Of a stretch of DNA of 52,738 nt, positions 1 through 52,738 are shown piece by piece. Position 1 is the stretch's first letter. The number at the start of each line of letters is the position of its first letter. The stretch covers positions 1 to 52,738 of the IMG/VR virus record IMGVR_UViG_3300031772_000048; one strand, 5' to 3'. This DNA comes from a virus. The notes under the pieces were generated by a model. The model was not told the DNA's origin. It searched no databases and saw only the letters and a list, made by a program, of their open reading frames with translations. Made by a program: the position numbers and the translations under genes.

Positions 1-33
1 GGCCTAAAAGAAACGCATATAAACAAAAACTAA
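1..33 (+). CDS. 3' end of an unidentified gene
   Basis: The first reading frame is open from base 1 to a TAA at 31-33, whose last base is the first base of the next ATG (TAATG). The ten visible residues, GLKETHINKN, do not allow identification. The stop-start overlap suggests translational coupling with the next gene, and therefore that this is the tail of a real upstream gene rather than a chance opening. Confidence 0.5.
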   Translation, partial: GLKETHINKN

Positions 34-260
34 TGAGAGAAGTTCAAGGAGAACTTCATGCTCATTGGGACGCGGTAACGGTAGTGTCTCATGCACTTTT
101 TCGTCATCGTCGACTTAGTTTTGAAGACTTGCGTGAATTGCTTACCAAACGTTCTGTGAATAAAAAGTTTTGGAAAGATCAATTCAAGAAGATTAGTTAT
201 TTTTACGATAATAACAAAAACCTTGACGAAAAAGATTTAAAATCTATATTGTCAAGATGA
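33..260 (+). CDS. Small protein of unknown function
   Basis: This 75-residue ORF begins with an ATG that overlaps the stop of the preceding frame (TAATG), so it is probably translated by coupling. The protein is soluble, with an His-rich N-terminal third (HAHWD, HALFRHRR) and a basic, aromatic C-terminal half. It has no membrane segment and no cysteine pair. I do not recognise the family. It is followed by a 145-base gap before the DNA polymerase, so it is probably the last gene of an upstream operon. The call as a gene rests on its overlap, strand and packing rather than on homology. Confidence 0.6.
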   Translation: MREVQGELHAHWDAVTVVSHALFRHRRLSFEDLRELLTKRSVNKKFWKDQFKKISYFYDNNKNLDEKDLKSILSR

Positions 261-346
261 CGTGTATTGGTAAACATAAATTACCGCCATTTATTTAACA
301 CCGTATTCCCTGGCATAGCACACGCAGCCTATCCTTAGACTGAGAT

Positions 347-400
347 ACCTCCAATGTGAGGCGATGTGCATTTGTTACAATACACCACCATATTAGGAGG
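347..400 (+). promoter_or_regulatory. Leader of the DNA polymerase gene with possible RBS-sequestering pair
   Basis: The strong ribosome binding site AGGAGG at 395-400 lies five bases before the polymerase ATG. The hexamer ACCTCC at 347-352 is exactly complementary to GGAGGT at 396-401 and could fold back on it. A competing short hairpin (CCTC at 349-352 with GAGG at 359-362) could free the site. TACAAT at 376-381 resembles a -10 box but has no convincing -35 box. Autoregulation of the polymerase through this leader is an inference only. Confidence 0.25.
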
Positions 401-405
401 TCTGT

Positions 406-3400
406 ATGACCGACTTCGTTTCATTGCACAATCAAACTCAATTTTCTATTCTTGATTCCATCATCTCGCCTAAGGGGCTTTTCAAAAGAGCTAAAGAATT
501 GGGCCAGTCAGCTGTTGCCCTTACTGACCATGGTACGTTAGCCGGAACATGGGATGCTTGGAAAGCATCTAAAGATACTGACGTCAAACTCATTATTGGA
601 TGCGAATGTTATTTTCAAGATGATGCGGCTAATGTTAATGAAAAATTTCGACATGTTATTTTGATAGCCAAAAATGCTACTGGCTATCGTAATTTACTTA
701 CACTCAATAAAAAGGGTTTTGATCAAAGTTCTTTTGTAGGTAAGCGCGTTTATTCAGTTTTGGATTGGAAATTATTGGCAGAATATTCAGAAGGATTAAT
801 TTGCTTAACCGCTTGTGGTAATGGCATCATTAACCAACTTCTTATGAAGGGGAGACTAGATGATGCAGAAAAAACTTTGCTGCGACTCAAAGATTTGTTT
901 GGTGATAATTTAGGACTCGAAGTCCAGCCCAACAATATGAAACGTGGTTCGAATATCTTTAATGATGAAATTGATCAGCAGTTCTTAAATAAGCAGCTTG
1001 TTAGTTTAGGCAAGAAGCACAATGTTAGAGTGGTGGCCGCCTGCAACGCTCACTATTTAACCAAAGAAGAATCGGGTATACATGACGCATTCTTGGCCAT
1101 CGGAGCGCATCAGCCTATTCATTCTAATTATCGTTTGCGATATCCAGAATCAGATTTTTATTTGAAATCTGGTGATGAGGTTAAGGCTTTCTTTTCCAGA
1201 AATTATGGAGAAGAAGTTGCGCAACAGTTGTGTGATAATAGTTTGTATTTTGCCAATCTGTGTGAAAAACCAGAGTGGATTGATCCAAAGTTTTCTAATC
1301 CAACTGGAAAAGAGCTTCCTGTTTTCCCGGTCAAAGACGAGCCAGATTATGCAGAATTTCGTAGCTGGGTTGAAACGCAGCCAGCAGATATCCAGAAACT
1401 TGAAGAGGATAAACTCTTTTTGCGCTATCTTTGTATTATACGTTTTGATTCTCGTGTTAAAAATCTAAGTGATACTCAAAGAGATCAATACAGCAAGCGC
1501 ATTGATGAAGAACTAGGCGTTCTAGAATTCCACGGCTTCTCTAGCTACATGCTCATCGTAGCAGATTTTATAGAATGGGCTAGAAGGCATGAAATTGCTG
1601 TAGGGGAGGGGCGAGGATCAGTCGGAGGCTCATTGATAGCTTATTTATTAGGTATTCACCAAGCAGATCCTATCAAATACAATTTGATTTTTGCCAGATT
1701 CCATAATATGGAAAAGTCTAGCTTCCCTGATATTGATACGGATTTTGCTCCGTCAGGACGTGAAAAAGTCCAAAACTATCTTCGAAAGAAATATGGCGAA
1801 GAACATGTCGCTCACGTAAGCAACGTCAATACTATTACGCCCAAAGTGTATGTTAAAGACATTGCACGTGTTTGTGAATTAGGTGGATCCAAAGAAAATG
1901 CAGTTAAGATCGGCAATGAAGTAGCTAACTGTATTCCGGCAGAAATTCATTCCATTGATGATGCGCTAATAAAGGTTCCTCTATTTGCGGAATACGCAAA
2001 GAAATATCCAGAGTTTGAAAAGTACAAAGATATCTGTGGAAAATATCGTGCTTGGTCTACTCATGCCGGCGGTATCATCATCTCTGCCCGCCCCCTTACT
2101 GGACTTGTGCCACTGAGAAAAGATAAAGATGGAGCGTTGGCAATTGAGTATGATAAAGACAAGGCCGAAGAAAATGGCTTAGTCAAGATGGATACTTTGG
2201 GGCTTTCGACTTTGGATATTATTGGCCAAACCATGCAGCTTATTAAAGCCTCTGGTAAAACATTGCCGACAGTTATTGATTACGATAATTATGATAAAGA
2301 GGCGTATGATACCATTTCTACTGGAGATACCTTCTGCGTATTTCAGCTAGGTACATCTGGCGGCACAATTGATTTGTGTCGTCGTATCAAACCACAATCC
2401 ATCAATGATATTAGTTACATCAACTCATTAGCCCGCCCCTCAGCCCGTGATATGCGCAATGACTTTATTTTAACTAAAGATGGTAAGAAGCCATTTGCTT
2501 TATTGCACCCAAATCTAGGAAGAGCGTTTAATAATACATTCGGGTTTGGTTTGTATGAAGAAAGTTTGATGTATTTGGCTCAAGACGTGGCTGGTTGGAG
2601 TTTACATTCGGCCGACCGTTTACGCAAACTTACCAAAGAAAAAGGTAAGAACCCAAAGAAGGCGCAAGAGTGGAGGGCGGAATTTATTAAAGATGCCGTC
2701 AAAAATGAAGTTAATGAAGCTATTGCTAAAAGAATCTGGGACGAAGTAGTAGATAAGTTCCAAGGTTACGGCTTCAATATGTCTCACTCTATTTTGTATT
2801 CTATGACTAGTTACAAGACTGCTTATCTCAAAGCTCATTATCCAATTGAGTTTTTGATGGCTAATTTAATGGCAGAAGTCAAATCCAATGCTCCCGATTC
2901 TAAAGCCAATATTGCTAAAATCAAAAAAGAAATACGTAAACGACGTGTGAAGATTGTGCCTCCTGACATTAACAAATCTCAATTAGTTTATACAATTGAA
3001 GATGGCAACCATTTAATTACTGGGTTAGATGCTATCAAATTTGTGGGAGAGGACGCCATTAAAGACATAATTGAAAAGAGACCATTCAGTGGCTTTTTTG
3101 ATTTTATGACGCGAATTAGCTCTAAAGCTGTGAGAGCTAATAGTATTCAAGCTTTGGCCGCATGTGGAGTTTTAGATTCTTTTGGGCACTCTCGTAAATC
3201 GATGTTTTTGTATTGTTCTGATTATCGCAAGAAGTTGCAAGTGTGGCTTAAAAAACATGATCCGACTCAAGAACAATTTGTATATCCATGGCCTGAAGAT
3301 CCGGAATGGTCTATGCCAGAATTGTATGCTTTGGAGCAATATTATTTAGGCGAATCATTTATTTGTACGCCAGCAATAGCTTATGGTCAGTTTTTTAAAG

Positions 3401-3921
3401 ATGAACATTTTATGGTACAACACATAAAGCGATCTAAAGATAAAACTACTTTAGGATCTATTAAGGGCGTGGTGCGAGATTTCTTCGAATTTCGAGTTAA
3501 GAAGGAAGGCAAGTATTATGGCCAACCAATGATTAAAGCAGTCATTGAGGATAAGATGGGCGACCAATGTACTTTAACAATTTTCCCGGATCGATGGAAG
3601 ACTATGCAAAGCAGAATTCAAGAAATTAATAAAAAAGCGGAGTTTGGTATAGGTATAGCTTTACACTTCTCTGGAAATACAAATAATTATGAAGATGATA
3701 TGGGGATCATATTAGATCAATTATACAATATTGCTTTGCCACCGGATTTACCATTAGACCTGAAAGCCAAGAAAATCAATCTTAAAGTAGCAAAAGCAAA
3801 GCTATTTGATAAGGAAGAGGTCGAAAAACCTAAGAATCCTCAGGAGATACTAGATCAAATCGAAGATACTTTGTATGATGAGGGCCTCATTGATTTGGAT
3901 GAAGAATCTGAAGATGATTGA
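406..3921 (+). CDS. dnaE: DNA polymerase III alpha subunit (DnaE-type replicative polymerase)
   Basis: Family C replicative DNA polymerase, 1171 residues, close to the length of bacterial DnaE. An N-terminal PHP-like domain (about residues 4-280) contains TDHG (residues 40-43) and GCECYF. The palm contains GEGRGSVGGSL followed by PDIDTDF, with probable catalytic Asp442 and Asp444, and VKMDTLGLSTLDII, with the third Asp at 596. Downstream are GYGFNMSHSILYS, typical of the finger and thumb region, and a C-terminal region that would hold the OB fold, ending in an acidic tail. The PHP metal site looks degraded: the usual HxH is HNQ (His8, Gln10) and the usual NDxHY is CNAHY (Asn214), so PHP-based proofreading is unlikely. 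No separate proofreading exonuclease is visible in the window. Start supported by AGGAGG at 395-400. Confidence 0.95.
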   Translation: MTDFVSLHNQTQFSILDSIISPKGLFKRAKELGQSAVALTDHGTLAGTWDAWKASKDTDVKLIIGCECYFQDDAANVNEKFRHVILIAKNATGYRNLLTLNKKGFDQSSFVGKRVYSVLDWKLLAEYSEGLICLTACGNGIINQLLMKGRLDDAEKTLLRLKDLFGDNLGLEVQPNNMKRGSNIFNDEIDQQFLNKQLVSLGKKHNVRVVAACNAHYLTKEESGIHDAFLAIGAHQPIHSNYRLRYPESDFYLKSGDEVKAFFSRNYGEEVAQQLCDNSLYFANLCEKPEWIDPKFSNPTGKELPVFPVKDEPDYAEFRSWVETQPADIQKLEEDKLFLRYLCIIRFDSRVKNLSDTQRDQYSKRIDEELGVLEFHGFSSYMLIVADFIEWARRHEIAVGEGRGSVGGSLIAYLLGIHQADPIKYNLIFARFHNMEKSSFPDIDTDFAPSGREKVQNYLRKKYGEEHVAHVSNVNTITPKVYVKDIARVCELGGSKENAVKIGNEVANCIPAEIHSIDDALIKVPLFAEYAKKYPEFEKYKDICGKYRAWSTHAGGIIISARPLTGLVPLRKDKDGALAIEYDKDKAEENGLVKMDTLGLSTLDIIGQTMQLIKASGKTLPTVIDYDNYDKEAYDTISTGDTFCVFQLGTSGGTIDLCRRIKPQSINDISYINSLARPSARDMRNDFILTKDGKKPFALLHPNLGRAFNNTFGFGLYEESLMYLAQDVAGWSLHSADRLRKLTKEKGKNPKKAQEWRAEFIKDAVKNEVNEAIAKRIWDEVVDKFQGYGFNMSHSILYSMTSYKTAYLKAHYPIEFLMANLMAEVKSNAPDSKANIAKIKKEIRKRRVKIVPPDINKSQLVYTIEDGNHLITGLDAIKFVGEDAIKDIIEKRPFSGFFDFMTRISSKAVRANSIQALAACGVLDSFGHSRKSMFLYCSDYRKKLQVWLKKHDPTQEQFVYPWPEDPEWSMPELYALEQYYLGESFICTPAIAYGQFFKDEHFMVQHIKRSKDKTTLGSIKGVVRDFFEFRVKKEGKYYGQPMIKAVIEDKMGDQCTLTIFPDRWKTMQSRIQEINKKAEFGIGIALHFSGNTNNYEDDMGIILDQLYNIALPPDLPLDLKAKKINLKVAKAKLFDKEEVEKPKNPQEILDQIEDTLYDEGLIDLDEESEDD

Positions 3922-3977
3922 TATATACGATACGAACGATATTGAATAATAACAAAATCGACGTCTAAATCGAAAAA

Positions 3978-4004
3978 TGATACAAAAGATATCGCTTGTA
4001 TACT
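3978..4004 (+). promoter_or_regulatory. Possible promoter before the HTH/AT-hook gene
   Basis: TATACT at 3999-4004 matches a sigma70 -10 box at five of six positions and sits 20 bases before the next ATG in a 102-base intergenic gap. The only -35 candidate, TGATAC at 3978-3983, is weak and closely spaced (15 bases). The spacing leaves room for the RBS-like AAGGAA at 4011-4016. Confidence 0.3.
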
Positions 4005-4023
4005 AATAATAAGGAAAGTAGTC

Positions 4024-4944
4024 ATGACTAAAATAAAACTCAAGGAATGGGCCGACCGTCATAACCTGTCATATCTAACTGCAAACAGACATTTTCATGC
4101 AGGTATGATTCCAGGTGCCAGTCAGCTTGATTCGGGCACAATCCTTGTAGAAGATGATTCCTTGGAGCAAAACATGGCTACTACCGGCACTAATGATGCA
4201 ATGTCCCTCTTCTTAAAGAAGACGGTCGAGTTTAGTAAAAATAATTCAACTGTAGAAGATTTTGCAGCTTATGTAATCTCTAATTTTCAACTAAAATTAA
4301 ATGGCGTAATAGAATCTCCTAGATATTCTAAACATAGGCCAAAATCAGAAGAAGTTCAAAAACATTTCCAACAATTTTTACCGGATAAAGAAAAGACAGA
4401 ACAGCTTAAAGCTATCTCAAACCTTATTAAACAACAAGGTCACAATGGAGAAAGAGCATTTTCTGCTGAAACTATAAGTGAAACATTTACAGAGGAATCC
4501 GAGCCATTTAACCGCGTAGTCGATACGGTAACAAATGGAATGGACGCAGAGTGGGATAGCATTGGTGCCATCCTATCTTCTACGGGTCCTCAAACTTCGG
4601 ACGTGCGAAAGTATGGTCCGGAGATTGCTGCTGAAGGTCTGGTTACACGAAGTGTTGATTTTAACACAACTCCACAACAGATCAACTATACCGGCTCTAC
4701 AAGCCAGACCTTCAGTAGCCCTCTTTCTGCTAGCAGCTCATTATATGCTTGCGCAGCTGCAGCATCTCCTGCAGCCCTTAATTTTTCTGATTCTCATGTT
4801 TCGGGGGCCTACTACAACTCTGTGTCTTCGGGTCCATTCCAACCAACTCAAAAAGAATTATTATCAGCTACTGAAGTTATAGAAATAGCTGAGACTGAAG
4901 ACATGCCACGTAAACGTGGCAGAAAACCATCTAAGAAGAGATAA
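4024..4944 (+). CDS. Putative DNA-binding protein: MerR-like helix-turn-helix plus C-terminal AT-hook
   Basis: 306 residues. The first 45 residues (KLKEWADRHNLSYLTANRHF, then a G.IPGA..L.SGTILV pattern) look like the short MerR-type helix-turn-helix and wing at the N-terminus of IS607-family serine recombinases and their regulators. No recombinase catalytic domain follows, so this is not a transposase. The middle is low-complexity and rich in Ser, Ala and Thr, without recognisable motifs. The last residues, PRKRGRKPSKKR, contain a classical AT-hook core (RGRKP), which binds the minor groove of AT-rich DNA. Two DNA-binding elements joined by a flexible linker suggest a regulator or nucleoid-like architectural protein. 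The family assignment comes from pattern recognition only. Confidence 0.5.
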   Translation: MTKIKLKEWADRHNLSYLTANRHFHAGMIPGASQLDSGTILVEDDSLEQNMATTGTNDAMSLFLKKTVEFSKNNSTVEDFAAYVISNFQLKLNGVIESPRYSKHRPKSEEVQKHFQQFLPDKEKTEQLKAISNLIKQQGHNGERAFSAETISETFTEESEPFNRVVDTVTNGMDAEWDSIGAILSSTGPQTSDVRKYGPEIAAEGLVTRSVDFNTTPQQINYTGSTSQTFSSPLSASSSLYACAAAASPAALNFSDSHVSGAYYNSVSSGPFQPTQKELLSATEVIEIAETEDMPRKRGRKPSKKR

Positions 4945-4946
4945 TC

Positions 4947-6062
4947 ATGCAATTACATAATTTATTACGTCCACTTCAAAAAGAAGCCAATAGACTCGTG
5001 AAATCTTTTCTGGATGAAAACCCAGAACTTATGAAGAAATATGTTGGTAGTGGAGTTACTGCTATTAGTTTGGCACTAGCACCACTCAATGTATTTATGA
5101 GACACCTCGTAGTTGTTCAAGGATTAGATCCAGATACGTTACCTGGCGAAAAAGAAAGGTCTGCCTTATTAGAGGCCTTAGAAAATTTCTTCGAAAAAAG
5201 ACATGAAAAGTCTTTTGATGCCGATTATGATTTCTCGTGGATCGAGAAAAGATTCGAAGAAACTAGAAAAACTCTAAATAGACTAGAAATGACTAAAGAA
5301 GAGTTTATGAAATTAACTGATCTTGCTAAAATGCCAAGTATTGGAGACAAATATACTGTTAATGGTGATGAGGCAGTAATGAATGACCTGCCCGCCGAAA
5401 CACTTAAAAAAGAAATGAGTTTAACTCCACTAGAAGATAAAATAGAAGTTGGTGCAGACGCCATTGAGGCCCTAAGGAAAGCCGTTCAAAATATTGAAGA
5501 TTTGAGTGAAGATTCAAGAAGGGCTGTCAAAATTGAAAAGCTAAAGAAAATTTCTAAGAAGTTAAAAGAAGATTTTCACGCAAGCACAAAACAAGGAATC
5601 AAAACCCATAAAAAAAAGTTGAATAAGGGCGACAAAAGTGGCTCTGGACCAAAAGTAAATAGAATAATTAGCGCGGAACCAATAAAAGAAGGTCTAACTA
5701 CTTTAAGAGTTGAATCTGATCGTAAGGTCCGCCCTCCTGCAAGGCGTGCTTCCGGTCGTGATTTAGCCGCATTAGTTCAAGATAAAAAAGCTCAAAACAA
5801 AGCAATACTAGAATCTACTCCTGAATTCAAAGCGCAACTAAAAGCTAAATTAGAGAAAGCAACAAAATTGACTCAATTGATGGTAGAAAAAGGTCTTTGC
5901 GAAGTAAGTGACCAGGCCCGTCAAGATCAAATCAATTCTATGTTATCTTGGGGTGACAATAATTTTGAGGCTCTAGAAAGAGTAATCAATAAGTATGGTC
6001 CAACTAAAGATGCTATCGCGGAAAACAAATTCAAAGGCTCTTTTAGAAGAGTCATTAAATAA
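4947..6062 (+). CDS. Unknown protein sharing a C-terminal module with the protease/scaffold protein
   Basis: 371 residues, starting two bases after the previous stop. The N-terminal third is helical with a hydrophobic stretch (VTAISLALAPLNVFM, about residues 38-52) that is too short for a confident membrane segment. The middle is highly charged and coiled-coil-like, followed by a basic stretch. The last 70 or so residues (KATKLTQLMVEKGLC, then D..R.DQI..M..W.D..FE.LERVI) align by eye with the C-terminus of the 34547-38224 product (RAYELTYDMVDRGLC, then D.....DQV..VM.F.D.AFE.LKKVV). The function is unknown. Sharing a module with a head-assembly protein suggests, but does not show, that this protein is also packaged or binds the prohead. 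Confidence 0.5.
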   Translation: MQLHNLLRPLQKEANRLVKSFLDENPELMKKYVGSGVTAISLALAPLNVFMRHLVVVQGLDPDTLPGEKERSALLEALENFFEKRHEKSFDADYDFSWIEKRFEETRKTLNRLEMTKEEFMKLTDLAKMPSIGDKYTVNGDEAVMNDLPAETLKKEMSLTPLEDKIEVGADAIEALRKAVQNIEDLSEDSRRAVKIEKLKKISKKLKEDFHASTKQGIKTHKKKLNKGDKSGSGPKVNRIISAEPIKEGLTTLRVESDRKVRPPARRASGRDLAALVQDKKAQNKAILESTPEFKAQLKAKLEKATKLTQLMVEKGLCEVSDQARQDQINSMLSWGDNNFEALERVINKYGPTKDAIAENKFKGSFRRVIK

Positions 6063-6070
6063 GGTTCTAG

Positions 6071-6526
6071 ATGCCAATTAGACAAGTGAGACAACAATCA
6101 GATCGAGGAAGCATTAAAGACATTCAAAATGGCGATGATGAAAAATGTCCTCCGACCCCTTATGAATTAAGGATGAAGGGCTTGTATGAGCATGCCCTAA
6201 TGACTAGAGATCAAGTGTTGCTTGATTCACTTGGTTTAGTTGCTATAAATGGGACTCCTAAAGATCCAATTTCTATTTTTAGACATCGAGAATATGTTAC
6301 TTTTTTGAGTAACAAATTGGCAGACAAAATTAAAAAAACTACAGAAGAATTGGCCGGTTGTTTTTCCAGTGACTACTCGAACGCGCCACAAGAAATGAAA
6401 TGGTCTAGGTATAAACAACAAAGAGCTACCGAGATAATCTTAGCCGATCAAGATATGATGAAGGTTGCAGATGCTGATGGTAACTCGTATGCCAGAGTTC
6501 TTAGAAGTTTTAGAAGGGTAAGCTAA
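6071..6526 (+). CDS. Protein of unknown function
   Basis: 151 residues, mostly helical and charged, with no membrane segment. It contains the pattern KCPPTPYELRMKGLYEHALM and a central run that looks helical (FLSNKLADKIKKTTEELAG). Its stop codon overlaps the next ATG by one base (TAATG at 6524-6528), so it is very probably co-translated with the zinc-ribbon protein that follows. I do not recognise the family. Its place between the polymerase and the recombination genes suggests an early-expressed role, but the sequence shows no catalytic motif. Confidence 0.5.
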   Translation: MPIRQVRQQSDRGSIKDIQNGDDEKCPPTPYELRMKGLYEHALMTRDQVLLDSLGLVAINGTPKDPISIFRHREYVTFLSNKLADKIKKTTEELAGCFSSDYSNAPQEMKWSRYKQQRATEIILADQDMMKVADADGNSYARVLRSFRRVS

Positions 6527-7365
6527 TGAAGTGTATATCTTGCGAAACAGAAATCAATCCAAAATGGGCTCACGCCATAGACATTAATGTCTGTCCATTT
6601 TGCGGCAAACATATTATGGAAGAACACCTCAAAAATTGCATTGTGGGTTTAGCTGCCGCCATGGAAGATATGCAGAAATACCCGGATCAACTTGATGACT
6701 GGTTACTTTCAAATCATAATTATATAAAAACTAATTCTCCTAATCTCAAAAACTTTTTACCCAAAGATGTTATCAAAGAAATGCGTAAAGAAATTGATGA
6801 TGAAGAATTCCAAGAGAAAAAGAAAACCATTGAGAAAATCAAAGTGTCTGATGGCATGGGTGGTTTCACAGAAGAAGAAGTAATAGTAGAGAAAGTCCAA
6901 TCCGATAACAAGACTAAATCTTTCCATGACCGTGCCAATAATATGCTAAAGCAAGAGAAAGCCGTGGAAGGAGAGCCCAAAAGTGTCACCGAAAAAACTA
7001 GACATTATAAAGCAATGGCAGACAAAATTAAACAAGAAGCCGCCATCAACGCGAAAGAAGGTGGTATGGCATCTATGACTAGTCCCGAAATGATGAGTCA
7101 GGCCGACCCTGAGGCGGTAGCCGATTTTCGTTCCATGATTAGCACAGGCGATATAGTCTCTTCGGGTTTACCAGAAACGTCCACGGGCGATGACGATGAA
7201 ATTCCATCTGTTGTATTGGCAATGGCTTCTATGAAAAAGAATGGTGGCGGGGGTGGCGATGGTGCTAATGAAAAAGATTTGGCAGCCCTTCGTAACATGC
7301 AAGCTAAAGTACAAGGCGGGGCCAAACGACTGAATTCTGGTAAAGGTAGTTTCTCTAGAGGGTAA
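6526..7365 (+). CDS. Zinc-ribbon protein of unknown function
   Basis: 279 residues. The N-terminus holds a zinc ribbon of the form CxxC (Cys3, Cys6), 16 residues, then CPFC (Cys23, Cys26), a fold used for nucleic-acid or protein contacts. The rest is charged and helical with a long low-complexity tail: Met- and Gly-rich patches, a run of glycines near KKNGGGGGDG, and a basic end (GAKRLNSGKGSFSRG). It is translationally coupled to the preceding gene. A glycine-rich flexible tail behind a zinc ribbon fits a DNA- or RNA-associated protein, but no specific activity can be assigned. Confidence 0.5.
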   Translation: MKCISCETEINPKWAHAIDINVCPFCGKHIMEEHLKNCIVGLAAAMEDMQKYPDQLDDWLLSNHNYIKTNSPNLKNFLPKDVIKEMRKEIDDEEFQEKKKTIEKIKVSDGMGGFTEEEVIVEKVQSDNKTKSFHDRANNMLKQEKAVEGEPKSVTEKTRHYKAMADKIKQEAAINAKEGGMASMTSPEMMSQADPEAVADFRSMISTGDIVSSGLPETSTGDDDEIPSVVLAMASMKKNGGGGGDGANEKDLAALRNMQAKVQGGAKRLNSGKGSFSRG

Positions 7366-7368
7366 GTT

Positions 7369-7674
7369 ATGACAATCAGAATCGTTGACAATAAAAGAGT
7401 GGAAATGACAGACGATGAATGGGGAATGTATAACCAAATTGTCAAATCATATACTGATATTACCGGCAAAGGTGAGGACCTTTTCATTGATCTTTTTGAA
7501 GCTAATGATGAGGGAATTCTTGTTTTCCTCAAACCTCCTACCAAAAGACGTACTAGTTTAGAAGTATTTTTATTTTTAATGGCTCTTATGCAACATCAAC
7601 ATTTGCGCCTAATGCATCAGCAAATAGACCAAATTGTGGCCGAGTTAAAAAATAAAAATAAAGAAGACAAATAA
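7369..7674 (+). CDS. Small protein of unknown function
   Basis: 101 residues, beginning three bases after the previous stop and therefore part of the same operon. The N-terminal half looks like a small alpha/beta unit (MTIRIVDNKRVEMTDDEWGM and GKGEDLFIDLFEANDEGILV). The C-terminal half is one long helix (LEVFLFLMALMQHQHLRLMH) ending in a lysine-rich tail. The short hydrophobic stretch FLFLMALM is probably amphipathic rather than membrane-spanning. I do not recognise the family. Confidence 0.5.
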   Translation: MTIRIVDNKRVEMTDDEWGMYNQIVKSYTDITGKGEDLFIDLFEANDEGILVFLKPPTKRRTSLEVFLFLMALMQHQHLRLMHQQIDQIVAELKNKNKEDK

Positions 7675-7727
7675 TCATTTGTCGAGAAAAAGTTCATTTA
7701 ATTCAATATTACAGAAGGAAGACAGAC

Positions 7728-8237
7728 ATGAGCCAACAGGTAAGACTCGGCGATTTATTAGGTTCTAACCCTGAGGAAGATTTCAGGAATTTTGATCTAA
7801 CCGAGGTGCAGCAAGTGTTAGAGCATCTTCGAGAAACGGATGCAATAGATTTGGCTCATGCCGAATTTTTACAACAACAATCATTAAGAGGAGCAGATAT
7901 CTTGGTTGAATATATGGCCAAGATGGTAAAGACAATAGGTTATCTAGAGAGTAAATTAAACAGCACAAAAAATAAAGTGTCTTTAGAATATGCAGCGCCT
8001 GATGGCGTGCGAACGACAGTAGACATGAAAAAATGGGCAGCCGAGTGTTCGCCCGAAGTAAGTGCAGCCGCCGAAAAATTAGCAGATGCCAAAGGGGGCA
8101 AGATGGCCCTTGAGCGAAAGTTCGATATTATCGTCAAAGCCCACCATCATTATAAAGATATTGCGACGGGCTTACGTAAGACGATCCTCGGATATAGTTC
8201 AGGGACCAACAACGCGCCCGCTGAAGGCTACGAATGA
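7728..8237 (+). CDS. Possible UvsY-like recombination mediator
   Basis: 169 residues, directly upstream of the RecA-like recombinase and overlapping its longest reading frame. The protein is helical with two features that recall the small mediator proteins encoded beside phage recombinases: a central coiled segment (MVKTIGYLESKLNSTKNKVS) and a C-terminal ERKFDIIVKAHHHYKDIATG segment resembling a conserved Lys/His/Tyr-rich helix. T4 UvsY is 137 residues and loads UvsX onto gp32-coated single-strand DNA; this phage has both a recombinase and a gp32-like protein, so a mediator is expected. Sequence similarity to UvsY itself is weak. The assignment rests mainly on size, fold type and position. 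Confidence 0.4.
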   Translation: MSQQVRLGDLLGSNPEEDFRNFDLTEVQQVLEHLRETDAIDLAHAEFLQQQSLRGADILVEYMAKMVKTIGYLESKLNSTKNKVSLEYAAPDGVRTTVDMKKWAAECSPEVSAAAEKLADAKGGKMALERKFDIIVKAHHHYKDIATGLRKTILGYSSGTNNAPAEGYE

Positions 8238-8248
8238 TGGGAGATAAA

Positions 8249-9445
8249 ATGTCAGATGATAAAAAGAAGTCAGATAAATTAAACGCGTTTTTTAGAAGTT
8301 TTGCCGATGCCGACGCTCAATTAGACGTTAGACTTGCACACGAAACTATTGGAGAAAAGCTACCAGTTATTTCATCTGGTTCGTTACGCCTTGATGATGC
8401 ATTATCATCCGGCGGATTACCCAAAGGTAGATTGATTCAGTTTTATGGTGCTCCTGGTAGTGGTAAGACCTTAATGGCTATGTTAGCTATCAAAGAGGCG
8501 CAGATACAAGACCCAACTTCTCAGCAAATGTTTATTGACGCTGAAGGTACTTTCGATGCCAAATGGGCAGAGATCCTGGGCTTAGATGTTACCCGAATCA
8601 TTGTTGTAGATGGCGAAACGGCAGTTATTGGCCGCAGCTGTTTTGAAATGATTTTAGGCGTTCCTAAAGAAGATAAAAGAACACATGAATTGATTGGTAA
8701 ATCTAAAAATGGTTTACTTGATATGATTATGGCGGGAGAGTTTAATATCAATATGATTGTATTGGATTCCCTCGGCGCACTTATTCCTCCAGGCGAAGAT
8801 ATTTCGGTTGTAGGAAAGATGAATATGGCCTTATTAGCAAGGTTCTTAACTACTACTTTCCGTAAGCTTTCTCTTGATGCGAATAAATCTCAAGTACCAT
8901 TTATTTTCATCAATCATAAGAAGGCTAATATGGATCCTTATGGAGTAGATCACTCGTTTTCCGGTGGAAATTCTTACGCTCACTTCTTGAGTGCCAACGT
9001 TTATTTTGAAGCGGTGGCTCGTGCAGATGCACAAATCTTGGATGAAAAAGAGCAAAAGATCGGACATACGATGCGAGCTACGATTGAAAAATCAAAGTTT
9101 GGCCCTTACCCTCGTAAGTGCGAATTCAAAGTAAACTTTGGTATCGGTATTGTGGACAAGCACGAGGAAGTTGCACAGCTTTCTGTAGATTACAACGTGG
9201 TTGTCAAAACTTCTAGCGTATCACATGAATATGGTGATAAAAAGTGGGTTGGTTTTCCAAAGTTCTGTGAAGCCATTAAAGATGATCCTGCTTTGCAGGC
9301 CGAACTAACTCAAAAGATTGGTGAAGCTCGTGACGCTAAATGGGAAAATGCTCGTAAAGAACAAGAAGCCAAAAGAGCCGGACTTACCGCCTCTGATGAT
9401 CTTGGTCTTGAAGCAGACGTTAAAAAAAGTAAGAAAGGTAAGTGA
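8249..9445 (+). CDS. RecA/UvsX-like recombinase
   Basis: RecA-superfamily ATPase that would form filaments on single-strand DNA and carry out strand exchange in recombination-dependent replication and repair. Numbered from ATG 8249 (398 residues): Walker A GAPGSGKT at 67-74, an adjacent beta strand with FIDAEGTFD, Walker B MIVLDS with Asp173, and FINHKK near the DNA-binding loop 2. The C-terminal third is charged and lysine-rich. In-frame ATGs exist at 8234 and 8237, but GGGAGA at 8239-8244 is a ribosome binding site four bases before ATG 8249, so I prefer that start. It works with the candidate mediator upstream and the gp32-like protein downstream. RadA-like identity cannot be excluded. Confidence 0.85.
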   Translation: MSDDKKKSDKLNAFFRSFADADAQLDVRLAHETIGEKLPVISSGSLRLDDALSSGGLPKGRLIQFYGAPGSGKTLMAMLAIKEAQIQDPTSQQMFIDAEGTFDAKWAEILGLDVTRIIVVDGETAVIGRSCFEMILGVPKEDKRTHELIGKSKNGLLDMIMAGEFNINMIVLDSLGALIPPGEDISVVGKMNMALLARFLTTTFRKLSLDANKSQVPFIFINHKKANMDPYGVDHSFSGGNSYAHFLSANVYFEAVARADAQILDEKEQKIGHTMRATIEKSKFGPYPRKCEFKVNFGIGIVDKHEEVAQLSVDYNVVVKTSSVSHEYGDKKWVGFPKFCEAIKDDPALQAELTQKIGEARDAKWENARKEQEAKRAGLTASDDLGLEADVKKSKKGK

Positions 9446-9448
9446 TTC

Positions 9449-9799
9449 ATGCCAATTGATTTAGGACCAAATAGTCTTACCGGATCTACGGCTCCCACTC
9501 TAAAGAAGCCGCCATATCTAATTACATTAGATAATGGAGTATCTGGTAAGACACATCTTTTTCAAAGATTTATTTCTTTAGATAAGCCCGAATCAATTAA
9601 TGGGTTTATTCAAGTCAAGGGAATTTTCTGTGATAAAGAAGAAGACGAAATAATCAAAACTTTTAGCGACATCTTGACTTCTTCTCCCAAAGAGTTAACT
9701 TTAGAGATGATGTTTCCGCTCCACAGAATTCATAGCATTAGAAGTTTAGTATTTAATGCTGTTAAAAGTGTAACTAATGTTACCGCAGGTAAAGCATAA
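9449..9799 (+). CDS. Protein of unknown function downstream of the recombinase
   Basis: 116 residues, starting three bases after the recombinase stop. The N-terminal 20 residues are Pro/Thr-rich and probably disordered. The rest looks like a compact alpha/beta domain (PPYLITLDNGVSGKTHLFQR, then INGFIQVKGIFCDKEEDEI, then a helical end). The segment GVSGKT only superficially resembles a P-loop: it lacks the GxxxxGK[ST] spacing. The constant position between recombinase and SSB suggests a DNA-metabolism role, without direct evidence. Confidence 0.45.
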   Translation: MPIDLGPNSLTGSTAPTLKKPPYLITLDNGVSGKTHLFQRFISLDKPESINGFIQVKGIFCDKEEDEIIKTFSDILTSSPKELTLEMMFPLHRIHSIRSLVFNAVKSVTNVTAGKA

Positions 9800-9816
9800 A
9801 CAAGAAAGAAAATAAT

Positions 9817-10146
9817 ATGAGTAAGAGAAATTCAAGACCAAGAAAGGTATATCTTGGCACAATATGGCCAGAATCAACAAATGTAAATGAAATAGTTTTT
9901 GATAAAATTATTACAGTTTTAGATAGCCAATCTGGTAGCAACTGGACTGGAACGATGACAAATTTGAAGACTGCTCTTAACAGAGTTTCGAGCAAGAATC
10001 AAAGGACTCTTCTACCCGGCTCCCCAGGTGCTCTCAGAGTGGTAATAAATAGGGTAGCTAACAGGCTACGCAACAGGGGCATCGGAGTAAGATTTGGCCG
10101 TACCACTGACCACGCACGTACTCGTTTTGTAAAGTTCATACACTAA
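9817..10146 (+). CDS. Stand-alone winged-helix domain protein, primase C-terminal-like
   Basis: 109 residues, basic. The pattern WTGTMTNLKTALN, then GSPGALRVVINRVANRLRN, then RGIGVRFGRTT....RF resembles the small winged-helix domain at the C-terminus of many phage and plasmid primase-helicase proteins (W.GTA..L...LN....P.....LS..LR...P.LR..GI.V.F.R). Here it stands alone with a short basic N-terminal arm. It would bind DNA, perhaps at an origin or in the replisome, and sits between the recombinase and the SSB. The similarity is a visual match to a recurrent pattern and needs a profile search. Confidence 0.45.
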   Translation: MSKRNSRPRKVYLGTIWPESTNVNEIVFDKIITVLDSQSGSNWTGTMTNLKTALNRVSSKNQRTLLPGSPGALRVVINRVANRLRNRGIGVRFGRTTDHARTRFVKFIH

Positions 10147-10225
10147 TGTGTGAATTACGATCGATGTTTTGTTAAATAGAAATGTACCTGAAGGGTACGA
10201 TAGAGAATAACAGTAGGAGATCAAT

Positions 10226-10960
10226 ATGACTACATTCGGAGAAATAAACTGGAATGACGATGTGTTTCCAGATGATAACAGAAAGCAAACAAACAGTAAA
10301 GACCTGTTCCTTCGTTTAGATGAAGGGGCCAATGAGATTAGACTTCTAACTCAGCCTCACCAGTACTTGGTTCACAAGTATAAGAAAAATGGTGATACTG
10401 GTTTCGGGCAGAAGGTTCAGTGTTCCGCAATTCATGGAAGCTGCCCACTCTGCGCACAGGGTGACAAAGCCAAGCCACGTTGGTTGCTTGGCGTGATTAG
10501 CCGCAAGACTGGTACTTATAAGATTTTGGATATTTCTTATATGGTATTTACGGCAATCAGGAAGTTGAATAAGAACGTAAAGTTTGGAGATCCAACTAAA
10601 TATGATATCAACGTTGAAGTTGATAAAAACGGTGGAGCCACTGGTTATTATTCAGTGCAAGCCTATTCTAAGGAACCACTATCTGCTGCTGACCAAGACA
10701 TTAAAGACAAGATCGATTTTGACGACCTAAAGCGTAGGGTCACTCCCCCAACTCCTGAAAATGTTCAGAAGAGAATGGACAAGATTGATGGCGTAACAAC
10801 CACAGGTGCATCAAACACTTCCGCATCAGCTCCAGCTTCGACTGACGCTGCTGCCAAGAAAAGCACCAAGGCTGCCGCTCCAGCCGTTAGCATGACTGAT
10901 GATGAGGAACTAGAGAACTCTTTCCCTTCTTACGAAGGTACTGAGGCTCCACAGTCCTAA
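10226..10960 (+). CDS. gp32-like single-strand DNA-binding protein
   Basis: 244 residues. The organisation matches T4 gp32-type SSBs: a short N-terminal arm, a core with an embedded zinc site (Cys66, His70, Cys73, Cys76 in CSAIHGSCPLC), an OB-fold-like run (KPRWLLGVISRKTGTYKILD), a flexible Ala/Ser/Thr-rich linker, and a strongly acidic C-terminus (MTDDEELENSFPSYEG) of the kind that docks replication and recombination partners. The protein would coat single-strand DNA at forks and during recombination. AGGAGA at 10215-10220 provides the ribosome binding site, and a strong terminator follows, so this gene ends a transcription unit, as suits a very abundant protein. Confidence 0.75.
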   Translation: MTTFGEINWNDDVFPDDNRKQTNSKDLFLRLDEGANEIRLLTQPHQYLVHKYKKNGDTGFGQKVQCSAIHGSCPLCAQGDKAKPRWLLGVISRKTGTYKILDISYMVFTAIRKLNKNVKFGDPTKYDINVEVDKNGGATGYYSVQAYSKEPLSAADQDIKDKIDFDDLKRRVTPPTPENVQKRMDKIDGVTTTGASNTSASAPASTDAAAKKSTKAAAPAVSMTDDEELENSFPSYEGTEAPQS

Positions 10961-10985
10961 TCAAACAGTTCAGATATTGATATCA

Positions 10986-11026
10986 AAGAGGCTCACAATT
11001 CACGTTGTGAGCCTCTTCTATTTTCA
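10986..11026 (+). terminator. Rho-independent terminator after the SSB gene
   Basis: A perfect 13-base-pair stem, AAGAGGCTCACAA (10986-10998) with TTGTGAGCCTCTT (11005-11017), encloses the six-base loop TTCACG and is followed by CTATTTTCATT. It lies in the 82-base gap between the SSB and RuvC genes. It should end the early or middle transcript at the SSB gene, or attenuate it. Confidence 0.9.
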
Positions 11027-11042
11027 TTGATATATTACAAGT

Positions 11043-11603
11043 ATGGCAAAAACTATACTTGGGTTTGATGTGTCTAGTACAACTATAGGGTGGTGCACAT
11101 TAAATTGGAACGATACTACTAATGATATTATTCTTATGCAAATGGGTTATTTGAAACCCATTAAGAAGGGCTCTATTATAGAAAGAATAGTAGATACTAG
11201 AAATAAGATACAGAAAATTATTGTGGATGCTAAGCCAGATTATATTGCCATTGAAGACATTATTCAATTTATGCAAGGTAAGAGTACGGCCAAGACTATT
11301 ATAATGTTGACAACTTTTAATCGAATGATTAGCCTTACCTCTTATGACTATCTAGGAAAAGAGCCTACCCTTTATAGTGTAATGACTATTCGTCATGGCC
11401 TAAAGGAAGGCAAGGTTTTTCCAAAAAAAGAAGATATGCCGTCCCTTGTCGCAAAACATTTAGGAATTACATTTCCTTACGAGTACAATAAAAAGGGCGG
11501 CATTAAAGTCGAAAGTTATGATAAAGCTGACGGTGTAGCTGTCGCCCTCTATCACGCTCGCGTTTTGGCGGGTAAGGTGAAGCCTAAGGGTAAGAAGAAA
11601 TGA
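11043..11603 (+). CDS. RuvC-like Holliday junction resolvase
   Basis: 186 residues with an RNase-H-like fold. The four acidic catalytic positions are visible: Asp9 in ILGFDVSSTTIGW, Glu71 in YIAIED, and Asp160 and Asp163 in SYDKADGVAVALYH. RuvC enzymes are dimers that cut four-way junctions symmetrically; in large phages they resolve recombination intermediates and debranch DNA before packaging. The basic C-terminal tail (KVKPKGKKK) could add DNA affinity. The stop overlaps the start of the DnaJ-like gene by four bases (ATGA), so the two are co-translated. Confidence 0.85.
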   Translation: MAKTILGFDVSSTTIGWCTLNWNDTTNDIILMQMGYLKPIKKGSIIERIVDTRNKIQKIIVDAKPDYIAIEDIIQFMQGKSTAKTIIMLTTFNRMISLTSYDYLGKEPTLYSVMTIRHGLKEGKVFPKKEDMPSLVAKHLGITFPYEYNKKGGIKVESYDKADGVAVALYHARVLAGKVKPKGKKK

Positions 11604-12538
11604 ATCTTAATGAAGCCTACACAACTCTAGAATTATCTCCGGGCGCCTCGCCAGAGGAAGCCAAGAAGAAGTACCGAGAACTTACTAAAAAGTTCCATCC
11701 AGATGTTAATAAAGAAAAAAGTGCCGAAGATAAATTCAAGAAAATTAATGAAGCGTATCAATGCATTAAAAATGGCAAGGGTAATGATCGTGAAACTATG
11801 CCTCAAAGCGGCAACCCTTGGAATGGTCATTTTACTAAACAGCAAGTTGTACAGCTAGAGCATGTTGCGGTTCATACAACTATCTCTTTTAAAGAGTCTG
11901 TATTGGGCTGCAAGAAAGAACTTAAATATTCTCGTCAGGGAAAATGTCAAAACTGCTCTGGCACTGGCGAAATACGCCTACATAATGGCTGCAAGAAGTG
12001 CGGCGGTAAAGGGCAAGTTATTGTTAATCAGGGACAAATGGTAATGGTTTCGACTTGTCCAGATTGTTTTGGTCGAGCAAAAATTGAACCATGCACAGTT
12101 TGTAGTAGCAACGGTACTTTACATACGGACGTGTCTGTACACGTATCTGTACCTGCGGGAATTATTAATGGCGCCGTTTTACGTCTCCAGGGCATGGGTA
12201 ATTACGCAGGCTCTTTTATGGGCCTAGCTGATCAGCATACAGACGCATTTTGTCATGTTGCCGTTACACCAGAGGACGGCCTGATGATAGAAGGTAATAG
12301 TGTGGTAAGTCATTTATCTATTCCATTAATAGATGCTTTGCGAGGATGTACTAGTAAAGTAAAAACTATTCATGGGGATAAAGAAATTAGCATTAAACCA
12401 CAATCTAGAAATCGTGATGAAGTACTTATTCCTCATTGTGGCGTAAGTGGTGCGGGAGACCAAAAAGTTATTCTAGACGTTCAATATCCCAAGAACACCG
12501 ATAAACTAATTGGTGTTTTGCTTGATGAGGTAATTTAA
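11600..12538 (+). CDS. dnaJ: DnaJ-like co-chaperone (J domain plus zinc-finger domain)
   Basis: 312 residues, shorter than the roughly 370 to 380 of bacterial DnaJ. A J domain (residues 3-65) carries HPD at 33-35, the motif that stimulates DnaK ATPase. The usual Gly/Phe-rich linker is replaced by a short ordinary one. The cysteine-rich domain has all four CxxC pairs; CQNCSGTG and CKKCGGKG are canonical, while CPDCFGRA and CTVCSSNG have lost part of the CxxCxGxG consensus. The substrate-binding C-terminal domains follow. The protein would recruit host DnaK, perhaps for replisome remodelling, as host DnaJ does for lambda P protein, or for capsid protein folding. Phage-encoded type I J proteins are uncommon. 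Coupled to the RuvC gene upstream. Confidence 0.9.
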   Translation: MNLNEAYTTLELSPGASPEEAKKKYRELTKKFHPDVNKEKSAEDKFKKINEAYQCIKNGKGNDRETMPQSGNPWNGHFTKQQVVQLEHVAVHTTISFKESVLGCKKELKYSRQGKCQNCSGTGEIRLHNGCKKCGGKGQVIVNQGQMVMVSTCPDCFGRAKIEPCTVCSSNGTLHTDVSVHVSVPAGIINGAVLRLQGMGNYAGSFMGLADQHTDAFCHVAVTPEDGLMIEGNSVVSHLSIPLIDALRGCTSKVKTIHGDKEISIKPQSRNRDEVLIPHCGVSGAGDQKVILDVQYPKNTDKLIGVLLDEVI

Positions 12539-12539
12539 T

Positions 12540-12902
12540 ATGCCATTAGCTTTATTTTGTAATAATACTTATACTGATAAATTTGGTAAGGAAAAGAAGT
12601 GTGGACAGATGGAACCATATATGGATCCTAAAACTGAGATAGTTTATTGTTCACTTTGTAATACTGAGATACCTAATATTACACACTTCACAAAAGTAAC
12701 ATTAAAGAATTTGAAACAATTTAGACAAAAGGTAGCCGTTCCTTTCGGCGTAAAATGTCAAAATTGTGGAAAAGAAGGCCAACCGAAGATTTCGGGAGAC
12801 GATATAGTTTGTCCAGGATGTGGAAAGCCACATGAACATCTAAGTGAGCCTTTCAAAATGATGTTGAAAGATAAGCTTAAAACAACGAATAAAGACGTGT
12901 AA
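12540..12902 (+). CDS. Zinc-ribbon protein next to the primase
   Basis: 120 residues with two candidate zinc sites: an N-terminal set (Cys7, Cys21, and CSLC) and a classical C-terminal ribbon (CQNCG, then CPGCG). Bacterial and phage DnaG primases begin with a CHC2-type zinc domain that recognises template sequence, and the primase gene that starts two bases downstream lacks one. This protein could supply the zinc module in trans. That is an inference from gene order and motif only; its ribbons are of the CxxC type rather than CHC2. It could equally be a small transcription-factor-like protein. Confidence 0.5.
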   Translation: MPLALFCNNTYTDKFGKEKKCGQMEPYMDPKTEIVYCSLCNTEIPNITHFTKVTLKNLKQFRQKVAVPFGVKCQNCGKEGQPKISGDDIVCPGCGKPHEHLSEPFKMMLKDKLKTTNKDV

Positions 12903-12903
12903 C

Positions 12904-13674
12904 ATGCTAGATAAGATAGTAGAATCCTGTCAATTCTTACTAAATAACTACCCAGGCGCACTCTCCAGTAAAGCCTATCTCGACTCTCGTTTGAAAACCA
13001 TCAGTCAAGAAACTTTTGGGTTTGGATATTTTCCGGGTGTTGGGAACATGTCTGTTTTATCAGACTTAGTAGGTGAAGAGTCTCTTAGAAAAGAAAAACT
13101 TCTTTTTACTAGAGATATTGAGGACTCCCTTTTCCCCCGTAAAGTGCAATCTAGTTATTTTGAGGACTATCCTTTAATCATGCCATTTAGAGATACATAT
13201 GGCAAAGTGGTGGGATTAGTAGGGCGATCTCTTTTAAGCGATGAAGAGCGCAGTAAAACTAAATTATCTAAATATAAGAATACATCAGAGTCTTCAGTAT
13301 TTAGGAAGGGTAATCTTCTTTTTGGACTTCATGAAAATAAACAACATATATTAGATCGGAAGTTTGTTTATATCGTAGAAGGTCAGTTTGATGTTATTAA
13401 GGCTTATGAGATAGGTCTTAGAAATATTGTAGCATTAGGTACAAATAGTATGAATGCATATCAATTTTCTGTCATTAGCAGATACTCGAATAACATATTT
13501 TTGTTATTGGATAATGACAAACCGGGACATGAGGGGAGAAAACGGATCATTAGTAAGTTCGGGCAGTTGGCCCATATTCGTAATTTTTACCTACCAGACG
13601 ACTACAAAGATATAGATGAATACATCACTAAGAGTGGCATTAGTGATTATGCAGACCTGTCTTTTCACGGTTAA
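12904..13674 (+). CDS. DnaG-type primase, TOPRIM catalytic core
   Basis: 256 residues. The N-terminal half matches the DnaG RNA-polymerase subdomain (ALSSKAYLDSR, then FGFGYFP, then LIMPFRDTYGKVVGLVGRSL and SKYKNTSES). The TOPRIM fold follows with Glu159 in YIVEGQFDVI and Asp203 and Asp205 in LLLDNDKPG, the metal-binding triad for primer synthesis. The protein ends shortly after TOPRIM, so both the N-terminal zinc-binding domain and the C-terminal helicase-interaction domain of full-length DnaG are missing. The adjacent zinc-ribbon protein may compensate for the first. No helicase gene is present in the window. Confidence 0.8.
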   Translation: MLDKIVESCQFLLNNYPGALSSKAYLDSRLKTISQETFGFGYFPGVGNMSVLSDLVGEESLRKEKLLFTRDIEDSLFPRKVQSSYFEDYPLIMPFRDTYGKVVGLVGRSLLSDEERSKTKLSKYKNTSESSVFRKGNLLFGLHENKQHILDRKFVYIVEGQFDVIKAYEIGLRNIVALGTNSMNAYQFSVISRYSNNIFLLLDNDKPGHEGRKRIISKFGQLAHIRNFYLPDDYKDIDEYITKSGISDYADLSFHG

Positions 13675-13729
13675 ACTATGAAAAGTGAAAGATATTATCT
13701 ACTTCAATAATTGTAAGTTAAATTGTGGT

Positions 13730-13735
13730 TATAAT
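13730..13735 (+). promoter_or_regulatory. Consensus -10 box before the sigma-like gene
   Basis: TATAAT at 13730-13735 is a perfect -10 hexamer, though no good -35 box lies at the usual distance; TTGTAA at 13711-13716 is too close. The ATG at 13734 overlaps this box, which argues against its use as a start codon. Transcripts beginning about ten bases downstream would have a leader of about 60 bases before the strong ribosome binding site at 13792-13798. Confidence 0.4.
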
Positions 13736-13802
13736 GATACGCCTGGTGATAGAAGAAGCTGAGAGCAATATAGAAACTAGGTTTAACTTTGAAGGAGGTT
13801 TT

Positions 13803-14246
13803 ATGGGCGACAAAAGACAAAATCGTTCGGATCGTTACCAATGGGTATTACTCGAAACAGTTTGTTCGAATGATATGATGGAGGCTTTTTGTAACGAGGA
13901 TAGTATCTCTGCAAGGCTTAACCCATTTCAATATGATGAGAGTTTAATGGATTTAGAAGATCAGTTAAAGAAAGAGTTTTGGAGAGTTGTAGATACACTA
14001 TTGACCCCAAGACAACGAGAAGTAATTCGACTTTATGCTGACGGCTATACTCAGATGGAGATAGCTAAGATGCTGAATGTCAACCAAAGTTCAATAACCA
14101 AATCATTAAACGGTAACGTTGATTATAAAAACGGCAAGAAGATTTATGGTGGTGCTCGCAAGAAGATTAGAAAGATTATCGAAAATGATGACAAGATCAA
14201 GGATATTCTATCTAAGATGGCGGATGCCAGAGAAGAAAAATGGTAA
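13803..14246 (+). CDS. Sigma-factor region-4-like transcription regulator
   Basis: 147 residues from ATG 13803. Near the centre, about residues 67-104, LTPRQREVIRLYADGYTQME followed by IAKMLNVNQSSITKSL is a canonical sigma70 region 4 or LuxR-type helix-turn-helix, used by sigma factors to bind the -35 element. Regions 2 and 3 of a full sigma factor are absent, so it may be a minimal phage sigma, an anti-sigma or co-activator like T4 AsiA/MotA partners, or a simple HTH regulator. The frame stays open upstream to ATGs at 13725 and 13734, but AAGGAGGT (13792-13799) is placed perfectly for ATG 13803. It lies at the boundary between replication and structural genes, where a switch factor is expected. 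Confidence 0.65.
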   Translation: MGDKRQNRSDRYQWVLLETVCSNDMMEAFCNEDSISARLNPFQYDESLMDLEDQLKKEFWRVVDTLLTPRQREVIRLYADGYTQMEIAKMLNVNQSSITKSLNGNVDYKNGKKIYGGARKKIRKIIENDDKIKDILSKMADAREEKW

Positions 14247-14264
14247 TTCGGATGAATAAGCAGG

Positions 14265-14320
14265 TAATATTCTGAAATCTACCTAGTAGGTTCACCTAAT
14301 CAATAAAGTACAGAATATTA
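14265..14320 (+). repeat. Inverted repeat with internal hairpin after the sigma-like gene
   Basis: TAATATTCTG at 14265-14274 is exactly repeated in inverted orientation as CAGAATATTA at 14311-14320, and a related TATATTCTG occurs at 14347-14355. Between the arms, TAGGT and ACCTA (14287-14298) can form a small inner hairpin. The element could be a large AT-rich hairpin or terminator-like structure, or a binding site for the sigma-like protein encoded just upstream. No T-run follows the arms, so it is not a classical terminator. Confidence 0.5.
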
Positions 14321-14371
14321 TCAATATTTCTCTATCTATGATAGGGTATATTCTGTTCAATGGGAGACACG

Positions 14372-14836
14372 ATGCCAAAATTTTCAGTTGATTACTCAGG
14401 TTTAGTCAGTTCTATTACTAAGAAGGCTTATCGCCTTTCTGATGTAAAAGACCAGCTAGAAACGGTAGCTTTTGACGTAGTTAGATTTAAAGATGCCGAT
14501 AAAGGTGCTGACCTGTGGCAAGTTCAAAGTGCAGATGATGGCGATTACATCGTAGCCCTGTATGATGATGAAGATGAAGTTGAGAAAACTGCTTCTAATC
14601 CTTGGGGAGTCTTTGTAACTAAGAACGGTCACGACTTACAAGTCTCTTATAAAGGAGACCCTCTTGTAAGATTGGCGGCCTCTAAACTTGGTATACCAAG
14701 CGCTGAATTGCATAAAGCTGAGCAATATCTGCCAGAAAAATTAGCCACTAACAAGAAACTCGTCAAGGCTTTGTTGAGTGAGCTAAGCGAAACTGCTAGA
14801 CATGAGGTATCCAAGCGATACCCGGAGCTGGTATAA
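14372..14836 (+). CDS. Protein of unknown function, first gene of the structural block
   Basis: 154 residues from ATG 14372. The sequence alternates beta-like and helical segments (DLWQVQSADDGDYIVALYDD, then NPWGVFVTKNGHDLQVSYKG) and ends in a helical region with two short repeats of Lys/Leu-rich helices. There is no membrane segment. An in-frame ATG at 14360 has no ribosome binding site, whereas GGGAGA at 14362-14367 is four bases before ATG 14372, the same arrangement as in the recombinase gene. I do not recognise the family. Its position at the head of a long + strand series of structural-type genes suggests a virion or assembly role. Confidence 0.5.
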   Translation: MPKFSVDYSGLVSSITKKAYRLSDVKDQLETVAFDVVRFKDADKGADLWQVQSADDGDYIVALYDDEDEVEKTASNPWGVFVTKNGHDLQVSYKGDPLVRLAASKLGIPSAELHKAEQYLPEKLATNKKLVKALLSELSETARHEVSKRYPELV

Positions 14837-14851
14837 CGGAATAGGTGTTCA

Positions 14852-16453
14852 ATGAGCTTGGATAAAATACATCAATTAGTAGGGTCTCTAGCAAAAGCGG
14901 TAGATGACAATCAAAAAATTGCCACCCCGATTCTAGCAGCCAAATTAGCGAGATATGCCGAAGCCTATCCACATGATCAGACTATTGGGATTATGTCCCG
15001 AGTTATTGATAAAATGGTTAGCAATAACACAACGTTTATTCGTAAGGCTGAACTTAAATCGCTCTACAATAAATTTTATAATCGTAACTCTAAGTTTGCA
15101 GATTTGTTTACCGCTGAAATGGGCGAAGAAGCACCAGAGTCAGAAGTGACAACTTACCAACGTGATGAGTCTGTTAAAACTGATCCTTATCATGTAGGAG
15201 ATCAAGTTTTGGCTAATGCTTTGGCAAGCGCTTTTGATAATCAATTGCCTCTAAAAATGTACTCTCAACCAGTTGCTGAGAGGGCTGCCAGATCTGTTGG
15301 TACCACTCTAGATGCTTGGAGCCTTAAACCTTCCAAGTTAACTGTTGCCGATGGTAATGATAAATTCATTATAATCAAGGCTGATTATGAAACTCCTAAA
15401 GGAGTTACCAGCTTCTACGTACCAGTAGAAGTAAAAAAGAATGATGTAGTTGACCCAGAAGTTTTTATGGGCAATACCGGTCCTGAAGATCTTAATCACA
15501 CTACTATTAAAGCCTATTTAAGACAACAAGCTGGCACTAAAACTAAGGTCGGTGCTACTGATATTTTGACCGCACTTACTGCCGCCGCCAGCGATAAACG
15601 TGAAGTAACTGCAGCTGAACTAGCTGTCACTCGTCTTAATGCAACTCGTCAGGGAAAATCTGAATTCTTCCAGAATCAGGTTGTCGGACTCAAAGTAGAA
15701 GCCGCCGCTAAAAAAGATGTTGAACTTCCTAAGTCAGACGAGTTTTTCTCTTTCGAAGAAAAATTCACTACTCCACAAGGTTTGGCCTCCTGGAGATTTG
15801 GTCCAGAAAAAGTTAGCAGCGCTAAGAACCACGTTTCTCGCGAGCTGCAGTCCATGGGATTTTCTAATCACCAGGTAGTAATTGCCGGTAATGATGATCA
15901 CACCATTCATTGTGGCGTATCTTTGGAAACTGGTAAACTAGCTTTTATGGTTCCAATTAGAGTAATTGATAACAAACTACAGAAGCCAACCGTTATGTTA
16001 TGTAATGGTTCTGTTACCAGTTTTGATAAAGCCGGAATTAATAGTCTTGTTTCTACGAATAAAACCGATGTTAAGATGGCTGCCGTTGCCTCTACTATGT
16101 CCGCCCTTAAGCCAAGTGAGATTGTTAGCAATCTGCGCCAGGCCCTTTCTGAAGATAATTATGCTAAGGCAGAAGATGCCCTTAATGTATTAGCCAATGC
16201 TGGAGATCAAAAAGCCTATGCCATTGCATTTGAACTTTATATGAACGGATTAGCCGGACAAAAAGTGGCCGAAACAAAATGTTCTAAAATGATAAAGAGC
16301 GCTAATAGCGAGTATCCAGTTTGTTCACACACGGGTTTGCCAGTTAACAAGGTGTACCAAGATAAGAGTGGATTCTGCCGACCATTATACCGTCAGGGTA
16401 TGGATGAAACCTATGAAGGAGCATCCTTCATTAATTCAAAGATTTTCGGGTAA
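14852..16453 (+). CDS. Large protein of unknown function, probably virion-associated
   Basis: 533 residues. The N-terminal 90 residues are helical. A long mixed alpha/beta middle follows, rich in Lys, Val and Thr, with two similar beta-rich stretches (KFIIIKADYETPKGVTSFYV near 170 and a later GVSLETGKLAFMVPIRVIDN), which may be repeated domains. Near the C-terminus is the helical run ALNVLANAGDQKAYAIAFEL, then Cys and His residues (YPVCSHTGLP, SGFCRPLYRQ) that could bind zinc. No catalytic motif is seen. It is one of the larger proteins before the terminase, and virion structural function is an inference from position. Confidence 0.45.
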   Translation: MSLDKIHQLVGSLAKAVDDNQKIATPILAAKLARYAEAYPHDQTIGIMSRVIDKMVSNNTTFIRKAELKSLYNKFYNRNSKFADLFTAEMGEEAPESEVTTYQRDESVKTDPYHVGDQVLANALASAFDNQLPLKMYSQPVAERAARSVGTTLDAWSLKPSKLTVADGNDKFIIIKADYETPKGVTSFYVPVEVKKNDVVDPEVFMGNTGPEDLNHTTIKAYLRQQAGTKTKVGATDILTALTAAASDKREVTAAELAVTRLNATRQGKSEFFQNQVVGLKVEAAAKKDVELPKSDEFFSFEEKFTTPQGLASWRFGPEKVSSAKNHVSRELQSMGFSNHQVVIAGNDDHTIHCGVSLETGKLAFMVPIRVIDNKLQKPTVMLCNGSVTSFDKAGINSLVSTNKTDVKMAAVASTMSALKPSEIVSNLRQALSEDNYAKAEDALNVLANAGDQKAYAIAFELYMNGLAGQKVAETKCSKMIKSANSEYPVCSHTGLPVNKVYQDKSGFCRPLYRQGMDETYEGASFINSKIFG

Positions 16454-16456
16454 TCC

Positions 16457-17479
16457 ATGAGAATAGTTAGATTGGCAGATTTATTTGAGTCAAAATATGA
16501 TCTCAAATCTGAAGCTGCCACCCCCAGAGAAATTTATAGTGATATCAAAAGGGAACTAACAGACGCCTATAATAATTACATTAATCAGAGAACTGCAGTA
16601 AAAGCTTACAACATAGTTCCATTATTGGGTAACGCAGGAGAAATTAATTGTAGGCGCATAATATCTTTAATGAAGGATGTTCATGAAAACATTAATGATA
16701 AAACACCATCTACCCTTCTGAGAGAAGTAAATAGTGTTTTAGCCGTTATTAGCGAGCTGCAAGAAGACAATCACAAAAAAGTTAGAAATAGCATTCGTCA
16801 ACATTGGATAGATGTTAATAGAAGAGTTCCTACCGACAATGAAATGGGGATGGCTTTATCCAAGTGGGAACAAGTAGTTAATAAAAAGCTAGCTAGTATT
16901 TTAAGTAAAGAAGCTGAAAAGCTAAAGAAAATATCCAGAAGTGATGAAACTATCATGGGCCGCCCCACCGAACCTATGGTTAGAGAGCCAACTAAACAAG
17001 AACAATTTATGTTTAGACAGACTCCATTAGCCTCACATCATCATGTAGATGATGGAGATATGTTTTTTAAGATTTGGGATAATCCAGAATTAAAACCCAA
17101 CCTAATTCGCCTTATCAATAAAAGTAGATATAGACACGCTCCCCTAGAAACAGATCATAAAATTATGAGAGAAGTTTTGTCTATACTAAAAGCACAACGA
17201 AGTAAAGTAACTAATGAAAATTTGTTTAATGTTCCCGAAGAAGAGGCTAAACGTCAATTAAGTGTTCTGCCACCAGAAGAAGTTTGGAATCGTCAAATGC
17301 AAGAGGCAAAAAGATTAAAACAAGAAGAGCCAGATCCAGAAGATCTTTTAAATAGAGATGATGCCCATAGACGTAGGCTTGAGCAAGAGAGGCTGAAGCA
17401 AATCGAGGAAGATCGCGAGAGACTTGTTAAAAGCGAAGGCAGCTCTCGACTTGAAAAAATATTAAAGAGGTACCAATGA
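16457..17479 (+). CDS. Helical protein of unknown function with coiled-coil C-terminus
   Basis: 340 residues, starting three bases after the previous stop. Nearly the whole protein is predicted by eye to be helical and charged. The last 80 residues are dense in Glu, Arg and Lys (RRRLEQERLKQIEEDRERLV) and have heptad-like spacing typical of a coiled coil. A His-rich patch (LASHHHVDDGD) lies in the middle. The stop overlaps the next start by four bases (ATGA). No enzyme motif is visible. A scaffolding, tape-like or internal virion role is possible but not demonstrated. Confidence 0.45.
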   Translation: MRIVRLADLFESKYDLKSEAATPREIYSDIKRELTDAYNNYINQRTAVKAYNIVPLLGNAGEINCRRIISLMKDVHENINDKTPSTLLREVNSVLAVISELQEDNHKKVRNSIRQHWIDVNRRVPTDNEMGMALSKWEQVVNKKLASILSKEAEKLKKISRSDETIMGRPTEPMVREPTKQEQFMFRQTPLASHHHVDDGDMFFKIWDNPELKPNLIRLINKSRYRHAPLETDHKIMREVLSILKAQRSKVTNENLFNVPEEEAKRQLSVLPPEEVWNRQMQEAKRLKQEEPDPEDLLNRDDAHRRRLEQERLKQIEEDRERLVKSEGSSRLEKILKRYQ

Positions 17480-18189
17480 GAATTGCTGAACTATTAAATG
17501 CTATGGCCTCTTGGCTAGAGAGTCCAAACAACGAAGCCCTATTACTTGCTGAAGCTGATGAAAAATGCATGCGAGTAGTCGCAGAATCTTGTGTGCTTGC
17601 CGCTGAGCTACTCAAGAAGGCTGCCGATGAAGTGGATGTTCTTGAGTCTCCATCTGAGTCTATCATCACCTCAGAATCTATTGAAGAGACTGCCGCCCTC
17701 GCAAATGCACTTGATGCATCTGGAGATCCGCAACTTAAGAGAATGGCTTCCGTTTTAGACGAGCTATTGCTAACTGTTGCCGCTCCCCCAAACGCTTATG
17801 CTGAGCGCAAAGACTTACAAGATCAAAGAGCCGAAGAAATAAAAAAGAAATATGAAGGTCCTCGTAAGGATTTGCACAAGTATAATCATATTGAAAAATC
17901 TGAAAAAGCTATTGAAGAAAGTGGATTCACTAAAACTTACAAAATTTTAGAGGCCCCATTAAGCTCTCGTTATTGTCCTGATCACCCAGGTGCCCAAATT
18001 GCACGCGTGGGCGAGCACATGTGGCAATGTGATTTAGACAAAAAAACCTATAATTTTGAAACGGGTTTTGAGCTTGCTAACGGATCTAAAGTGCCTGGTG
18101 GAGATGTAGCGCAACAGACACAAGGTTTAGATACGCCATTCCATGCTATTTTTGACACGCGTGAAGGTAGATTAGGGTATAACAAATGA
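17476..18189 (+). CDS. Protein with helical-hairpin module and C-terminal zinc ribbon
   Basis: 237 residues, coupled to both neighbours by ATGA overlaps. The N-terminal 100 residues are helical and contain LANALDASGDPQLKRMASVL, a hairpin pattern that recurs loosely in several other proteins of this window. The C-terminal third holds a probable zinc-binding unit: RYCPDHPGAQIARVGEHMWQ, then Cys and a Tyr-Asn-Phe strand, a layout like CPxH...C zinc ribbons. Function unknown. The combination of an all-helical N-terminal region with a small zinc domain suggests a protein-protein adaptor. Confidence 0.45.
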   Translation: MRIAELLNAMASWLESPNNEALLLAEADEKCMRVVAESCVLAAELLKKAADEVDVLESPSESIITSESIEETAALANALDASGDPQLKRMASVLDELLLTVAAPPNAYAERKDLQDQRAEEIKKKYEGPRKDLHKYNHIEKSEKAIEESGFTKTYKILEAPLSSRYCPDHPGAQIARVGEHMWQCDLDKKTYNFETGFELANGSKVPGGDVAQQTQGLDTPFHAIFDTREGRLGYNK

Positions 18190-18437
18190 GTCAAAAAATA
18201 CTTAAAAAACTTGCTAGTATATTTTCTAATCAACAAAAAATTCTACAGAAGTTGGCGCTAGGTGACGATAAAGCAGAGTCTGTTTTTTTATCTGAGATGG
18301 AAAAAATTAAACAGACACCAGAATGGCAAAACGCCTCTCATGAGAAAAAGTTAGATTTTGAATCTGATTTAAGAGAAGCTGTAAGAGCTTTAGTATCAGA
18401 AGATGTGACAATGGGCGATCCTAATGACCTTGGATAA
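18186..18437 (+). CDS. Small helical protein of unknown function
   Basis: 83 residues, entirely helical and charged (KKLASIFSNQQKILQKLALG, then KLDFESDLREAVRALVSEDV). It overlaps the upstream gene by four bases and the following small ORF by 14 bases. I recognise no motif. The tight coupling with the zinc-ribbon protein upstream and the small ORF downstream suggests that the three products act together. Confidence 0.5.
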   Translation: MSQKILKKLASIFSNQQKILQKLALGDDKAESVFLSEMEKIKQTPEWQNASHEKKLDFESDLREAVRALVSEDVTMGDPNDLG

Positions 18438-18579
18438 GCACATCGAGAATTTTCACAAAACAATTAGCGAGATACTGTCATCAATGGATTCTGAGGCGGC
18501 TTGCCAATTTGTGAAGTCATTCGAGGAAAAATTAGATGAACAAAAATGCACTCAAGAAAATTCTGGATCATCCAGATAA
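18424..18579 (+). CDS. Candidate 51-residue overlapping gene
   Basis: A short ORF starts with ATG 18424 inside the end of the 83-residue gene and ends with TAA 18577-18579, 44 bases inside the next gene in a different frame. It spans a gap of 98 bases that would otherwise be empty in a region where genes usually abut. The product is an amphipathic acidic helix (HIENFHKTISEILSSMDSEA, then FVKSFEEKLDEQ) and looks protein-like up to the overlap. GGGCGA at 18414-18419 is a weak ribosome binding site. It has no recognisable homology, so it could be a chance opening. Confidence 0.45.
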   Translation: MTLDKHIENFHKTISEILSSMDSEAACQFVKSFEEKLDEQKCTQENSGSSR

Positions 18580-19291
18580 AGATGAAATCATTGCAAAATT
18601 AGTATTAGACTATCCTGCTAAGGATATTCATGATTGGCTTGCCGCTAAATATACAAATGTTAGTGAAGCTAAATTTGTAATTGCTGAAAAGTCAATTAAA
18701 GTATTCAAAGAAAATTATTTAGATGTCTATTCCATGATCCGTGAAGACATGATGAAGACTAAGCAAGCTCTAGCTACCAGTACAGAAGACCAATTAGAAT
18801 TGGCTGTAAAGAGCAACCCAACGTACAAGAGTAAAATGTTGGAATTAGCTGGTAAAGAAATAGATGTGCGTCAAATGGTTGCACATATGTGTATTGCTAT
18901 AGAAACACGTTTAGGTCAAGTTTTTGATGAAATTCAAGAAGACCCCCGTAATATCAATTCTAGGATAGACCGCGTTTTAATTGAATACGGCGAACTCCTC
19001 GGCGGTTTATTGGAAAAATATTATAAATTCACAGAAAACCCCGCCGACCTAGTAATCCAGCATAACGTAACTTTGCAGGTAGTGGATCAGCATATTTCGG
19101 TATTTCATGATGTAATCCGAGATGTTTTGTCACAATTGGATTTGGAAAGCTCCATGTTATTTATGGAACTTTTCAATGAAAAAATGTCTAAGCTAAAGCC
19201 ACCAGCTTCAGAACAGGCCATGAATACTGACACGAAGCTAGCTGAAGCAAAACTAATCAACGAAACCATTAACAAAAAGTTGAATAACTAA
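18536..19291 (+). CDS. Candidate small terminase subunit (uncertain)
   Basis: 251 residues, helical throughout. The N-terminal 60 residues (LVLDYPAKDIHDWLAAKYTN, then VSEAKFVIAEKSIKVFKENY) read like the helix-turn-helix start of small terminase subunits, followed by a long helical oligomerisation region and a polar tail. Small terminases bind the packaging site and present DNA to the large subunit; one should lie upstream of the large terminase, and this is the best candidate, though five genes and an endonuclease lie in between. GAGGAA at 18523-18528 supports the start. The evidence is fold type and location only. Confidence 0.35.
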   Translation: MNKNALKKILDHPDKDEIIAKLVLDYPAKDIHDWLAAKYTNVSEAKFVIAEKSIKVFKENYLDVYSMIREDMMKTKQALATSTEDQLELAVKSNPTYKSKMLELAGKEIDVRQMVAHMCIAIETRLGQVFDEIQEDPRNINSRIDRVLIEYGELLGGLLEKYYKFTENPADLVIQHNVTLQVVDQHISVFHDVIRDVLSQLDLESSMLFMELFNEKMSKLKPPASEQAMNTDTKLAEAKLINETINKKLNN

Positions 19292-19293
19292 TA

Positions 19294-21282
19294 ATGCCAG
19301 CTCCTAAGTCTTCTAAAAAACCCACTGTAGAAATGCCTTCCAAAAAACAATTGGATGAGCTTATTCGTCCATATTCGGATGAAGAATTATCTACTGTTGA
19401 TTTAGAAGATAAAATCAAAAATTTGATGGATTTTTTTGGTCAAAAAGCTGTTAATCATAAAAAAGAACTTCAAGAAGAATACTTATCTTCTCTGACTGAA
19501 AAAAAAGCATATCCTAATTATGACCAGTATCAAAACATGCCAGGCCAACATGATATGAAAAAATGGATGTATGCAGTTAAGGACGTTCAGTATAAACAAA
19601 AAGCTGGCTTTCCATATAAAGAGGCTATTAAACATGCCACCTCTGGTTGGCCTAAAATGGAAATCTATGACTTCTTAAACTGGCTCAGATTCCACGAAGA
19701 AGGATCTCATATGAAATACAAGTTTGCACAAGTCTGGTATGAAAATGGACAGCCAGGTTATTTTCTACATGTTAAGAAAGATCCTCCCGTAGAACCAGAA
19801 CCAAAATCTGATGGTGAAACCATTGATAACTCTCGTGAAGAAGATGAGCGTAATGAAGAGAAAAGAAATATTATTGAGAAGCAGCGCTCTAAAATTATTG
19901 GACGTTTAGATTCTGCTGAAAAACTTTTGCGCTCTCCAGATGGTCAACAGTTTGCCGGTGTTGAATTAGAAAACTTAATGGAAGCAATCTATAGTCTTAA
20001 AAAGAAAGTTCAGCTTGTTAACAAGTTGAGTATTTCTACTCGTTTATATGAAGATATGATTGTTCGTGAAGCTAATGTTCTTAGACGCCATGGTTTTGTT
20101 AAAGCTGCCGCTATGTTGTATTCAGTGGCGCAAACCCCAGGACAAGCCGGTCAAGGCGCTACTGGAACTACAGATGCTGGCGCCATGCCTCCCGCTACTC
20201 CTCCAGCCGATCCATCTGGCGCTGGAAATCCAGGGGCTCCAGGCGGTTTACCTGCCACAGCTCCGGGTGTACCTGATATCAATACTCCAGTAGGGCAAGA
20301 CCAAAATAAAAGTCAGCCTCCAGCTGTCGCAATTATGGAGGGAGGAAATGCACCAACTGGTACCGCACAATCTACTCCAGCAATTGTTCCACAAGAGCCG
20401 CCTCAACCTAAAGGAATTAAAGAGTTCATTCAAAATATGAACGAGGGAAACAAGACTGATAATACTGAAGCGGATGACGATTTAGAAGTAATTGATGAAT
20501 TAAATGTAGAAGACCCTGAAGAGATGTTGATGGTAACAGAAGCTCAAACACTTCCTATTGCACCACCTGGTCCCCCTGCAGCTGCTTTAGAAGATGTCCC
20601 AATGACAGACTCTCCGGCTCCCGAAAGAAATCCGCCAGCTTTCATTCCTACTGTCGAAGATAAGCCAAAAAAACCAAAAGGTGCAGTCGAAGACGAGCCA
20701 CTAGAAGTAACAGAAGATGATATCCCAACTCCTGGTGGCGATCAAGCGACCTCAACTCCATCAAATTTTGATGCTCAAGTAGATAACGCATTTAAGAATG
20801 CTACTATAGCTGATGTTGTAGCGGAGCTAGAAGACATTTCTAAAGATTATAAAACTAGAAAACAACCAAGAAGACTTAATAAAGTTGACATGATGTTGGA
20901 TAGTTTGGGCCTCGCCTCTATGTTTCCATCACTTGCTGAAGCTCAAAACAAAGCATTAGAATCTAATAACTATATTTCTTCTCGTGTTGATGATATTTTG
21001 TCTAAGTTACGAGGCGCTATGGCTAGTCAAGAAAAAATAGAGGCGCCGTCTCCTGAAAGGCCCGAAGTTACTGGTATTAAAAACAAGCTTCAAGATGATC
21101 AAGAAAAAGAACTCAAGCGTAAGCAAATGAGAAAAGAACAAGAAGCTTCTGAACTAGAAGGAGGCGCAGGCAAAGAAACCCCAGAAGTAGAAATGGGAGA
21201 GTTGGGTGCTCCAGCCGCCCCAGCACCTCCAGCTCCTCCAGCCGCCCCAGCTAGAGCGCCTGTTCCAAAACCATTGGGCTAA
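19294..21282 (+). CDS. Proline-rich structural-type protein of unknown function
   Basis: 662 residues. A helical, aromatic N-terminal domain (about 1-170) is followed by a charged helical segment (EKLLRSPDGQQFAGVELENL) and a helical hairpin-like stretch (REANVLRRHGFVKAAAMLYS). Next comes a long Pro/Gly/Ala-rich region (about 275-350), an acidic stretch, a second helical domain (about 490-580) and a proline-alanine tail. The alternation of folded domains and extended linkers fits a large virion or portal-vertex protein. No enzyme motif is visible. Its start is two bases after the preceding stop, and it is the longest gene before the terminase. Confidence 0.4.
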   Translation: MPAPKSSKKPTVEMPSKKQLDELIRPYSDEELSTVDLEDKIKNLMDFFGQKAVNHKKELQEEYLSSLTEKKAYPNYDQYQNMPGQHDMKKWMYAVKDVQYKQKAGFPYKEAIKHATSGWPKMEIYDFLNWLRFHEEGSHMKYKFAQVWYENGQPGYFLHVKKDPPVEPEPKSDGETIDNSREEDERNEEKRNIIEKQRSKIIGRLDSAEKLLRSPDGQQFAGVELENLMEAIYSLKKKVQLVNKLSISTRLYEDMIVREANVLRRHGFVKAAAMLYSVAQTPGQAGQGATGTTDAGAMPPATPPADPSGAGNPGAPGGLPATAPGVPDINTPVGQDQNKSQPPAVAIMEGGNAPTGTAQSTPAIVPQEPPQPKGIKEFIQNMNEGNKTDNTEADDDLEVIDELNVEDPEEMLMVTEAQTLPIAPPGPPAAALEDVPMTDSPAPERNPPAFIPTVEDKPKKPKGAVEDEPLEVTEDDIPTPGGDQATSTPSNFDAQVDNAFKNATIADVVAELEDISKDYKTRKQPRRLNKVDMMLDSLGLASMFPSLAEAQNKALESNNYISSRVDDILSKLRGAMASQEKIEAPSPERPEVTGIKNKLQDDQEKELKRKQMRKEQEASELEGGAGKETPEVEMGELGAPAAPAPPAPPAAPARAPVPKPLG

Positions 21283-21294
21283 CAAAGAAGATGA

Positions 21295-22068
21295 ATGAAA
21301 CTCCGACAACTGCTTCTAGAAATGAAGAAAGTACAAGAAGAAATAGGCGCCTCGCAGCCCTATATTTGTGGAGGCACGCCTAGAGACAAGTACATGGGCA
21401 AATTAGAAAATATAGCTGATTTAGATATTACTACCGGTGATAAAACAGTAGATTATCTTTCGCAAGAATTCTATTTGGAATTTCGCAAGAAATATAATGT
21501 CACCAGAAAAACTATGGAAGATGGACACAGCTCTATCTTTGTTGGTACTTTAAAAGTAGATTTTTCTTCTAATTTTATGGTTAACAATATTGATCGCATT
21601 CTGCAACAAATGGGCATGGCAAATCCTAATAACATGCAAAGAGAAATGTTCAGTAGAGATTTTACCTGCAACTCTCTATTACTAACTGTAGACCTTAAAA
21701 AGATATTAGATCCAACCAAACATGGATTTCAAGATATTAAAGATCGCAAAATTAAAACTTGTCTATCTCCTGAAATTACATTAACATCAAATAGAAATAG
21801 AGTTGTTAGGGCCATTTATTTAGCTTGCAAATTAGATTTTGATGTAGACCATGCAATTATTGATTATGTAAGTAAGAATCCTCAAACTGTTAAAATTTCA
21901 ACAGAAAAATCTATGACAGAAAAGCTAAATGACGCTTTCACTAGAGATGCCGATAGAGCGGCCAGCCTTGTCACTAGGATGAATTTATGGAATTATATTC
22001 CGGTTACTGAAAAAGTGTATCCATATTATATGCGACATACTAAGGGGAAAGCAAATGTCATTAAATAA
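21295..22068 (+). CDS. Nucleotidyltransferase of the tRNA CCA-adding / poly(A) polymerase superfamily
   Basis: 257 residues. The N-terminal half carries the class II head-domain signature: CGGTPRDKYMG (Gly26, Gly27, Arg30, Asp31) followed by DLDITTGD with catalytic Asp42 and Asp44. The SRDFTCNSLL segment corresponds to RRDFTxNA, and NRNRVVRAIYLACKLDFDVD to the conserved RxxRAxRFAAxLxF helix. The C-terminal tRNA-binding domains are largely missing (about 260 residues against 400 or more for a full enzyme). Phages may use such enzymes to repair tRNA 3' ends or tail RNA, but the substrate cannot be deduced. It sits among structural genes, which is unusual. ATG 21295 is used; ATG 21291 is in another frame. 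Confidence 0.7.
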   Translation: MKLRQLLLEMKKVQEEIGASQPYICGGTPRDKYMGKLENIADLDITTGDKTVDYLSQEFYLEFRKKYNVTRKTMEDGHSSIFVGTLKVDFSSNFMVNNIDRILQQMGMANPNNMQREMFSRDFTCNSLLLTVDLKKILDPTKHGFQDIKDRKIKTCLSPEITLTSNRNRVVRAIYLACKLDFDVDHAIIDYVSKNPQTVKISTEKSMTEKLNDAFTRDADRAASLVTRMNLWNYIPVTEKVYPYYMRHTKGKANVIK

Positions 22069-23158
22069 AAAAGGATATTTCCAAGGTGGAGGCGGCGTCA
22101 ATGAACCAACACCCGGTGAAAAGAAATACAAATCTGACCCGGCCTTGGTTGTTCAGCCTCGTTTCAAAGAACCATTTTATCGCAACTACGATTTGTATAC
22201 AATTCCGGGCATGGAAGACATCGGCCCCGGCACGGGATACCACGGCCTACAAGGTTATAATTCAGTCTCGGAATTTCTAGAAGCGCGCAGAGAGAGACTG
22301 AAGCCTCGCTACGTGGCCGACGATTCATGGCAGCTCGATAGCGGTAAGCGTACCAAGGAAAATCCTGGGATTAAAGCACGAGCAGCTATTTTTGAAAGAA
22401 TAATCAAGACGGCCAGAATGCCTGGTATGGGTTTGTATCACTCTTTGCAAAGAAAATTTGGCCCCATAAATAGATGCGGCTTTTGTGGAAAATCGAAAAT
22501 TGATGTTACTTTTGATTGTGAACACTGCGGTAAAGGCGGCCCCGTCGTTAGAAAAAAAGCTGGCCCAAACTACGATTTGGGTAAAGGGCTATACCAAGAG
22601 ATGAGTGATGGCAAAGTTAATAGTGTAGAAGAATTTAGGGAAGAAGGCAACCATGGCCCTAGCGCCTTAATGAATGTTAAAAAGAAAGACGTTAATCATA
22701 TTGATTTCCCAATTGATGATGAAATTAATCATGATAGTATGATCTATCCTATAGAAGATGAATATGAAATAAGAAGAGAAAAAGGAGATAGATATCAGTT
22801 TCCGTCAGATGGCTCTTCTTTAGACCCGGAAGATTTGAATATTTCAATGACTAGCCCACAAATTGCTGGAGAGCACTCAAATTTACCAGAGCCAGATTTT
22901 GCAGGGCGTTCAGATGAAGCTCTTAATTTTGGAAGAGATTATGACGACGAGCCAGGTCCGGGTCGCCAGACTGCCGATGAAGTTCTCCAAAATCTTTTTA
23001 ATAAGTACTTATCCCCAAATGAGAGTGGACTATTTGGGCTTCCAGATGGCGTAGACCCAGAAGGCCATGACGCAGATCAAACTGAACAGGTTGAGCAGCC
23101 ATTTACTGGTAAATCCGACATAGGTACGGATATGTATGATGATAAATGGAATATCTAA
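22055..23158 (+). CDS. Unknown zinc-finger protein with an N-terminal YFQGGGGVNEPTPG box
   Basis: 367 residues, overlapping the nucleotidyltransferase gene by 14 bases with a GGGG-type ribosome binding site (AAGGGGA). It begins MSLNKKGYFQGGGGVNEPTPG, a motif found twice more inside the protease/scaffold ORF. A zinc ribbon follows (RCGFCGKSK, then DCEHCGKGG, about residues 140-162). The C-terminal 200 residues are acidic, Pro/Asp-rich and apparently disordered. The shared N-terminal box suggests that it meets the same partner as the protease/scaffold protein. No enzymatic function can be proposed. Confidence 0.5.
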   Translation: MSLNKKGYFQGGGGVNEPTPGEKKYKSDPALVVQPRFKEPFYRNYDLYTIPGMEDIGPGTGYHGLQGYNSVSEFLEARRERLKPRYVADDSWQLDSGKRTKENPGIKARAAIFERIIKTARMPGMGLYHSLQRKFGPINRCGFCGKSKIDVTFDCEHCGKGGPVVRKKAGPNYDLGKGLYQEMSDGKVNSVEEFREEGNHGPSALMNVKKKDVNHIDFPIDDEINHDSMIYPIEDEYEIRREKGDRYQFPSDGSSLDPEDLNISMTSPQIAGEHSNLPEPDFAGRSDEALNFGRDYDDEPGPGRQTADEVLQNLFNKYLSPNESGLFGLPDGVDPEGHDADQTEQVEQPFTGKSDIGTDMYDDKWNI

Positions 23159-23188
23159 AACTAACTATTATCATTGCATACAACCGCA

Positions 23189-23194
23189 TATAAT
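23189..23194 (+). promoter_or_regulatory. Possible -10 box in the gap before the 23228 gene
   Basis: TATAAT at 23189-23194 lies in a 69-base intergenic gap, 34 bases before the next ATG, and is followed by an AGAGG at 23215-23219 that can serve as ribosome binding site. No clear -35 box is seen at the normal spacing, so this is weak evidence for a promoter. Confidence 0.3.
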
Positions 23195-23227
23195 CATATA
23201 AAGAAAGCACTCCCAGAGGTACCTTAA

Positions 23228-24169
23228 ATGACTTTACAATCCAGAGCACAAGAGCTATTTGTCATAGACCCAATCTCTCCGGCCTCCCAATTGCCGGCCA
23301 GCGACGAGAATTTTGTGTCCGCAATACCTCCACACCACGAGTATGAAGGCGAAGAGCAATTGATGAGTACAGGCCCAATTGAAGTAAATGAAGATGTTGA
23401 CATCGAATTGGTAGTAGATGAGCTTCCCGGTGCCCCGCCAGGCACTAAAGACCCAGAACTTGAGGTCCATGAAGAACCACTTCATGTTGAAGAAAAAGAA
23501 GATGCCAATGATGCTAAGAAAAGCAAAGATAGTGGCAAGAATGAAAAATGGGATTGGTCAAAACATGGCCCTCATGGATTTGCAGCTTGGATTAAAGTTA
23601 GGTTAGAGGACGTTCCAAAGCACTCTGGTTATGATTCAGCCGGCCTCGAACGCGCCATGGCTTACATGGAAAAACTAGATAGTGAAATTTCCAAGGCTAT
23701 GAGAATGGATTTGGATGGCGAATTAGATGCCAATCAAATTGAAAAAGTTCGCTCAGAATTAGATGAAGGCCTTTCTAGATTACAATCTCGTCTTGAAAAA
23801 GTTAAAGACTCTAAAAAATCTTCTCGTAAAAAGAAGAAGGCAGAATATGTTGTGGATGAAGATGGGTTCGTCAAAGAAGCTCAAAAAATTATGGGCGTAC
23901 AAGGCGTTTACATTACAGTCCCATTACTTATTGCTAGACTTGCTCGTATTTGTGTAAATGGTACAGTTTCTGCTGGCCATGATATTGAAGATCTATATGG
24001 TCGTCAAGTAAAGAAATTTGCTCTTAATGATCGTGAGCAAGCCGAATTAATGCAGCTTTTATTTGATATGGGCTACCCACTACGTCAAGATCGTGGCTTC
24101 ATGCCAGATGATGACCTCGAAGTATCTGATAGTGATAATATGGATTGGGCAGCTAACTATAGGGCGTAA
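23228..24169 (+). CDS. Protein of unknown function, acidic N-terminus, basic linker
   Basis: 313 residues. The first 90 residues are acidic and probably disordered. A central helical domain begins KWDWSKHGPHGFAAWIKVRL and continues with a long coiled segment (ERAMAYMEKLDSEISKAMR). A lysine-rich linker (KKSSRKKKKAEY) then separates it from a C-terminal helical domain (ITVPLLIARLARICVNGTVS). I recognise no family. It starts a group of two genes before the endonuclease and terminase, which suggests a packaging or head function without direct evidence. Confidence 0.45.
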   Translation: MTLQSRAQELFVIDPISPASQLPASDENFVSAIPPHHEYEGEEQLMSTGPIEVNEDVDIELVVDELPGAPPGTKDPELEVHEEPLHVEEKEDANDAKKSKDSGKNEKWDWSKHGPHGFAAWIKVRLEDVPKHSGYDSAGLERAMAYMEKLDSEISKAMRMDLDGELDANQIEKVRSELDEGLSRLQSRLEKVKDSKKSSRKKKKAEYVVDEDGFVKEAQKIMGVQGVYITVPLLIARLARICVNGTVSAGHDIEDLYGRQVKKFALNDREQAELMQLLFDMGYPLRQDRGFMPDDDLEVSDSDNMDWAANYRA

Positions 24170-24171
24170 TA

Positions 24172-24807
24172 ATGAGCAAACCATCACGACATCAATCGGT
24201 AATCAATCGACAATCTGATGAAGGTTATAGCGAAGATCATTGGTTGAGACAATTTGAAGATAAGCTACAAAAGACTAGTGTTCAACCACGTGGTCAAAAT
24301 TTGTACGATCAAATTTCTACTATTATGAATAGTAAATCTAAATATCCTTCAGTGCAAGCTGCCGTGGATGATATGATGCACCGTAGTGGTCTCACTGATT
24401 ATTTACAACATGTTAAAATCTCTTCCGATGAAGAGGTTCCCGCCAAATCTAGAAAAACTGCACAACTAAAAGTAGATAGTAAAACTCCAGAGGTTATTAA
24501 GAATAAGCCCAGCATTTTGAATACCCTAGAAAATATTATCAAAGAGTCTAAGGGTAATTTATCAGTACCAACTATTATTAGTCGTTTACGCGCATTACAT
24601 GCTGCCGATATTTCTAATGAGGGAGCTTGGGAAGATGATAAATTGATTCGTTTGGTTAGCAGACTAAACCTACAAGCTAAGACTAGTAACCCTAGCAGCT
24701 ATGATAACTTCAATGATCTAGGCAAAGGCGATCATTCTACCGCTGAACGCGATATTGATCCATCTAATACGGATGCATTTAACGCTTTAATGCCCGCTAG
24801 AATTTAA
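24172..24807 (+). CDS. Protein of unknown function before the terminase
   Basis: 211 residues starting two bases after the previous stop. The protein is polar and helical (DQISTIMNSKSKYPSVQAAV, then NKPSILNTLENIIKESKGNL) with a Ser/Asn/Asp-rich tail. Two parts resemble each other loosely (helix, then SVQAAV or SVPTII, then helix), which may be a repeat. No catalytic or metal motif is seen. It is the last + strand gene before the minus-strand endonuclease and may once have been directly joined to the terminase operon. Confidence 0.45.
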   Translation: MSKPSRHQSVINRQSDEGYSEDHWLRQFEDKLQKTSVQPRGQNLYDQISTIMNSKSKYPSVQAAVDDMMHRSGLTDYLQHVKISSDEEVPAKSRKTAQLKVDSKTPEVIKNKPSILNTLENIIKESKGNLSVPTIISRLRALHAADISNEGAWEDDKLIRLVSRLNLQAKTSNPSSYDNFNDLGKGDHSTAERDIDPSNTDAFNALMPARI

Positions 24808-24818
24808 CTCCTTTGCAC

Positions 24819-25370
24819 TTACCCAGCTTGTTTTTCAAGTTCTGGAGGATATTTGAGTGCAAATATTTTGCTGTATTTACAATTGTAACATAGCAACCGT
24901 TGTTTGTCATCTAAAGTTAGAACTATAATACGTTCTTCTTGACATTCTTTACAACAACCACCATGGGTTTTAACCATTTCTGTTTTGTATTTTAACATGT
25001 ACTTACTTTTATATAGTTTATTTCTGTTACAGTTATGACAAACAATTTGGTGCCCAGTCTTTTGTATAATAGTATTGTAAAGATAATTGATATCGCCATT
25101 AATGGTTAATTTGGAGTAATCATCTTCTCCACAAATAATACAAGCATTACCATAAGCCAAGATAACCGCACTTCGTCTCATACGATAGCGGTTATTTTGT
25201 TTTTTAGCGTATTCTGAATCATTCTGATGATGCTTCTTGTCATTTAATTTTCGGCATGGTTTGCAGATATAATAACCTTTATTTTGGTCGTAATTGGCCC
25301 AATTTTTAATGGTTAATGAAATGCCACATTTAGTGCATGCCTTTTTTCTGCGTTTTTTCGTGGAAACCAT
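24819..25370 (-). CDS. Degenerate HNH homing endonuclease, minus strand
   Basis: 183 residues and the only minus-strand gene in the window. It is rich in CxxC pairs (CTKCG, CKPC, CIICGE, CHNCN, CKEC, CYNC). The central pattern YGNACIICGEDDYSKLTING, then hydrophobic residues and GHQIVCHNCNRNK, follows the phage-type HNH layout (C..C.......L.IDH......F.ILC.NCN..K), but the DH of the first catalytic motif reads NGD, so the first histidine is absent and activity is doubtful. Such genes spread by homing into conserved genes; the terminase next door is a common neighbour. It is inserted between the 24172 gene and the large terminase, and the terminase start codon follows only 26 bases later. Confidence 0.65.
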   Translation of the reverse strand: MVSTKKRRKKACTKCGISLTIKNWANYDQNKGYYICKPCRKLNDKKHHQNDSEYAKKQNNRYRMRRSAVILAYGNACIICGEDDYSKLTINGDINYLYNTIIQKTGHQIVCHNCNRNKLYKSKYMLKYKTEMVKTHGGCCKECQEERIIVLTLDDKQRLLCYNCKYSKIFALKYPPELEKQAG

Positions 25371-25396
25371 TATACTGAATATGCAATCATTTTAGT

Positions 25397-27280
25397 ATGA
25401 GCGCAATAAATGATGATAAAGATTTGTTCATCAAATTAAAAAAACAACTTATGATGTATGACCCTGTGGTTTTTTGTCAGGAATATTTAACACTTGAAGG
25501 AAAGGATTTCACTCTAAGTGGCAATGGATATAAACCGTTTGGTGATATCTATAGATATATTGGCGTCAAAGCTTTAGAGCCAGATTCAAAGCCAGTTATT
25601 ATAGTTAAAGGTCGTCAGGTTGGTGCTACCACCATGGCTAGCGCTTTAGAGATGTATTTCATGGGCTCTGGATTATTTGGAGATGGATTTAGGCCACCCA
25701 TTCGTGTTATTCATGCTTTTCCTCAATTAGAATTAGCTGCAGCCTATTCTAAAACTAAACTCAATCAAATGATTTCTCAGGCCAAAGTTCCTGAAGGCGC
25801 TAAAGAAAGTAAGTCAGGCGCCCGCCCTAAGTCTTACATGCAGCAATTACTTGATCAAACGACCGCGACTAATGATTCTCTTCACTTCAAACAATTTCAA
25901 GGAGGAAACCATTTGTGGGTTGAGTCTACTGGAGTTGACGCTGACCGTATCATGGGCCGTACTGCTGACGTTATCTTTTTTGACGAAGTTCAGAAGACAA
26001 CTGGCCAGGCCATCGGAAATGCTCTTAAAATTTTAACTACCGCCAAATATGGCAGACCAACTCAAGGAGTTCAAGTATATTTTGGAACACCAAGACGCAA
26101 GGGCTCTGATTTCCATAGAATGTGGCAGAAGTCCTCACAACAGTATTATCATTTAGGATGTGAAAATTGTAAAGAACATTTCCCATTATATACGCCCGGT
26201 TCTGATGATTGGCAGAAAATTTGGATTCGTGATAAAATTGTTAAGTGTCCTAAATGTAATTTTGAACAAGATAAGCTGGCGGCTCAAGAACGCGGCAAAT
26301 GGGTAGCCCTCAAAGATAGTCATGATCAAGACTGTGATATGATTGGATTTCATATTAACCAACTTTACATGCCAATGTTTACCAGAGAAGACATTGATAA
26401 AGAGCAGCCAGGTAGACATCCAATTAATACGGAACGCGTTTTTATGAACGAAGTTCTAGGAGAATTTTTTCAGGGTGACTCTAGCCCAATTTCTCCAGAT
26501 GAAATTCGTGATTTGTGTGCTGATAGAGAAAGAAAATTCAGCCCTCGTATTATGCCACCTAAAGGTTTAATTCAGCAGTTTGCTATACTTGGAATCGACT
26601 ATGGCGCCCGATCTGATTTAGAACAGCTAGCAGATCCTGATAGAGTTAAGCCAGCAGGCCAGTCTTATAGTACCGCCGTAGTTTTATTAACAAAAGGGCC
26701 AGGATTGTTGTCTATTGAATTTGCAACTAAATTCAAACGTAATGATATTGAAAGTAAAAAAGGAATTATCGATCAATTAATGAGACAATATAGTATTCAG
26801 TTGGCTGTAGGTGACATTGGATATTCTAATGACTTTTCAGCCATGTTACATAATACTTATGGAGATAGATATCTAGTTTCTCGCGCTCACAATAAGGTTA
26901 ATGATAAAGTAAAATTTAATGTAGATGCTTTTCCTAAAGAATTAGTTTTTGAAAGAGACTATTATATTTCAGAGATGTTTGAACAAATGAAAAAGGGAAT
27001 GATTAGATTTCCTTATGGCGATTATGAAAAAGTGGCTTGGTTAGTTGATCATTGTTCAAGTATGGAGCTAAAACCTTCTATTTCTAAATATGGCGATCAT
27101 ACTATTCATTATGTTAAAGGCGGAACTCCAAACGACGGATTTATGGCCTTGCTAAATGCTTATTTGGCTTATAAGTTTCTAATTACTCGTGGATTTACAA
27201 ATAATAATCCACAAGCACAAACTACCAGAAACATCAACAAACCTATGGTACTTGGTGGATACATGCCGAGGAAGTTTTAA
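25397..27280 (+). CDS. terL: Terminase large subunit
   Basis: 627 residues. This motor-nuclease pumps DNA into the prohead and cuts the concatemer. The ATPase part has the Walker A-like VKGRQVGATT (71-79), Walker B DVIFFDE with Asp196 and Glu197, and a coupling motif near YFGTPRRKG. A four-cysteine zinc site (Cys255, 258, 284, 287) sits between ATPase and nuclease, as in lambda gpA-related terminases. The RNase-H-like nuclease has acidic residues at Asp401 (LGIDYG), Asp473 (VGDIGYS) and Asp580 (NDGFMALLNAYLAY). No Shine-Dalgarno sequence precedes ATG 25397, which is unusual here and may reflect the endonuclease inserted just upstream. Confidence 0.93.
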   Translation: MSAINDDKDLFIKLKKQLMMYDPVVFCQEYLTLEGKDFTLSGNGYKPFGDIYRYIGVKALEPDSKPVIIVKGRQVGATTMASALEMYFMGSGLFGDGFRPPIRVIHAFPQLELAAAYSKTKLNQMISQAKVPEGAKESKSGARPKSYMQQLLDQTTATNDSLHFKQFQGGNHLWVESTGVDADRIMGRTADVIFFDEVQKTTGQAIGNALKILTTAKYGRPTQGVQVYFGTPRRKGSDFHRMWQKSSQQYYHLGCENCKEHFPLYTPGSDDWQKIWIRDKIVKCPKCNFEQDKLAAQERGKWVALKDSHDQDCDMIGFHINQLYMPMFTREDIDKEQPGRHPINTERVFMNEVLGEFFQGDSSPISPDEIRDLCADRERKFSPRIMPPKGLIQQFAILGIDYGARSDLEQLADPDRVKPAGQSYSTAVVLLTKGPGLLSIEFATKFKRNDIESKKGIIDQLMRQYSIQLAVGDIGYSNDFSAMLHNTYGDRYLVSRAHNKVNDKVKFNVDAFPKELVFERDYYISEMFEQMKKGMIRFPYGDYEKVAWLVDHCSSMELKPSISKYGDHTIHYVKGGTPNDGFMALLNAYLAYKFLITRGFTNNNPQAQTTRNINKPMVLGGYMPRKF

Positions 27281-27363
27281 GAAAGCATTATAAATACCGA
27301 GCTTTGGACTGATATATCATATTTAGTGTATTAGTGTAGAGGGTATAGTGGAACAGAGGTTAA

Positions 27364-29241
27364 ATGGCTGGCATTAAAAAATCAGGTTTGGGGGATCACC
27401 CATCCTTCTCAGCAAAATTCCTAACGGGCAGATCCACTACTCCGCAAGTTAGTGCTATTATGGCAAATGGTATTTCACAAGAAAGAAGGATTATTCTTTC
27501 TGATGAAGTTGATCAGGGTTATTTTAGAGATGGCACTGGTCCCAATTATAATAAGCTAGCAATGGAAAATTCCGAGACAGCCAATTCTCGTGTAGTATCT
27601 TCCCTTGGAATGAAGAAATTTGGACAGGCAGTTAGCAGCTCAGGCGGTATGTTTCGAGGCATCCATGGAGATTCTGTTAAACAAACTCCTGAAGTTTATT
27701 CCCCACTTTGGCTAAATAGTAATCTTAATCTACCTCGTGACCGTGCTACTATTAACGCGTGGTGCCGTAGTTTTTTTGCATTAAATCCATTCGTACATAA
27801 TGCTGTCAGTTTACATAGCACGTATCCAATTAGTAAGTTATCAATTAAATGTCCAAACAAAGATATCGAAAAATTCTTTGATGATATGATTGAAGAAATT
27901 GATTTAATGAATATTTGTGTACAGATTGCTCAAGAGTATTGGCTTTTGGGAGAAGCATTCGTGTATGCAGAGCTAGATGAAGGTAAAGGTAAGTGGAGCC
28001 GTTTACACATTCAGAATCCAGATTTTATGATTGTAAAACGTACTGTGGTAGCTAGCGAACCTATCATTATGTTACGTCCTGATGAAAATCTTAAGAAAAT
28101 AATTTTCTCTAATCGACCAACTGATATTGAGCAGCGTAAACAATTGAATCAGCACATCATTGATTCTGTTAGACGTGGAGAAAATATTCCACTTGATAAC
28201 TTCCATGTATCTCATTTGGCACGTAGAATTAGCCCTTACGAAATAAGAGGCACTGGTCTTCCAGTCTGTATTTTCCGTCAGTTAATGCTTTTTGATAAAT
28301 TAAGAGAGTCTAAATACGCTCAGTCTGATAATATGATTAATCCTTTGACTTTGGTTAAGATCGGTTCAGCCGATTACAAGCCAACCTTTGCTGATCTAGA
28401 AGCTTGGAGAGGTGTATTCGAAGAAGCTCAATATGATAAGGACTTTAAGATTTTCACTCATGAAGGTGTTGCTGTTGAAAGAGTTGGATGGGGCCAAGGT
28501 ATCTATGATATCTCTGGTGACATTACTCAGCTCATCAAGGAAATCTTCATTGGTTTATTTGTGCCACCAGTTATGATGGATGGCGGCTCTGACACTACTT
28601 ATGCTAATGGTGGCGTTGCTCTTGACGTTCTTCGTCAAAGATATATGCAGTTTCGTAATATGATGTCTACTTGGTTGAAGACTAAAATTTTCGCCCCAAT
28701 TTCTAAGATTCAAGGTTTCTACGATTACTCTGGCGGTGAGAAGCAGCTTATTGTTCCTGAAATTGATTGGAATCATATGAGTTTGTTTGATGCAGGCGAC
28801 TATATTAATAGTTTAGTTACCCTATCTCAAGGACAAGCTGATCAAAAAAGAGTTTCTATTCACACTTTGTATCGTTCTTTGGGACTTGAATATGAAGATG
28901 AAGTACGCAAGATGCGTGAAGAAAATATTCAAAATGCTATTGGTAAGAAAGAAATGGCAGCTTTAGAAGCAATGGATCTTAATTCTCTTCGTGCTTTGGA
29001 TAAAGAAGACGAAATTCCAGAGCCACAAACAGTTCCAGGACAGCCTGAACAACCATTGCCGGGCGAGTCTCCTGGTGGGGCTCCAGGCGGCCTACCAGAC
29101 CTTGGATTGCCGGGCGGTCCTCCTCCAGGGCCTCCAGGCGGCGGTCTTGGCGGACCTCCTCCTCCACCACCACCTTCGGGTGGACCTCCAGGGGGCGGGC
29201 CACCAAGTGGCGCACCTCTACCTCCACCACCAGCCGGATAA
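27364..29241 (+). CDS. Portal protein with long proline-glycine-rich tail
   Basis: 625 residues. The portal forms the dodecameric ring at one capsid vertex through which DNA passes. Portal-type features are the N-terminal arm, the ALNPFVHNAVSLHSTYPIS region, EYWLLGEAFVYAELD, and the long helical stem region with QLIKEIFIGLFVPPVMMDGG. It follows the terminase, as usual. The last 75 or so residues, from about 550, are nearly pure Pro, Gly, Ala and Ser (GGPPPGPPGGGLGGPPPP), GC-rich within an AT-rich genome. This extension is not part of the conserved fold and is probably disordered; it may lie inside the head or contact scaffold. The gene is preceded by an 83-base gap with an AGAGGT ribosome binding site. 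Confidence 0.85.
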   Translation: MAGIKKSGLGDHPSFSAKFLTGRSTTPQVSAIMANGISQERRIILSDEVDQGYFRDGTGPNYNKLAMENSETANSRVVSSLGMKKFGQAVSSSGGMFRGIHGDSVKQTPEVYSPLWLNSNLNLPRDRATINAWCRSFFALNPFVHNAVSLHSTYPISKLSIKCPNKDIEKFFDDMIEEIDLMNICVQIAQEYWLLGEAFVYAELDEGKGKWSRLHIQNPDFMIVKRTVVASEPIIMLRPDENLKKIIFSNRPTDIEQRKQLNQHIIDSVRRGENIPLDNFHVSHLARRISPYEIRGTGLPVCIFRQLMLFDKLRESKYAQSDNMINPLTLVKIGSADYKPTFADLEAWRGVFEEAQYDKDFKIFTHEGVAVERVGWGQGIYDISGDITQLIKEIFIGLFVPPVMMDGGSDTTYANGGVALDVLRQRYMQFRNMMSTWLKTKIFAPISKIQGFYDYSGGEKQLIVPEIDWNHMSLFDAGDYINSLVTLSQGQADQKRVSIHTLYRSLGLEYEDEVRKMREENIQNAIGKKEMAALEAMDLNSLRALDKEDEIPEPQTVPGQPEQPLPGESPGGAPGGLPDLGLPGGPPPGPPGGGLGGPPPPPPPSGGPPGGGPPSGAPLPPPPAG

Positions 29242-29322
29242 TGTTTTAAATCCGCCGAATTAGCTCTACTTGTGAATAATTCCACATAGTTTTAGCTATT
29301 ACATTCAGGTAGAGGGTTTTCT

Positions 29323-30570
29323 ATGGACAAATTTGCTCAAAGTAAAAGAGAAACGGGCCGAGGGGTAACGAACTGGTTAAGAGAAAAAGTTAATATGCCA
29401 GGCTCTTATATAGAAGGTTTTTTTAAACCGGAACTAGATAGAGTCATGAAAGCATTAATAGCTTTAGATGACCGAGTTCGTTCTGAATTAACAGGTAAGC
29501 AGATCGGTACTGCTGATACGCCAGCTATTGCTCATTCCGCCAAAGATCTTTTGAGTCAGGCTCGTAAGAACTTTAATCGTCGAGAGTATATTTCTGGAGT
29601 CTCTGATCTTGGTATGTTCCACAAGAAAATGGCCACTATTATAGCGGATATTGAGAAGTGGAAAGTAGATGTTAATAAGATTCATCACAAATTTTTATTT
29701 GAAGGTGTAAAAGACGACAAGATTCAACAGCTCAGAGATTATATGGAAAAGAGACAAGCTCAAGAGTTGAGAAATCAACTTATTAAAGAAGCTGGTATTA
29801 TGGACTTTTTCTATAATCTTGTTAACAAACGCGGTCGTTCTTTAGCAGCTTGGGAGAAGAAATACCCTAAGGAAACAAAAGATTTACGTGAAGGTGGCTC
29901 TAAACTATTAGATGTTGCTGACAGCTTATTGGCTAACACCATTTTTTACATGAAAGAAATGGCAACTGCACGCGCCACTCGTAGACCAGATGATTATATG
30001 GATGCTGCCAATAAAATCAAGGGAGACTTTGATAAATTTGATGCCGGCGATAAAGGATTCAAATCTTATTATGCTAATGCCATTTTACCATTCATGAAGA
30101 TCAAAGATCAGATTGAGAAGGATATGGCCGAGGCCGAAGCAAAAGCCAAAGCACAACAAGCTGCCAGTACAACTCCTTCAGCACCAGCTCCGGGTTCTGT
30201 TAGAACGGAACTTGGTACGCCTCCAACTTCTTCACAGTCAACAACCACTGCGCCTTTGCCAGCTACTCCTGGTATGGGTGGCGGTTATGTGTCAGTTGGT
30301 CCAAGCCCTTGGGCAGCACCACCACCAGCCGCATCTACAGAACAATTAGTGTCAGAAGAAGACATAGAGGGACCTTTGGGAGAAGAGCACCCTACAGACA
30401 AAACCCCGCCACCAAAGCACGCTCATTTCTTTAGTTCTCTAAAAACTATGAGTAATGAAGATCCTCGTATTTTATCTGGCTATATTTCTAAGTATGCCAA
30501 ATCTATTCAAGAAAGTGATTTGGAAACGGCTATTAAATTATTTGCCATTGTTAAAAGATTGAGAGGATAA
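29323..30570 (+). CDS. Helical protein of unknown function after the portal
   Basis: 415 residues. A large helical domain occupies the first 270 residues (DKFAQSKRETGRGVTNWLRE at the start and long charged helices after it). A Pro/Ala/Ser/Thr-rich linker (about 275-350) leads to a small helical end (LSGYISKYAKSIQESDLETA, then IKLFAIVKRLRG) that resembles the hairpin motif seen elsewhere in the window. AGAGGG at 29311-29316 is the ribosome binding site. No enzyme signature is visible. An internal or portal-associated virion role is inferred from its position between portal and transglycosylase. Confidence 0.4.
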   Translation: MDKFAQSKRETGRGVTNWLREKVNMPGSYIEGFFKPELDRVMKALIALDDRVRSELTGKQIGTADTPAIAHSAKDLLSQARKNFNRREYISGVSDLGMFHKKMATIIADIEKWKVDVNKIHHKFLFEGVKDDKIQQLRDYMEKRQAQELRNQLIKEAGIMDFFYNLVNKRGRSLAAWEKKYPKETKDLREGGSKLLDVADSLLANTIFYMKEMATARATRRPDDYMDAANKIKGDFDKFDAGDKGFKSYYANAILPFMKIKDQIEKDMAEAEAKAKAQQAASTTPSAPAPGSVRTELGTPPTSSQSTTTAPLPATPGMGGGYVSVGPSPWAAPPPAASTEQLVSEEDIEGPLGEEHPTDKTPPPKHAHFFSSLKTMSNEDPRILSGYISKYAKSIQESDLETAIKLFAIVKRLRG

Positions 30571-30571
30571 A

Positions 30572-31699
30572 ATGGCGGTCGGGGGTAAAGCTAACCTTGG
30601 ACCAAATTTTTATTCGAAATTGGTTCAAATATGTGAAGATTTGGGAATGAAGCCAGAAGACCTTCTGGCTGTCATGATCTCAGAGTCTGGCTTGAACCCA
30701 TCGGCATATGAAGAAAAGTATAAAGGATCTGGATTAATTGGATTTATGCCAGCAACTTTAAGAGGATTAGGTTACCAAGGCACCTGGCGAGATTTTATAA
30801 AACTTACTGGAGAAGAGCAATTAGATTGGGTTAAGAAGTTTATTCAAGGTAAACAAGGACTTATGGGTAATCGTAAGTTTACATCTGCTGGACTTTATTA
30901 TACTGGCAATCTTTGGCCAATAGCCCTAAAATTACCAGGAGTTATTAAGGAAGATCCTAATACACGCATTTTAGAATCTAATCCACAAACAGATTCAAGC
31001 GGTAAATATAGTAAAAAGTATTTTGATCTAGGTTTTAAAGTAAGCGCTAATTTTGAGAAGAAAGCATATGAAGCTAATCCACTTTTTGATCGTGATAAAA
31101 AGGGATACATCACTTATGGTGATATGATTAAGCAAACAGAGATCAATAGAAAGAGTTCCATATATCAACATGCAGTAGCTGATATGGCTAAAAATACCGG
31201 ATATCAACCAGGAAAAGCGCCACCCTCTATGGTAGCTCAAAAACAACCACTCGCACCGCTGGAGGAAATTTTGCAAAAATACATGGGAATGGCAGCCGCC
31301 GCCTCTCCAGATTTATCACTAAAGAGATTGTATAAAAAAGCTTTAGCCAGTAATGATATACTAATTCAAATCTCAGCACCCGATCATACAAGTGCTATTG
31401 AGTTCTCTCGTATTCTATGTGCTGCATTGGATGAAGATTTATTATCCTCTTCTTATCCACATACTGATGGACATTTAGTCGAAATAGAGTGTTCCATTTC
31501 TGGTCCACCCAAAGAATGTTTTGAGGCCGTTACGCAAATGACATGGGCCGTTACAGATACTTTTGAAGATGCGACCACCAAAATAGGCGGAATCAAAATC
31601 AAAACACATCAAATTATGAATAAAAAGTCATCTTATCAACCAATCAGCCCTAAAACTGCTGACACTAACTACAGGAAGTTCCTGCTAAAATTTATCTAA
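30572..31699 (+). CDS. Lytic transglycosylase-like virion protein
   Basis: 375 residues. The N-terminal 180 residues have the lysozyme-like SLT fold signature: LLAVMISESGLNPSAYEE with catalytic-type Glu38, then GSGLIGFMPATLRGLG. Such domains cleave peptidoglycan between MurNAc and GlcNAc. In the middle of structural genes, this is more likely a virion-borne enzyme for local wall penetration during DNA entry than a lysis enzyme; no signal peptide or holin is nearby. The C-terminal half (about 240-375) is a second, unrecognised domain (ILIQISAPDHTSAIEFSRIL). The start follows the previous stop by one base. Confidence 0.75.
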   Translation: MAVGGKANLGPNFYSKLVQICEDLGMKPEDLLAVMISESGLNPSAYEEKYKGSGLIGFMPATLRGLGYQGTWRDFIKLTGEEQLDWVKKFIQGKQGLMGNRKFTSAGLYYTGNLWPIALKLPGVIKEDPNTRILESNPQTDSSGKYSKKYFDLGFKVSANFEKKAYEANPLFDRDKKGYITYGDMIKQTEINRKSSIYQHAVADMAKNTGYQPGKAPPSMVAQKQPLAPLEEILQKYMGMAAAASPDLSLKRLYKKALASNDILIQISAPDHTSAIEFSRILCAALDEDLLSSSYPHTDGHLVEIECSISGPPKECFEAVTQMTWAVTDTFEDATTKIGGIKIKTHQIMNKKSSYQPISPKTADTNYRKFLLKFI

Positions 31700-31708
31700 G
31701 GAAATACG

Positions 31709-32122
31709 ATGCCATCGGAAAAACAACTTTTAGACACAATTCAGCAACTTCAAGGTTCTGGTAAAACGTTTGCTGAATTCATTTCAGAAGTTTTCAAAGA
31801 TAAATTCATTGAAGTATATGTCGGTGATTCTTATGAAGATGTAAGCACTGAACAAATATCAACCACTTACCCCGCTGTATTTTGTGGAAAGGTAGTGGGA
31901 GCTTATCGAGAATGTTTGATTATGAATTGCGCTTTTGTCGGCGGCAATCGTCATCTACAACTTGGTAATATGATGTTTGTTAGTGAAAGAGCAATTAGAG
32001 CTTTAAATGAAGTAGATGGCAGAGGAACTTTAGAAGATATGATGCTTCGCAGTAAAGAGACTTTAGATGTTAAAGAAGCTTTTGCTCATTTACAGAAACC
32101 AGATGAAACAACAAAGAAATGA
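31709..32122 (+). CDS. Protein of unknown function
   Basis: 137 residues. It begins with a helical segment (KQLLDTIQQLQGSGKTFAEF), followed by a beta-rich part (VYVGDSYEDVSTEQISTTYP and FCGKVVGAYRECLIMNCAFV) that reads like a small barrel or sandwich, and ends helical. Three cysteines are scattered without a zinc-like pattern. The segment GSGKT at residues 16-20 is not a P-loop because the strand and spacing before it are missing. It overlaps the next gene by four bases (ATGA). Function is unknown; virion assembly is likely from context. Confidence 0.45.
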   Translation: MPSEKQLLDTIQQLQGSGKTFAEFISEVFKDKFIEVYVGDSYEDVSTEQISTTYPAVFCGKVVGAYRECLIMNCAFVGGNRHLQLGNMMFVSERAIRALNEVDGRGTLEDMMLRSKETLDVKEAFAHLQKPDETTKK

Positions 32123-32862
32123 ACAACACTGATGCCCTACTACAACTTGCTAGCACTTATGAAGCTAAGTGCATCCAGGTGCTGGTAAAGATTGCGAAAG
32201 TTCGCAAACTTCCAGACGGTAGGTATCGTGTACTCTCTCAAAAGGGCAAAGACCTTGGGACTTACAAGTCTCAAAAGGCTGCCGAAAAAAGACTTCGACA
32301 AGTTGAGTTTTTCAAACATTTAGATAAATCCAAGGCCGATGATAGCGGTAAAGTTATTGATTTAACCGGAGCTGATGAATTTAGTTATTCAGCATTAATG
32401 CGCAAGCTTCGTCAAGAAGCTACACCAGAACAAGTTAAACAATTTTTGAAACTATTCAAATTGCAATTTGATAAAGCTGTTAAAGGCAAAATGAATAAGC
32501 CAGAAAGAATAGCTTTACAAAATTCTATTATTAGATTCCATAAGATACATCCAGTTAAACTTGATAAGAAAATGGTTAAATGTGCGGCCGTTGCCGAATT
32601 AGGTAATGCAGATCAAGTTGGACAATATTTATCTGGTATCGTTTCATTTATTCTAAATAGACTTCCTCCAGAGAAGCGCTCGCATGCAACTCAAATTCTT
32701 AAACAGAAATTTGCCGTTATGAGTGAGAATGAAATTGCCGGAAAACACATGCCAAACGCTGCTGTTTATGGTCAAGCGATTACATTCGTTAAGCACGTTT
32801 TGTTTAATCAAGATGCTAATTATATTAGAAATGTTCTAAATAGCTTATCGAGAAGTCTATGA
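32119..32862 (+). CDS. Helical protein with a small N-terminal beta domain, unknown function
   Basis: 247 residues, coupled on both sides by ATGA overlaps. Residues 30-70 (KLPDGRYRVLSQKGKDLGTY, then a KSQKAAEKRLRQVEFFKHL helix) look like a small three-stranded sheet plus helix of the type found in AP2-like or Arm-type DNA-binding domains and in many phage proteins. The rest is helical with a basic patch. The function is unknown. The tight linkage with the phosphatase downstream suggests that the two act together. Confidence 0.45.
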   Translation: MNNTDALLQLASTYEAKCIQVLVKIAKVRKLPDGRYRVLSQKGKDLGTYKSQKAAEKRLRQVEFFKHLDKSKADDSGKVIDLTGADEFSYSALMRKLRQEATPEQVKQFLKLFKLQFDKAVKGKMNKPERIALQNSIIRFHKIHPVKLDKKMVKCAAVAELGNADQVGQYLSGIVSFILNRLPPEKRSHATQILKQKFAVMSENEIAGKHMPNAAVYGQAITFVKHVLFNQDANYIRNVLNSLSRSL

Positions 32863-33629
32863 TTAGAAAGTTTCGCCAAGTAATTCCTCAAGTATTATAT
32901 CGTGGTTCTGCACCTTCTCCTAAAGATGTTATGGAGCTTAAAGATAAATTGGGTATTAAAAAGATTGTTTCTTTGGATAAAGACACTGGCGATAGAATTG
33001 ATCGTTCTTGTAAAATGTTAGGAGTTGATCATGTTAAAATGTATATTGATCATACTCGTAAAAGTTTATATCATTTTTTATCACAAGATCTTAAAAAACT
33101 ATTTCTAGATGGTGGCCCGACTTTTATTCATTGTCATGAGGGCAAAGATCGTACTGGTTTAGCTATCGCTTTAGTCAAGTGTAAATTTCTGGGTATGGAT
33201 CCTGAAAAAGCTATACAAGAAGCCAAGTCATTCGGTTTTGGTATTGGTATTCCCCCACAGATGACTCATCTATATGAGAAACTTATTCGTTCTTGCAAAC
33301 CCGTTAAAGATACAAATAGTGCTGATATAGTTTCAAATGAAAGAGAGTATAAGGGTGACGGCCGAGATAGTTTTCTCGATGAAGGTCATCAAGGATCTTT
33401 TGCTCCGCACCTCGATCAAACTAAGCAAGACCCAATGGATTCATTATACCCCTCTACATTAGACCAATATCCTACACGTCAAAATTATCAAAGCCCACCA
33501 TTATTTCGGCATGATCCTAGCAACAGTGTTGCCATTCCCAATGTTGGCGAATATGACAATGACGCGGGACAACGTGGTTTTGGCCCGGTAGAACGTATGG
33601 ATGGATTTTTTTCAGAGGTAGGCCATTAA
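32859..33629 (+). CDS. Dual-specificity / tyrosine phosphatase-like protein with unusual C-terminal extension
   Basis: 256 residues. The signature HCHEGKDRTG (nucleophile Cys92, phosphate-binding Arg98) is the CX5R loop of cysteine-based protein phosphatases, preceded by the strand and helix typical of the dual-specificity family (QVLYRGSAPSPKDVMELKDK and IVSLDKDTGDR). Asp64, or one of the Asp residues near position 40, may be the general acid. After about residue 150 comes a disordered extension rich in Asp, Tyr, Pro and Asn. The substrate is unknown: phospho-proteins of the host, phosphoinositides or phosphorylated RNA ends are all conceivable for this fold. It is embedded among head genes and overlaps the upstream gene by four bases. 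Confidence 0.8.
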   Translation: MIRKFRQVIPQVLYRGSAPSPKDVMELKDKLGIKKIVSLDKDTGDRIDRSCKMLGVDHVKMYIDHTRKSLYHFLSQDLKKLFLDGGPTFIHCHEGKDRTGLAIALVKCKFLGMDPEKAIQEAKSFGFGIGIPPQMTHLYEKLIRSCKPVKDTNSADIVSNEREYKGDGRDSFLDEGHQGSFAPHLDQTKQDPMDSLYPSTLDQYPTRQNYQSPPLFRHDPSNSVAIPNVGEYDNDAGQRGFGPVERMDGFFSEVGH

Positions 33630-33630
33630 A

Positions 33631-34281
33631 ATGATCAAGAAGTCTTATTCTGTACAAATGAGTTATGATGTGTCTGATACTGAAAAGCAGCAGGCAGAGA
33701 AAGCGCTATTGTATTTTAAGGCCGCTGACAAATATCTAGCACAAGCTGCCGATCATCTTAATATCATGAAGACTCCTTTTAAAGATAATCCAGATATGAC
33801 AAGCGAAGATATCATGAAAGCTCGCGCCACCATTCGTCAGTTTAGAAATAAAGCCATTGATAATTTTGATAAGTTTAAAAGAGTATCTTTTGATTGCGTC
33901 AATCTTATGCAAACATTTTCTACTGACACTCAAACTCTTAAATTAATAAAATCATTTATTACCTCTATTGATGAGTTAGAAGTGAAAGTTAATGGATTTG
34001 CCGATCTATTTGGCGATTTGCAATCTAAAGAATTCACTAAAAATGTAGTTGCCGCCATTGAAGATATTCAAAAGCAGTGCGATGATATTGATGAAATTAT
34101 TGATGAAAGAATAGTTTCTCATATTCAAACTAATATCTTGGCAACTAGTTGGGTAGATTCTATTAGTAATGACTTGCAAATGAAAATAGAGAAGAAGACT
34201 CCGCTTATTGTGGATCTTTTTAATAAAAGGCAAGAGCAGTTAAATGATGCAGTAGAGGAGAAATCCACAACAGGAAACTGA
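33631..34281 (+). CDS. Helical protein of unknown function
   Basis: 216 residues, all-helical and charged, with long amphipathic segments (EKQQAEKALLYFKAADKYLA, then KAIDNFDKFKRVSFDCVNLM) that suggest a four-helix or coiled-coil bundle. It starts one base after the phosphatase stop and ends the operon: 104 bases with promoter-like sites follow. No motif is recognised. It could be a phosphatase partner or a structural protein. Confidence 0.45.
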   Translation: MIKKSYSVQMSYDVSDTEKQQAEKALLYFKAADKYLAQAADHLNIMKTPFKDNPDMTSEDIMKARATIRQFRNKAIDNFDKFKRVSFDCVNLMQTFSTDTQTLKLIKSFITSIDELEVKVNGFADLFGDLQSKEFTKNVVAAIEDIQKQCDDIDEIIDERIVSHIQTNILATSWVDSISNDLQMKIEKKTPLIVDLFNKRQEQLNDAVEEKSTTGN

Positions 34282-34308
34282 AATTAAATGGTAATATCGT
34301 CATATAAT
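34278..34308 (+). promoter_or_regulatory. First of two tandem promoter-like sites before the late operon
   Basis: CTGAAA at 34278-34283 (four of six matches to TTGACA) and TATAAT at 34303-34308 (perfect) are separated by 19 bases. The block ACTGAAATT is repeated 52 bases downstream in the second site with almost the same spacing, which supports function. The -10 box is also inside a small AT-rich inverted repeat (34300-34314). Confidence 0.45.
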
Positions 34309-34329
34309 ATATGAACTTTCTGTCTTAGA

Positions 34330-34359
34330 CTGAAATTTGTAGCAATATTACATTATAAT
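34330..34359 (+). promoter_or_regulatory. Second tandem promoter-like site before the late operon
   Basis: CTGAAA at 34330-34335 and TATAAT at 34354-34359 are separated by 18 bases. The ten bases CTTAGACTGA at 34324-34333 also occur in the intergenic region before the DNA polymerase (334-343). Transcription would start about 34366 and run into the 51-residue gene and the protease/scaffold ORF. Confidence 0.55.
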
Positions 34360-34385
34360 TGTGTGGTCTCCCATTTGGAGAGTTT

Positions 34386-34541
34386 ATGTTTATTAAACAC
34401 GGTGATGGAAAAATATTAAACGTTGTTGATGGTGAAGAGCTAACTGAAGATCAGAAAAAAGCCGTCAAGAAAGTTTCTAAAGAGTTCGTCAAACAATCTG
34501 ACGAATCAACTGATTCTTCTAAGAAGAAGTCGGAGAGCTAA
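34386..34541 (+). CDS. Small charged protein before the protease/scaffold gene
   Basis: 51 residues from ATG 34386, which has TGGAG five bases upstream. A TTG further upstream at 34359 is in frame but overlaps the promoter -10 box and has no ribosome binding site, so I reject it. The N-terminus is a small beta-type segment (MFIKHGDGKILNVVDGEEL), followed by a helical, Ser/Lys-rich disordered tail. It lies at the start of the late operon, five bases before the protease/scaffold gene. The role is unknown. Confidence 0.55.
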   Translation: MFIKHGDGKILNVVDGEELTEDQKKAVKKVSKEFVKQSDESTDSSKKKSES

Positions 34542-34546
34542 TACGC

Positions 34547-37500
34547 ATGCCCATTATTAAATTAGGTGAAGCACATGAAATTAAACTTGAGAACATGGAA
34601 TCATGTCTTCCCGAGGTTAGTGCTGAGGTCTTAGATAACTTTAGGAAATTTGCGAATAATCTGAAAAAGGTTGCCCCTAAAGCAGAAGACTTCCTATATT
34701 TTTCCGCCGTAATGATGCATGCTGCTGAAGCTGCCGCTTTGAATGAAGACGGCACTCCCAAACTAACAATTAAAGGCGAAGCAGTTGAAGTAGGCTGGGA
34801 TACATCGGGTAATACATGGAAGTGGACTTCTAATGACCCAAGTATAAAACCATATAAAAATTCTAATGGTGACATTTTTCCAGAAGCCGAATTAACCAAA
34901 GCTTACAAAAAATGGAAACATAAGCCTCTATGCGTAGATCATAAATCGAGTTCGGTTGATCATGTAAGAGGCTTTATTGTTGATACCTATTATGATCGTA
35001 GTCTCAAGCGAGTAATTGCTTTATGCGCCTTAGATAAGGCCGGATTTCCACAATTAGCTAGACAAATTTCTACTGGCGTTTCTAACTGCGTATCTATGGG
35101 TACTGCTGTTGGAAGAGCCATTTGCTATGATTGCGGTAGAGTCGCTCGTGCAGAGCCAGACTTCTGTAATCATATGAAAAACAAGACGTGCTACGGTGAA
35201 ATCAACGTAGATCTCAATCCAATTGAGCTATCTATTGTTGTGAATGGTGCTGATCCTAGAGCCAATATCAAACACATCATTGCCGCAGCCAACACTATGA
35301 ACACTTATCTCGAAAATAGAGCTAAGGAGTTAGAAAAAGTAGCATCTACATATTCTGCTACTATTATCAGAAGTAATGAATCTAATGGTTCAGAAGTTTC
35401 TGATATGAATACTATCTCGGTTCGTGGCGAATCTTTAGAGTCTTTTAAACAAGACTTCGAAAGAGGACTTGAGGAATTAGAGTCTCTTAATTCAAAAATT
35501 TCTGAAAAAGATACTAATTCTTCTGCATCTAATCAGTCGTCGGGTTCGATCGCTATGGATGAAGGTGCCCCGACGGATTCTGGATTGGCTCTCCAAACTC
35601 CGCCAATAAGATTGGCATCTGCTGATGTAGAAGCAGAATCACTAGCCGAACTTCAACAAGTTACAGCCGCTATTGAGGCCACGCTAAATCAAATGAAGAC
35701 GAGCTTGGATAAGTTAGCTAAAACTTCTACTATGAAAAAACAAGAGGAAAACATGTCTGGATCAAAAGAAATCAATAAGCAAGCTTATTTCCAGGGCGGC
35801 GGTGGCGTTAATGAGCCAACTCCAGGTCAAGTCAAATATCCAAAAGACGGGTTAAATGAGCAACTTCGTGAACACGAAGATAAGCACATGACCGGTCAAC
35901 CACCTTTCCCTGAGGTTGGTCCTGTGGATGGAATGCACCCTTCACCAGCTTCGGCTGATCCTTCTGGCGAATTAGAGCGTAAGAAAATGCTCGCTCGCGC
36001 TGAAGCAGAAGATAGGGCATTAAAACGTAATGCAATTGTTAACCTGGCAAAAGACGCTCTCCGAAACAGAGAAGCTTATTTTCAAGGTGCTGGTGGTGTA
36101 AACGAGCCAACTCCAGGTAAAGTTAAGTATCCAAAGGATAAACTTAACGAAGAACTTCGTGATTATGAAGATAAGCACATGGTTGGTCAACCGCCTTTCC
36201 CAGGTGTTGGTCCAGTTGATGGAATGCATCCTTCTCCAAGTTCTGCTGATACAAAAGATGAACTAAAGCGTAAGCAAATGTTAGCTAGAGCAGCCCTCCG
36301 TGCAAGATTTGTTAAGGCCGCTAATCGTAATGGTACTCAGAATAAAGCTAAGAGTGCTTGGGAAGTTTTCCTTGGTGATAGACTATTGTTAACAGCCTCT
36401 GTTGAAGATTTGTCTGGCGGAAATACTGACGTACTATATGATTCAATTGCTACTAAGGCTTTCGGCGCCAGCTTGATCGAAAAGGTCAAAGTTAATGGTG
36501 CGGATGCAGTTAGTAGACTAATTAAGAGAGCCGCTGAACCAGGCGCTCCTCCAGCCCCTCCAGGCGATCCAGCCGCAGCACCACCAGGTGGTGAGATGGG
36601 TGCCGCACCAGAAGCTGGTCCTCCAGCCGAAGATGAAGGTAAATCTGGCGATCCTAAGCAACATGCTCTACAATTATCTGAAAAGGTAATGAATCTCAGC
36701 TCCGATCTTCACGAAGCAGTTCGTGCTTTGGCCGGCGAACAAGCTGAAATGGGTGGCGCAGAAGCCGCTCCAGCAGGTGGTGTTGGTGGTCCAGCAGGTG
36801 GCCCAATGGCCGCTGATGATCAAGATGCTCGCAAGAAGAAGATGGATTCTTCCAAAGAAGCTTCTGATAGTTTTAGCACTTCCACTCTCAATACTTTGAG
36901 AAGAGAATTAAATGGCGCATTAACTCATGCAATGAAAGAAGCTGTTGCTGACCTTAATGAACACCAGCAAGAACTAGACATGATTGTTGGTATGTACGAC
37001 AAGGGAGCTGTCAACGACACTAATCAAGATTTTGTTGGCACTATTGTAGAAGACGCATTAAATGAAGCTAAGACCTCAGTGGCCGATGGTTTCAAGTTGA
37101 TGACCGCCTTTGTTAAGTATGCTCGTGGTACCAAAGCCATTGTCAAACGTGCTGAGATTGAATCAGAACTTGAAGCACTAGCCGAAGGAGATACGATGAG
37201 CGATAAGAACGATAGTCACTCCGCAGACGGCGGTGACTTAATGGGACTAATTAACGACACCAATGCCGATTTGGATGCGGTTCATGATATGATGAACCAT
37301 GAAGGAATGGACGATTTAGGTGACCTAGGTATTGATGGTCTTCTTGAAGAAGGCCATGAAGACCACGAAGATCACGAAGATCCTCTTCTAGAAGGTTTGG
37401 CAGATGATAATGATGTCGAAATTAAACCAGAAGAATTGAAGATGCTAACTCAAGCTTCGTTTGATAACAGAGCTGGCCGCGCATCACTCAGAGCCAAATT

Positions 37501-38224
37501 AGCAGCCGATGCTCTTGGTAAAGAAGAAGACGGAGAACTACAGGATATGTCCAAGCAAAAGTTTAGCGATATGCTAGATGCTTCTCAGAAGCACACTGAT
37601 GGACAAACTGATTTGGATGTCAAGCCATCCGATAGTCTTGGATTGGTTGAGACCATTCAAGAAACAAACAAGGCCATGATGGATGTCGCCAAAGCTCCAC
37701 CAAAGGTTCGCAAAGAAGCAGAAGCTATTCAGAGACTCGTTTCTGAAGGTAAATTGGATCCAAGAGATGTTGACGCTCTAGTGGCAGAAGGTCTTGACAA
37801 GGATGCAGTTGCTTACTGGAAGAAGTACTTCGGTGAGGTTGATGGTGGTGGTGAATTTGCTAGTGAATTAGTAAAGGAACACGTCAAGTCGGCCATGGAA
37901 GAGGAACTTAATAAATTCCGCGTCAAGTTAGCTCGTGCTTATGAACTAACCTATGACATGGTTGATCGTGGTCTCTGTCGTCATGATAGGGCAACTATCT
38001 CTGATCAAGTTGATCAAGTTATGAAGTTTAATGATGATGCCTTTGAGTCTCTCAAGAAAGTAGTTGCACGTCATGAACCAGGCGCCCTTCGCAAAGAAGC
38101 GGGCCGTATTCCACAAGTTGGACTCAGAGGTGATGGTGAATTCTCTCCAGTAACCGCCGCAGTCGAAGAAGATTCATATGCCCAATTGTCTTCTATGTTC
38201 GGAACTAAAAAGGGTGTGTTCTAA
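34547..38224 (+). CDS. Prohead-protease-like domain fused to scaffold-like regions (composite ORF)
   Basis: 1225 residues. The N-terminal 260 residues resemble prohead proteases: KPLCVDHKSSSVDHVRGFIV with probable catalytic His132, STGVSNCVSMGTA with probable Ser183, and a nearby zinc-like CYDCG...CNH site. The later part is acidic, Ala/Glu-rich and helical like scaffolding protein, with two tandem repeats of about 97 residues (from 413 and 510) each beginning AYFQG, a Pro/Gly-rich linker, a DDQDARKK motif, and a C-terminal module shared with the 4947 gene product. Two in-frame ATGs with good ribosome binding sites, at 35753 (residue 403) and 37196 (residue 884), could yield separate products of 823 and 342 residues, like lambda C/Nu3. 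Protease identity is a pattern call. Confidence 0.65.
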   Translation: MPIIKLGEAHEIKLENMESCLPEVSAEVLDNFRKFANNLKKVAPKAEDFLYFSAVMMHAAEAAALNEDGTPKLTIKGEAVEVGWDTSGNTWKWTSNDPSIKPYKNSNGDIFPEAELTKAYKKWKHKPLCVDHKSSSVDHVRGFIVDTYYDRSLKRVIALCALDKAGFPQLARQISTGVSNCVSMGTAVGRAICYDCGRVARAEPDFCNHMKNKTCYGEINVDLNPIELSIVVNGADPRANIKHIIAAANTMNTYLENRAKELEKVASTYSATIIRSNESNGSEVSDMNTISVRGESLESFKQDFERGLEELESLNSKISEKDTNSSASNQSSGSIAMDEGAPTDSGLALQTPPIRLASADVEAESLAELQQVTAAIEATLNQMKTSLDKLAKTSTMKKQEENMSGSKEINKQAYFQGGGGVNEPTPGQVKYPKDGLNEQLREHEDKHMTGQPPFPEVGPVDGMHPSPASADPSGELERKKMLARAEAEDRALKRNAIVNLAKDALRNREAYFQGAGGVNEPTPGKVKYPKDKLNEELRDYEDKHMVGQPPFPGVGPVDGMHPSPSSADTKDELKRKQMLARAALRARFVKAANRNGTQNKAKSAWEVFLGDRLLLTASVEDLSGGNTDVLYDSIATKAFGASLIEKVKVNGADAVSRLIKRAAEPGAPPAPPGDPAAAPPGGEMGAAPEAGPPAEDEGKSGDPKQHALQLSEKVMNLSSDLHEAVRALAGEQAEMGGAEAAPAGGVGGPAGGPMAADDQDARKKKMDSSKEASDSFSTSTLNTLRRELNGALTHAMKEAVADLNEHQQELDMIVGMYDKGAVNDTNQDFVGTIVEDALNEAKTSVADGFKLMTAFVKYARGTKAIVKRAEIESELEALAEGDTMSDKNDSHSADGGDLMGLINDTNADLDAVHDMMNHEGMDDLGDLGIDGLLEEGHEDHEDHEDPLLEGLADDNDVEIKPEELKMLTQASFDNRAGRASLRAKLAADALGKEEDGELQDMSKQKFSDMLDASQKHTDGQTDLDVKPSDSLGLVETIQETNKAMMDVAKAPPKVRKEAEAIQRLVSEGKLDPRDVDALVAEGLDKDAVAYWKKYFGEVDGGGEFASELVKEHVKSAMEEELNKFRVKLARAYELTYDMVDRGLCRHDRATISDQVDQVMKFNDDAFESLKKVVARHEPGALRKEAGRIPQVGLRGDGEFSPVTAAVEEDSYAQLSSMFGTKKGVF
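35743..35755 (+). promoter_or_regulatory. Internal ribosome binding site and start codon 1
   Basis: AGAGGA at 35743-35748 lies four bases before the in-frame ATG at 35753. Translation from here gives MSGSKEINKQAYFQGGGG, which parallels the true N-terminus of the 22055 gene product (MSLNKKGYFQGGGG). That agreement makes use of this start likely. It falls between the protease domain and the first repeat. Confidence 0.6.
35783..36310 (+). repeat. Two tandem protein repeats of about 97 residues
   Basis: Copies start at 35783 and 36074, 291 bases apart. Each contains AYFQG[GA]GGVNEPTPG, KYPKD, NE.LR.(H/Y)EDKHM.GQPPFP, VGPVDGMHPSP and ends in a basic helix (ELERKKMLARA or ELKRKQMLARA). The nucleotide sequences differ at many third codon positions, so the duplication is old and the protein sequence is under selection. 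Confidence 0.9.
37185..37198 (+). promoter_or_regulatory. Internal ribosome binding site and start codon 2
   Basis: AAGGAG at 37185-37190 is five bases before the in-frame ATG at 37196, a near-ideal signal. The product would begin MSDKNDSHSADGGDL and run 342 residues to the common stop, containing the acidic scaffold-like region and the shared C-terminal module. Confidence 0.6.
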
Positions 38225-38249
38225 AGCTTAACCTAGAACGAGGATACAA

Positions 38250-39020
38250 ATGAAAAACCAAAGCGTATCAGATTTTGTAGCTGCAACTATGGATGCAGTT
38301 CTAAACAGCAAAGAGCACAAGTCTTTGTTTGCAACACAATATAAGAAGGCGGGCGAATCTATGTGTGCTAAACACAGTAAGATGGATAGCTGCGCTGCCG
38401 ATGACGAGAATGATGCTCGCAAAAAGAGGGATACCGATGAGGATTCTTCTAGTGCTTGGGACGATAATGATGCTCGCAAAAAGAGAGATACCGATGAGGA
38501 CTCTAGCGATGCTGATGATAATGATGCTCGCAAAAAGAGAGATACTGATGAAGACTCTAGCGATGCAGACGACGATGATGACAACGATGCTGAGGATCCT
38601 AAGAAGCCAGTCAAATTTGATCCTAACTTTGGTGGCCGTGATGTTGGCGGGCCTTCCGTCAGTAAAGCTGATGATATGGAAGCCTCTGCCGCATTCGATG
38701 TAGCTATTGATAGCTTATTGACCGCATCTGCCGCTTTAGACTCAGTTGGTCTAGGTCGTGGTTCTGCTCTTACTTTGAAGATCGCTTCTTTGGTTGTTGA
38801 AGCCAAGAAGAAGGACTCAAAAGATAAGAAGGATGAGAAAAAGAAGAAGGACGATAAGAAAAAGAAGGACAAAGATACTCAGTCTGCTAAAGACAAGAAA
38901 TCTAATCCTTTTGCCAAGAAGAAGGATGATAAGAAAGATGATAAAAAGAAACCATCATCTTCGAAACCATCATCTTCTAAGCCATCTAGCTCTTCATCTT
39001 CCTCTCCAAAGAAAAAGTAA
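38250..39020 (+). CDS. Repeat-rich charged protein of unknown function
   Basis: 256 residues. A short helical N-terminus with three cysteines (SMCAKHSKMDSCAAD) is followed by three tandem copies of a charged repeat, DNDARKKRDTDEDSS, then a helical middle (DSLLTASAALDSVGLGRGSA, LTLKIASLVVEAKKK) and a long Lys/Asp tail ending in Ser/Pro/Lys repeats (KPSSSKPSSSKPSSSS). The charge alternates from acidic to basic, which would suit an internal head protein binding DNA or scaffold. A DDQDARKK motif in the preceding ORF matches the repeat core. GAGGA at 38240-38244 is the ribosome binding site. There are no enzymatic motifs. Confidence 0.5.
   Translation: MKNQSVSDFVAATMDAVLNSKEHKSLFATQYKKAGESMCAKHSKMDSCAADDENDARKKRDTDEDSSSAWDDNDARKKRDTDEDSSDADDNDARKKRDTDEDSSDADDDDDNDAEDPKKPVKFDPNFGGRDVGGPSVSKADDMEASAAFDVAIDSLLTASAALDSVGLGRGSALTLKIASLVVEAKKKDSKDKKDEKKKKDDKKKKDKDTQSAKDKKSNPFAKKKDDKKDDKKKPSSSKPSSSKPSSSSSSSPKKK
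38412..38576 (+). repeat. Three tandem copies of a charged peptide repeat
   Basis: Copies begin at 38412, 38469 and 38523, spaced 57 and 54 bases, and encode DARKKRDTDEDSS separated by Asp/Ala/Asn-rich spacers. The units are nearly identical at DNA level (GATGCTCGCAAAAAGAG is invariant), which indicates recent expansion and a possible site of slippage or copy-number change. Confidence 0.9.
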
Positions 39021-39036
39021 CACTTAGTAGGTGAAC

Positions 39037-39522
39037 ATGTTTAAAAAAGCTAATTTTGAGGATGAGATCTATCGTTCGATGGAAACAACTCTGGTTAAAA
39101 CCCAGACTGAAAATAAACACGGATTCAATAAATTAGCCAAAGCTACTGACCTATTAAATACTGCCGCCAATATTTTTGATCAGGCCGGCATGTATAATCA
39201 ATCTAAAGAAGTTACAAAAGTCTTGCAATCATTGGCTGTTGATCAGTTAATGAGCGAGGCTTTTTCTTTGGCTGATTTGACAGATAAAATTGATGTTTTA
39301 GGCATTTCTGAAAATGATTTGCATAATATGTTAGATATGTCACCAATCTCCCAACTGATTCATTTGGCCAAAAAACTTGGTAGTGTTCTCAAAGGAGATA
39401 GTACTTTATCAGAAGAGGCGCACAAATTAGCAGAAGAGCATGATATTACTGATCCTGATGTTAAGGATAAACTAGTTAGTCATATTCTAACGGCTCTTAA
39501 AGTAGCTAAGTTTTTCGTATAA
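39037..39522 (+). CDS. Helical protein, paralogue of the next gene
   Basis: 161 residues from ATG 39037; the GTG at 39031 lies inside the probable ribosome binding site AGGTG and is rejected. The N-terminal 70 residues (FEDEIYRSMETTLVKTQTEN, then DLLNTAANIFDQAGMYNQSK) align with the N-terminus of the following gene product, including an amphipathic helical hairpin ending in VLQSLA. The remainder is helical. The two genes are seven bases apart, so a tandem duplication with later divergence is likely. Function is unknown; the location between protease/scaffold and capsid genes suggests an internal head protein. Confidence 0.55.
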   Translation: MFKKANFEDEIYRSMETTLVKTQTENKHGFNKLAKATDLLNTAANIFDQAGMYNQSKEVTKVLQSLAVDQLMSEAFSLADLTDKIDVLGISENDLHNMLDMSPISQLIHLAKKLGSVLKGDSTLSEEAHKLAEEHDITDPDVKDKLVSHILTALKVAKFFV

Positions 39523-39529
39523 GGGTATC

Positions 39530-40363
39530 ATGCTAAAATCACTTTTTGAAAATGAACTAATTTCTGGTATGCAACAAGAGTTGCGCAAACAAGCTTCAGA
39601 TGAAACGCCAAATCTTTCTAAGGCGGCCGAATGTTTACATACAGCTTTAGAAATTTTTGAAGAACAAGGCATGACGGCTAGAGCCGATCAAGTTTTGCAG
39701 CTATTGGAAAATATCAATCGAGATCCCGCGCCTACAGTAAAAAAAGCTGCTAAAATACATTCTTTACAACAATTAATGGAGGCGGGCGTTACTCAACGCG
39801 ACCTTCGTGAATTTGCTAAAGATAATCCAATGGCAGTTGCCAAACTTAATTTGACTTTGCGTCGATTGGGACTCTCAGATCATGAAGTTGCTAAATTTCT
39901 TGGCCCTAATCGCGTTATGTCGGAAGAGAAGGCCCACAAAACTTTAAATCCTAACAGCCCCAGCTCTTTCTTAGAATTTGAAAGCCTAGCTCCTGTGACG
40001 GAACCAAGTGATAAAGGCGGAGAACTTTTAGAGTTCAAGAGCAGCCTTGCTGCTTCTAAAAAAAAAGTATTAAGTGACCGTCACACTAAGGGATTAACTC
40101 CTGACAAGGCAGTTTCTAATTATAAAAAGCATGGCACGCCATTTAATATGGCTGATGATAATTGCGCCATTGATTTGCCCCCGCCATCCGATCATCTAAA
40201 TGTAGATGATTGGGATGTTGATTTTGCGGACATATTAAATTCACCAACTTTTGATATTGATGCATCCGATGATGAATTGATGTTAATGGAAGTTAAAGAA
40301 GACTCTCTGGAAGTTTTGGAAGCAGATGTTCCAATGGAAGACTTCGAAGATGAAAGAGATTAA
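39530..40363 (+). CDS. Helical protein, paralogue of the previous gene
   Basis: 277 residues. The N-terminal region (LFENELISGMQQELRKQASD, then ECLHTALEIFEEQGMTARAD and VLQLLENI) matches the previous gene product in order and spacing. A second helical segment (KIHSLQQLMEAGVTQRDLRE, then NLTLRRLGLSDHEVAKFLG) may be another helix-turn-helix-like unit. The C-terminal 110 residues are acidic, ending MEDFEDERD. No catalytic motif is present. An acidic tail on a helical domain fits a scaffold-interacting or internal protein. Confidence 0.5.
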   Translation: MLKSLFENELISGMQQELRKQASDETPNLSKAAECLHTALEIFEEQGMTARADQVLQLLENINRDPAPTVKKAAKIHSLQQLMEAGVTQRDLREFAKDNPMAVAKLNLTLRRLGLSDHEVAKFLGPNRVMSEEKAHKTLNPNSPSSFLEFESLAPVTEPSDKGGELLEFKSSLAASKKKVLSDRHTKGLTPDKAVSNYKKHGTPFNMADDNCAIDLPPPSDHLNVDDWDVDFADILNSPTFDIDASDDELMLMEVKEDSLEVLEADVPMEDFEDERD

Positions 40364-40417
40364 ATTCAAACGGTTATATAGGTACTAGAGAGCCATATAG
40401 GTGATTAAAGGATATTC

Positions 40418-41107
40418 ATGCTCAGATTAGTACAAACCGGTAATACTTTACCCGTCAGTTTTATTTGCGATCCATCGGCCGAATTTCAGCCGGGCCAGAT
40501 GGCAGAATTAACCGTTATTGGTAACCAAGTAATGGCTACGGTCAGTAATGGTACCGCACCTATTGGCGTTATTGATGATATTAAAACTAAAGCTTTTACT
40601 AACGTTTCTTGGAATGAAACAGTAATTGTTCCAGCAGTCGCGGCTGCCGGTCCTGGTGGTATTTTTGTTACCCCAGTTGATATTAAAGCAGAATTAAGAA
40701 AACCAAACATTATAGCATCTAGCTTCAATTCTACTGTTAATGTAGTTTTGAATCCAGTAAATGGTATTATTACTTTTGTAGCAGGAACTCCGCTTAATAT
40801 AGATTTATCGGGAACAGGCCAGCCAAATGGCATTAAAGCTATTGTAAATTATACTTATCAAGTAGCTAATATTCCAGGTGATGATAGCACTTCTGGTTCT
40901 GGTAGAATGACAGTTTGGTATGAAAGAATGTTTTTTCAAACTGATCAATATGAGACCAACCAACAATATCCTGTTAGGGCTAATTTATATGTTAGTGAGA
41001 CGGGCTTTTTGACTACTCGTAGGCCCAGTCCGATTCATCCAGCTGTTGGTATGGTTACTGCTCCACCGACTCCAATGAATCCCATGATAGAGGTACTTTT
41101 TTTCTAA
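40418..41107 (+). CDS. Beta-rich structural protein, possibly a decoration or head-fibre protein
   Basis: 229 residues. The sequence is dominated by alternating hydrophobic strands with Gly, Pro, Asn and Thr (LPVSFICDPSAEFQPGQMAE, ATVSNGTAPIGVIDDIKTKA, TVNVVLNPVNGIITFVAGTP), typical of beta-sandwich virion proteins, and it begins with a short stretch resembling the start of the later 48107 product (MLRLVQTGNTLPV against MSLKLLQPGTQPLG). Both have an early pattern of Leu, Pro, Gly and an Asp/Ala turn. No enzymatic residues are apparent. AAGGA at 40407-40411 is the ribosome binding site. A virion surface role is inferred from composition. Confidence 0.5.
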   Translation: MLRLVQTGNTLPVSFICDPSAEFQPGQMAELTVIGNQVMATVSNGTAPIGVIDDIKTKAFTNVSWNETVIVPAVAAAGPGGIFVTPVDIKAELRKPNIIASSFNSTVNVVLNPVNGIITFVAGTPLNIDLSGTGQPNGIKAIVNYTYQVANIPGDDSTSGSGRMTVWYERMFFQTDQYETNQQYPVRANLYVSETGFLTTRRPSPIHPAVGMVTAPPTPMNPMIEVLFF

Positions 41108-41121
41108 AAATTCCGTTTTGC

Positions 41122-41538
41122 TTGATATATCTTTCGCCTGAAGAAAGGGCGGTAATTAGTAAGAAACAGTCTGAATCCTTCACTAAATATATTAAAGAAA
41201 ATGGACATATAGCATTAGGAACTAAACGAAGCCCAGAAATTTTGCAAAAGATGAGTCAGTTACGTTTGGTAAATCCAGTTGATTATACTCTTGAAAAACG
41301 ACAACATATGTCAGAGGCCCACATTGGCATTAAAGATTCTGAGGAGACTAAGCAAAACAAATCGATAAGCGCCAAAGAAGCCTGGGAGAAACGAATTGAT
41401 TATTCTCGTAAATGTTCGGCTCCTGGATGCGAAGTATCTGGCAAAGCGAAATACAAAATCATTAACGGGAGCCGATACTGTAATAAGCACGGTCTGCGAC
41501 TATTACGCTATAATAGATTAGATTCTTTAAGCGACTAA
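41122..41538 (+). pseudogene. NUMOD-type remnant of a homing endonuclease
   Basis: 138 residues can be read from a TTG at 41122 with no ribosome binding site. The frame is open further upstream into the preceding gene, and no ATG starts it properly. It contains short NUMOD3-like units (KRSPEILQKMSQ; HMSEAHIGIKDSEETKQNKS; ISAKEAWEKR), DNA-binding modules of GIY-YIG and HNH homing endonucleases, and a C-terminal zinc-finger-like CSAPGC then YCNKHGLRLLRY. No catalytic domain is present. It is therefore best read as a truncated mobile endonuclease left between two structural genes, though a stand-alone DNA-binding protein with an unusual start cannot be ruled out. Confidence 0.5.
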
Positions 41539-41580
41539 TATCGCAGTATATTATAGACAATCTAATCTATCGAGGCTAAT

Positions 41581-42804
41581 ATGACTTTTAAACATGTGAA
41601 ATTTGAGGATTCTCCAACCATGCGAGCCTTAGAAAAGGTCGCTAAAGAAAAGGGTTTGGTTAAGCCAGAGTCTCTTCAAAAAAGAGCCTCCATTCCTAAG
41701 AAGGCTGATTACACGCCATCTTCTGATTTCATGGAGAACATTTTTAAACTATGTGCCGGTCTTAGAACTCAAGGATTAGAGAGCGAAGCTTCTGAGTTAG
41801 AAGTAAACTATCTTAACTACAAGCGCGCCCAAACTCTTTATGAAACTTCCAAAGAGACGGGTGAAGACTTAGTTCAATCCGCGCATCCAAAGGGCAGTCA
41901 TAAACTTGAGGGAGTAGATAGTGATGAAGCTACTGTTGAAGATATTCTTGAACAACACATGAAGATGATTCAGGTGATTGAAAAGAAACCTCATGGTAAA
42001 CTTTCGACAGCTCGTGCAATCAATGAAGTCAAAAAAGTTTTGGGTCAAGGCGCTGCACCACAAGAATCTGAATCGGAACTTAATAAAAAAATTGATGCCA
42101 CTTTAGCATCAATGCCAAGACAATTTGGTGGAATTGTATTTAATGTCAATACATATGGAGACAGTGAGTGGGCCACAATCGATAAGGATAATTCTAAGAC
42201 TAAGGCAGCTGAAGTTACCAATAGTTTAAGTCAAAGACCATTTAACAGAGCAAATTACAATGCTCTCAGCAAAGCGTTTTCCGATTTTACTTCTTGGGCA
42301 TCAGACACGGGCTCTTTTGAAGATAGCATATGGCATAGCGGGGTCCATAATGAACAAAGCAAAAAACTTTGGGCAGAGCATGTGGCACCATCTGTTGGTC
42401 AATTTAAAGCCTTAATGACTCAGCTAAATGATTTGCTCGTTAAAAGAGATAATGTTAGAGTCTCAACAGAACAAGGCAATTATGATTCTCCAGATCAGCC
42501 AGCAAAAGTAATAACTCTTCCGACACAAACTATAGTATCAGATCCATTAATTGTGAAACTAGAAGGACTAGTCAGTAGACTTAAATCATTTTTAGGAGTT
42601 CTTTCTATTGCACGTGATCCGGAAGCCAAGAAATGGATCGAAGATGAGATTAAAGAAATAAGTGCTATGGAAGATCGTATTGATGATGTCGCTGAAAATC
42701 AGCCGGCCCAAAGAAAATCAATGGACGCTCGTTATCAACAAGATGCTTCAACTTTTGAAAATGAAGTCAACCAATTCCAAAAAGATTGGGTTGATGCTCA
42801 ATAA
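41581..42804 (+). CDS. Helical virion-type protein of unknown function
   Basis: 407 residues. The N-terminus reads MRALEKVAKEKGL, a motif similar to FVKIAQEKGL at the start of the 46653 product. A helical hairpin-like stretch follows (LCAGLRTQGLESEASELEVN). The remainder is helical, with an IVFNVNTYGDSEWATIDKDN strand region near the middle and coiled-coil segments toward the end. A His-containing acidic segment lies around AHPKGSHKLEG. GAGG at 41572-41575 precedes the ATG. No enzyme motif. The shared N-terminal motif suggests that these products are handled alike, perhaps packaged in the head. Confidence 0.45.
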   Translation: MTFKHVKFEDSPTMRALEKVAKEKGLVKPESLQKRASIPKKADYTPSSDFMENIFKLCAGLRTQGLESEASELEVNYLNYKRAQTLYETSKETGEDLVQSAHPKGSHKLEGVDSDEATVEDILEQHMKMIQVIEKKPHGKLSTARAINEVKKVLGQGAAPQESESELNKKIDATLASMPRQFGGIVFNVNTYGDSEWATIDKDNSKTKAAEVTNSLSQRPFNRANYNALSKAFSDFTSWASDTGSFEDSIWHSGVHNEQSKKLWAEHVAPSVGQFKALMTQLNDLLVKRDNVRVSTEQGNYDSPDQPAKVITLPTQTIVSDPLIVKLEGLVSRLKSFLGVLSIARDPEAKKWIEDEIKEISAMEDRIDDVAENQPAQRKSMDARYQQDASTFENEVNQFQKDWVDAQ

Positions 42805-42815
42805 GGAATAATTAG

Positions 42816-43979
42816 ATGACCAATAAAAATCTGAAAGATCTAGTTGAGCAAATTTATAAGATAGCTAACCCGCCCCCTCCAAAGAAGCCGGGTTATGTAT
42901 CTACTGGATTGCCGAAACCTAAACCAGCTGGTACGCCTACGACTAATCCAGCTGGTGCGCCTGCGACTAGTCCGGGCGGAGGTGCACGTACACTACCAGG
43001 CCACGGCGGTACTGCTCCTGGAGGTCGTACATTACCAGGACATGGTGGAAGATCGGGCCAGCCAGGCGCGAGACCTGGGGGCGGCGGTGCAGTTAGTAAT
43101 ATAGATATTATGACGCTGCAACATGCTCTTCAAGATTTAGCACAAGCAGTTACTGCACAAATTAATTTGCAAGATGCCAATAGCGGAGATCCAAATAAAG
43201 AAAAAGATGCTAAGGCACGTGATGCTTTTGGTGTATTTTTGACCAAAAACTACATGCGTAATTCTAAAGTACCAGGAGTTGAGTTTGACCCCAATCCCGA
43301 TGTTACTAAGTTAGAAGAAAAAAGACCAGACGATCCAACCCGTTTAAGTGTAGTTATGGATACTATGAATCGTGTAGGTAATCCTAAGAAGGGTGAAAAG
43401 TGGGTTGATGGTAACTGGGGTCCTCGCACCAATGCCGCTATTCGTAATTCATTTGCATTTGCTTCTGGGTTATTTGATTTTGTTGATGACATTAATCGTT
43501 TTGATCCTCAAAAATTAAAGATTCAATCATATAGCAAAGATCGTCTAAAAGAGTTAGAAGCATTTGCTCAAGTAGATCCTAATGCATTGAAGCCGGCCGA
43601 TAAAGCGCGAGTATCTCCTACAGTAACTCAACATGTTAAATCTATTAAGGCCATGTATGACGAAGTAAAGAAAAATATCTTACAACATCCAGCTTACTCA
43701 CGATTTATAGAAGGACAAGACTCATTTAAAAATTATGATGCAAAAATTACTCAACAACAAATAGCTGCACTTAAAGATTCTTTCAAAGAAGGATTTAATG
43801 TCAAATTGAATCAAGATGGTAGTAGCTCAGCTAGAATACTAGTAGACGATCTTGTTAGTTTAGATGCTTTAAATAAATGGATGTCTCAAGTTTCAAAAGA
43901 TAAGCTTGATCCAAATAATATAATACAGCAAATTTGGGCACAACAAAAACAATTACTAGGCTCGGACCCGGGGTATTAA
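42816..43979 (+). CDS. Protein with Pro/Gly-rich N-terminus and peptidoglycan-binding-like motif
   Basis: 387 residues. After a short helix the first 90 residues are Pro/Gly/Thr-rich with repeats of GARTLPGHGG, GGRTLPGHGG and PAGTPTTNPAGAPATSP. The folded part contains EKWVDGNWGPRTNAAIRNSF (about 196-215), which fits the DGxxGPxTxxAI signature of peptidoglycan-binding (PG_binding_1) domains, followed by helical segments (FDFVDDINRFDPQKLKIQSY). With the transglycosylase-like protein in the same cluster, a role in wall contact during DNA entry is plausible. Binding is inferred from one motif only. Confidence 0.5.
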   Translation: MTNKNLKDLVEQIYKIANPPPPKKPGYVSTGLPKPKPAGTPTTNPAGAPATSPGGGARTLPGHGGTAPGGRTLPGHGGRSGQPGARPGGGGAVSNIDIMTLQHALQDLAQAVTAQINLQDANSGDPNKEKDAKARDAFGVFLTKNYMRNSKVPGVEFDPNPDVTKLEEKRPDDPTRLSVVMDTMNRVGNPKKGEKWVDGNWGPRTNAAIRNSFAFASGLFDFVDDINRFDPQKLKIQSYSKDRLKELEAFAQVDPNALKPADKARVSPTVTQHVKSIKAMYDEVKKNILQHPAYSRFIEGQDSFKNYDAKITQQQIAALKDSFKEGFNVKLNQDGSSSARILVDDLVSLDALNKWMSQVSKDKLDPNNIIQQIWAQQKQLLGSDPGY

Positions 43980-43982
43980 AAC

Positions 43983-45476
43983 ATGACCTTTATTTATGAA
44001 GATGAAAAGCTTATTGAGCGTCTCTTACAAGCAGGCGAAGAATTTGAAAAGAAATTTTCGAAGAAAGGCCAAGCTGCGCCCGTCCCAGCTACACCTCCAA
44101 CCGCACCACAACAACCTGGTAAACTACCGGCCACATTGCAAGATTTTGATGCTGACGAAGCAAACGAACAAAAAAAAATTAATCTTAGAGCACTTCTTTT
44201 TAATCTAAGAGATCAGTTGCCCAATGCTCCAGGCAGTGGTTCTGGAAAGAGTGGATATAGCGCTAACACTTCTTTAAATAGTCATAATATGGATAGTATG
44301 GGCGATTTTGTAGAGTGGCTTGATGTCACTCATAGAGTAGACATAGCTACTAAAGTAAACGCTGATCGCTCTAATCGTCCTAAACCAGATAATGCTTGGT
44401 GGTTCTGTAAAATTGAGCCTGGTACTGAAATTGTAACACCGCTTGCTGTACCAGATCGATCACCAGTGGCCTATTGGATTAATCCCACTACACTAAAACA
44501 ATATTTAGTTTCTTTACAGAGCGATAAAGATCTAAAAACTAATGTTGTATTTCAGGTTCAATTGCTCAAATTAATTCAAGATGCTAACAGTCAATTACGA
44601 CTAGGCGTCAGCGAAGAATATAAAGAGCCAGAAGTTGTTCTGCCAGATGATATAGAATTAGATAAAGTCGCAAAAGAATTAGATCCAAAGCAGTGGGGAC
44701 AGGCCGGAACTATTCCGCTTCTAGTTAGGGATGTAAAATCGGTTGCAGCTTTTGAAGCTTGGACAAAGGCAAACGGTATTGGATTTAAGGGCAAAGATGG
44801 CAAGGTAGTTTCTTCAGATGACCTGCAGAATTTTGATTTGTGTGGCGTTGTTAATATTCTAAATCAAAGAGCACAGGGTCTAGCCCAGCGTCAGCGTGCG
44901 AATTCCAAAGCTTACATTTCTTATATGGCAAAGATTATTACTGAAACAAAATGTAGTACTACGCAGCCAGGTCAGCAGCCTGGTCAACAACCAGGACAAT
45001 CCGGTAAAATTAGTCCGCAAGCTATTCAACAATTGGCGACTTTGAAGCCATTCAATAGACAGTATATTGATTTTGGACAGATTACTACGTTCTTAGATAA
45101 ATATAATGAACTTGCTAATAAGCCAGCCATTGATAATTTAGTCAATCAGGTTAAAGCCTCTATTGAGGCAGCTAATCAGAATTCAAATTCTCCAGGCGCC
45201 CCAATACAAATGAGTAACATAACTCCTGGACAAATGAAATTACAGTCTAAATTACCATTAGTACTTATGAATGCTTTATATACTATCATATCGGTAAGTG
45301 GTAGAGTGTATCAAGAATTTTATAATGATTGTAGAAATGTTTTGGAAGACCGCGCCCCTAATCTAGTTGCTTCTGTAGCGGAACAGATTACTGCAGGTGG
45401 TCCACAACAATCAAACATTGGAAATATCTTACGTGTTAGAGAAGGTTTAATGAGCGAAGCTAGGAGCGGTCAGTGA
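43983..45476 (+). CDS. Large protein of unknown function, probably virion-associated
   Basis: 497 residues starting three bases after the preceding stop. The N-terminal helix (EDEKLIERLLQAGEEFEKKF) is followed by a Pro/Ala/Gln linker, a globular region with Trp-rich strands (NAWWFCKIEPGTEIVTPLAV), a helical middle, a QPGQQPGQQPGQ repeat (about residues 325-340), and a helical C-terminal part. A similar design (short helix, proline linker, folded domain) is seen in the preceding gene, and the two have a similar number of domains. No catalytic motif is visible. The stop overlaps the next start by four bases (GTGA). Confidence 0.45.
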   Translation: MTFIYEDEKLIERLLQAGEEFEKKFSKKGQAAPVPATPPTAPQQPGKLPATLQDFDADEANEQKKINLRALLFNLRDQLPNAPGSGSGKSGYSANTSLNSHNMDSMGDFVEWLDVTHRVDIATKVNADRSNRPKPDNAWWFCKIEPGTEIVTPLAVPDRSPVAYWINPTTLKQYLVSLQSDKDLKTNVVFQVQLLKLIQDANSQLRLGVSEEYKEPEVVLPDDIELDKVAKELDPKQWGQAGTIPLLVRDVKSVAAFEAWTKANGIGFKGKDGKVVSSDDLQNFDLCGVVNILNQRAQGLAQRQRANSKAYISYMAKIITETKCSTTQPGQQPGQQPGQSGKISPQAIQQLATLKPFNRQYIDFGQITTFLDKYNELANKPAIDNLVNQVKASIEAANQNSNSPGAPIQMSNITPGQMKLQSKLPLVLMNALYTIISVSGRVYQEFYNDCRNVLEDRAPNLVASVAEQITAGGPQQSNIGNILRVREGLMSEARSGQ

Positions 45477-46597
45477 TTAGTAATAGTGAAGTCAGTTTTT
45501 GTGTTGACACACTTCTTGTAGAAACAATTTTGGCAGAGCCAAAATTATACAAGACGGCTGGCTTCGTGTCTGATTTGCTTGAGAAAGTTAAAGAGTATTT
45601 CAGTGCTCAAATGACTCCTGGTGAACCAGTCTCTAGTGTTTTAAGAATAATAGCACCCGGTGCTTTGTGGTTATTTTTATCAAGTATCGGGCTTGGTAAA
45701 TGGGGATTTCTACTTGGCCTTTTGATGGATGTATTTCATATAGATGCCCCTGGTCTATTAAAATCTTTGTTTGAAAAAGTCAAAGGTATGATTAGCGGCG
45801 GCCAGAAAGTTTCTTCAGAGCAAATTGATTCTGCTGCAGAATCTGCTGCACAAGAATTTGCTACACCAGGAACACAACAAGAAGCTCAACAAGGATATGA
45901 AGCTTTACAACAGAAGAAGCAACAACAGCCGCAACAAGAAGAGGGCGCTAAAGCAAATGATCACGTAACATATAGTTCATTGGAACTAATGCATGATGCT
46001 AAAATGATTAGACTGGCCCTTATCAATTATGAAAACCAAAAAATGAGGTTAACTAAGGAAGCTGATATTTCAGATTTTTTTAAGGGATATGGGAGAAGCA
46101 AATCTAGGGGAACTACTTTGCTATCTAAAATTTTTGGTTGGGTAATTAAGATTGCTTTATATTCTGCCGGACTAATGGTAATAGGAGATGTAATTAATGC
46201 GGTTCTTGGTCGTCCAAGTGCATTAACACATACTTATCAAGCCGGCAAAGAATCACCTTCAGAAGCTCCGACAGCTCCCCCTCCAACCACGGTATCTACA
46301 CAAACTAAATTTCCGAAAAAGGGAGATGCCCCATTGCCAGCATCTTGGCCGCTGATTAATAATCCTTCTAATATTGAAAATATGCTTATACAATTTACTA
46401 AAGATGTATATTCGGGATTAGATGGTAAAGAAGATATTATTCGCAATACACCATCTTTTGATGCAGTTAAAGACAATATCAACTGGTTTAATGTTCATAA
46501 TCCTGGTAGTGCAGTCATTTTCCTTCCAAAAACCTTCACTTCCAAAAAACAATTGGTAGATTACTATATTGATGATGTTGCCGAGAGTGTCAAATGA
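45473..46597 (+). CDS. Protein with two hydrophobic segments, possible DNA-ejection or membrane protein
   Basis: 374 residues starting at GTG 45473, supported by AGGAG at 45462-45466. A hydrophobic stretch at about 57-88 (VLRIIAPGALWLFLSSIGLG, then WGFLLGLLMDVF) and another at about 216-246 (FGWVIKIALYSAGLMVIGDV) could span a membrane. The regions between are helical, Gln/Ala-rich, with an acidic and a Pro/Thr-rich linker. In the middle of virion genes, such a protein could be stored in the head and inserted into the host membrane at infection, as T7 and P22 ejection proteins do. That is a hypothesis; it could instead be a membrane protein expressed during infection. Confidence 0.5.
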   Translation: MISNSEVSFCVDTLLVETILAEPKLYKTAGFVSDLLEKVKEYFSAQMTPGEPVSSVLRIIAPGALWLFLSSIGLGKWGFLLGLLMDVFHIDAPGLLKSLFEKVKGMISGGQKVSSEQIDSAAESAAQEFATPGTQQEAQQGYEALQQKKQQQPQQEEGAKANDHVTYSSLELMHDAKMIRLALINYENQKMRLTKEADISDFFKGYGRSKSRGTTLLSKIFGWVIKIALYSAGLMVIGDVINAVLGRPSALTHTYQAGKESPSEAPTAPPPTTVSTQTKFPKKGDAPLPASWPLINNPSNIENMLIQFTKDVYSGLDGKEDIIRNTPSFDAVKDNINWFNVHNPGSAVIFLPKTFTSKKQLVDYYIDDVAESVK

Positions 46598-46652
46598 ATT
46601 CGGGCATATCAATGCATATCGTTAACAATTTCCTTTTAGGTGAGAAATCAAT

Positions 46653-47957
46653 ATGAGACGCTCTGAAATTTTTGAAAGCTTTGTTAAAATTGCCCAAGAG
46701 AAAGGATTACTTTCCGAAGCTGAGCACGCTGAGCACACGGAAAAGAGTTTTTCGGAAACAAATCCGAGACACGATTCCTTGACTATTGAGCAAATCAGTA
46801 AGCTATATAATACTAAGTCTGAACGCCCAAAGGATATGGATTACGAGCGCAATATTATCGAAGATGCTCATCCAGATTCAGTTGTCGTTTCTCCATCTTA
46901 TGATAAATTAAATGGTCTCGTAGAAAATGAAAACGAAGGCCAAAATATTAGAATTCGTATGGTAATGAAGCAACCTGATGGCCATCTAGTTCAACGCAAG
47001 TACGCTGAGAAGAATCTTATTCTATCTTTAGTTCGAGTTGCCAATGAATTAGATAATCGTGATAACGATGAGCTTCGCAAGTTAGCAGACGTTTGCTTAT
47101 TGCAGGTTTCTAAAAAAAAAATTGAAAAAACTGCTTTCCCGTGGGTGATTGCTGCAATTGTTGCCGCTGTAGGTGTTCTTTGGCTTCAGCAACATTTACC
47201 AAAACATGCTGAAGGGTGGGCTTTAGATTATCAAAATGCTCAAAAAGAAGTCAATGATTTGTTAACCGCAAATACTAATTTTGGTGTTGGATATGAATAT
47301 TCTCCAGAGTTTTTACAAACAGTTGCACAATTATCAAGCATTCTTGCCGAACTAGATGGTGTAGTTAAAAAAGTAATACCTATTTTAGATGAAGTTCAAA
47401 AGCCAAGAACTGGCCCAGCCCTTTCACAAGAGTTAGCTAAAATTTCACAACAACCCGCAACACAAAGTGCCAGCGCAGCTGTTAGCGAATTAAGATCAGT
47501 AATGGTAAAAAATCTACCCTTCATTAGAAAAGTCCTATCTGATTTTAGTAGCTCTACTTATAAGCAAAGAGTTATTGTTCAAAAAGGAGCTTTAACGTCT
47601 GTAGTTGATAAGGTGGAATTTTTACATGGTGGATGGGGTTTGATATCTGATGATTTTGATGATGTTGCTCAGGCTATTCAAGCTTTAAGAAAAGATTTAA
47701 TCAATATTATAAAAGATTTAAAAGGTGCCCAAAACATTCAACAACAGTTGCAGGCAGATTTACAGGCAGGGCAAACCGAAACTGATTTGATGTTTGAAGA
47801 TAAACCAGCCGCAACTCCTGCATCACCTCCTGCATCACCAACTCCTGCATCATCAGCCGCTCCTGCTCCCCAATCAGAAAAAGGCACTTGGCAATCTTTA
47901 GAAGATAGTGCTAAAAGCATATTAGGCGGTGGTTTAAGTGGTCTTTTTGGAAACTGA
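46653..47957 (+). CDS. Protein with one transmembrane segment, possible ejection or membrane protein
   Basis: 434 residues. The N-terminus has FVKIAQEKGL, as in the 41581 product. A charged region precedes a helical hairpin-like stretch (LVRVANELDNRDNDELRKLA) and then a hydrophobic helix at about 162-182 (FPWVIAAIVAAVGVLWLQQH). The remaining 250 residues are a long helical region, ending with a Pro/Ala/Ser linker and a Gly-rich end (SILGGGLSGLFGN). AGGTGA at 46638-46643 provides the ribosome binding site. It follows another membrane-segment gene after a 55-base gap that contains a short direct repeat (GCATATC at 46604 and 46614). Function is inferred from composition and position only. Confidence 0.5.
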   Translation: MRRSEIFESFVKIAQEKGLLSEAEHAEHTEKSFSETNPRHDSLTIEQISKLYNTKSERPKDMDYERNIIEDAHPDSVVVSPSYDKLNGLVENENEGQNIRIRMVMKQPDGHLVQRKYAEKNLILSLVRVANELDNRDNDELRKLADVCLLQVSKKKIEKTAFPWVIAAIVAAVGVLWLQQHLPKHAEGWALDYQNAQKEVNDLLTANTNFGVGYEYSPEFLQTVAQLSSILAELDGVVKKVIPILDEVQKPRTGPALSQELAKISQQPATQSASAAVSELRSVMVKNLPFIRKVLSDFSSSTYKQRVIVQKGALTSVVDKVEFLHGGWGLISDDFDDVAQAIQALRKDLINIIKDLKGAQNIQQQLQADLQAGQTETDLMFEDKPAATPASPPASPTPASSAAPAPQSEKGTWQSLEDSAKSILGGGLSGLFGN

Positions 47958-48003
47958 TCTAGGCATAGCCCTGTATCTTAGTGAATAAAGTGATTAATTT
48001 TTG

Positions 48004-48032
48004 TTGAAAACATATCAATAAAGAAGTATGCT
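48004..48032 (+). promoter_or_regulatory. Promoter before the capsid operon
   Basis: TTGAAA at 48004-48009 (five of six matches to the -35 consensus) and TATGCT at 48027-48032 (four of six to the -10) are separated by the optimal 17 bases. They lie in a 149-base gap, followed by a leader of about 65 bases with a small hairpin (ATGCCT at 48066-48071 with AGGCAT at 48077-48082). The position, directly before two genes with strong codon preference, fits a high-level capsid promoter. Confidence 0.55.
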
Positions 48033-48106
48033 TTACAGATTTTGTAAGTTTAGGTGTAAGTTATCATGCCTGTAAAAGGCATTTCAAGATTAAATAGGAA
48101 AAAACA

Positions 48107-48835
48107 ATGTCTCTCAAACTATTACAACCAGGCACTCAGCCTCTAGGTCAATTTGATTGTGCTGACGCAGAACTAACTTCCTTTAAAGGCGGAGAAGTTT
48201 GCACCTTTAAATACGTTACTACTTCTGGTCAACCAGGCGTCACTCAGGCTGGTACTGATCAAGCCGCATATGATGTATTCGATGGATACATTAACGCATC
48301 TGGTACGTTCAAGCGCCCAGCTGTTACCAAGACTTTTGCTGCAACCAGCATGACCGCTCGTCCATTGATGCTATCAGATGATGGTATTACTGGATACGGC
48401 ACACTCTTCGGCTCTGTCGTTGGTGGCGCTGTTGGTCAATCTGTCACTAGTGCAGGCCTTGGCCCACACACTGCAGTCGGTTCCGGCAAGATGACTTGCT
48501 GGGACAAGCCAGGTCTCTATGCCGTCTCCTTAGACGCAGTAGATACCACTCCTTCCACCGGTTTATTGCCAGGTAATACTTCCTTAGTTGGTGGTGATGC
48601 TCTAGGCTTTACAACCGCTGGTTTACTAACTCCAACTGCTACAGGCGCCCCAGTAACTAATGGTGGTCTTGCAGTCGTAGTCGCTCGCTTAGTTGAGTTC
48701 AACACTAACCAGTCTTTGGTAACCACTCCAAACTATTTGGTCGCTGCCCTCAACAGCCCATCTGGAAACGTATCCTCGGTTCAACCAAGAGCCTTCCAGT
48801 TCGCAACTATCTACTTTGCTCCACAAAGCAACTAA
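48107..48835 (+). CDS. Putative capsid decoration protein
   Basis: 242 residues, Gly/Thr/Ala/Val-rich, with many short hydrophobic strands and no charged clusters, consistent with a beta-rich virion surface protein. It is placed directly before the major capsid protein, as decoration proteins often are, and, like it, uses a visibly different codon set from the surrounding genes (many AAC, GAC, TTC, GTC and CCA codons), a sign of high expression. Its first residues (MSLKLLQPGTQPLGQFDCAD) recall those of the 40418 product. I cannot assign it to a named family such as gpD or Psu. Confidence 0.5.
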   Translation: MSLKLLQPGTQPLGQFDCADAELTSFKGGEVCTFKYVTTSGQPGVTQAGTDQAAYDVFDGYINASGTFKRPAVTKTFAATSMTARPLMLSDDGITGYGTLFGSVVGGAVGQSVTSAGLGPHTAVGSGKMTCWDKPGLYAVSLDAVDTTPSTGLLPGNTSLVGGDALGFTTAGLLTPTATGAPVTNGGLAVVVARLVEFNTNQSLVTTPNYLVAALNSPSGNVSSVQPRAFQFATIYFAPQSN

Positions 48836-48860
48836 TTAAGTTGAACAAACTTCTCTGGCC

Positions 48861-48909
48861 GGGAGGCTGGGGGAGACGCAAGTCTCGAAGTCCTTACTGG
48901 ACTCCTCCT
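48861..48909 (+). ncRNA. Structured RNA leader of the major capsid gene (three-way junction)
   Basis: In the 132-base gap before the capsid gene, GGGAGG (48861-48866) can pair with CCTCCT (48904-48909) to close a junction holding two perfect hairpins. One is GAGAC-GCAA-GTCTC (48873-48886), with a GNRA tetraloop. The other is AGTCC-TTACT-GGACT (48889-48903). No T-run follows, so it is not a terminator, and AGGAG at 48958-48962 still serves the capsid ATG. It could be an mRNA stabiliser, a protein-binding regulatory site or part of a processing site. Confidence 0.6.
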
Positions 48910-48967
48910 ATCCTTTATACGTAAGTTTTTAAGCTGGTTAAACTGGCAAATTTTTCTAGGAGTCATA

Positions 48968-49981
48968 ATGAATATGTTCAGCAGCAAAGGCGAAGTAAAC
49001 GCCTCATCTTTTAAAGATGCACTACAGGCATTGGTTAAGTATGCCGCCATTCTCGAAGAGAATGTCCCATCCAATCAAGGTCTAGCTGGTCAAGCAGCAT
49101 TGAGTGATGAAAAGCGTGATGAATTGATTACTCGCGCTATCATGACTCAAGACGGAAAGATTGCACTTGCACAAGCAATGGCAAACCCAATCCGTAGAAA
49201 CTTGGATTACCATGGTATCGCACGTCGTGCCTTGGTTGTTGATCCACTTCCACAAGGTGCAATTCCAACTTACGATAGAGATATCGATGTTGCCGCAGTT
49301 GTTATCTCCTCCAACGGTACTGGCCCAGAGTCCAGAGTCTTTGGTGACAGAGTAGTTGTTCCAGAGTTCGAAATCTACGCGAACCCAACAGTTCGTATCG
49401 CAGAAGTCAAGCGTCGTAGATTTAATGTCATTGACAGAGCTGTTCAAAAGGCACGTCAGGAAATCATGGCTCAAGAAGATGCAAACATCTTTGCCGCCTT
49501 GGATGCCGCTGCCTCAGTTGAGAACACTCTCACTGATATCGCCGATGCAGGTTTGCTCAAGAGAGACCTCGTCGAAATCAAGCAACAAATTGACCGTTGG
49601 GACTTAGTAACCACTAAGTACTTCATGAACATCAACGAGTTCACTGACATCCTCAAGTGGGGATCTGGTGGTGGACAAGGCGTAGGCGGCGGTGATTTCG
49701 ATCCCGTAACCATGCGTGAAGTTCTACAGACCGGCTTGTATGCCCACATCTGGGGTACTGACATTATGGTCAGCAAGATCGTTCCACCAGGAACCATCTA
49801 CGGTGTAGCCGATCCTGAGTTCGTTGGTGTAATGCCAATCCGTCAGGACATCGAAGTTCTACCAGCAGACGAACCAAAGCAGCTTAAGTTGGGCTGGGTT
49901 GTTTCCGAAATCATCGGAATCGCCATTGTCAACCCACGTGGTTGTGCAGCAGGTCGTAAGTCAGTCGTCATCGGCGCCTAA
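48968..49981 (+). CDS. Major capsid protein (HK97-like fold)
   Basis: 337 residues. The sequence has an N-terminal helical arm (EVNASSFKDALQALVKYAAI), then mixed alpha/beta with a long region EIYANPTVRIAEVKRRRFNV (spine and P-domain-like) and a C-terminal part rich in strands (PKQLKLGWVVSEIIGIAIVN). This fits HK97-type capsid proteins of phages with a separate scaffold/protease gene, and its position after the decoration protein and before a strong terminator is typical. Codon use is strongly biased (AAC, ATC, GAC, CCA), as expected for the most abundant protein. The structured leader and TAGGAG RBS upstream probably tune expression. Identity comes from fold pattern and context. Confidence 0.75.
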   Translation: MNMFSSKGEVNASSFKDALQALVKYAAILEENVPSNQGLAGQAALSDEKRDELITRAIMTQDGKIALAQAMANPIRRNLDYHGIARRALVVDPLPQGAIPTYDRDIDVAAVVISSNGTGPESRVFGDRVVVPEFEIYANPTVRIAEVKRRRFNVIDRAVQKARQEIMAQEDANIFAALDAAASVENTLTDIADAGLLKRDLVEIKQQIDRWDLVTTKYFMNINEFTDILKWGSGGGQGVGGGDFDPVTMREVLQTGLYAHIWGTDIMVSKIVPPGTIYGVADPEFVGVMPIRQDIEVLPADEPKQLKLGWVVSEIIGIAIVNPRGCAAGRKSVVIGA

Positions 49982-50004
49982 TAAGCCTGATTGAGTAAGT
50001 TCCG

Positions 50005-50041
50005 AAATGGCCACTAGAGAAATCTAGTGGCCATTTCATTT
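50005..50041 (+). terminator. Strong rho-independent terminator after the capsid gene
   Basis: A perfect 14-base-pair stem, AAATGGCCACTAGA (50005-50018) with TCTAGTGGCCATTT (50023-50036), is capped by a GAAA tetraloop (50019-50022) and followed by CATTTT. It ends the capsid transcription unit and isolates the RelA/SpoT-like gene beyond it. Confidence 0.92.
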
Positions 50042-50055
50042 TCTGGCATACTAAT

Positions 50056-50604
50056 ATGGATACTAAAAAACTTCGTAAAGCTTACATGCAGATTATGCCT
50101 CATTTGAACAAGGCGTTAAAACACGTGCAATCCAAATTATCGGATGTGCCGCCATCAGATTTTGTGTTAGAAACAAATATGAAGCCTTATTCTAGCGTCA
50201 AACGCAAAATGTTGAATAATCATATTCACGATCCTATACAGCTACCCGATTTAGTAAGGGGTAGGCTCTTTTTTTCTAAAGACTATAATCCAAAAGAAGT
50301 TGTAAGTTTACTTAAAAAGATATTCGGGAAGAATATTACTAAAGCAAACAAAAAAGACACCAATGATTGTGGATTAAAATATCCAGGTGTTACTGATGTT
50401 AATTTAGATTGTGATGGTATCCAATTTGAATTACAGCTAATGCCTTTAGAATTCCAGCCACACCAAGAATTATCTCATCAAATTCATGATAAACTGCGTA
50501 GTGATAATGGGAAATTAACCGATAAGCAAAAAGAATTTTTGCGACATATGCACAATAAATTCTTCAAAGTTTTGGATGCTAAATCTAAGGCTTCCGACGA
50601 TTAA
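50056..50604 (+). CDS. RelA/SpoT-like nucleotidyltransferase-fold protein
   Basis: 182 residues. The core has the order found in small alarmone synthetases and related proteins: MKPYSSVKRKM, then DPIQLPDLVRGRLFF with Asp65, an alpha/beta segment, and GIQFELQLMPLEFQPHQELS with Glu125-x-Gln127, followed by a helix with SHQIHDKLR. Known members make (p)ppGpp or, in toxic small synthetases, pyrophosphorylate tRNA or make ppApp. Key loops (the substrate G-loop Tyr and basic ATP-site residues) cannot be verified by eye, so activity is open. It has no ribosome binding site (ATG follows CATACTAAT) and stands just after the capsid terminator. The stop overlaps a small ORF by TAATG. Confidence 0.55.
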   Translation: MDTKKLRKAYMQIMPHLNKALKHVQSKLSDVPPSDFVLETNMKPYSSVKRKMLNNHIHDPIQLPDLVRGRLFFSKDYNPKEVVSLLKKIFGKNITKANKKDTNDCGLKYPGVTDVNLDCDGIQFELQLMPLEFQPHQELSHQIHDKLRSDNGKLTDKQKEFLRHMHNKFFKVLDAKSKASDD

Positions 50605-50720
50605 TGTCAATGTGCGCTCATCCTCAATTTCCTACCACCCATACTAATTGTATAAATTATCGAAAGGACGAGTCCTCCCCAGGGTCAGAATTTTTAGAGG
50701 GAGCTGTAAGATTCTTATAA
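50604..50720 (+). CDS. Candidate 38-residue ORF coupled to the RelA/SpoT-like gene
   Basis: ATG 50604 overlaps the stop of the RelA/SpoT-like gene (TAATG) and the frame runs to TAA 50718-50720. The product starts MSMCAHPQFPTTHTNCINYR, with Cys4, His6, His13 and Cys16 in a spacing that could hold zinc, and ends with SEFLEGAVRFL. It fills part of an otherwise empty 210-base gap. A chance opening of this length is not rare, and this stretch can also form short RNA hairpins, so both readings remain possible. An antitoxin or partner of the neighbouring protein is speculation. Confidence 0.35.
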   Translation: MSMCAHPQFPTTHTNCINYRKDESSPGSEFLEGAVRFL

Positions 50721-50779
50721 GATGAAATGCCTTAAACTGAAAATAACGTGTCAAAATCGTAACCCGTGTAATAAAAAGG

Positions 50780-50785
50780 TATAAT
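50780..50785 (+). promoter_or_regulatory. Consensus -10 box before the neck/tail gene group
   Basis: TATAAT at 50780-50785 is a perfect -10 hexamer, 29 bases before the ATG at 50815. The -35 region is poor. CTTAAACTGAAAAT at 50731-50744, further upstream, resembles the CTTAGACTGA motif of two other intergenic regions. A weak or activator-dependent promoter is likely. Confidence 0.35.
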
Positions 50786-50814
50786 ACTAGAAATCTATTC
50801 AAAGACAGAGGCAA

Positions 50815-51522
50815 ATGAGTTTGTTAGAAGTTACCGAGCTTTACAATTTGATTTCCAGGGGCTCTCAAAATGTGGGCGCCAGGAAACAGTCTATGCTACT
50901 TCGAAAAGAAGCTTTAGCGTCTGTGGAGTCAGGTCAAGGTTTCAATAAAATTGCTTTTGATACTCGTCTTATGGATCAAGAAACAGAATATAATCCACGC
51001 AGAGGTTTGCAAAACTACAATCGTAGTGAGGCTTTTCTTAGTGAGGCGCTTTCAAATAAAGTAAAAAGTTTTGCAAAACTTCGTAAAGTATTAAATCAAC
51101 TTAAAGATGTTTATGGTAAAGAGCACGAATGGCAAGACAGTAATGCTCGCGTTCTTTTAACTACGATAGATAGCGGTTTACGAACTATTGCACAAGATGA
51201 AAATTTTTCTGTTAATCAACCAGGTACCGGTAGCTTTGATTATATTGAAGAGCTATTGAATGTTAGATATCGTTTGACTGTTGATAACCTTACTAGTATG
51301 GGTGACGCCCAACTTAAGAATATCATTTTATCTAAAGATGAAGAATTAATTCGTAAAGATATGAAGCAGGCATTAGAAATTACTAAACAAGATGTAGCTA
51401 AACAAGGATACGATACGTTAATGGAAAAATTGTTTGATGGTTGTCGAGCTAGTGCGGAGAATCCAGATATTGAAAGAACTATTACTATTACCATCAGAGA
51501 CAGATTCAATAAAGAAGGCTAA
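50815..51522 (+). CDS. Protein of unknown function, probable neck or virion protein
   Basis: 235 residues, helical with a central beta-containing portion. It begins MSLLEVTELYNLISRGSQNV and contains charged helices (RKVLNQLKDVYGKEHEWQDS; LKNIILSKDEELIRKDMKQA) with no membrane segment or zinc motif. AGAGG at 50806-50810 is the ribosome binding site. It opens the group of genes after the capsid block, where head-completion and neck proteins usually lie, and is followed three bases later by a beta-rich structural protein. The function is inferred only from that position. Confidence 0.45.
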   Translation: MSLLEVTELYNLISRGSQNVGARKQSMLLRKEALASVESGQGFNKIAFDTRLMDQETEYNPRRGLQNYNRSEAFLSEALSNKVKSFAKLRKVLNQLKDVYGKEHEWQDSNARVLLTTIDSGLRTIAQDENFSVNQPGTGSFDYIEELLNVRYRLTVDNLTSMGDAQLKNIILSKDEELIRKDMKQALEITKQDVAKQGYDTLMEKLFDGCRASAENPDIERTITITIRDRFNKEG

Positions 51523-51525
51523 GCC

Positions 51526-52269
51526 ATGAGTAGCGAGAGCGAATTTGGATATTCATTAAAATATAGTACCCATTTTATTGTCAAGAATATTACCGGGACT
51601 CCTGCCTCTACACTTCATTTAGTGGGAGATAATCCAGCCATCCCGCCTCCATATAGAAAAGCTCCATTTTATGTGTCTCCCAAGAAAACTATTAGCATTT
51701 TTCATTATCCGATTAATGCTGGACAAACTAGAGACTTAATGCAAATTCCAGGAGTACAAGAAGGAGATATTAGGTCTTCTCTTCTTAAAGGTGAAATTAG
51801 GCACAAATTTTTATGTGGAGATATTGAATTAGTATATAGTGATATTAATTTACTTCAGTTTAGTGATGAACAAAGAGCCTGGTTATACAGTTTTGGTTTT
51901 ACAGAAGGTGTTGCTATTGGATGCGATGAAATAGGAGATGATGCGATGGCTTGTATTGATGGCTATATCACTTCTCATCATCCTCCTGGCAGTTTGAATT
52001 ATGCTTGGAGAGAAAAAATTCCTCTTATTGGTTTAAAAAATGGTATTAATAGAACATTCTTTACACCTGATAAATTCATTAATGGATTGTATTTTGGAAA
52101 CCTTTTTCATCTTACGATTGAGCATAATGGAAAAGAACTATATGAAAATATAGACTATACTATTGGAGAGTCAGCGGGACCAGGTACCGGATATGATATG
52201 ATCAATCTAATATCATTTAGTCCAATTAGTGCAAGTTTACTTTATGCAACATATGTTGTTAAAATATAA
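51526..52269 (+). CDS. Beta-rich structural protein, probably neck or tail
   Basis: 247 residues. The middle contains a Gly/Asp-rich acidic stretch (FGFTEGVAIGCDEIGDDAMA). The C-terminal third (KNGINRTFFTPDKFINGLYF, then HNGKELYENIDYTIGESAGP and a string of hydrophobic strands) matches the repeating pattern of many phage virion proteins in which an exposed domain ends with a beta sandwich: NG-IN-R-F-T, then a strand-turn with Y and G, then a closing strand. A tail-associated or connector role is likely. The gene starts three bases after the previous stop. No enzymatic function is indicated. Confidence 0.5.
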   Translation: MSSESEFGYSLKYSTHFIVKNITGTPASTLHLVGDNPAIPPPYRKAPFYVSPKKTISIFHYPINAGQTRDLMQIPGVQEGDIRSSLLKGEIRHKFLCGDIELVYSDINLLQFSDEQRAWLYSFGFTEGVAIGCDEIGDDAMACIDGYITSHHPPGSLNYAWREKIPLIGLKNGINRTFFTPDKFINGLYFGNLFHLTIEHNGKELYENIDYTIGESAGPGTGYDMINLISFSPISASLLYATYVVKI

Positions 52270-52319
52270 TAATAAAGTCACATACTACTTAAGTACAACT
52301 TTATCGATAGGAACTTAAA

Positions 52320-52738
52320 ATGGGATTTTCTAGAAAAAATGCACTAAATCAGGCCTTAGATATAGCCGGCTCATTTACGCAAACTCAAACGTTAACTGAA
52401 GCTGAAGAATTCTCTGGTTACGGTGCCCCACTTACGGGCCAAACTGGTACAGGCGCTGCAATTACTACGGTACTTGCTGGCATTGCTACAGTTACAACTT
52501 TAACTGGTATGACACTGCAAAGTGTTGGTAATATGTTAACCATCTCCAACGCTGTCAACGCGGCTAACAATGGAACTTGGCTTATCGTTACTTTCAACTC
52601 TGCCACCTCGGTTGATATTTCTAATACCGCCGCTGTAGCCAGCGATCCTGGTCTTGCAGGCGGACTTTCTTGGACTGAAAGACAGCCTTACTGTTTAGAA
52701 GATGATATCAACTATACTCGTACGGATCGTAAAAAGAT
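52320..52738 (+). CDS. 5' part of a virion-type gene, cut by the window end
   Basis: The frame from ATG 52320 is open to the last base (139 codons visible). TAGGAA at 52308-52313 is the ribosome binding site. The product starts MGFSRKNALNQALDIAGSFT, then continues with Thr/Gly/Ala-rich beta-type sequence (GTGAAITTVLAGIATVTTLT) and ends in view at ...EDDINYTRTDRKK. Composition and placement suggest another neck or tail structural protein. Its full length and function cannot be judged. Confidence 0.6.
   Translation, partial: MGFSRKNALNQALDIAGSFTQTQTLTEAEEFSGYGAPLTGQTGTGAAITTVLAGIATVTTLTGMTLQSVGNMLTISNAVNAANNGTWLIVTFNSATSVDISNTAAVASDPGLAGGLSWTERQPYCLEDDINYTRTDRKK

Follow-up and report, generated by a model that had tools for sequence, protein, structure and literature searches.

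The open reading frame (ORF) at 34547..38224 on the + strand of the window, by which is meant the whole stretch of 52,738 nucleotides that was analysed, is most readily understood as a protease gene of a large, uncultured tailed phage with the scaffold gene nested in it, where an internal start at 35753 gives the scaffold and another at 37196 probably gives a third product. The probability of this reading is put at roughly 0.88, and it is the conserved starts with their Shine-Dalgarno (SD) sequences, the split scaffold genes of outgroups and the fold of the protease that lead to it. The virus belongs to a lineage of jumbo phages that has phage G as a distant relative, and in function the gene resembles lambda C/Nu3, Mu I/Z and herpesvirus UL26/UL26.5. 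The reading frame runs uninterrupted over 1225 codons and its predicted longest product is a protease-linker-scaffold fusion of 132.6 kDa. The gene order in the window is portal (27364), nested ORF (34547) and major capsid protein (48968), and the ORF precedes the latter in the head module, with nine to ten genes in between. A preliminary description of this DNA had pointed to in-frame ATGs at 35753 and 37196, each with a ribosome binding site and an encoded MS- N-terminus; all of these are present, and the observation is far above chance. Of the interpretation given there, the nesting of protease and scaffold in one gene, with in-frame starts inside it by analogy with lambda C/Nu3, is supported and the recent three-gene fusion is not. 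Both start regions are under selection, and outgroups have the scaffold in a gene of its own that shares the N-terminal motif.

Translation from 34547 would yield the 1225-aa protease-scaffold fusion, and independent initiation in the same frame at 35753 would yield the scaffold on its own (823 aa), presumably in excess. A third, C-terminal product of 342 aa would probably come from initiation at 37196. The C-terminal scaffold domain common to the products could bring the protease into the core of the procapsid; the enzyme might next free itself by cleavage and degrade the scaffold, which would make DNA entry possible.

The relatives used here are about 110 non-redundant IMG/VR sequences with an intact fused ORF, down to 36% identity; as they are phylogenetically related, counts among them are not counts of independent events. 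SD pairing was scored against a generic 16S tail in place of the host's own. On this scale only 35% of the gene starts of the window reach -6, and among its 384 internal in-frame ATGs 3.6% reach -6 and 1% reach -8.

Internal start 1 (35753..38224, +; residue 403), which would encode the predicted scaffold protein of 88.6 kDa, is preceded by the SD sequence AGAGGA (35743..35748, +) with a 4-nt spacer to the ATG. Its anti-SD pairing is moderate (-6.0), and it is one of several internal start codons of the ORF at -6 or below. As 35753 is not striking in one sequence, the evidence comes from relatives. The ATG together with GAGG or AAGG is kept across 72 non-redundant relatives, with two exceptions that are alignment-shifted; GAGGA stands 4 or 7 nt before the ATG in 69 of the 72, and AAGG in one more. 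An ATG with SD pairing of -5 or below was found within 12 codons of the beginning of the scaffold module in 110/110 non-redundant fused ORFs, against 9.3% of random positions. In distant relatives the spacing and the encoded residues vary (QEENM, EETQM, SEETNM, SRDM, SRETTM) and a purine-rich SD persists. The binding sites are conserved beyond the need of coding: SD energy is below the synonymous-shuffle expectation at both 35753 (z -8.1) and 37196 (z -10.0), the values for four control methionines being -2.3 to +5.5. Residues 394-403 are under synonymous constraint (observed/expected 0.33; permuted 1%, 0.41), and the GAA codon of E401, which lies in the SD of start 1, shows 0 synonymous differences against 499 expected while adjacent residues vary. 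Among the 26 conserved methionine columns of the 72-sequence set, a strong mean SD is found only at residues 1 (-9.4), 884 (-8.1) and 403 (-6.0); residue 1001 is intermediate (-5.0) and the remaining 22 are weaker than -3.4. Loss of the binding site in relatives with an intact ORF, which the preliminary description had named as evidence against internal initiation, was not found at 35753.

Within the ORF, silent sites are under the strongest constraint 155-260 nt upstream of 35753. Block 1 (35492..35536, +; residues 316-330, GAAAAAGATACTAAT...GCATCTAATCA) has an observed/expected ratio of 0.16, where the 1% quantile of the permuted minimum is 0.41, and block 2 (35573..35599, +; residues 343-351, GATTCTGGATTGGCTC) has a ratio of 0.49, which is borderline at 5%. 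Block 1, lying ahead of the internal start, may have a regulatory role. The scaffold could also be made from a separate internal transcript, as in herpesvirus UL26.5, if the blocks (35492-35599) were an internal promoter or an mRNA-processing site. This is compatible with a nested gene rather than opposed to it, and GATACT resembles a sigma-70 -10 hexamer. Nevertheless it is on balance unlikely, as no conserved -35-like partner was seen by eye and no conserved RNA fold was found, RNAalifold energies around 35450-35770 and 37196 being not below those of column-shuffled controls. Nor does the motif clearly recur as a promoter in other contigs. Across eight long ones the GATACTAAT pattern occurs more often in the forward orientation than in the control one, yet all six of the other matches inspected fall inside ORFs, where five read in frame as KDTN, a peptide that elsewhere is encoded by other codons. 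As a recurrent promoter GATACTAAT was rejected within the window too, where the exact 9-mer is single. Two further candidates were discarded, namely a +1 overlapping frame at 35480-35600, which is open in the window and broken in L002, L007, L010 and L018, and a -1 frameshift at GAAAAAG, a run that is not conserved (L008, L021, L055).

Internal start 2 (37196..38224, +; residue 884) would encode a predicted C-terminal product of 37.7 kDa, made up of an acidic linker and a helical domain, and its SD sequence AAGGAG (37185..37190, +) has a 5-nt spacer to the ATG. Of the 63 ATG/GTG/TTG codons inside the ORF it has the strongest anti-SD pairing (-8.8). Support for this start is good among relatives close to the window, and its conservation at greater distance is partial. 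An ATG occupies its column in 51 of the 59 covered relatives (mean SD -8.1), and it is absent or shifted in the most distant relatives. Likewise the binding site, whose loss was the adverse sign named beforehand, is kept in nearer relatives and lost only in more distant ones, some of which have a replacement nearby. It is conceivable, though rather improbable, that start 1 is the only real one, the ATG at 37196 being either a side effect of conserving an EGD peptide in the acidic linker or an extra confined to one lineage. The ATG is missing in 8/59 covered relatives at a column that is unreliable in distant ones, and no stand-alone gene matching the last 342 residues was seen among relatives and outgroups. 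Against this, the GGA codon of G881, which is part of the SD, shows 90 synonymous differences where 608 are expected, and neighbouring GAA/GAG choice, as at E880, is free. Apart from the strongly negative z value given above, the same linker carries a strong start in 74% of 101 relatives compared with 24% of control zones.

The N-terminus of the ORF resembles a prohead protease of the T4 gp21/herpesvirus assemblin fold, as a remote match. The core of this prohead (head maturation) protease is placed at 34640..35287 (+; residues 32-247) by PHROG and hhalign matches, the AF2 fold and invariant columns. The domain matches PHROG 18299, head maturation protease (E 9e-12), and phage G gp19 by hhalign (E 1.7e-26). 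For the AF2 model the closest PDB entries are T4 gp21 (5jbl) and herpesvirus assemblin pUL26N (4v07), with Foldseek probabilities of 0.96 and 0.99, though E is only 0.006-0.012 and global TM is low. The candidate catalytic residues H132 and S183 (VSMG) are invariant in 24 sequences including phage G. Start 35753 had been described as falling just after the protease domain; in fact about 150 residues of variable linker separate it from the protease fold.

The internal product has at its N-terminus a YFQGGGGVNEPTPG module (copy 1, 35786..36019, +), which is followed by a second copy (YFQGAGGVNEPTPG, 36077..36310, +), and the YFQG motif occurs twice in the ORF, at 35786 and 36077. The C-terminal helical domain (37484..38221, +) is common to phage G gp21 (hhalign probability 76%, E 2.4e-5) and to stand-alone scaffold genes, its HMM matching the split scaffold genes at up to E 8e-20. 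Its AF2 model is all-helical; it had no match in the PDB, and no PHROG or Pfam family was matched by the C-terminal part. A profile comparison was needed because single-sequence BLASTP of the internal product against phage G gp20/gp21 was not significant; only the C-terminal domain aligns with gp21, from which the YFQG motif is absent. Position, helicity and synteny with phage G suggest a scaffold role for the C-terminal part.

It could be argued that both start sites are conserved for the sake of the protein, for instance because the prohead protease cuts there (QEEN/MSGS, EGDT/MS), the scaffold coming solely from proteolysis of the full-length product. Both sites do lie in exposed linkers at domain boundaries, and in herpesviruses the pUL26 release site is near the UL26.5 start (PMC4498786). 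This is nevertheless very improbable, as silent positions of the SDs (E401, G881) are constrained while adjacent residues vary, distant relatives change the peptide and retain only SD and ATG, and outgroups begin a true gene there. Cleavage near the internal starts may occur in addition to initiation.

The outgroup contigs L232, L235 and L236 have the scaffold as its own gene, with an intergenic gap, SD pairing of -8.7, -12.1 and -10.3 and N-termini MAKINKAWFQG, MAKNFKKAWFQG and MSKQSRKAYW...KKAWFQG, respectively, with MAK..KAWFQG as the common motif. Protease and scaffold are separate genes also in phage G, L230 and L231, and this two-gene form is confined to distant outgroups. No full-length relative of the close set has a broken ORF, and nearly all later ones have it intact as well; any fusion is therefore old. 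As to fusion against fission, fused and split labels need 2-3 changes on a tree with an uncertain root. A recent fusion of three genes with its old starts as functionless relics would suit starts at domain boundaries and the separate outgroup genes, but it is scarcely credible and largely refuted by the conservation data, since the ORF is unbroken down to 36% identity, relic SDs would be expected to decay and are kept in 110/110 non-redundant relatives, and two separate genes are seen, never three. L214 shows the ORF split in two near residue 920-985 by an indel that brings no new start, and this is taken as an assembly error or frameshift.

In lambda C/Nu3 the scaffold is made from an in-frame internal start within the protease gene (Shaw and Murialdo 1980, as cited in PMC8508860). 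The arrangement is alike here in having one gene for protease and scaffold, an in-frame internal start and a shared C-terminus. However, the scaffold here is more than twice as large, showed no relationship in the searches made and probably uses a second internal start, and the protease is T4 gp21/assemblin-like by fold. The lambda gpC protease is of the S49 (SppA/ClpP-like) type, and the protease family of Mu I/Z and PaMx73 also differs from that of the present protease. Functionally similar nesting, with a single internal start, exists in phage Mu I/Z and PaMx73 gene 27 (PMC4378225). Herpesvirus UL26/UL26.5 similarly combines an N-terminal assemblin-type protease with a scaffold as in-frame 3'-coterminal nested gene, and in cytomegalovirus there are four nested products (PMC4498786). 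There, separate 3'-coterminal transcripts are used, whereas the features conserved here are translational initiation sites, and the likeness to assemblin is a remote fold match (probability 0.99, E 0.012) without a sequence match. In Bacillus phage G (JN638751) the gene neighbourhood is the same, with gp19 homologous to the protease and gp21 to the C-terminal scaffold domain, but these are separate with gp20 between them, and the YFQG module is absent. Cluster C mycobacteriophages (Tonenili gp249), Stormageddon gp13 and Rhodococcus phage E3 gp77 carry a homologous protease in a long ORF (about 900-1240 aa) that stands two genes ahead of the major capsid protein, with a C-terminal part lacking detectable similarity; internal starts in these ORFs (e.g. 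Tonenili codon 464, SD -12.0) are at positions inconsistent between phages. No nested gene of phage G or jumbo phages was found in the open-access papers searched.

These results carry the nested protease/scaffold arrangement over to very large phages of a widespread clade, and they link a T4-gp21/assemblin-type protease with a nested scaffold in a phage, a combination that herpesviruses have as well. Split genes (phage G, L232-L236) and fused/nested ones form a comparative series in which fusion with the inner start kept can be studied. Annotation pipelines call one protein where two or three are probably made, which affects scaffold identification in jumbo phages, a group with poorly known assembly factors. 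More tentatively, and with the odds somewhat against it, the gene could be a three-tier head-assembly gene (protease-scaffold, scaffold and short C-terminal scaffold) with an assemblin-type protease and a conserved nucleotide element ahead of the first internal start that drives or tunes scaffold synthesis. If true, it would be the phage counterpart of the herpesvirus UL26/UL26.5 family, kept across a large, almost uncultured clade.

Outside the nested gene, a separate gene (22055..23158, +) carries the same YFQGGGGVNEPTPG module at its N-terminus as a common tag. The resemblance reported earlier between the N-terminus at start 1 and another gene product was confirmed, MSGSKEINKQAYFQGGGGVNEPTPG matching MSLNKKGYFQGGGGVNEPTPG of this gene, and a second module-bearing gene is present in 5/8 long relatives.

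The protease/scaffold ORF at 34547-38224 is open throughout its 1225 codons, and it contains both in-frame ATGs with ribosome binding sites noted in the preliminary description, at 35753 and 37196. By Shine-Dalgarno (SD) pairing in the window sequence alone, 37196 ranks first among the ORF's internal starts, and 35753 belongs to a handful that pair at about -6 kcal/mol. Only 3.6% of the 384 internal in-frame ATGs of the whole window reach -6 and 1% reach -8, therefore on this basis 37196 is unusual and 35753 suggestive only.

IMG/VR scans gave 22 homologous loci, later about 80 and finally many more, on contigs (L-numbers) reaching 481 kb, and the relatives are therefore jumbo phages. All full-length members of the close set, with identity down to 36%, have one uninterrupted ORF of 1121-1614 aa, which argues against the recent three-gene fusion suggested earlier; later sets were likewise single-ORF except for one frameshifted contig, L214. 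The top lengths, in L063 and L078, arise because an intein interrupts the protease domain. This intein-like insertion of about 370 aa (in ORFs L063:6001-10743 and L078:6001-10755) comprises a Hint/intein splicing domain and a LAGLIDADG endonuclease, ends in VVSN-C or VVHN-C, and sits in the conserved protease motif YKN-SNGDIF, giving YKN-[CF...N]-CNGDIF.

To assess how well the starts are conserved, 72 non-redundant members were aligned by codon. In the scored alignment 70/71 sequences have the ATG of residue 403 (35753), the misses being a one-codon shift in L100 and an alignment shift in L093. GAGGA precedes it at 4 or 7 nt in 69 of 72 members and AAGG in one more. Distant members encode different residues in the SD region (QEENM, EETQM, SEETNM, SRDM, SRETTM), yet they keep both SD and ATG, so that loss of the binding site from relatives with an intact ORF was not seen at 35753. 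Strong mean SD pairing was observed at only three of 26 conserved Met columns, residues 1 (-9.4), 884 (-8.1) and 403 (-6.0); column 1001 was intermediate and the remaining 22 were weaker than -3.4. When upstream synonymous codons were shuffled, residues 403 and 884 (37196) had z values of -8.1 and -10.0, respectively; four control Mets ranged from -2.3 to +5.5. Residues 394-403 were strongly constrained at silent sites (ratio 0.33, against 0.41 for the 1% quantile of permuted minima) when 66 sequences with less than 84% identity were compared with correction for codon usage. At most 12 codons from where the scaffold module starts, 110/110 non-redundant fused ORFs have an ATG with SD of -5 or better, against 9.3% of random positions. 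These and the alignment counts come from related sequences and are not independent events; the shuffling and random-position controls bear on what coding requires and on chance but do not correct for shared descent.

Using the phage G protease homologue gp19 as query, relatives intermediate between phage G and the window group were found. Phage G, L230 and L231 have one gene for the protease (about 300 aa) and another, further on, for a protein of 475-514 aa with the C-terminal domain, and in the outgroups L232, L235 and L236 the protease ORF is followed by an intergenic gap and a scaffold gene of 626-650 aa with a strong SD. The comparison with related phages proposed in the preliminary description yielded separate protease and scaffold genes, two parts and not three, in these contigs and a single ORF in close relatives. 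The outgroup scaffolds begin with MAKINKAWFQGQ, MAKNFKKAWFQGA or MSKQSRKAYW...KKAWFQGQ, and the window product from the internal start with MSGSKEINKQAYFQGG. The internal start thus occupies the position of a true gene start in the outgroups. In a protease-domain tree most fused forms fall in one clade, two or three changes are needed and the root is uncertain, so by eye fusion appears likelier than fission, which is a possible alternative.

The N-terminal domain matches PHROG 18299, head maturation protease, and hhalign aligns it with phage G gp19 at E 1.7e-26. When its AlphaFold2 model (pLDDT of about 90 in the core) was compared with PDB chains, T4 gp21 protease and herpesvirus assemblins came first, with modest E of 0.006-0.012 and high Foldseek probability, 0.92-0.99. 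The C-terminal domain is all-helical and resembles phage G gp21 (hhalign E 2.4e-5); a PDB search with its fold gave no match. The stretch between the two domains contains a YFQG(G/A)GGVNEPTPG module twice, at 35786 and 36077. The module (YFQGGGGVNEPTPG) also heads gene 22055-23158, which bears out the reported N-terminal likeness of the internal product to another gene product, and in 5/8 long relatives it likewise heads a comparable second gene. Because this sequence recurs on head-module proteins, it may be a tag for docking or sorting, possibly to the procapsid.

The second internal ATG, 37196, is kept in 51/59 aligned relatives with a mean SD of -8.1. The most distant relatives lack it or have it displaced, and several of these carry another strong start no more than 20 codons away. 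Within the SD of 37196 the GGA codon is constrained (90 differences against 608 expected) but the Glu codon before it is not, the pattern expected if GGAG matters and the choice of GAA/GAG does not. Of 101 relatives, 74% have an ATG with SD of -6 or better in the acidic linker before the C-terminal domain, compared with 24% of control zones of the same width; at -8 the figures are 47% and 6%. Of the three overlapping products proposed initially, the third is therefore probable, with less certainty than the second.

Initiation at 34547 would produce the protease-scaffold fusion, independent initiation at 35753 the scaffold, and initiation at 37196 probably a short C-terminal form. Through the common C-terminus a minor fraction of the protease would enter the core as it grows, and the protease would later release itself and break down the scaffold. 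The analysis shows the sequence conservation, the protease assignment and the gene structure of the outgroups; we infer initiation, product amounts and processing. The scheme has the same logic as that established for lambda C/Nu3, Mu I/Z (PMC4378225) and herpesvirus UL26/UL26.5 (PMC4498786). The nested protease/scaffold principle is not itself new. The novelty lies in finding it, deeply conserved, in a clade of jumbo phages with a distant relationship to phage G, along with a predicted assemblin-type protease, a probable third product and outgroups whose genes are separate. A search of the open-access literature only gave no earlier description of such an arrangement in this clade.

Silent sites of the ORF are most constrained at residues 316-330 (ratio 0.16), and a weaker block covers residues 344-350. 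Both lie upstream of the first internal start, in 35492-35599 and far from both starts. None of the candidate causes checked, namely an overlapping +1 frame, a -1 frameshift, RNA structure and a recurrent promoter motif, gained support; an internal promoter or processing site is possible.

The neighbourhood is a head module, with terminase at 25397, portal at 27364 and major capsid protein at 48968. A KDTN(S/D) peptide recurs in three genes of the head region, at 33306-33350, 35507-35530 and 50353-50370, namely in a tyrosine-phosphatase-like gene (32859-33629), the protease/scaffold linker and gene 50056-50604. A small acidic/lysine-rich gene at 38250-39020 carries three tandem DDNDARKKRDTDEDSS repeats, to which a DDQDARKKKMDSS stretch of the scaffold at about 36815 is related; the N-terminus of phage G gp21 is EEKFDARKKLARAE. 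Long gaps between head genes, 41108-41580 (TTG-start ORF 41122-41538, with no match in a Pfam search) and 24808-25396 (minus-strand ORF 24819-25370, with cysteine pairs), hold ORFs that by eye resemble free-standing homing-endonuclease-type insertions. Inside or near the head module are the tyrosine-phosphatase-like gene and a gene with a polyA-polymerase/CCA-enzyme head domain (21295-22068).
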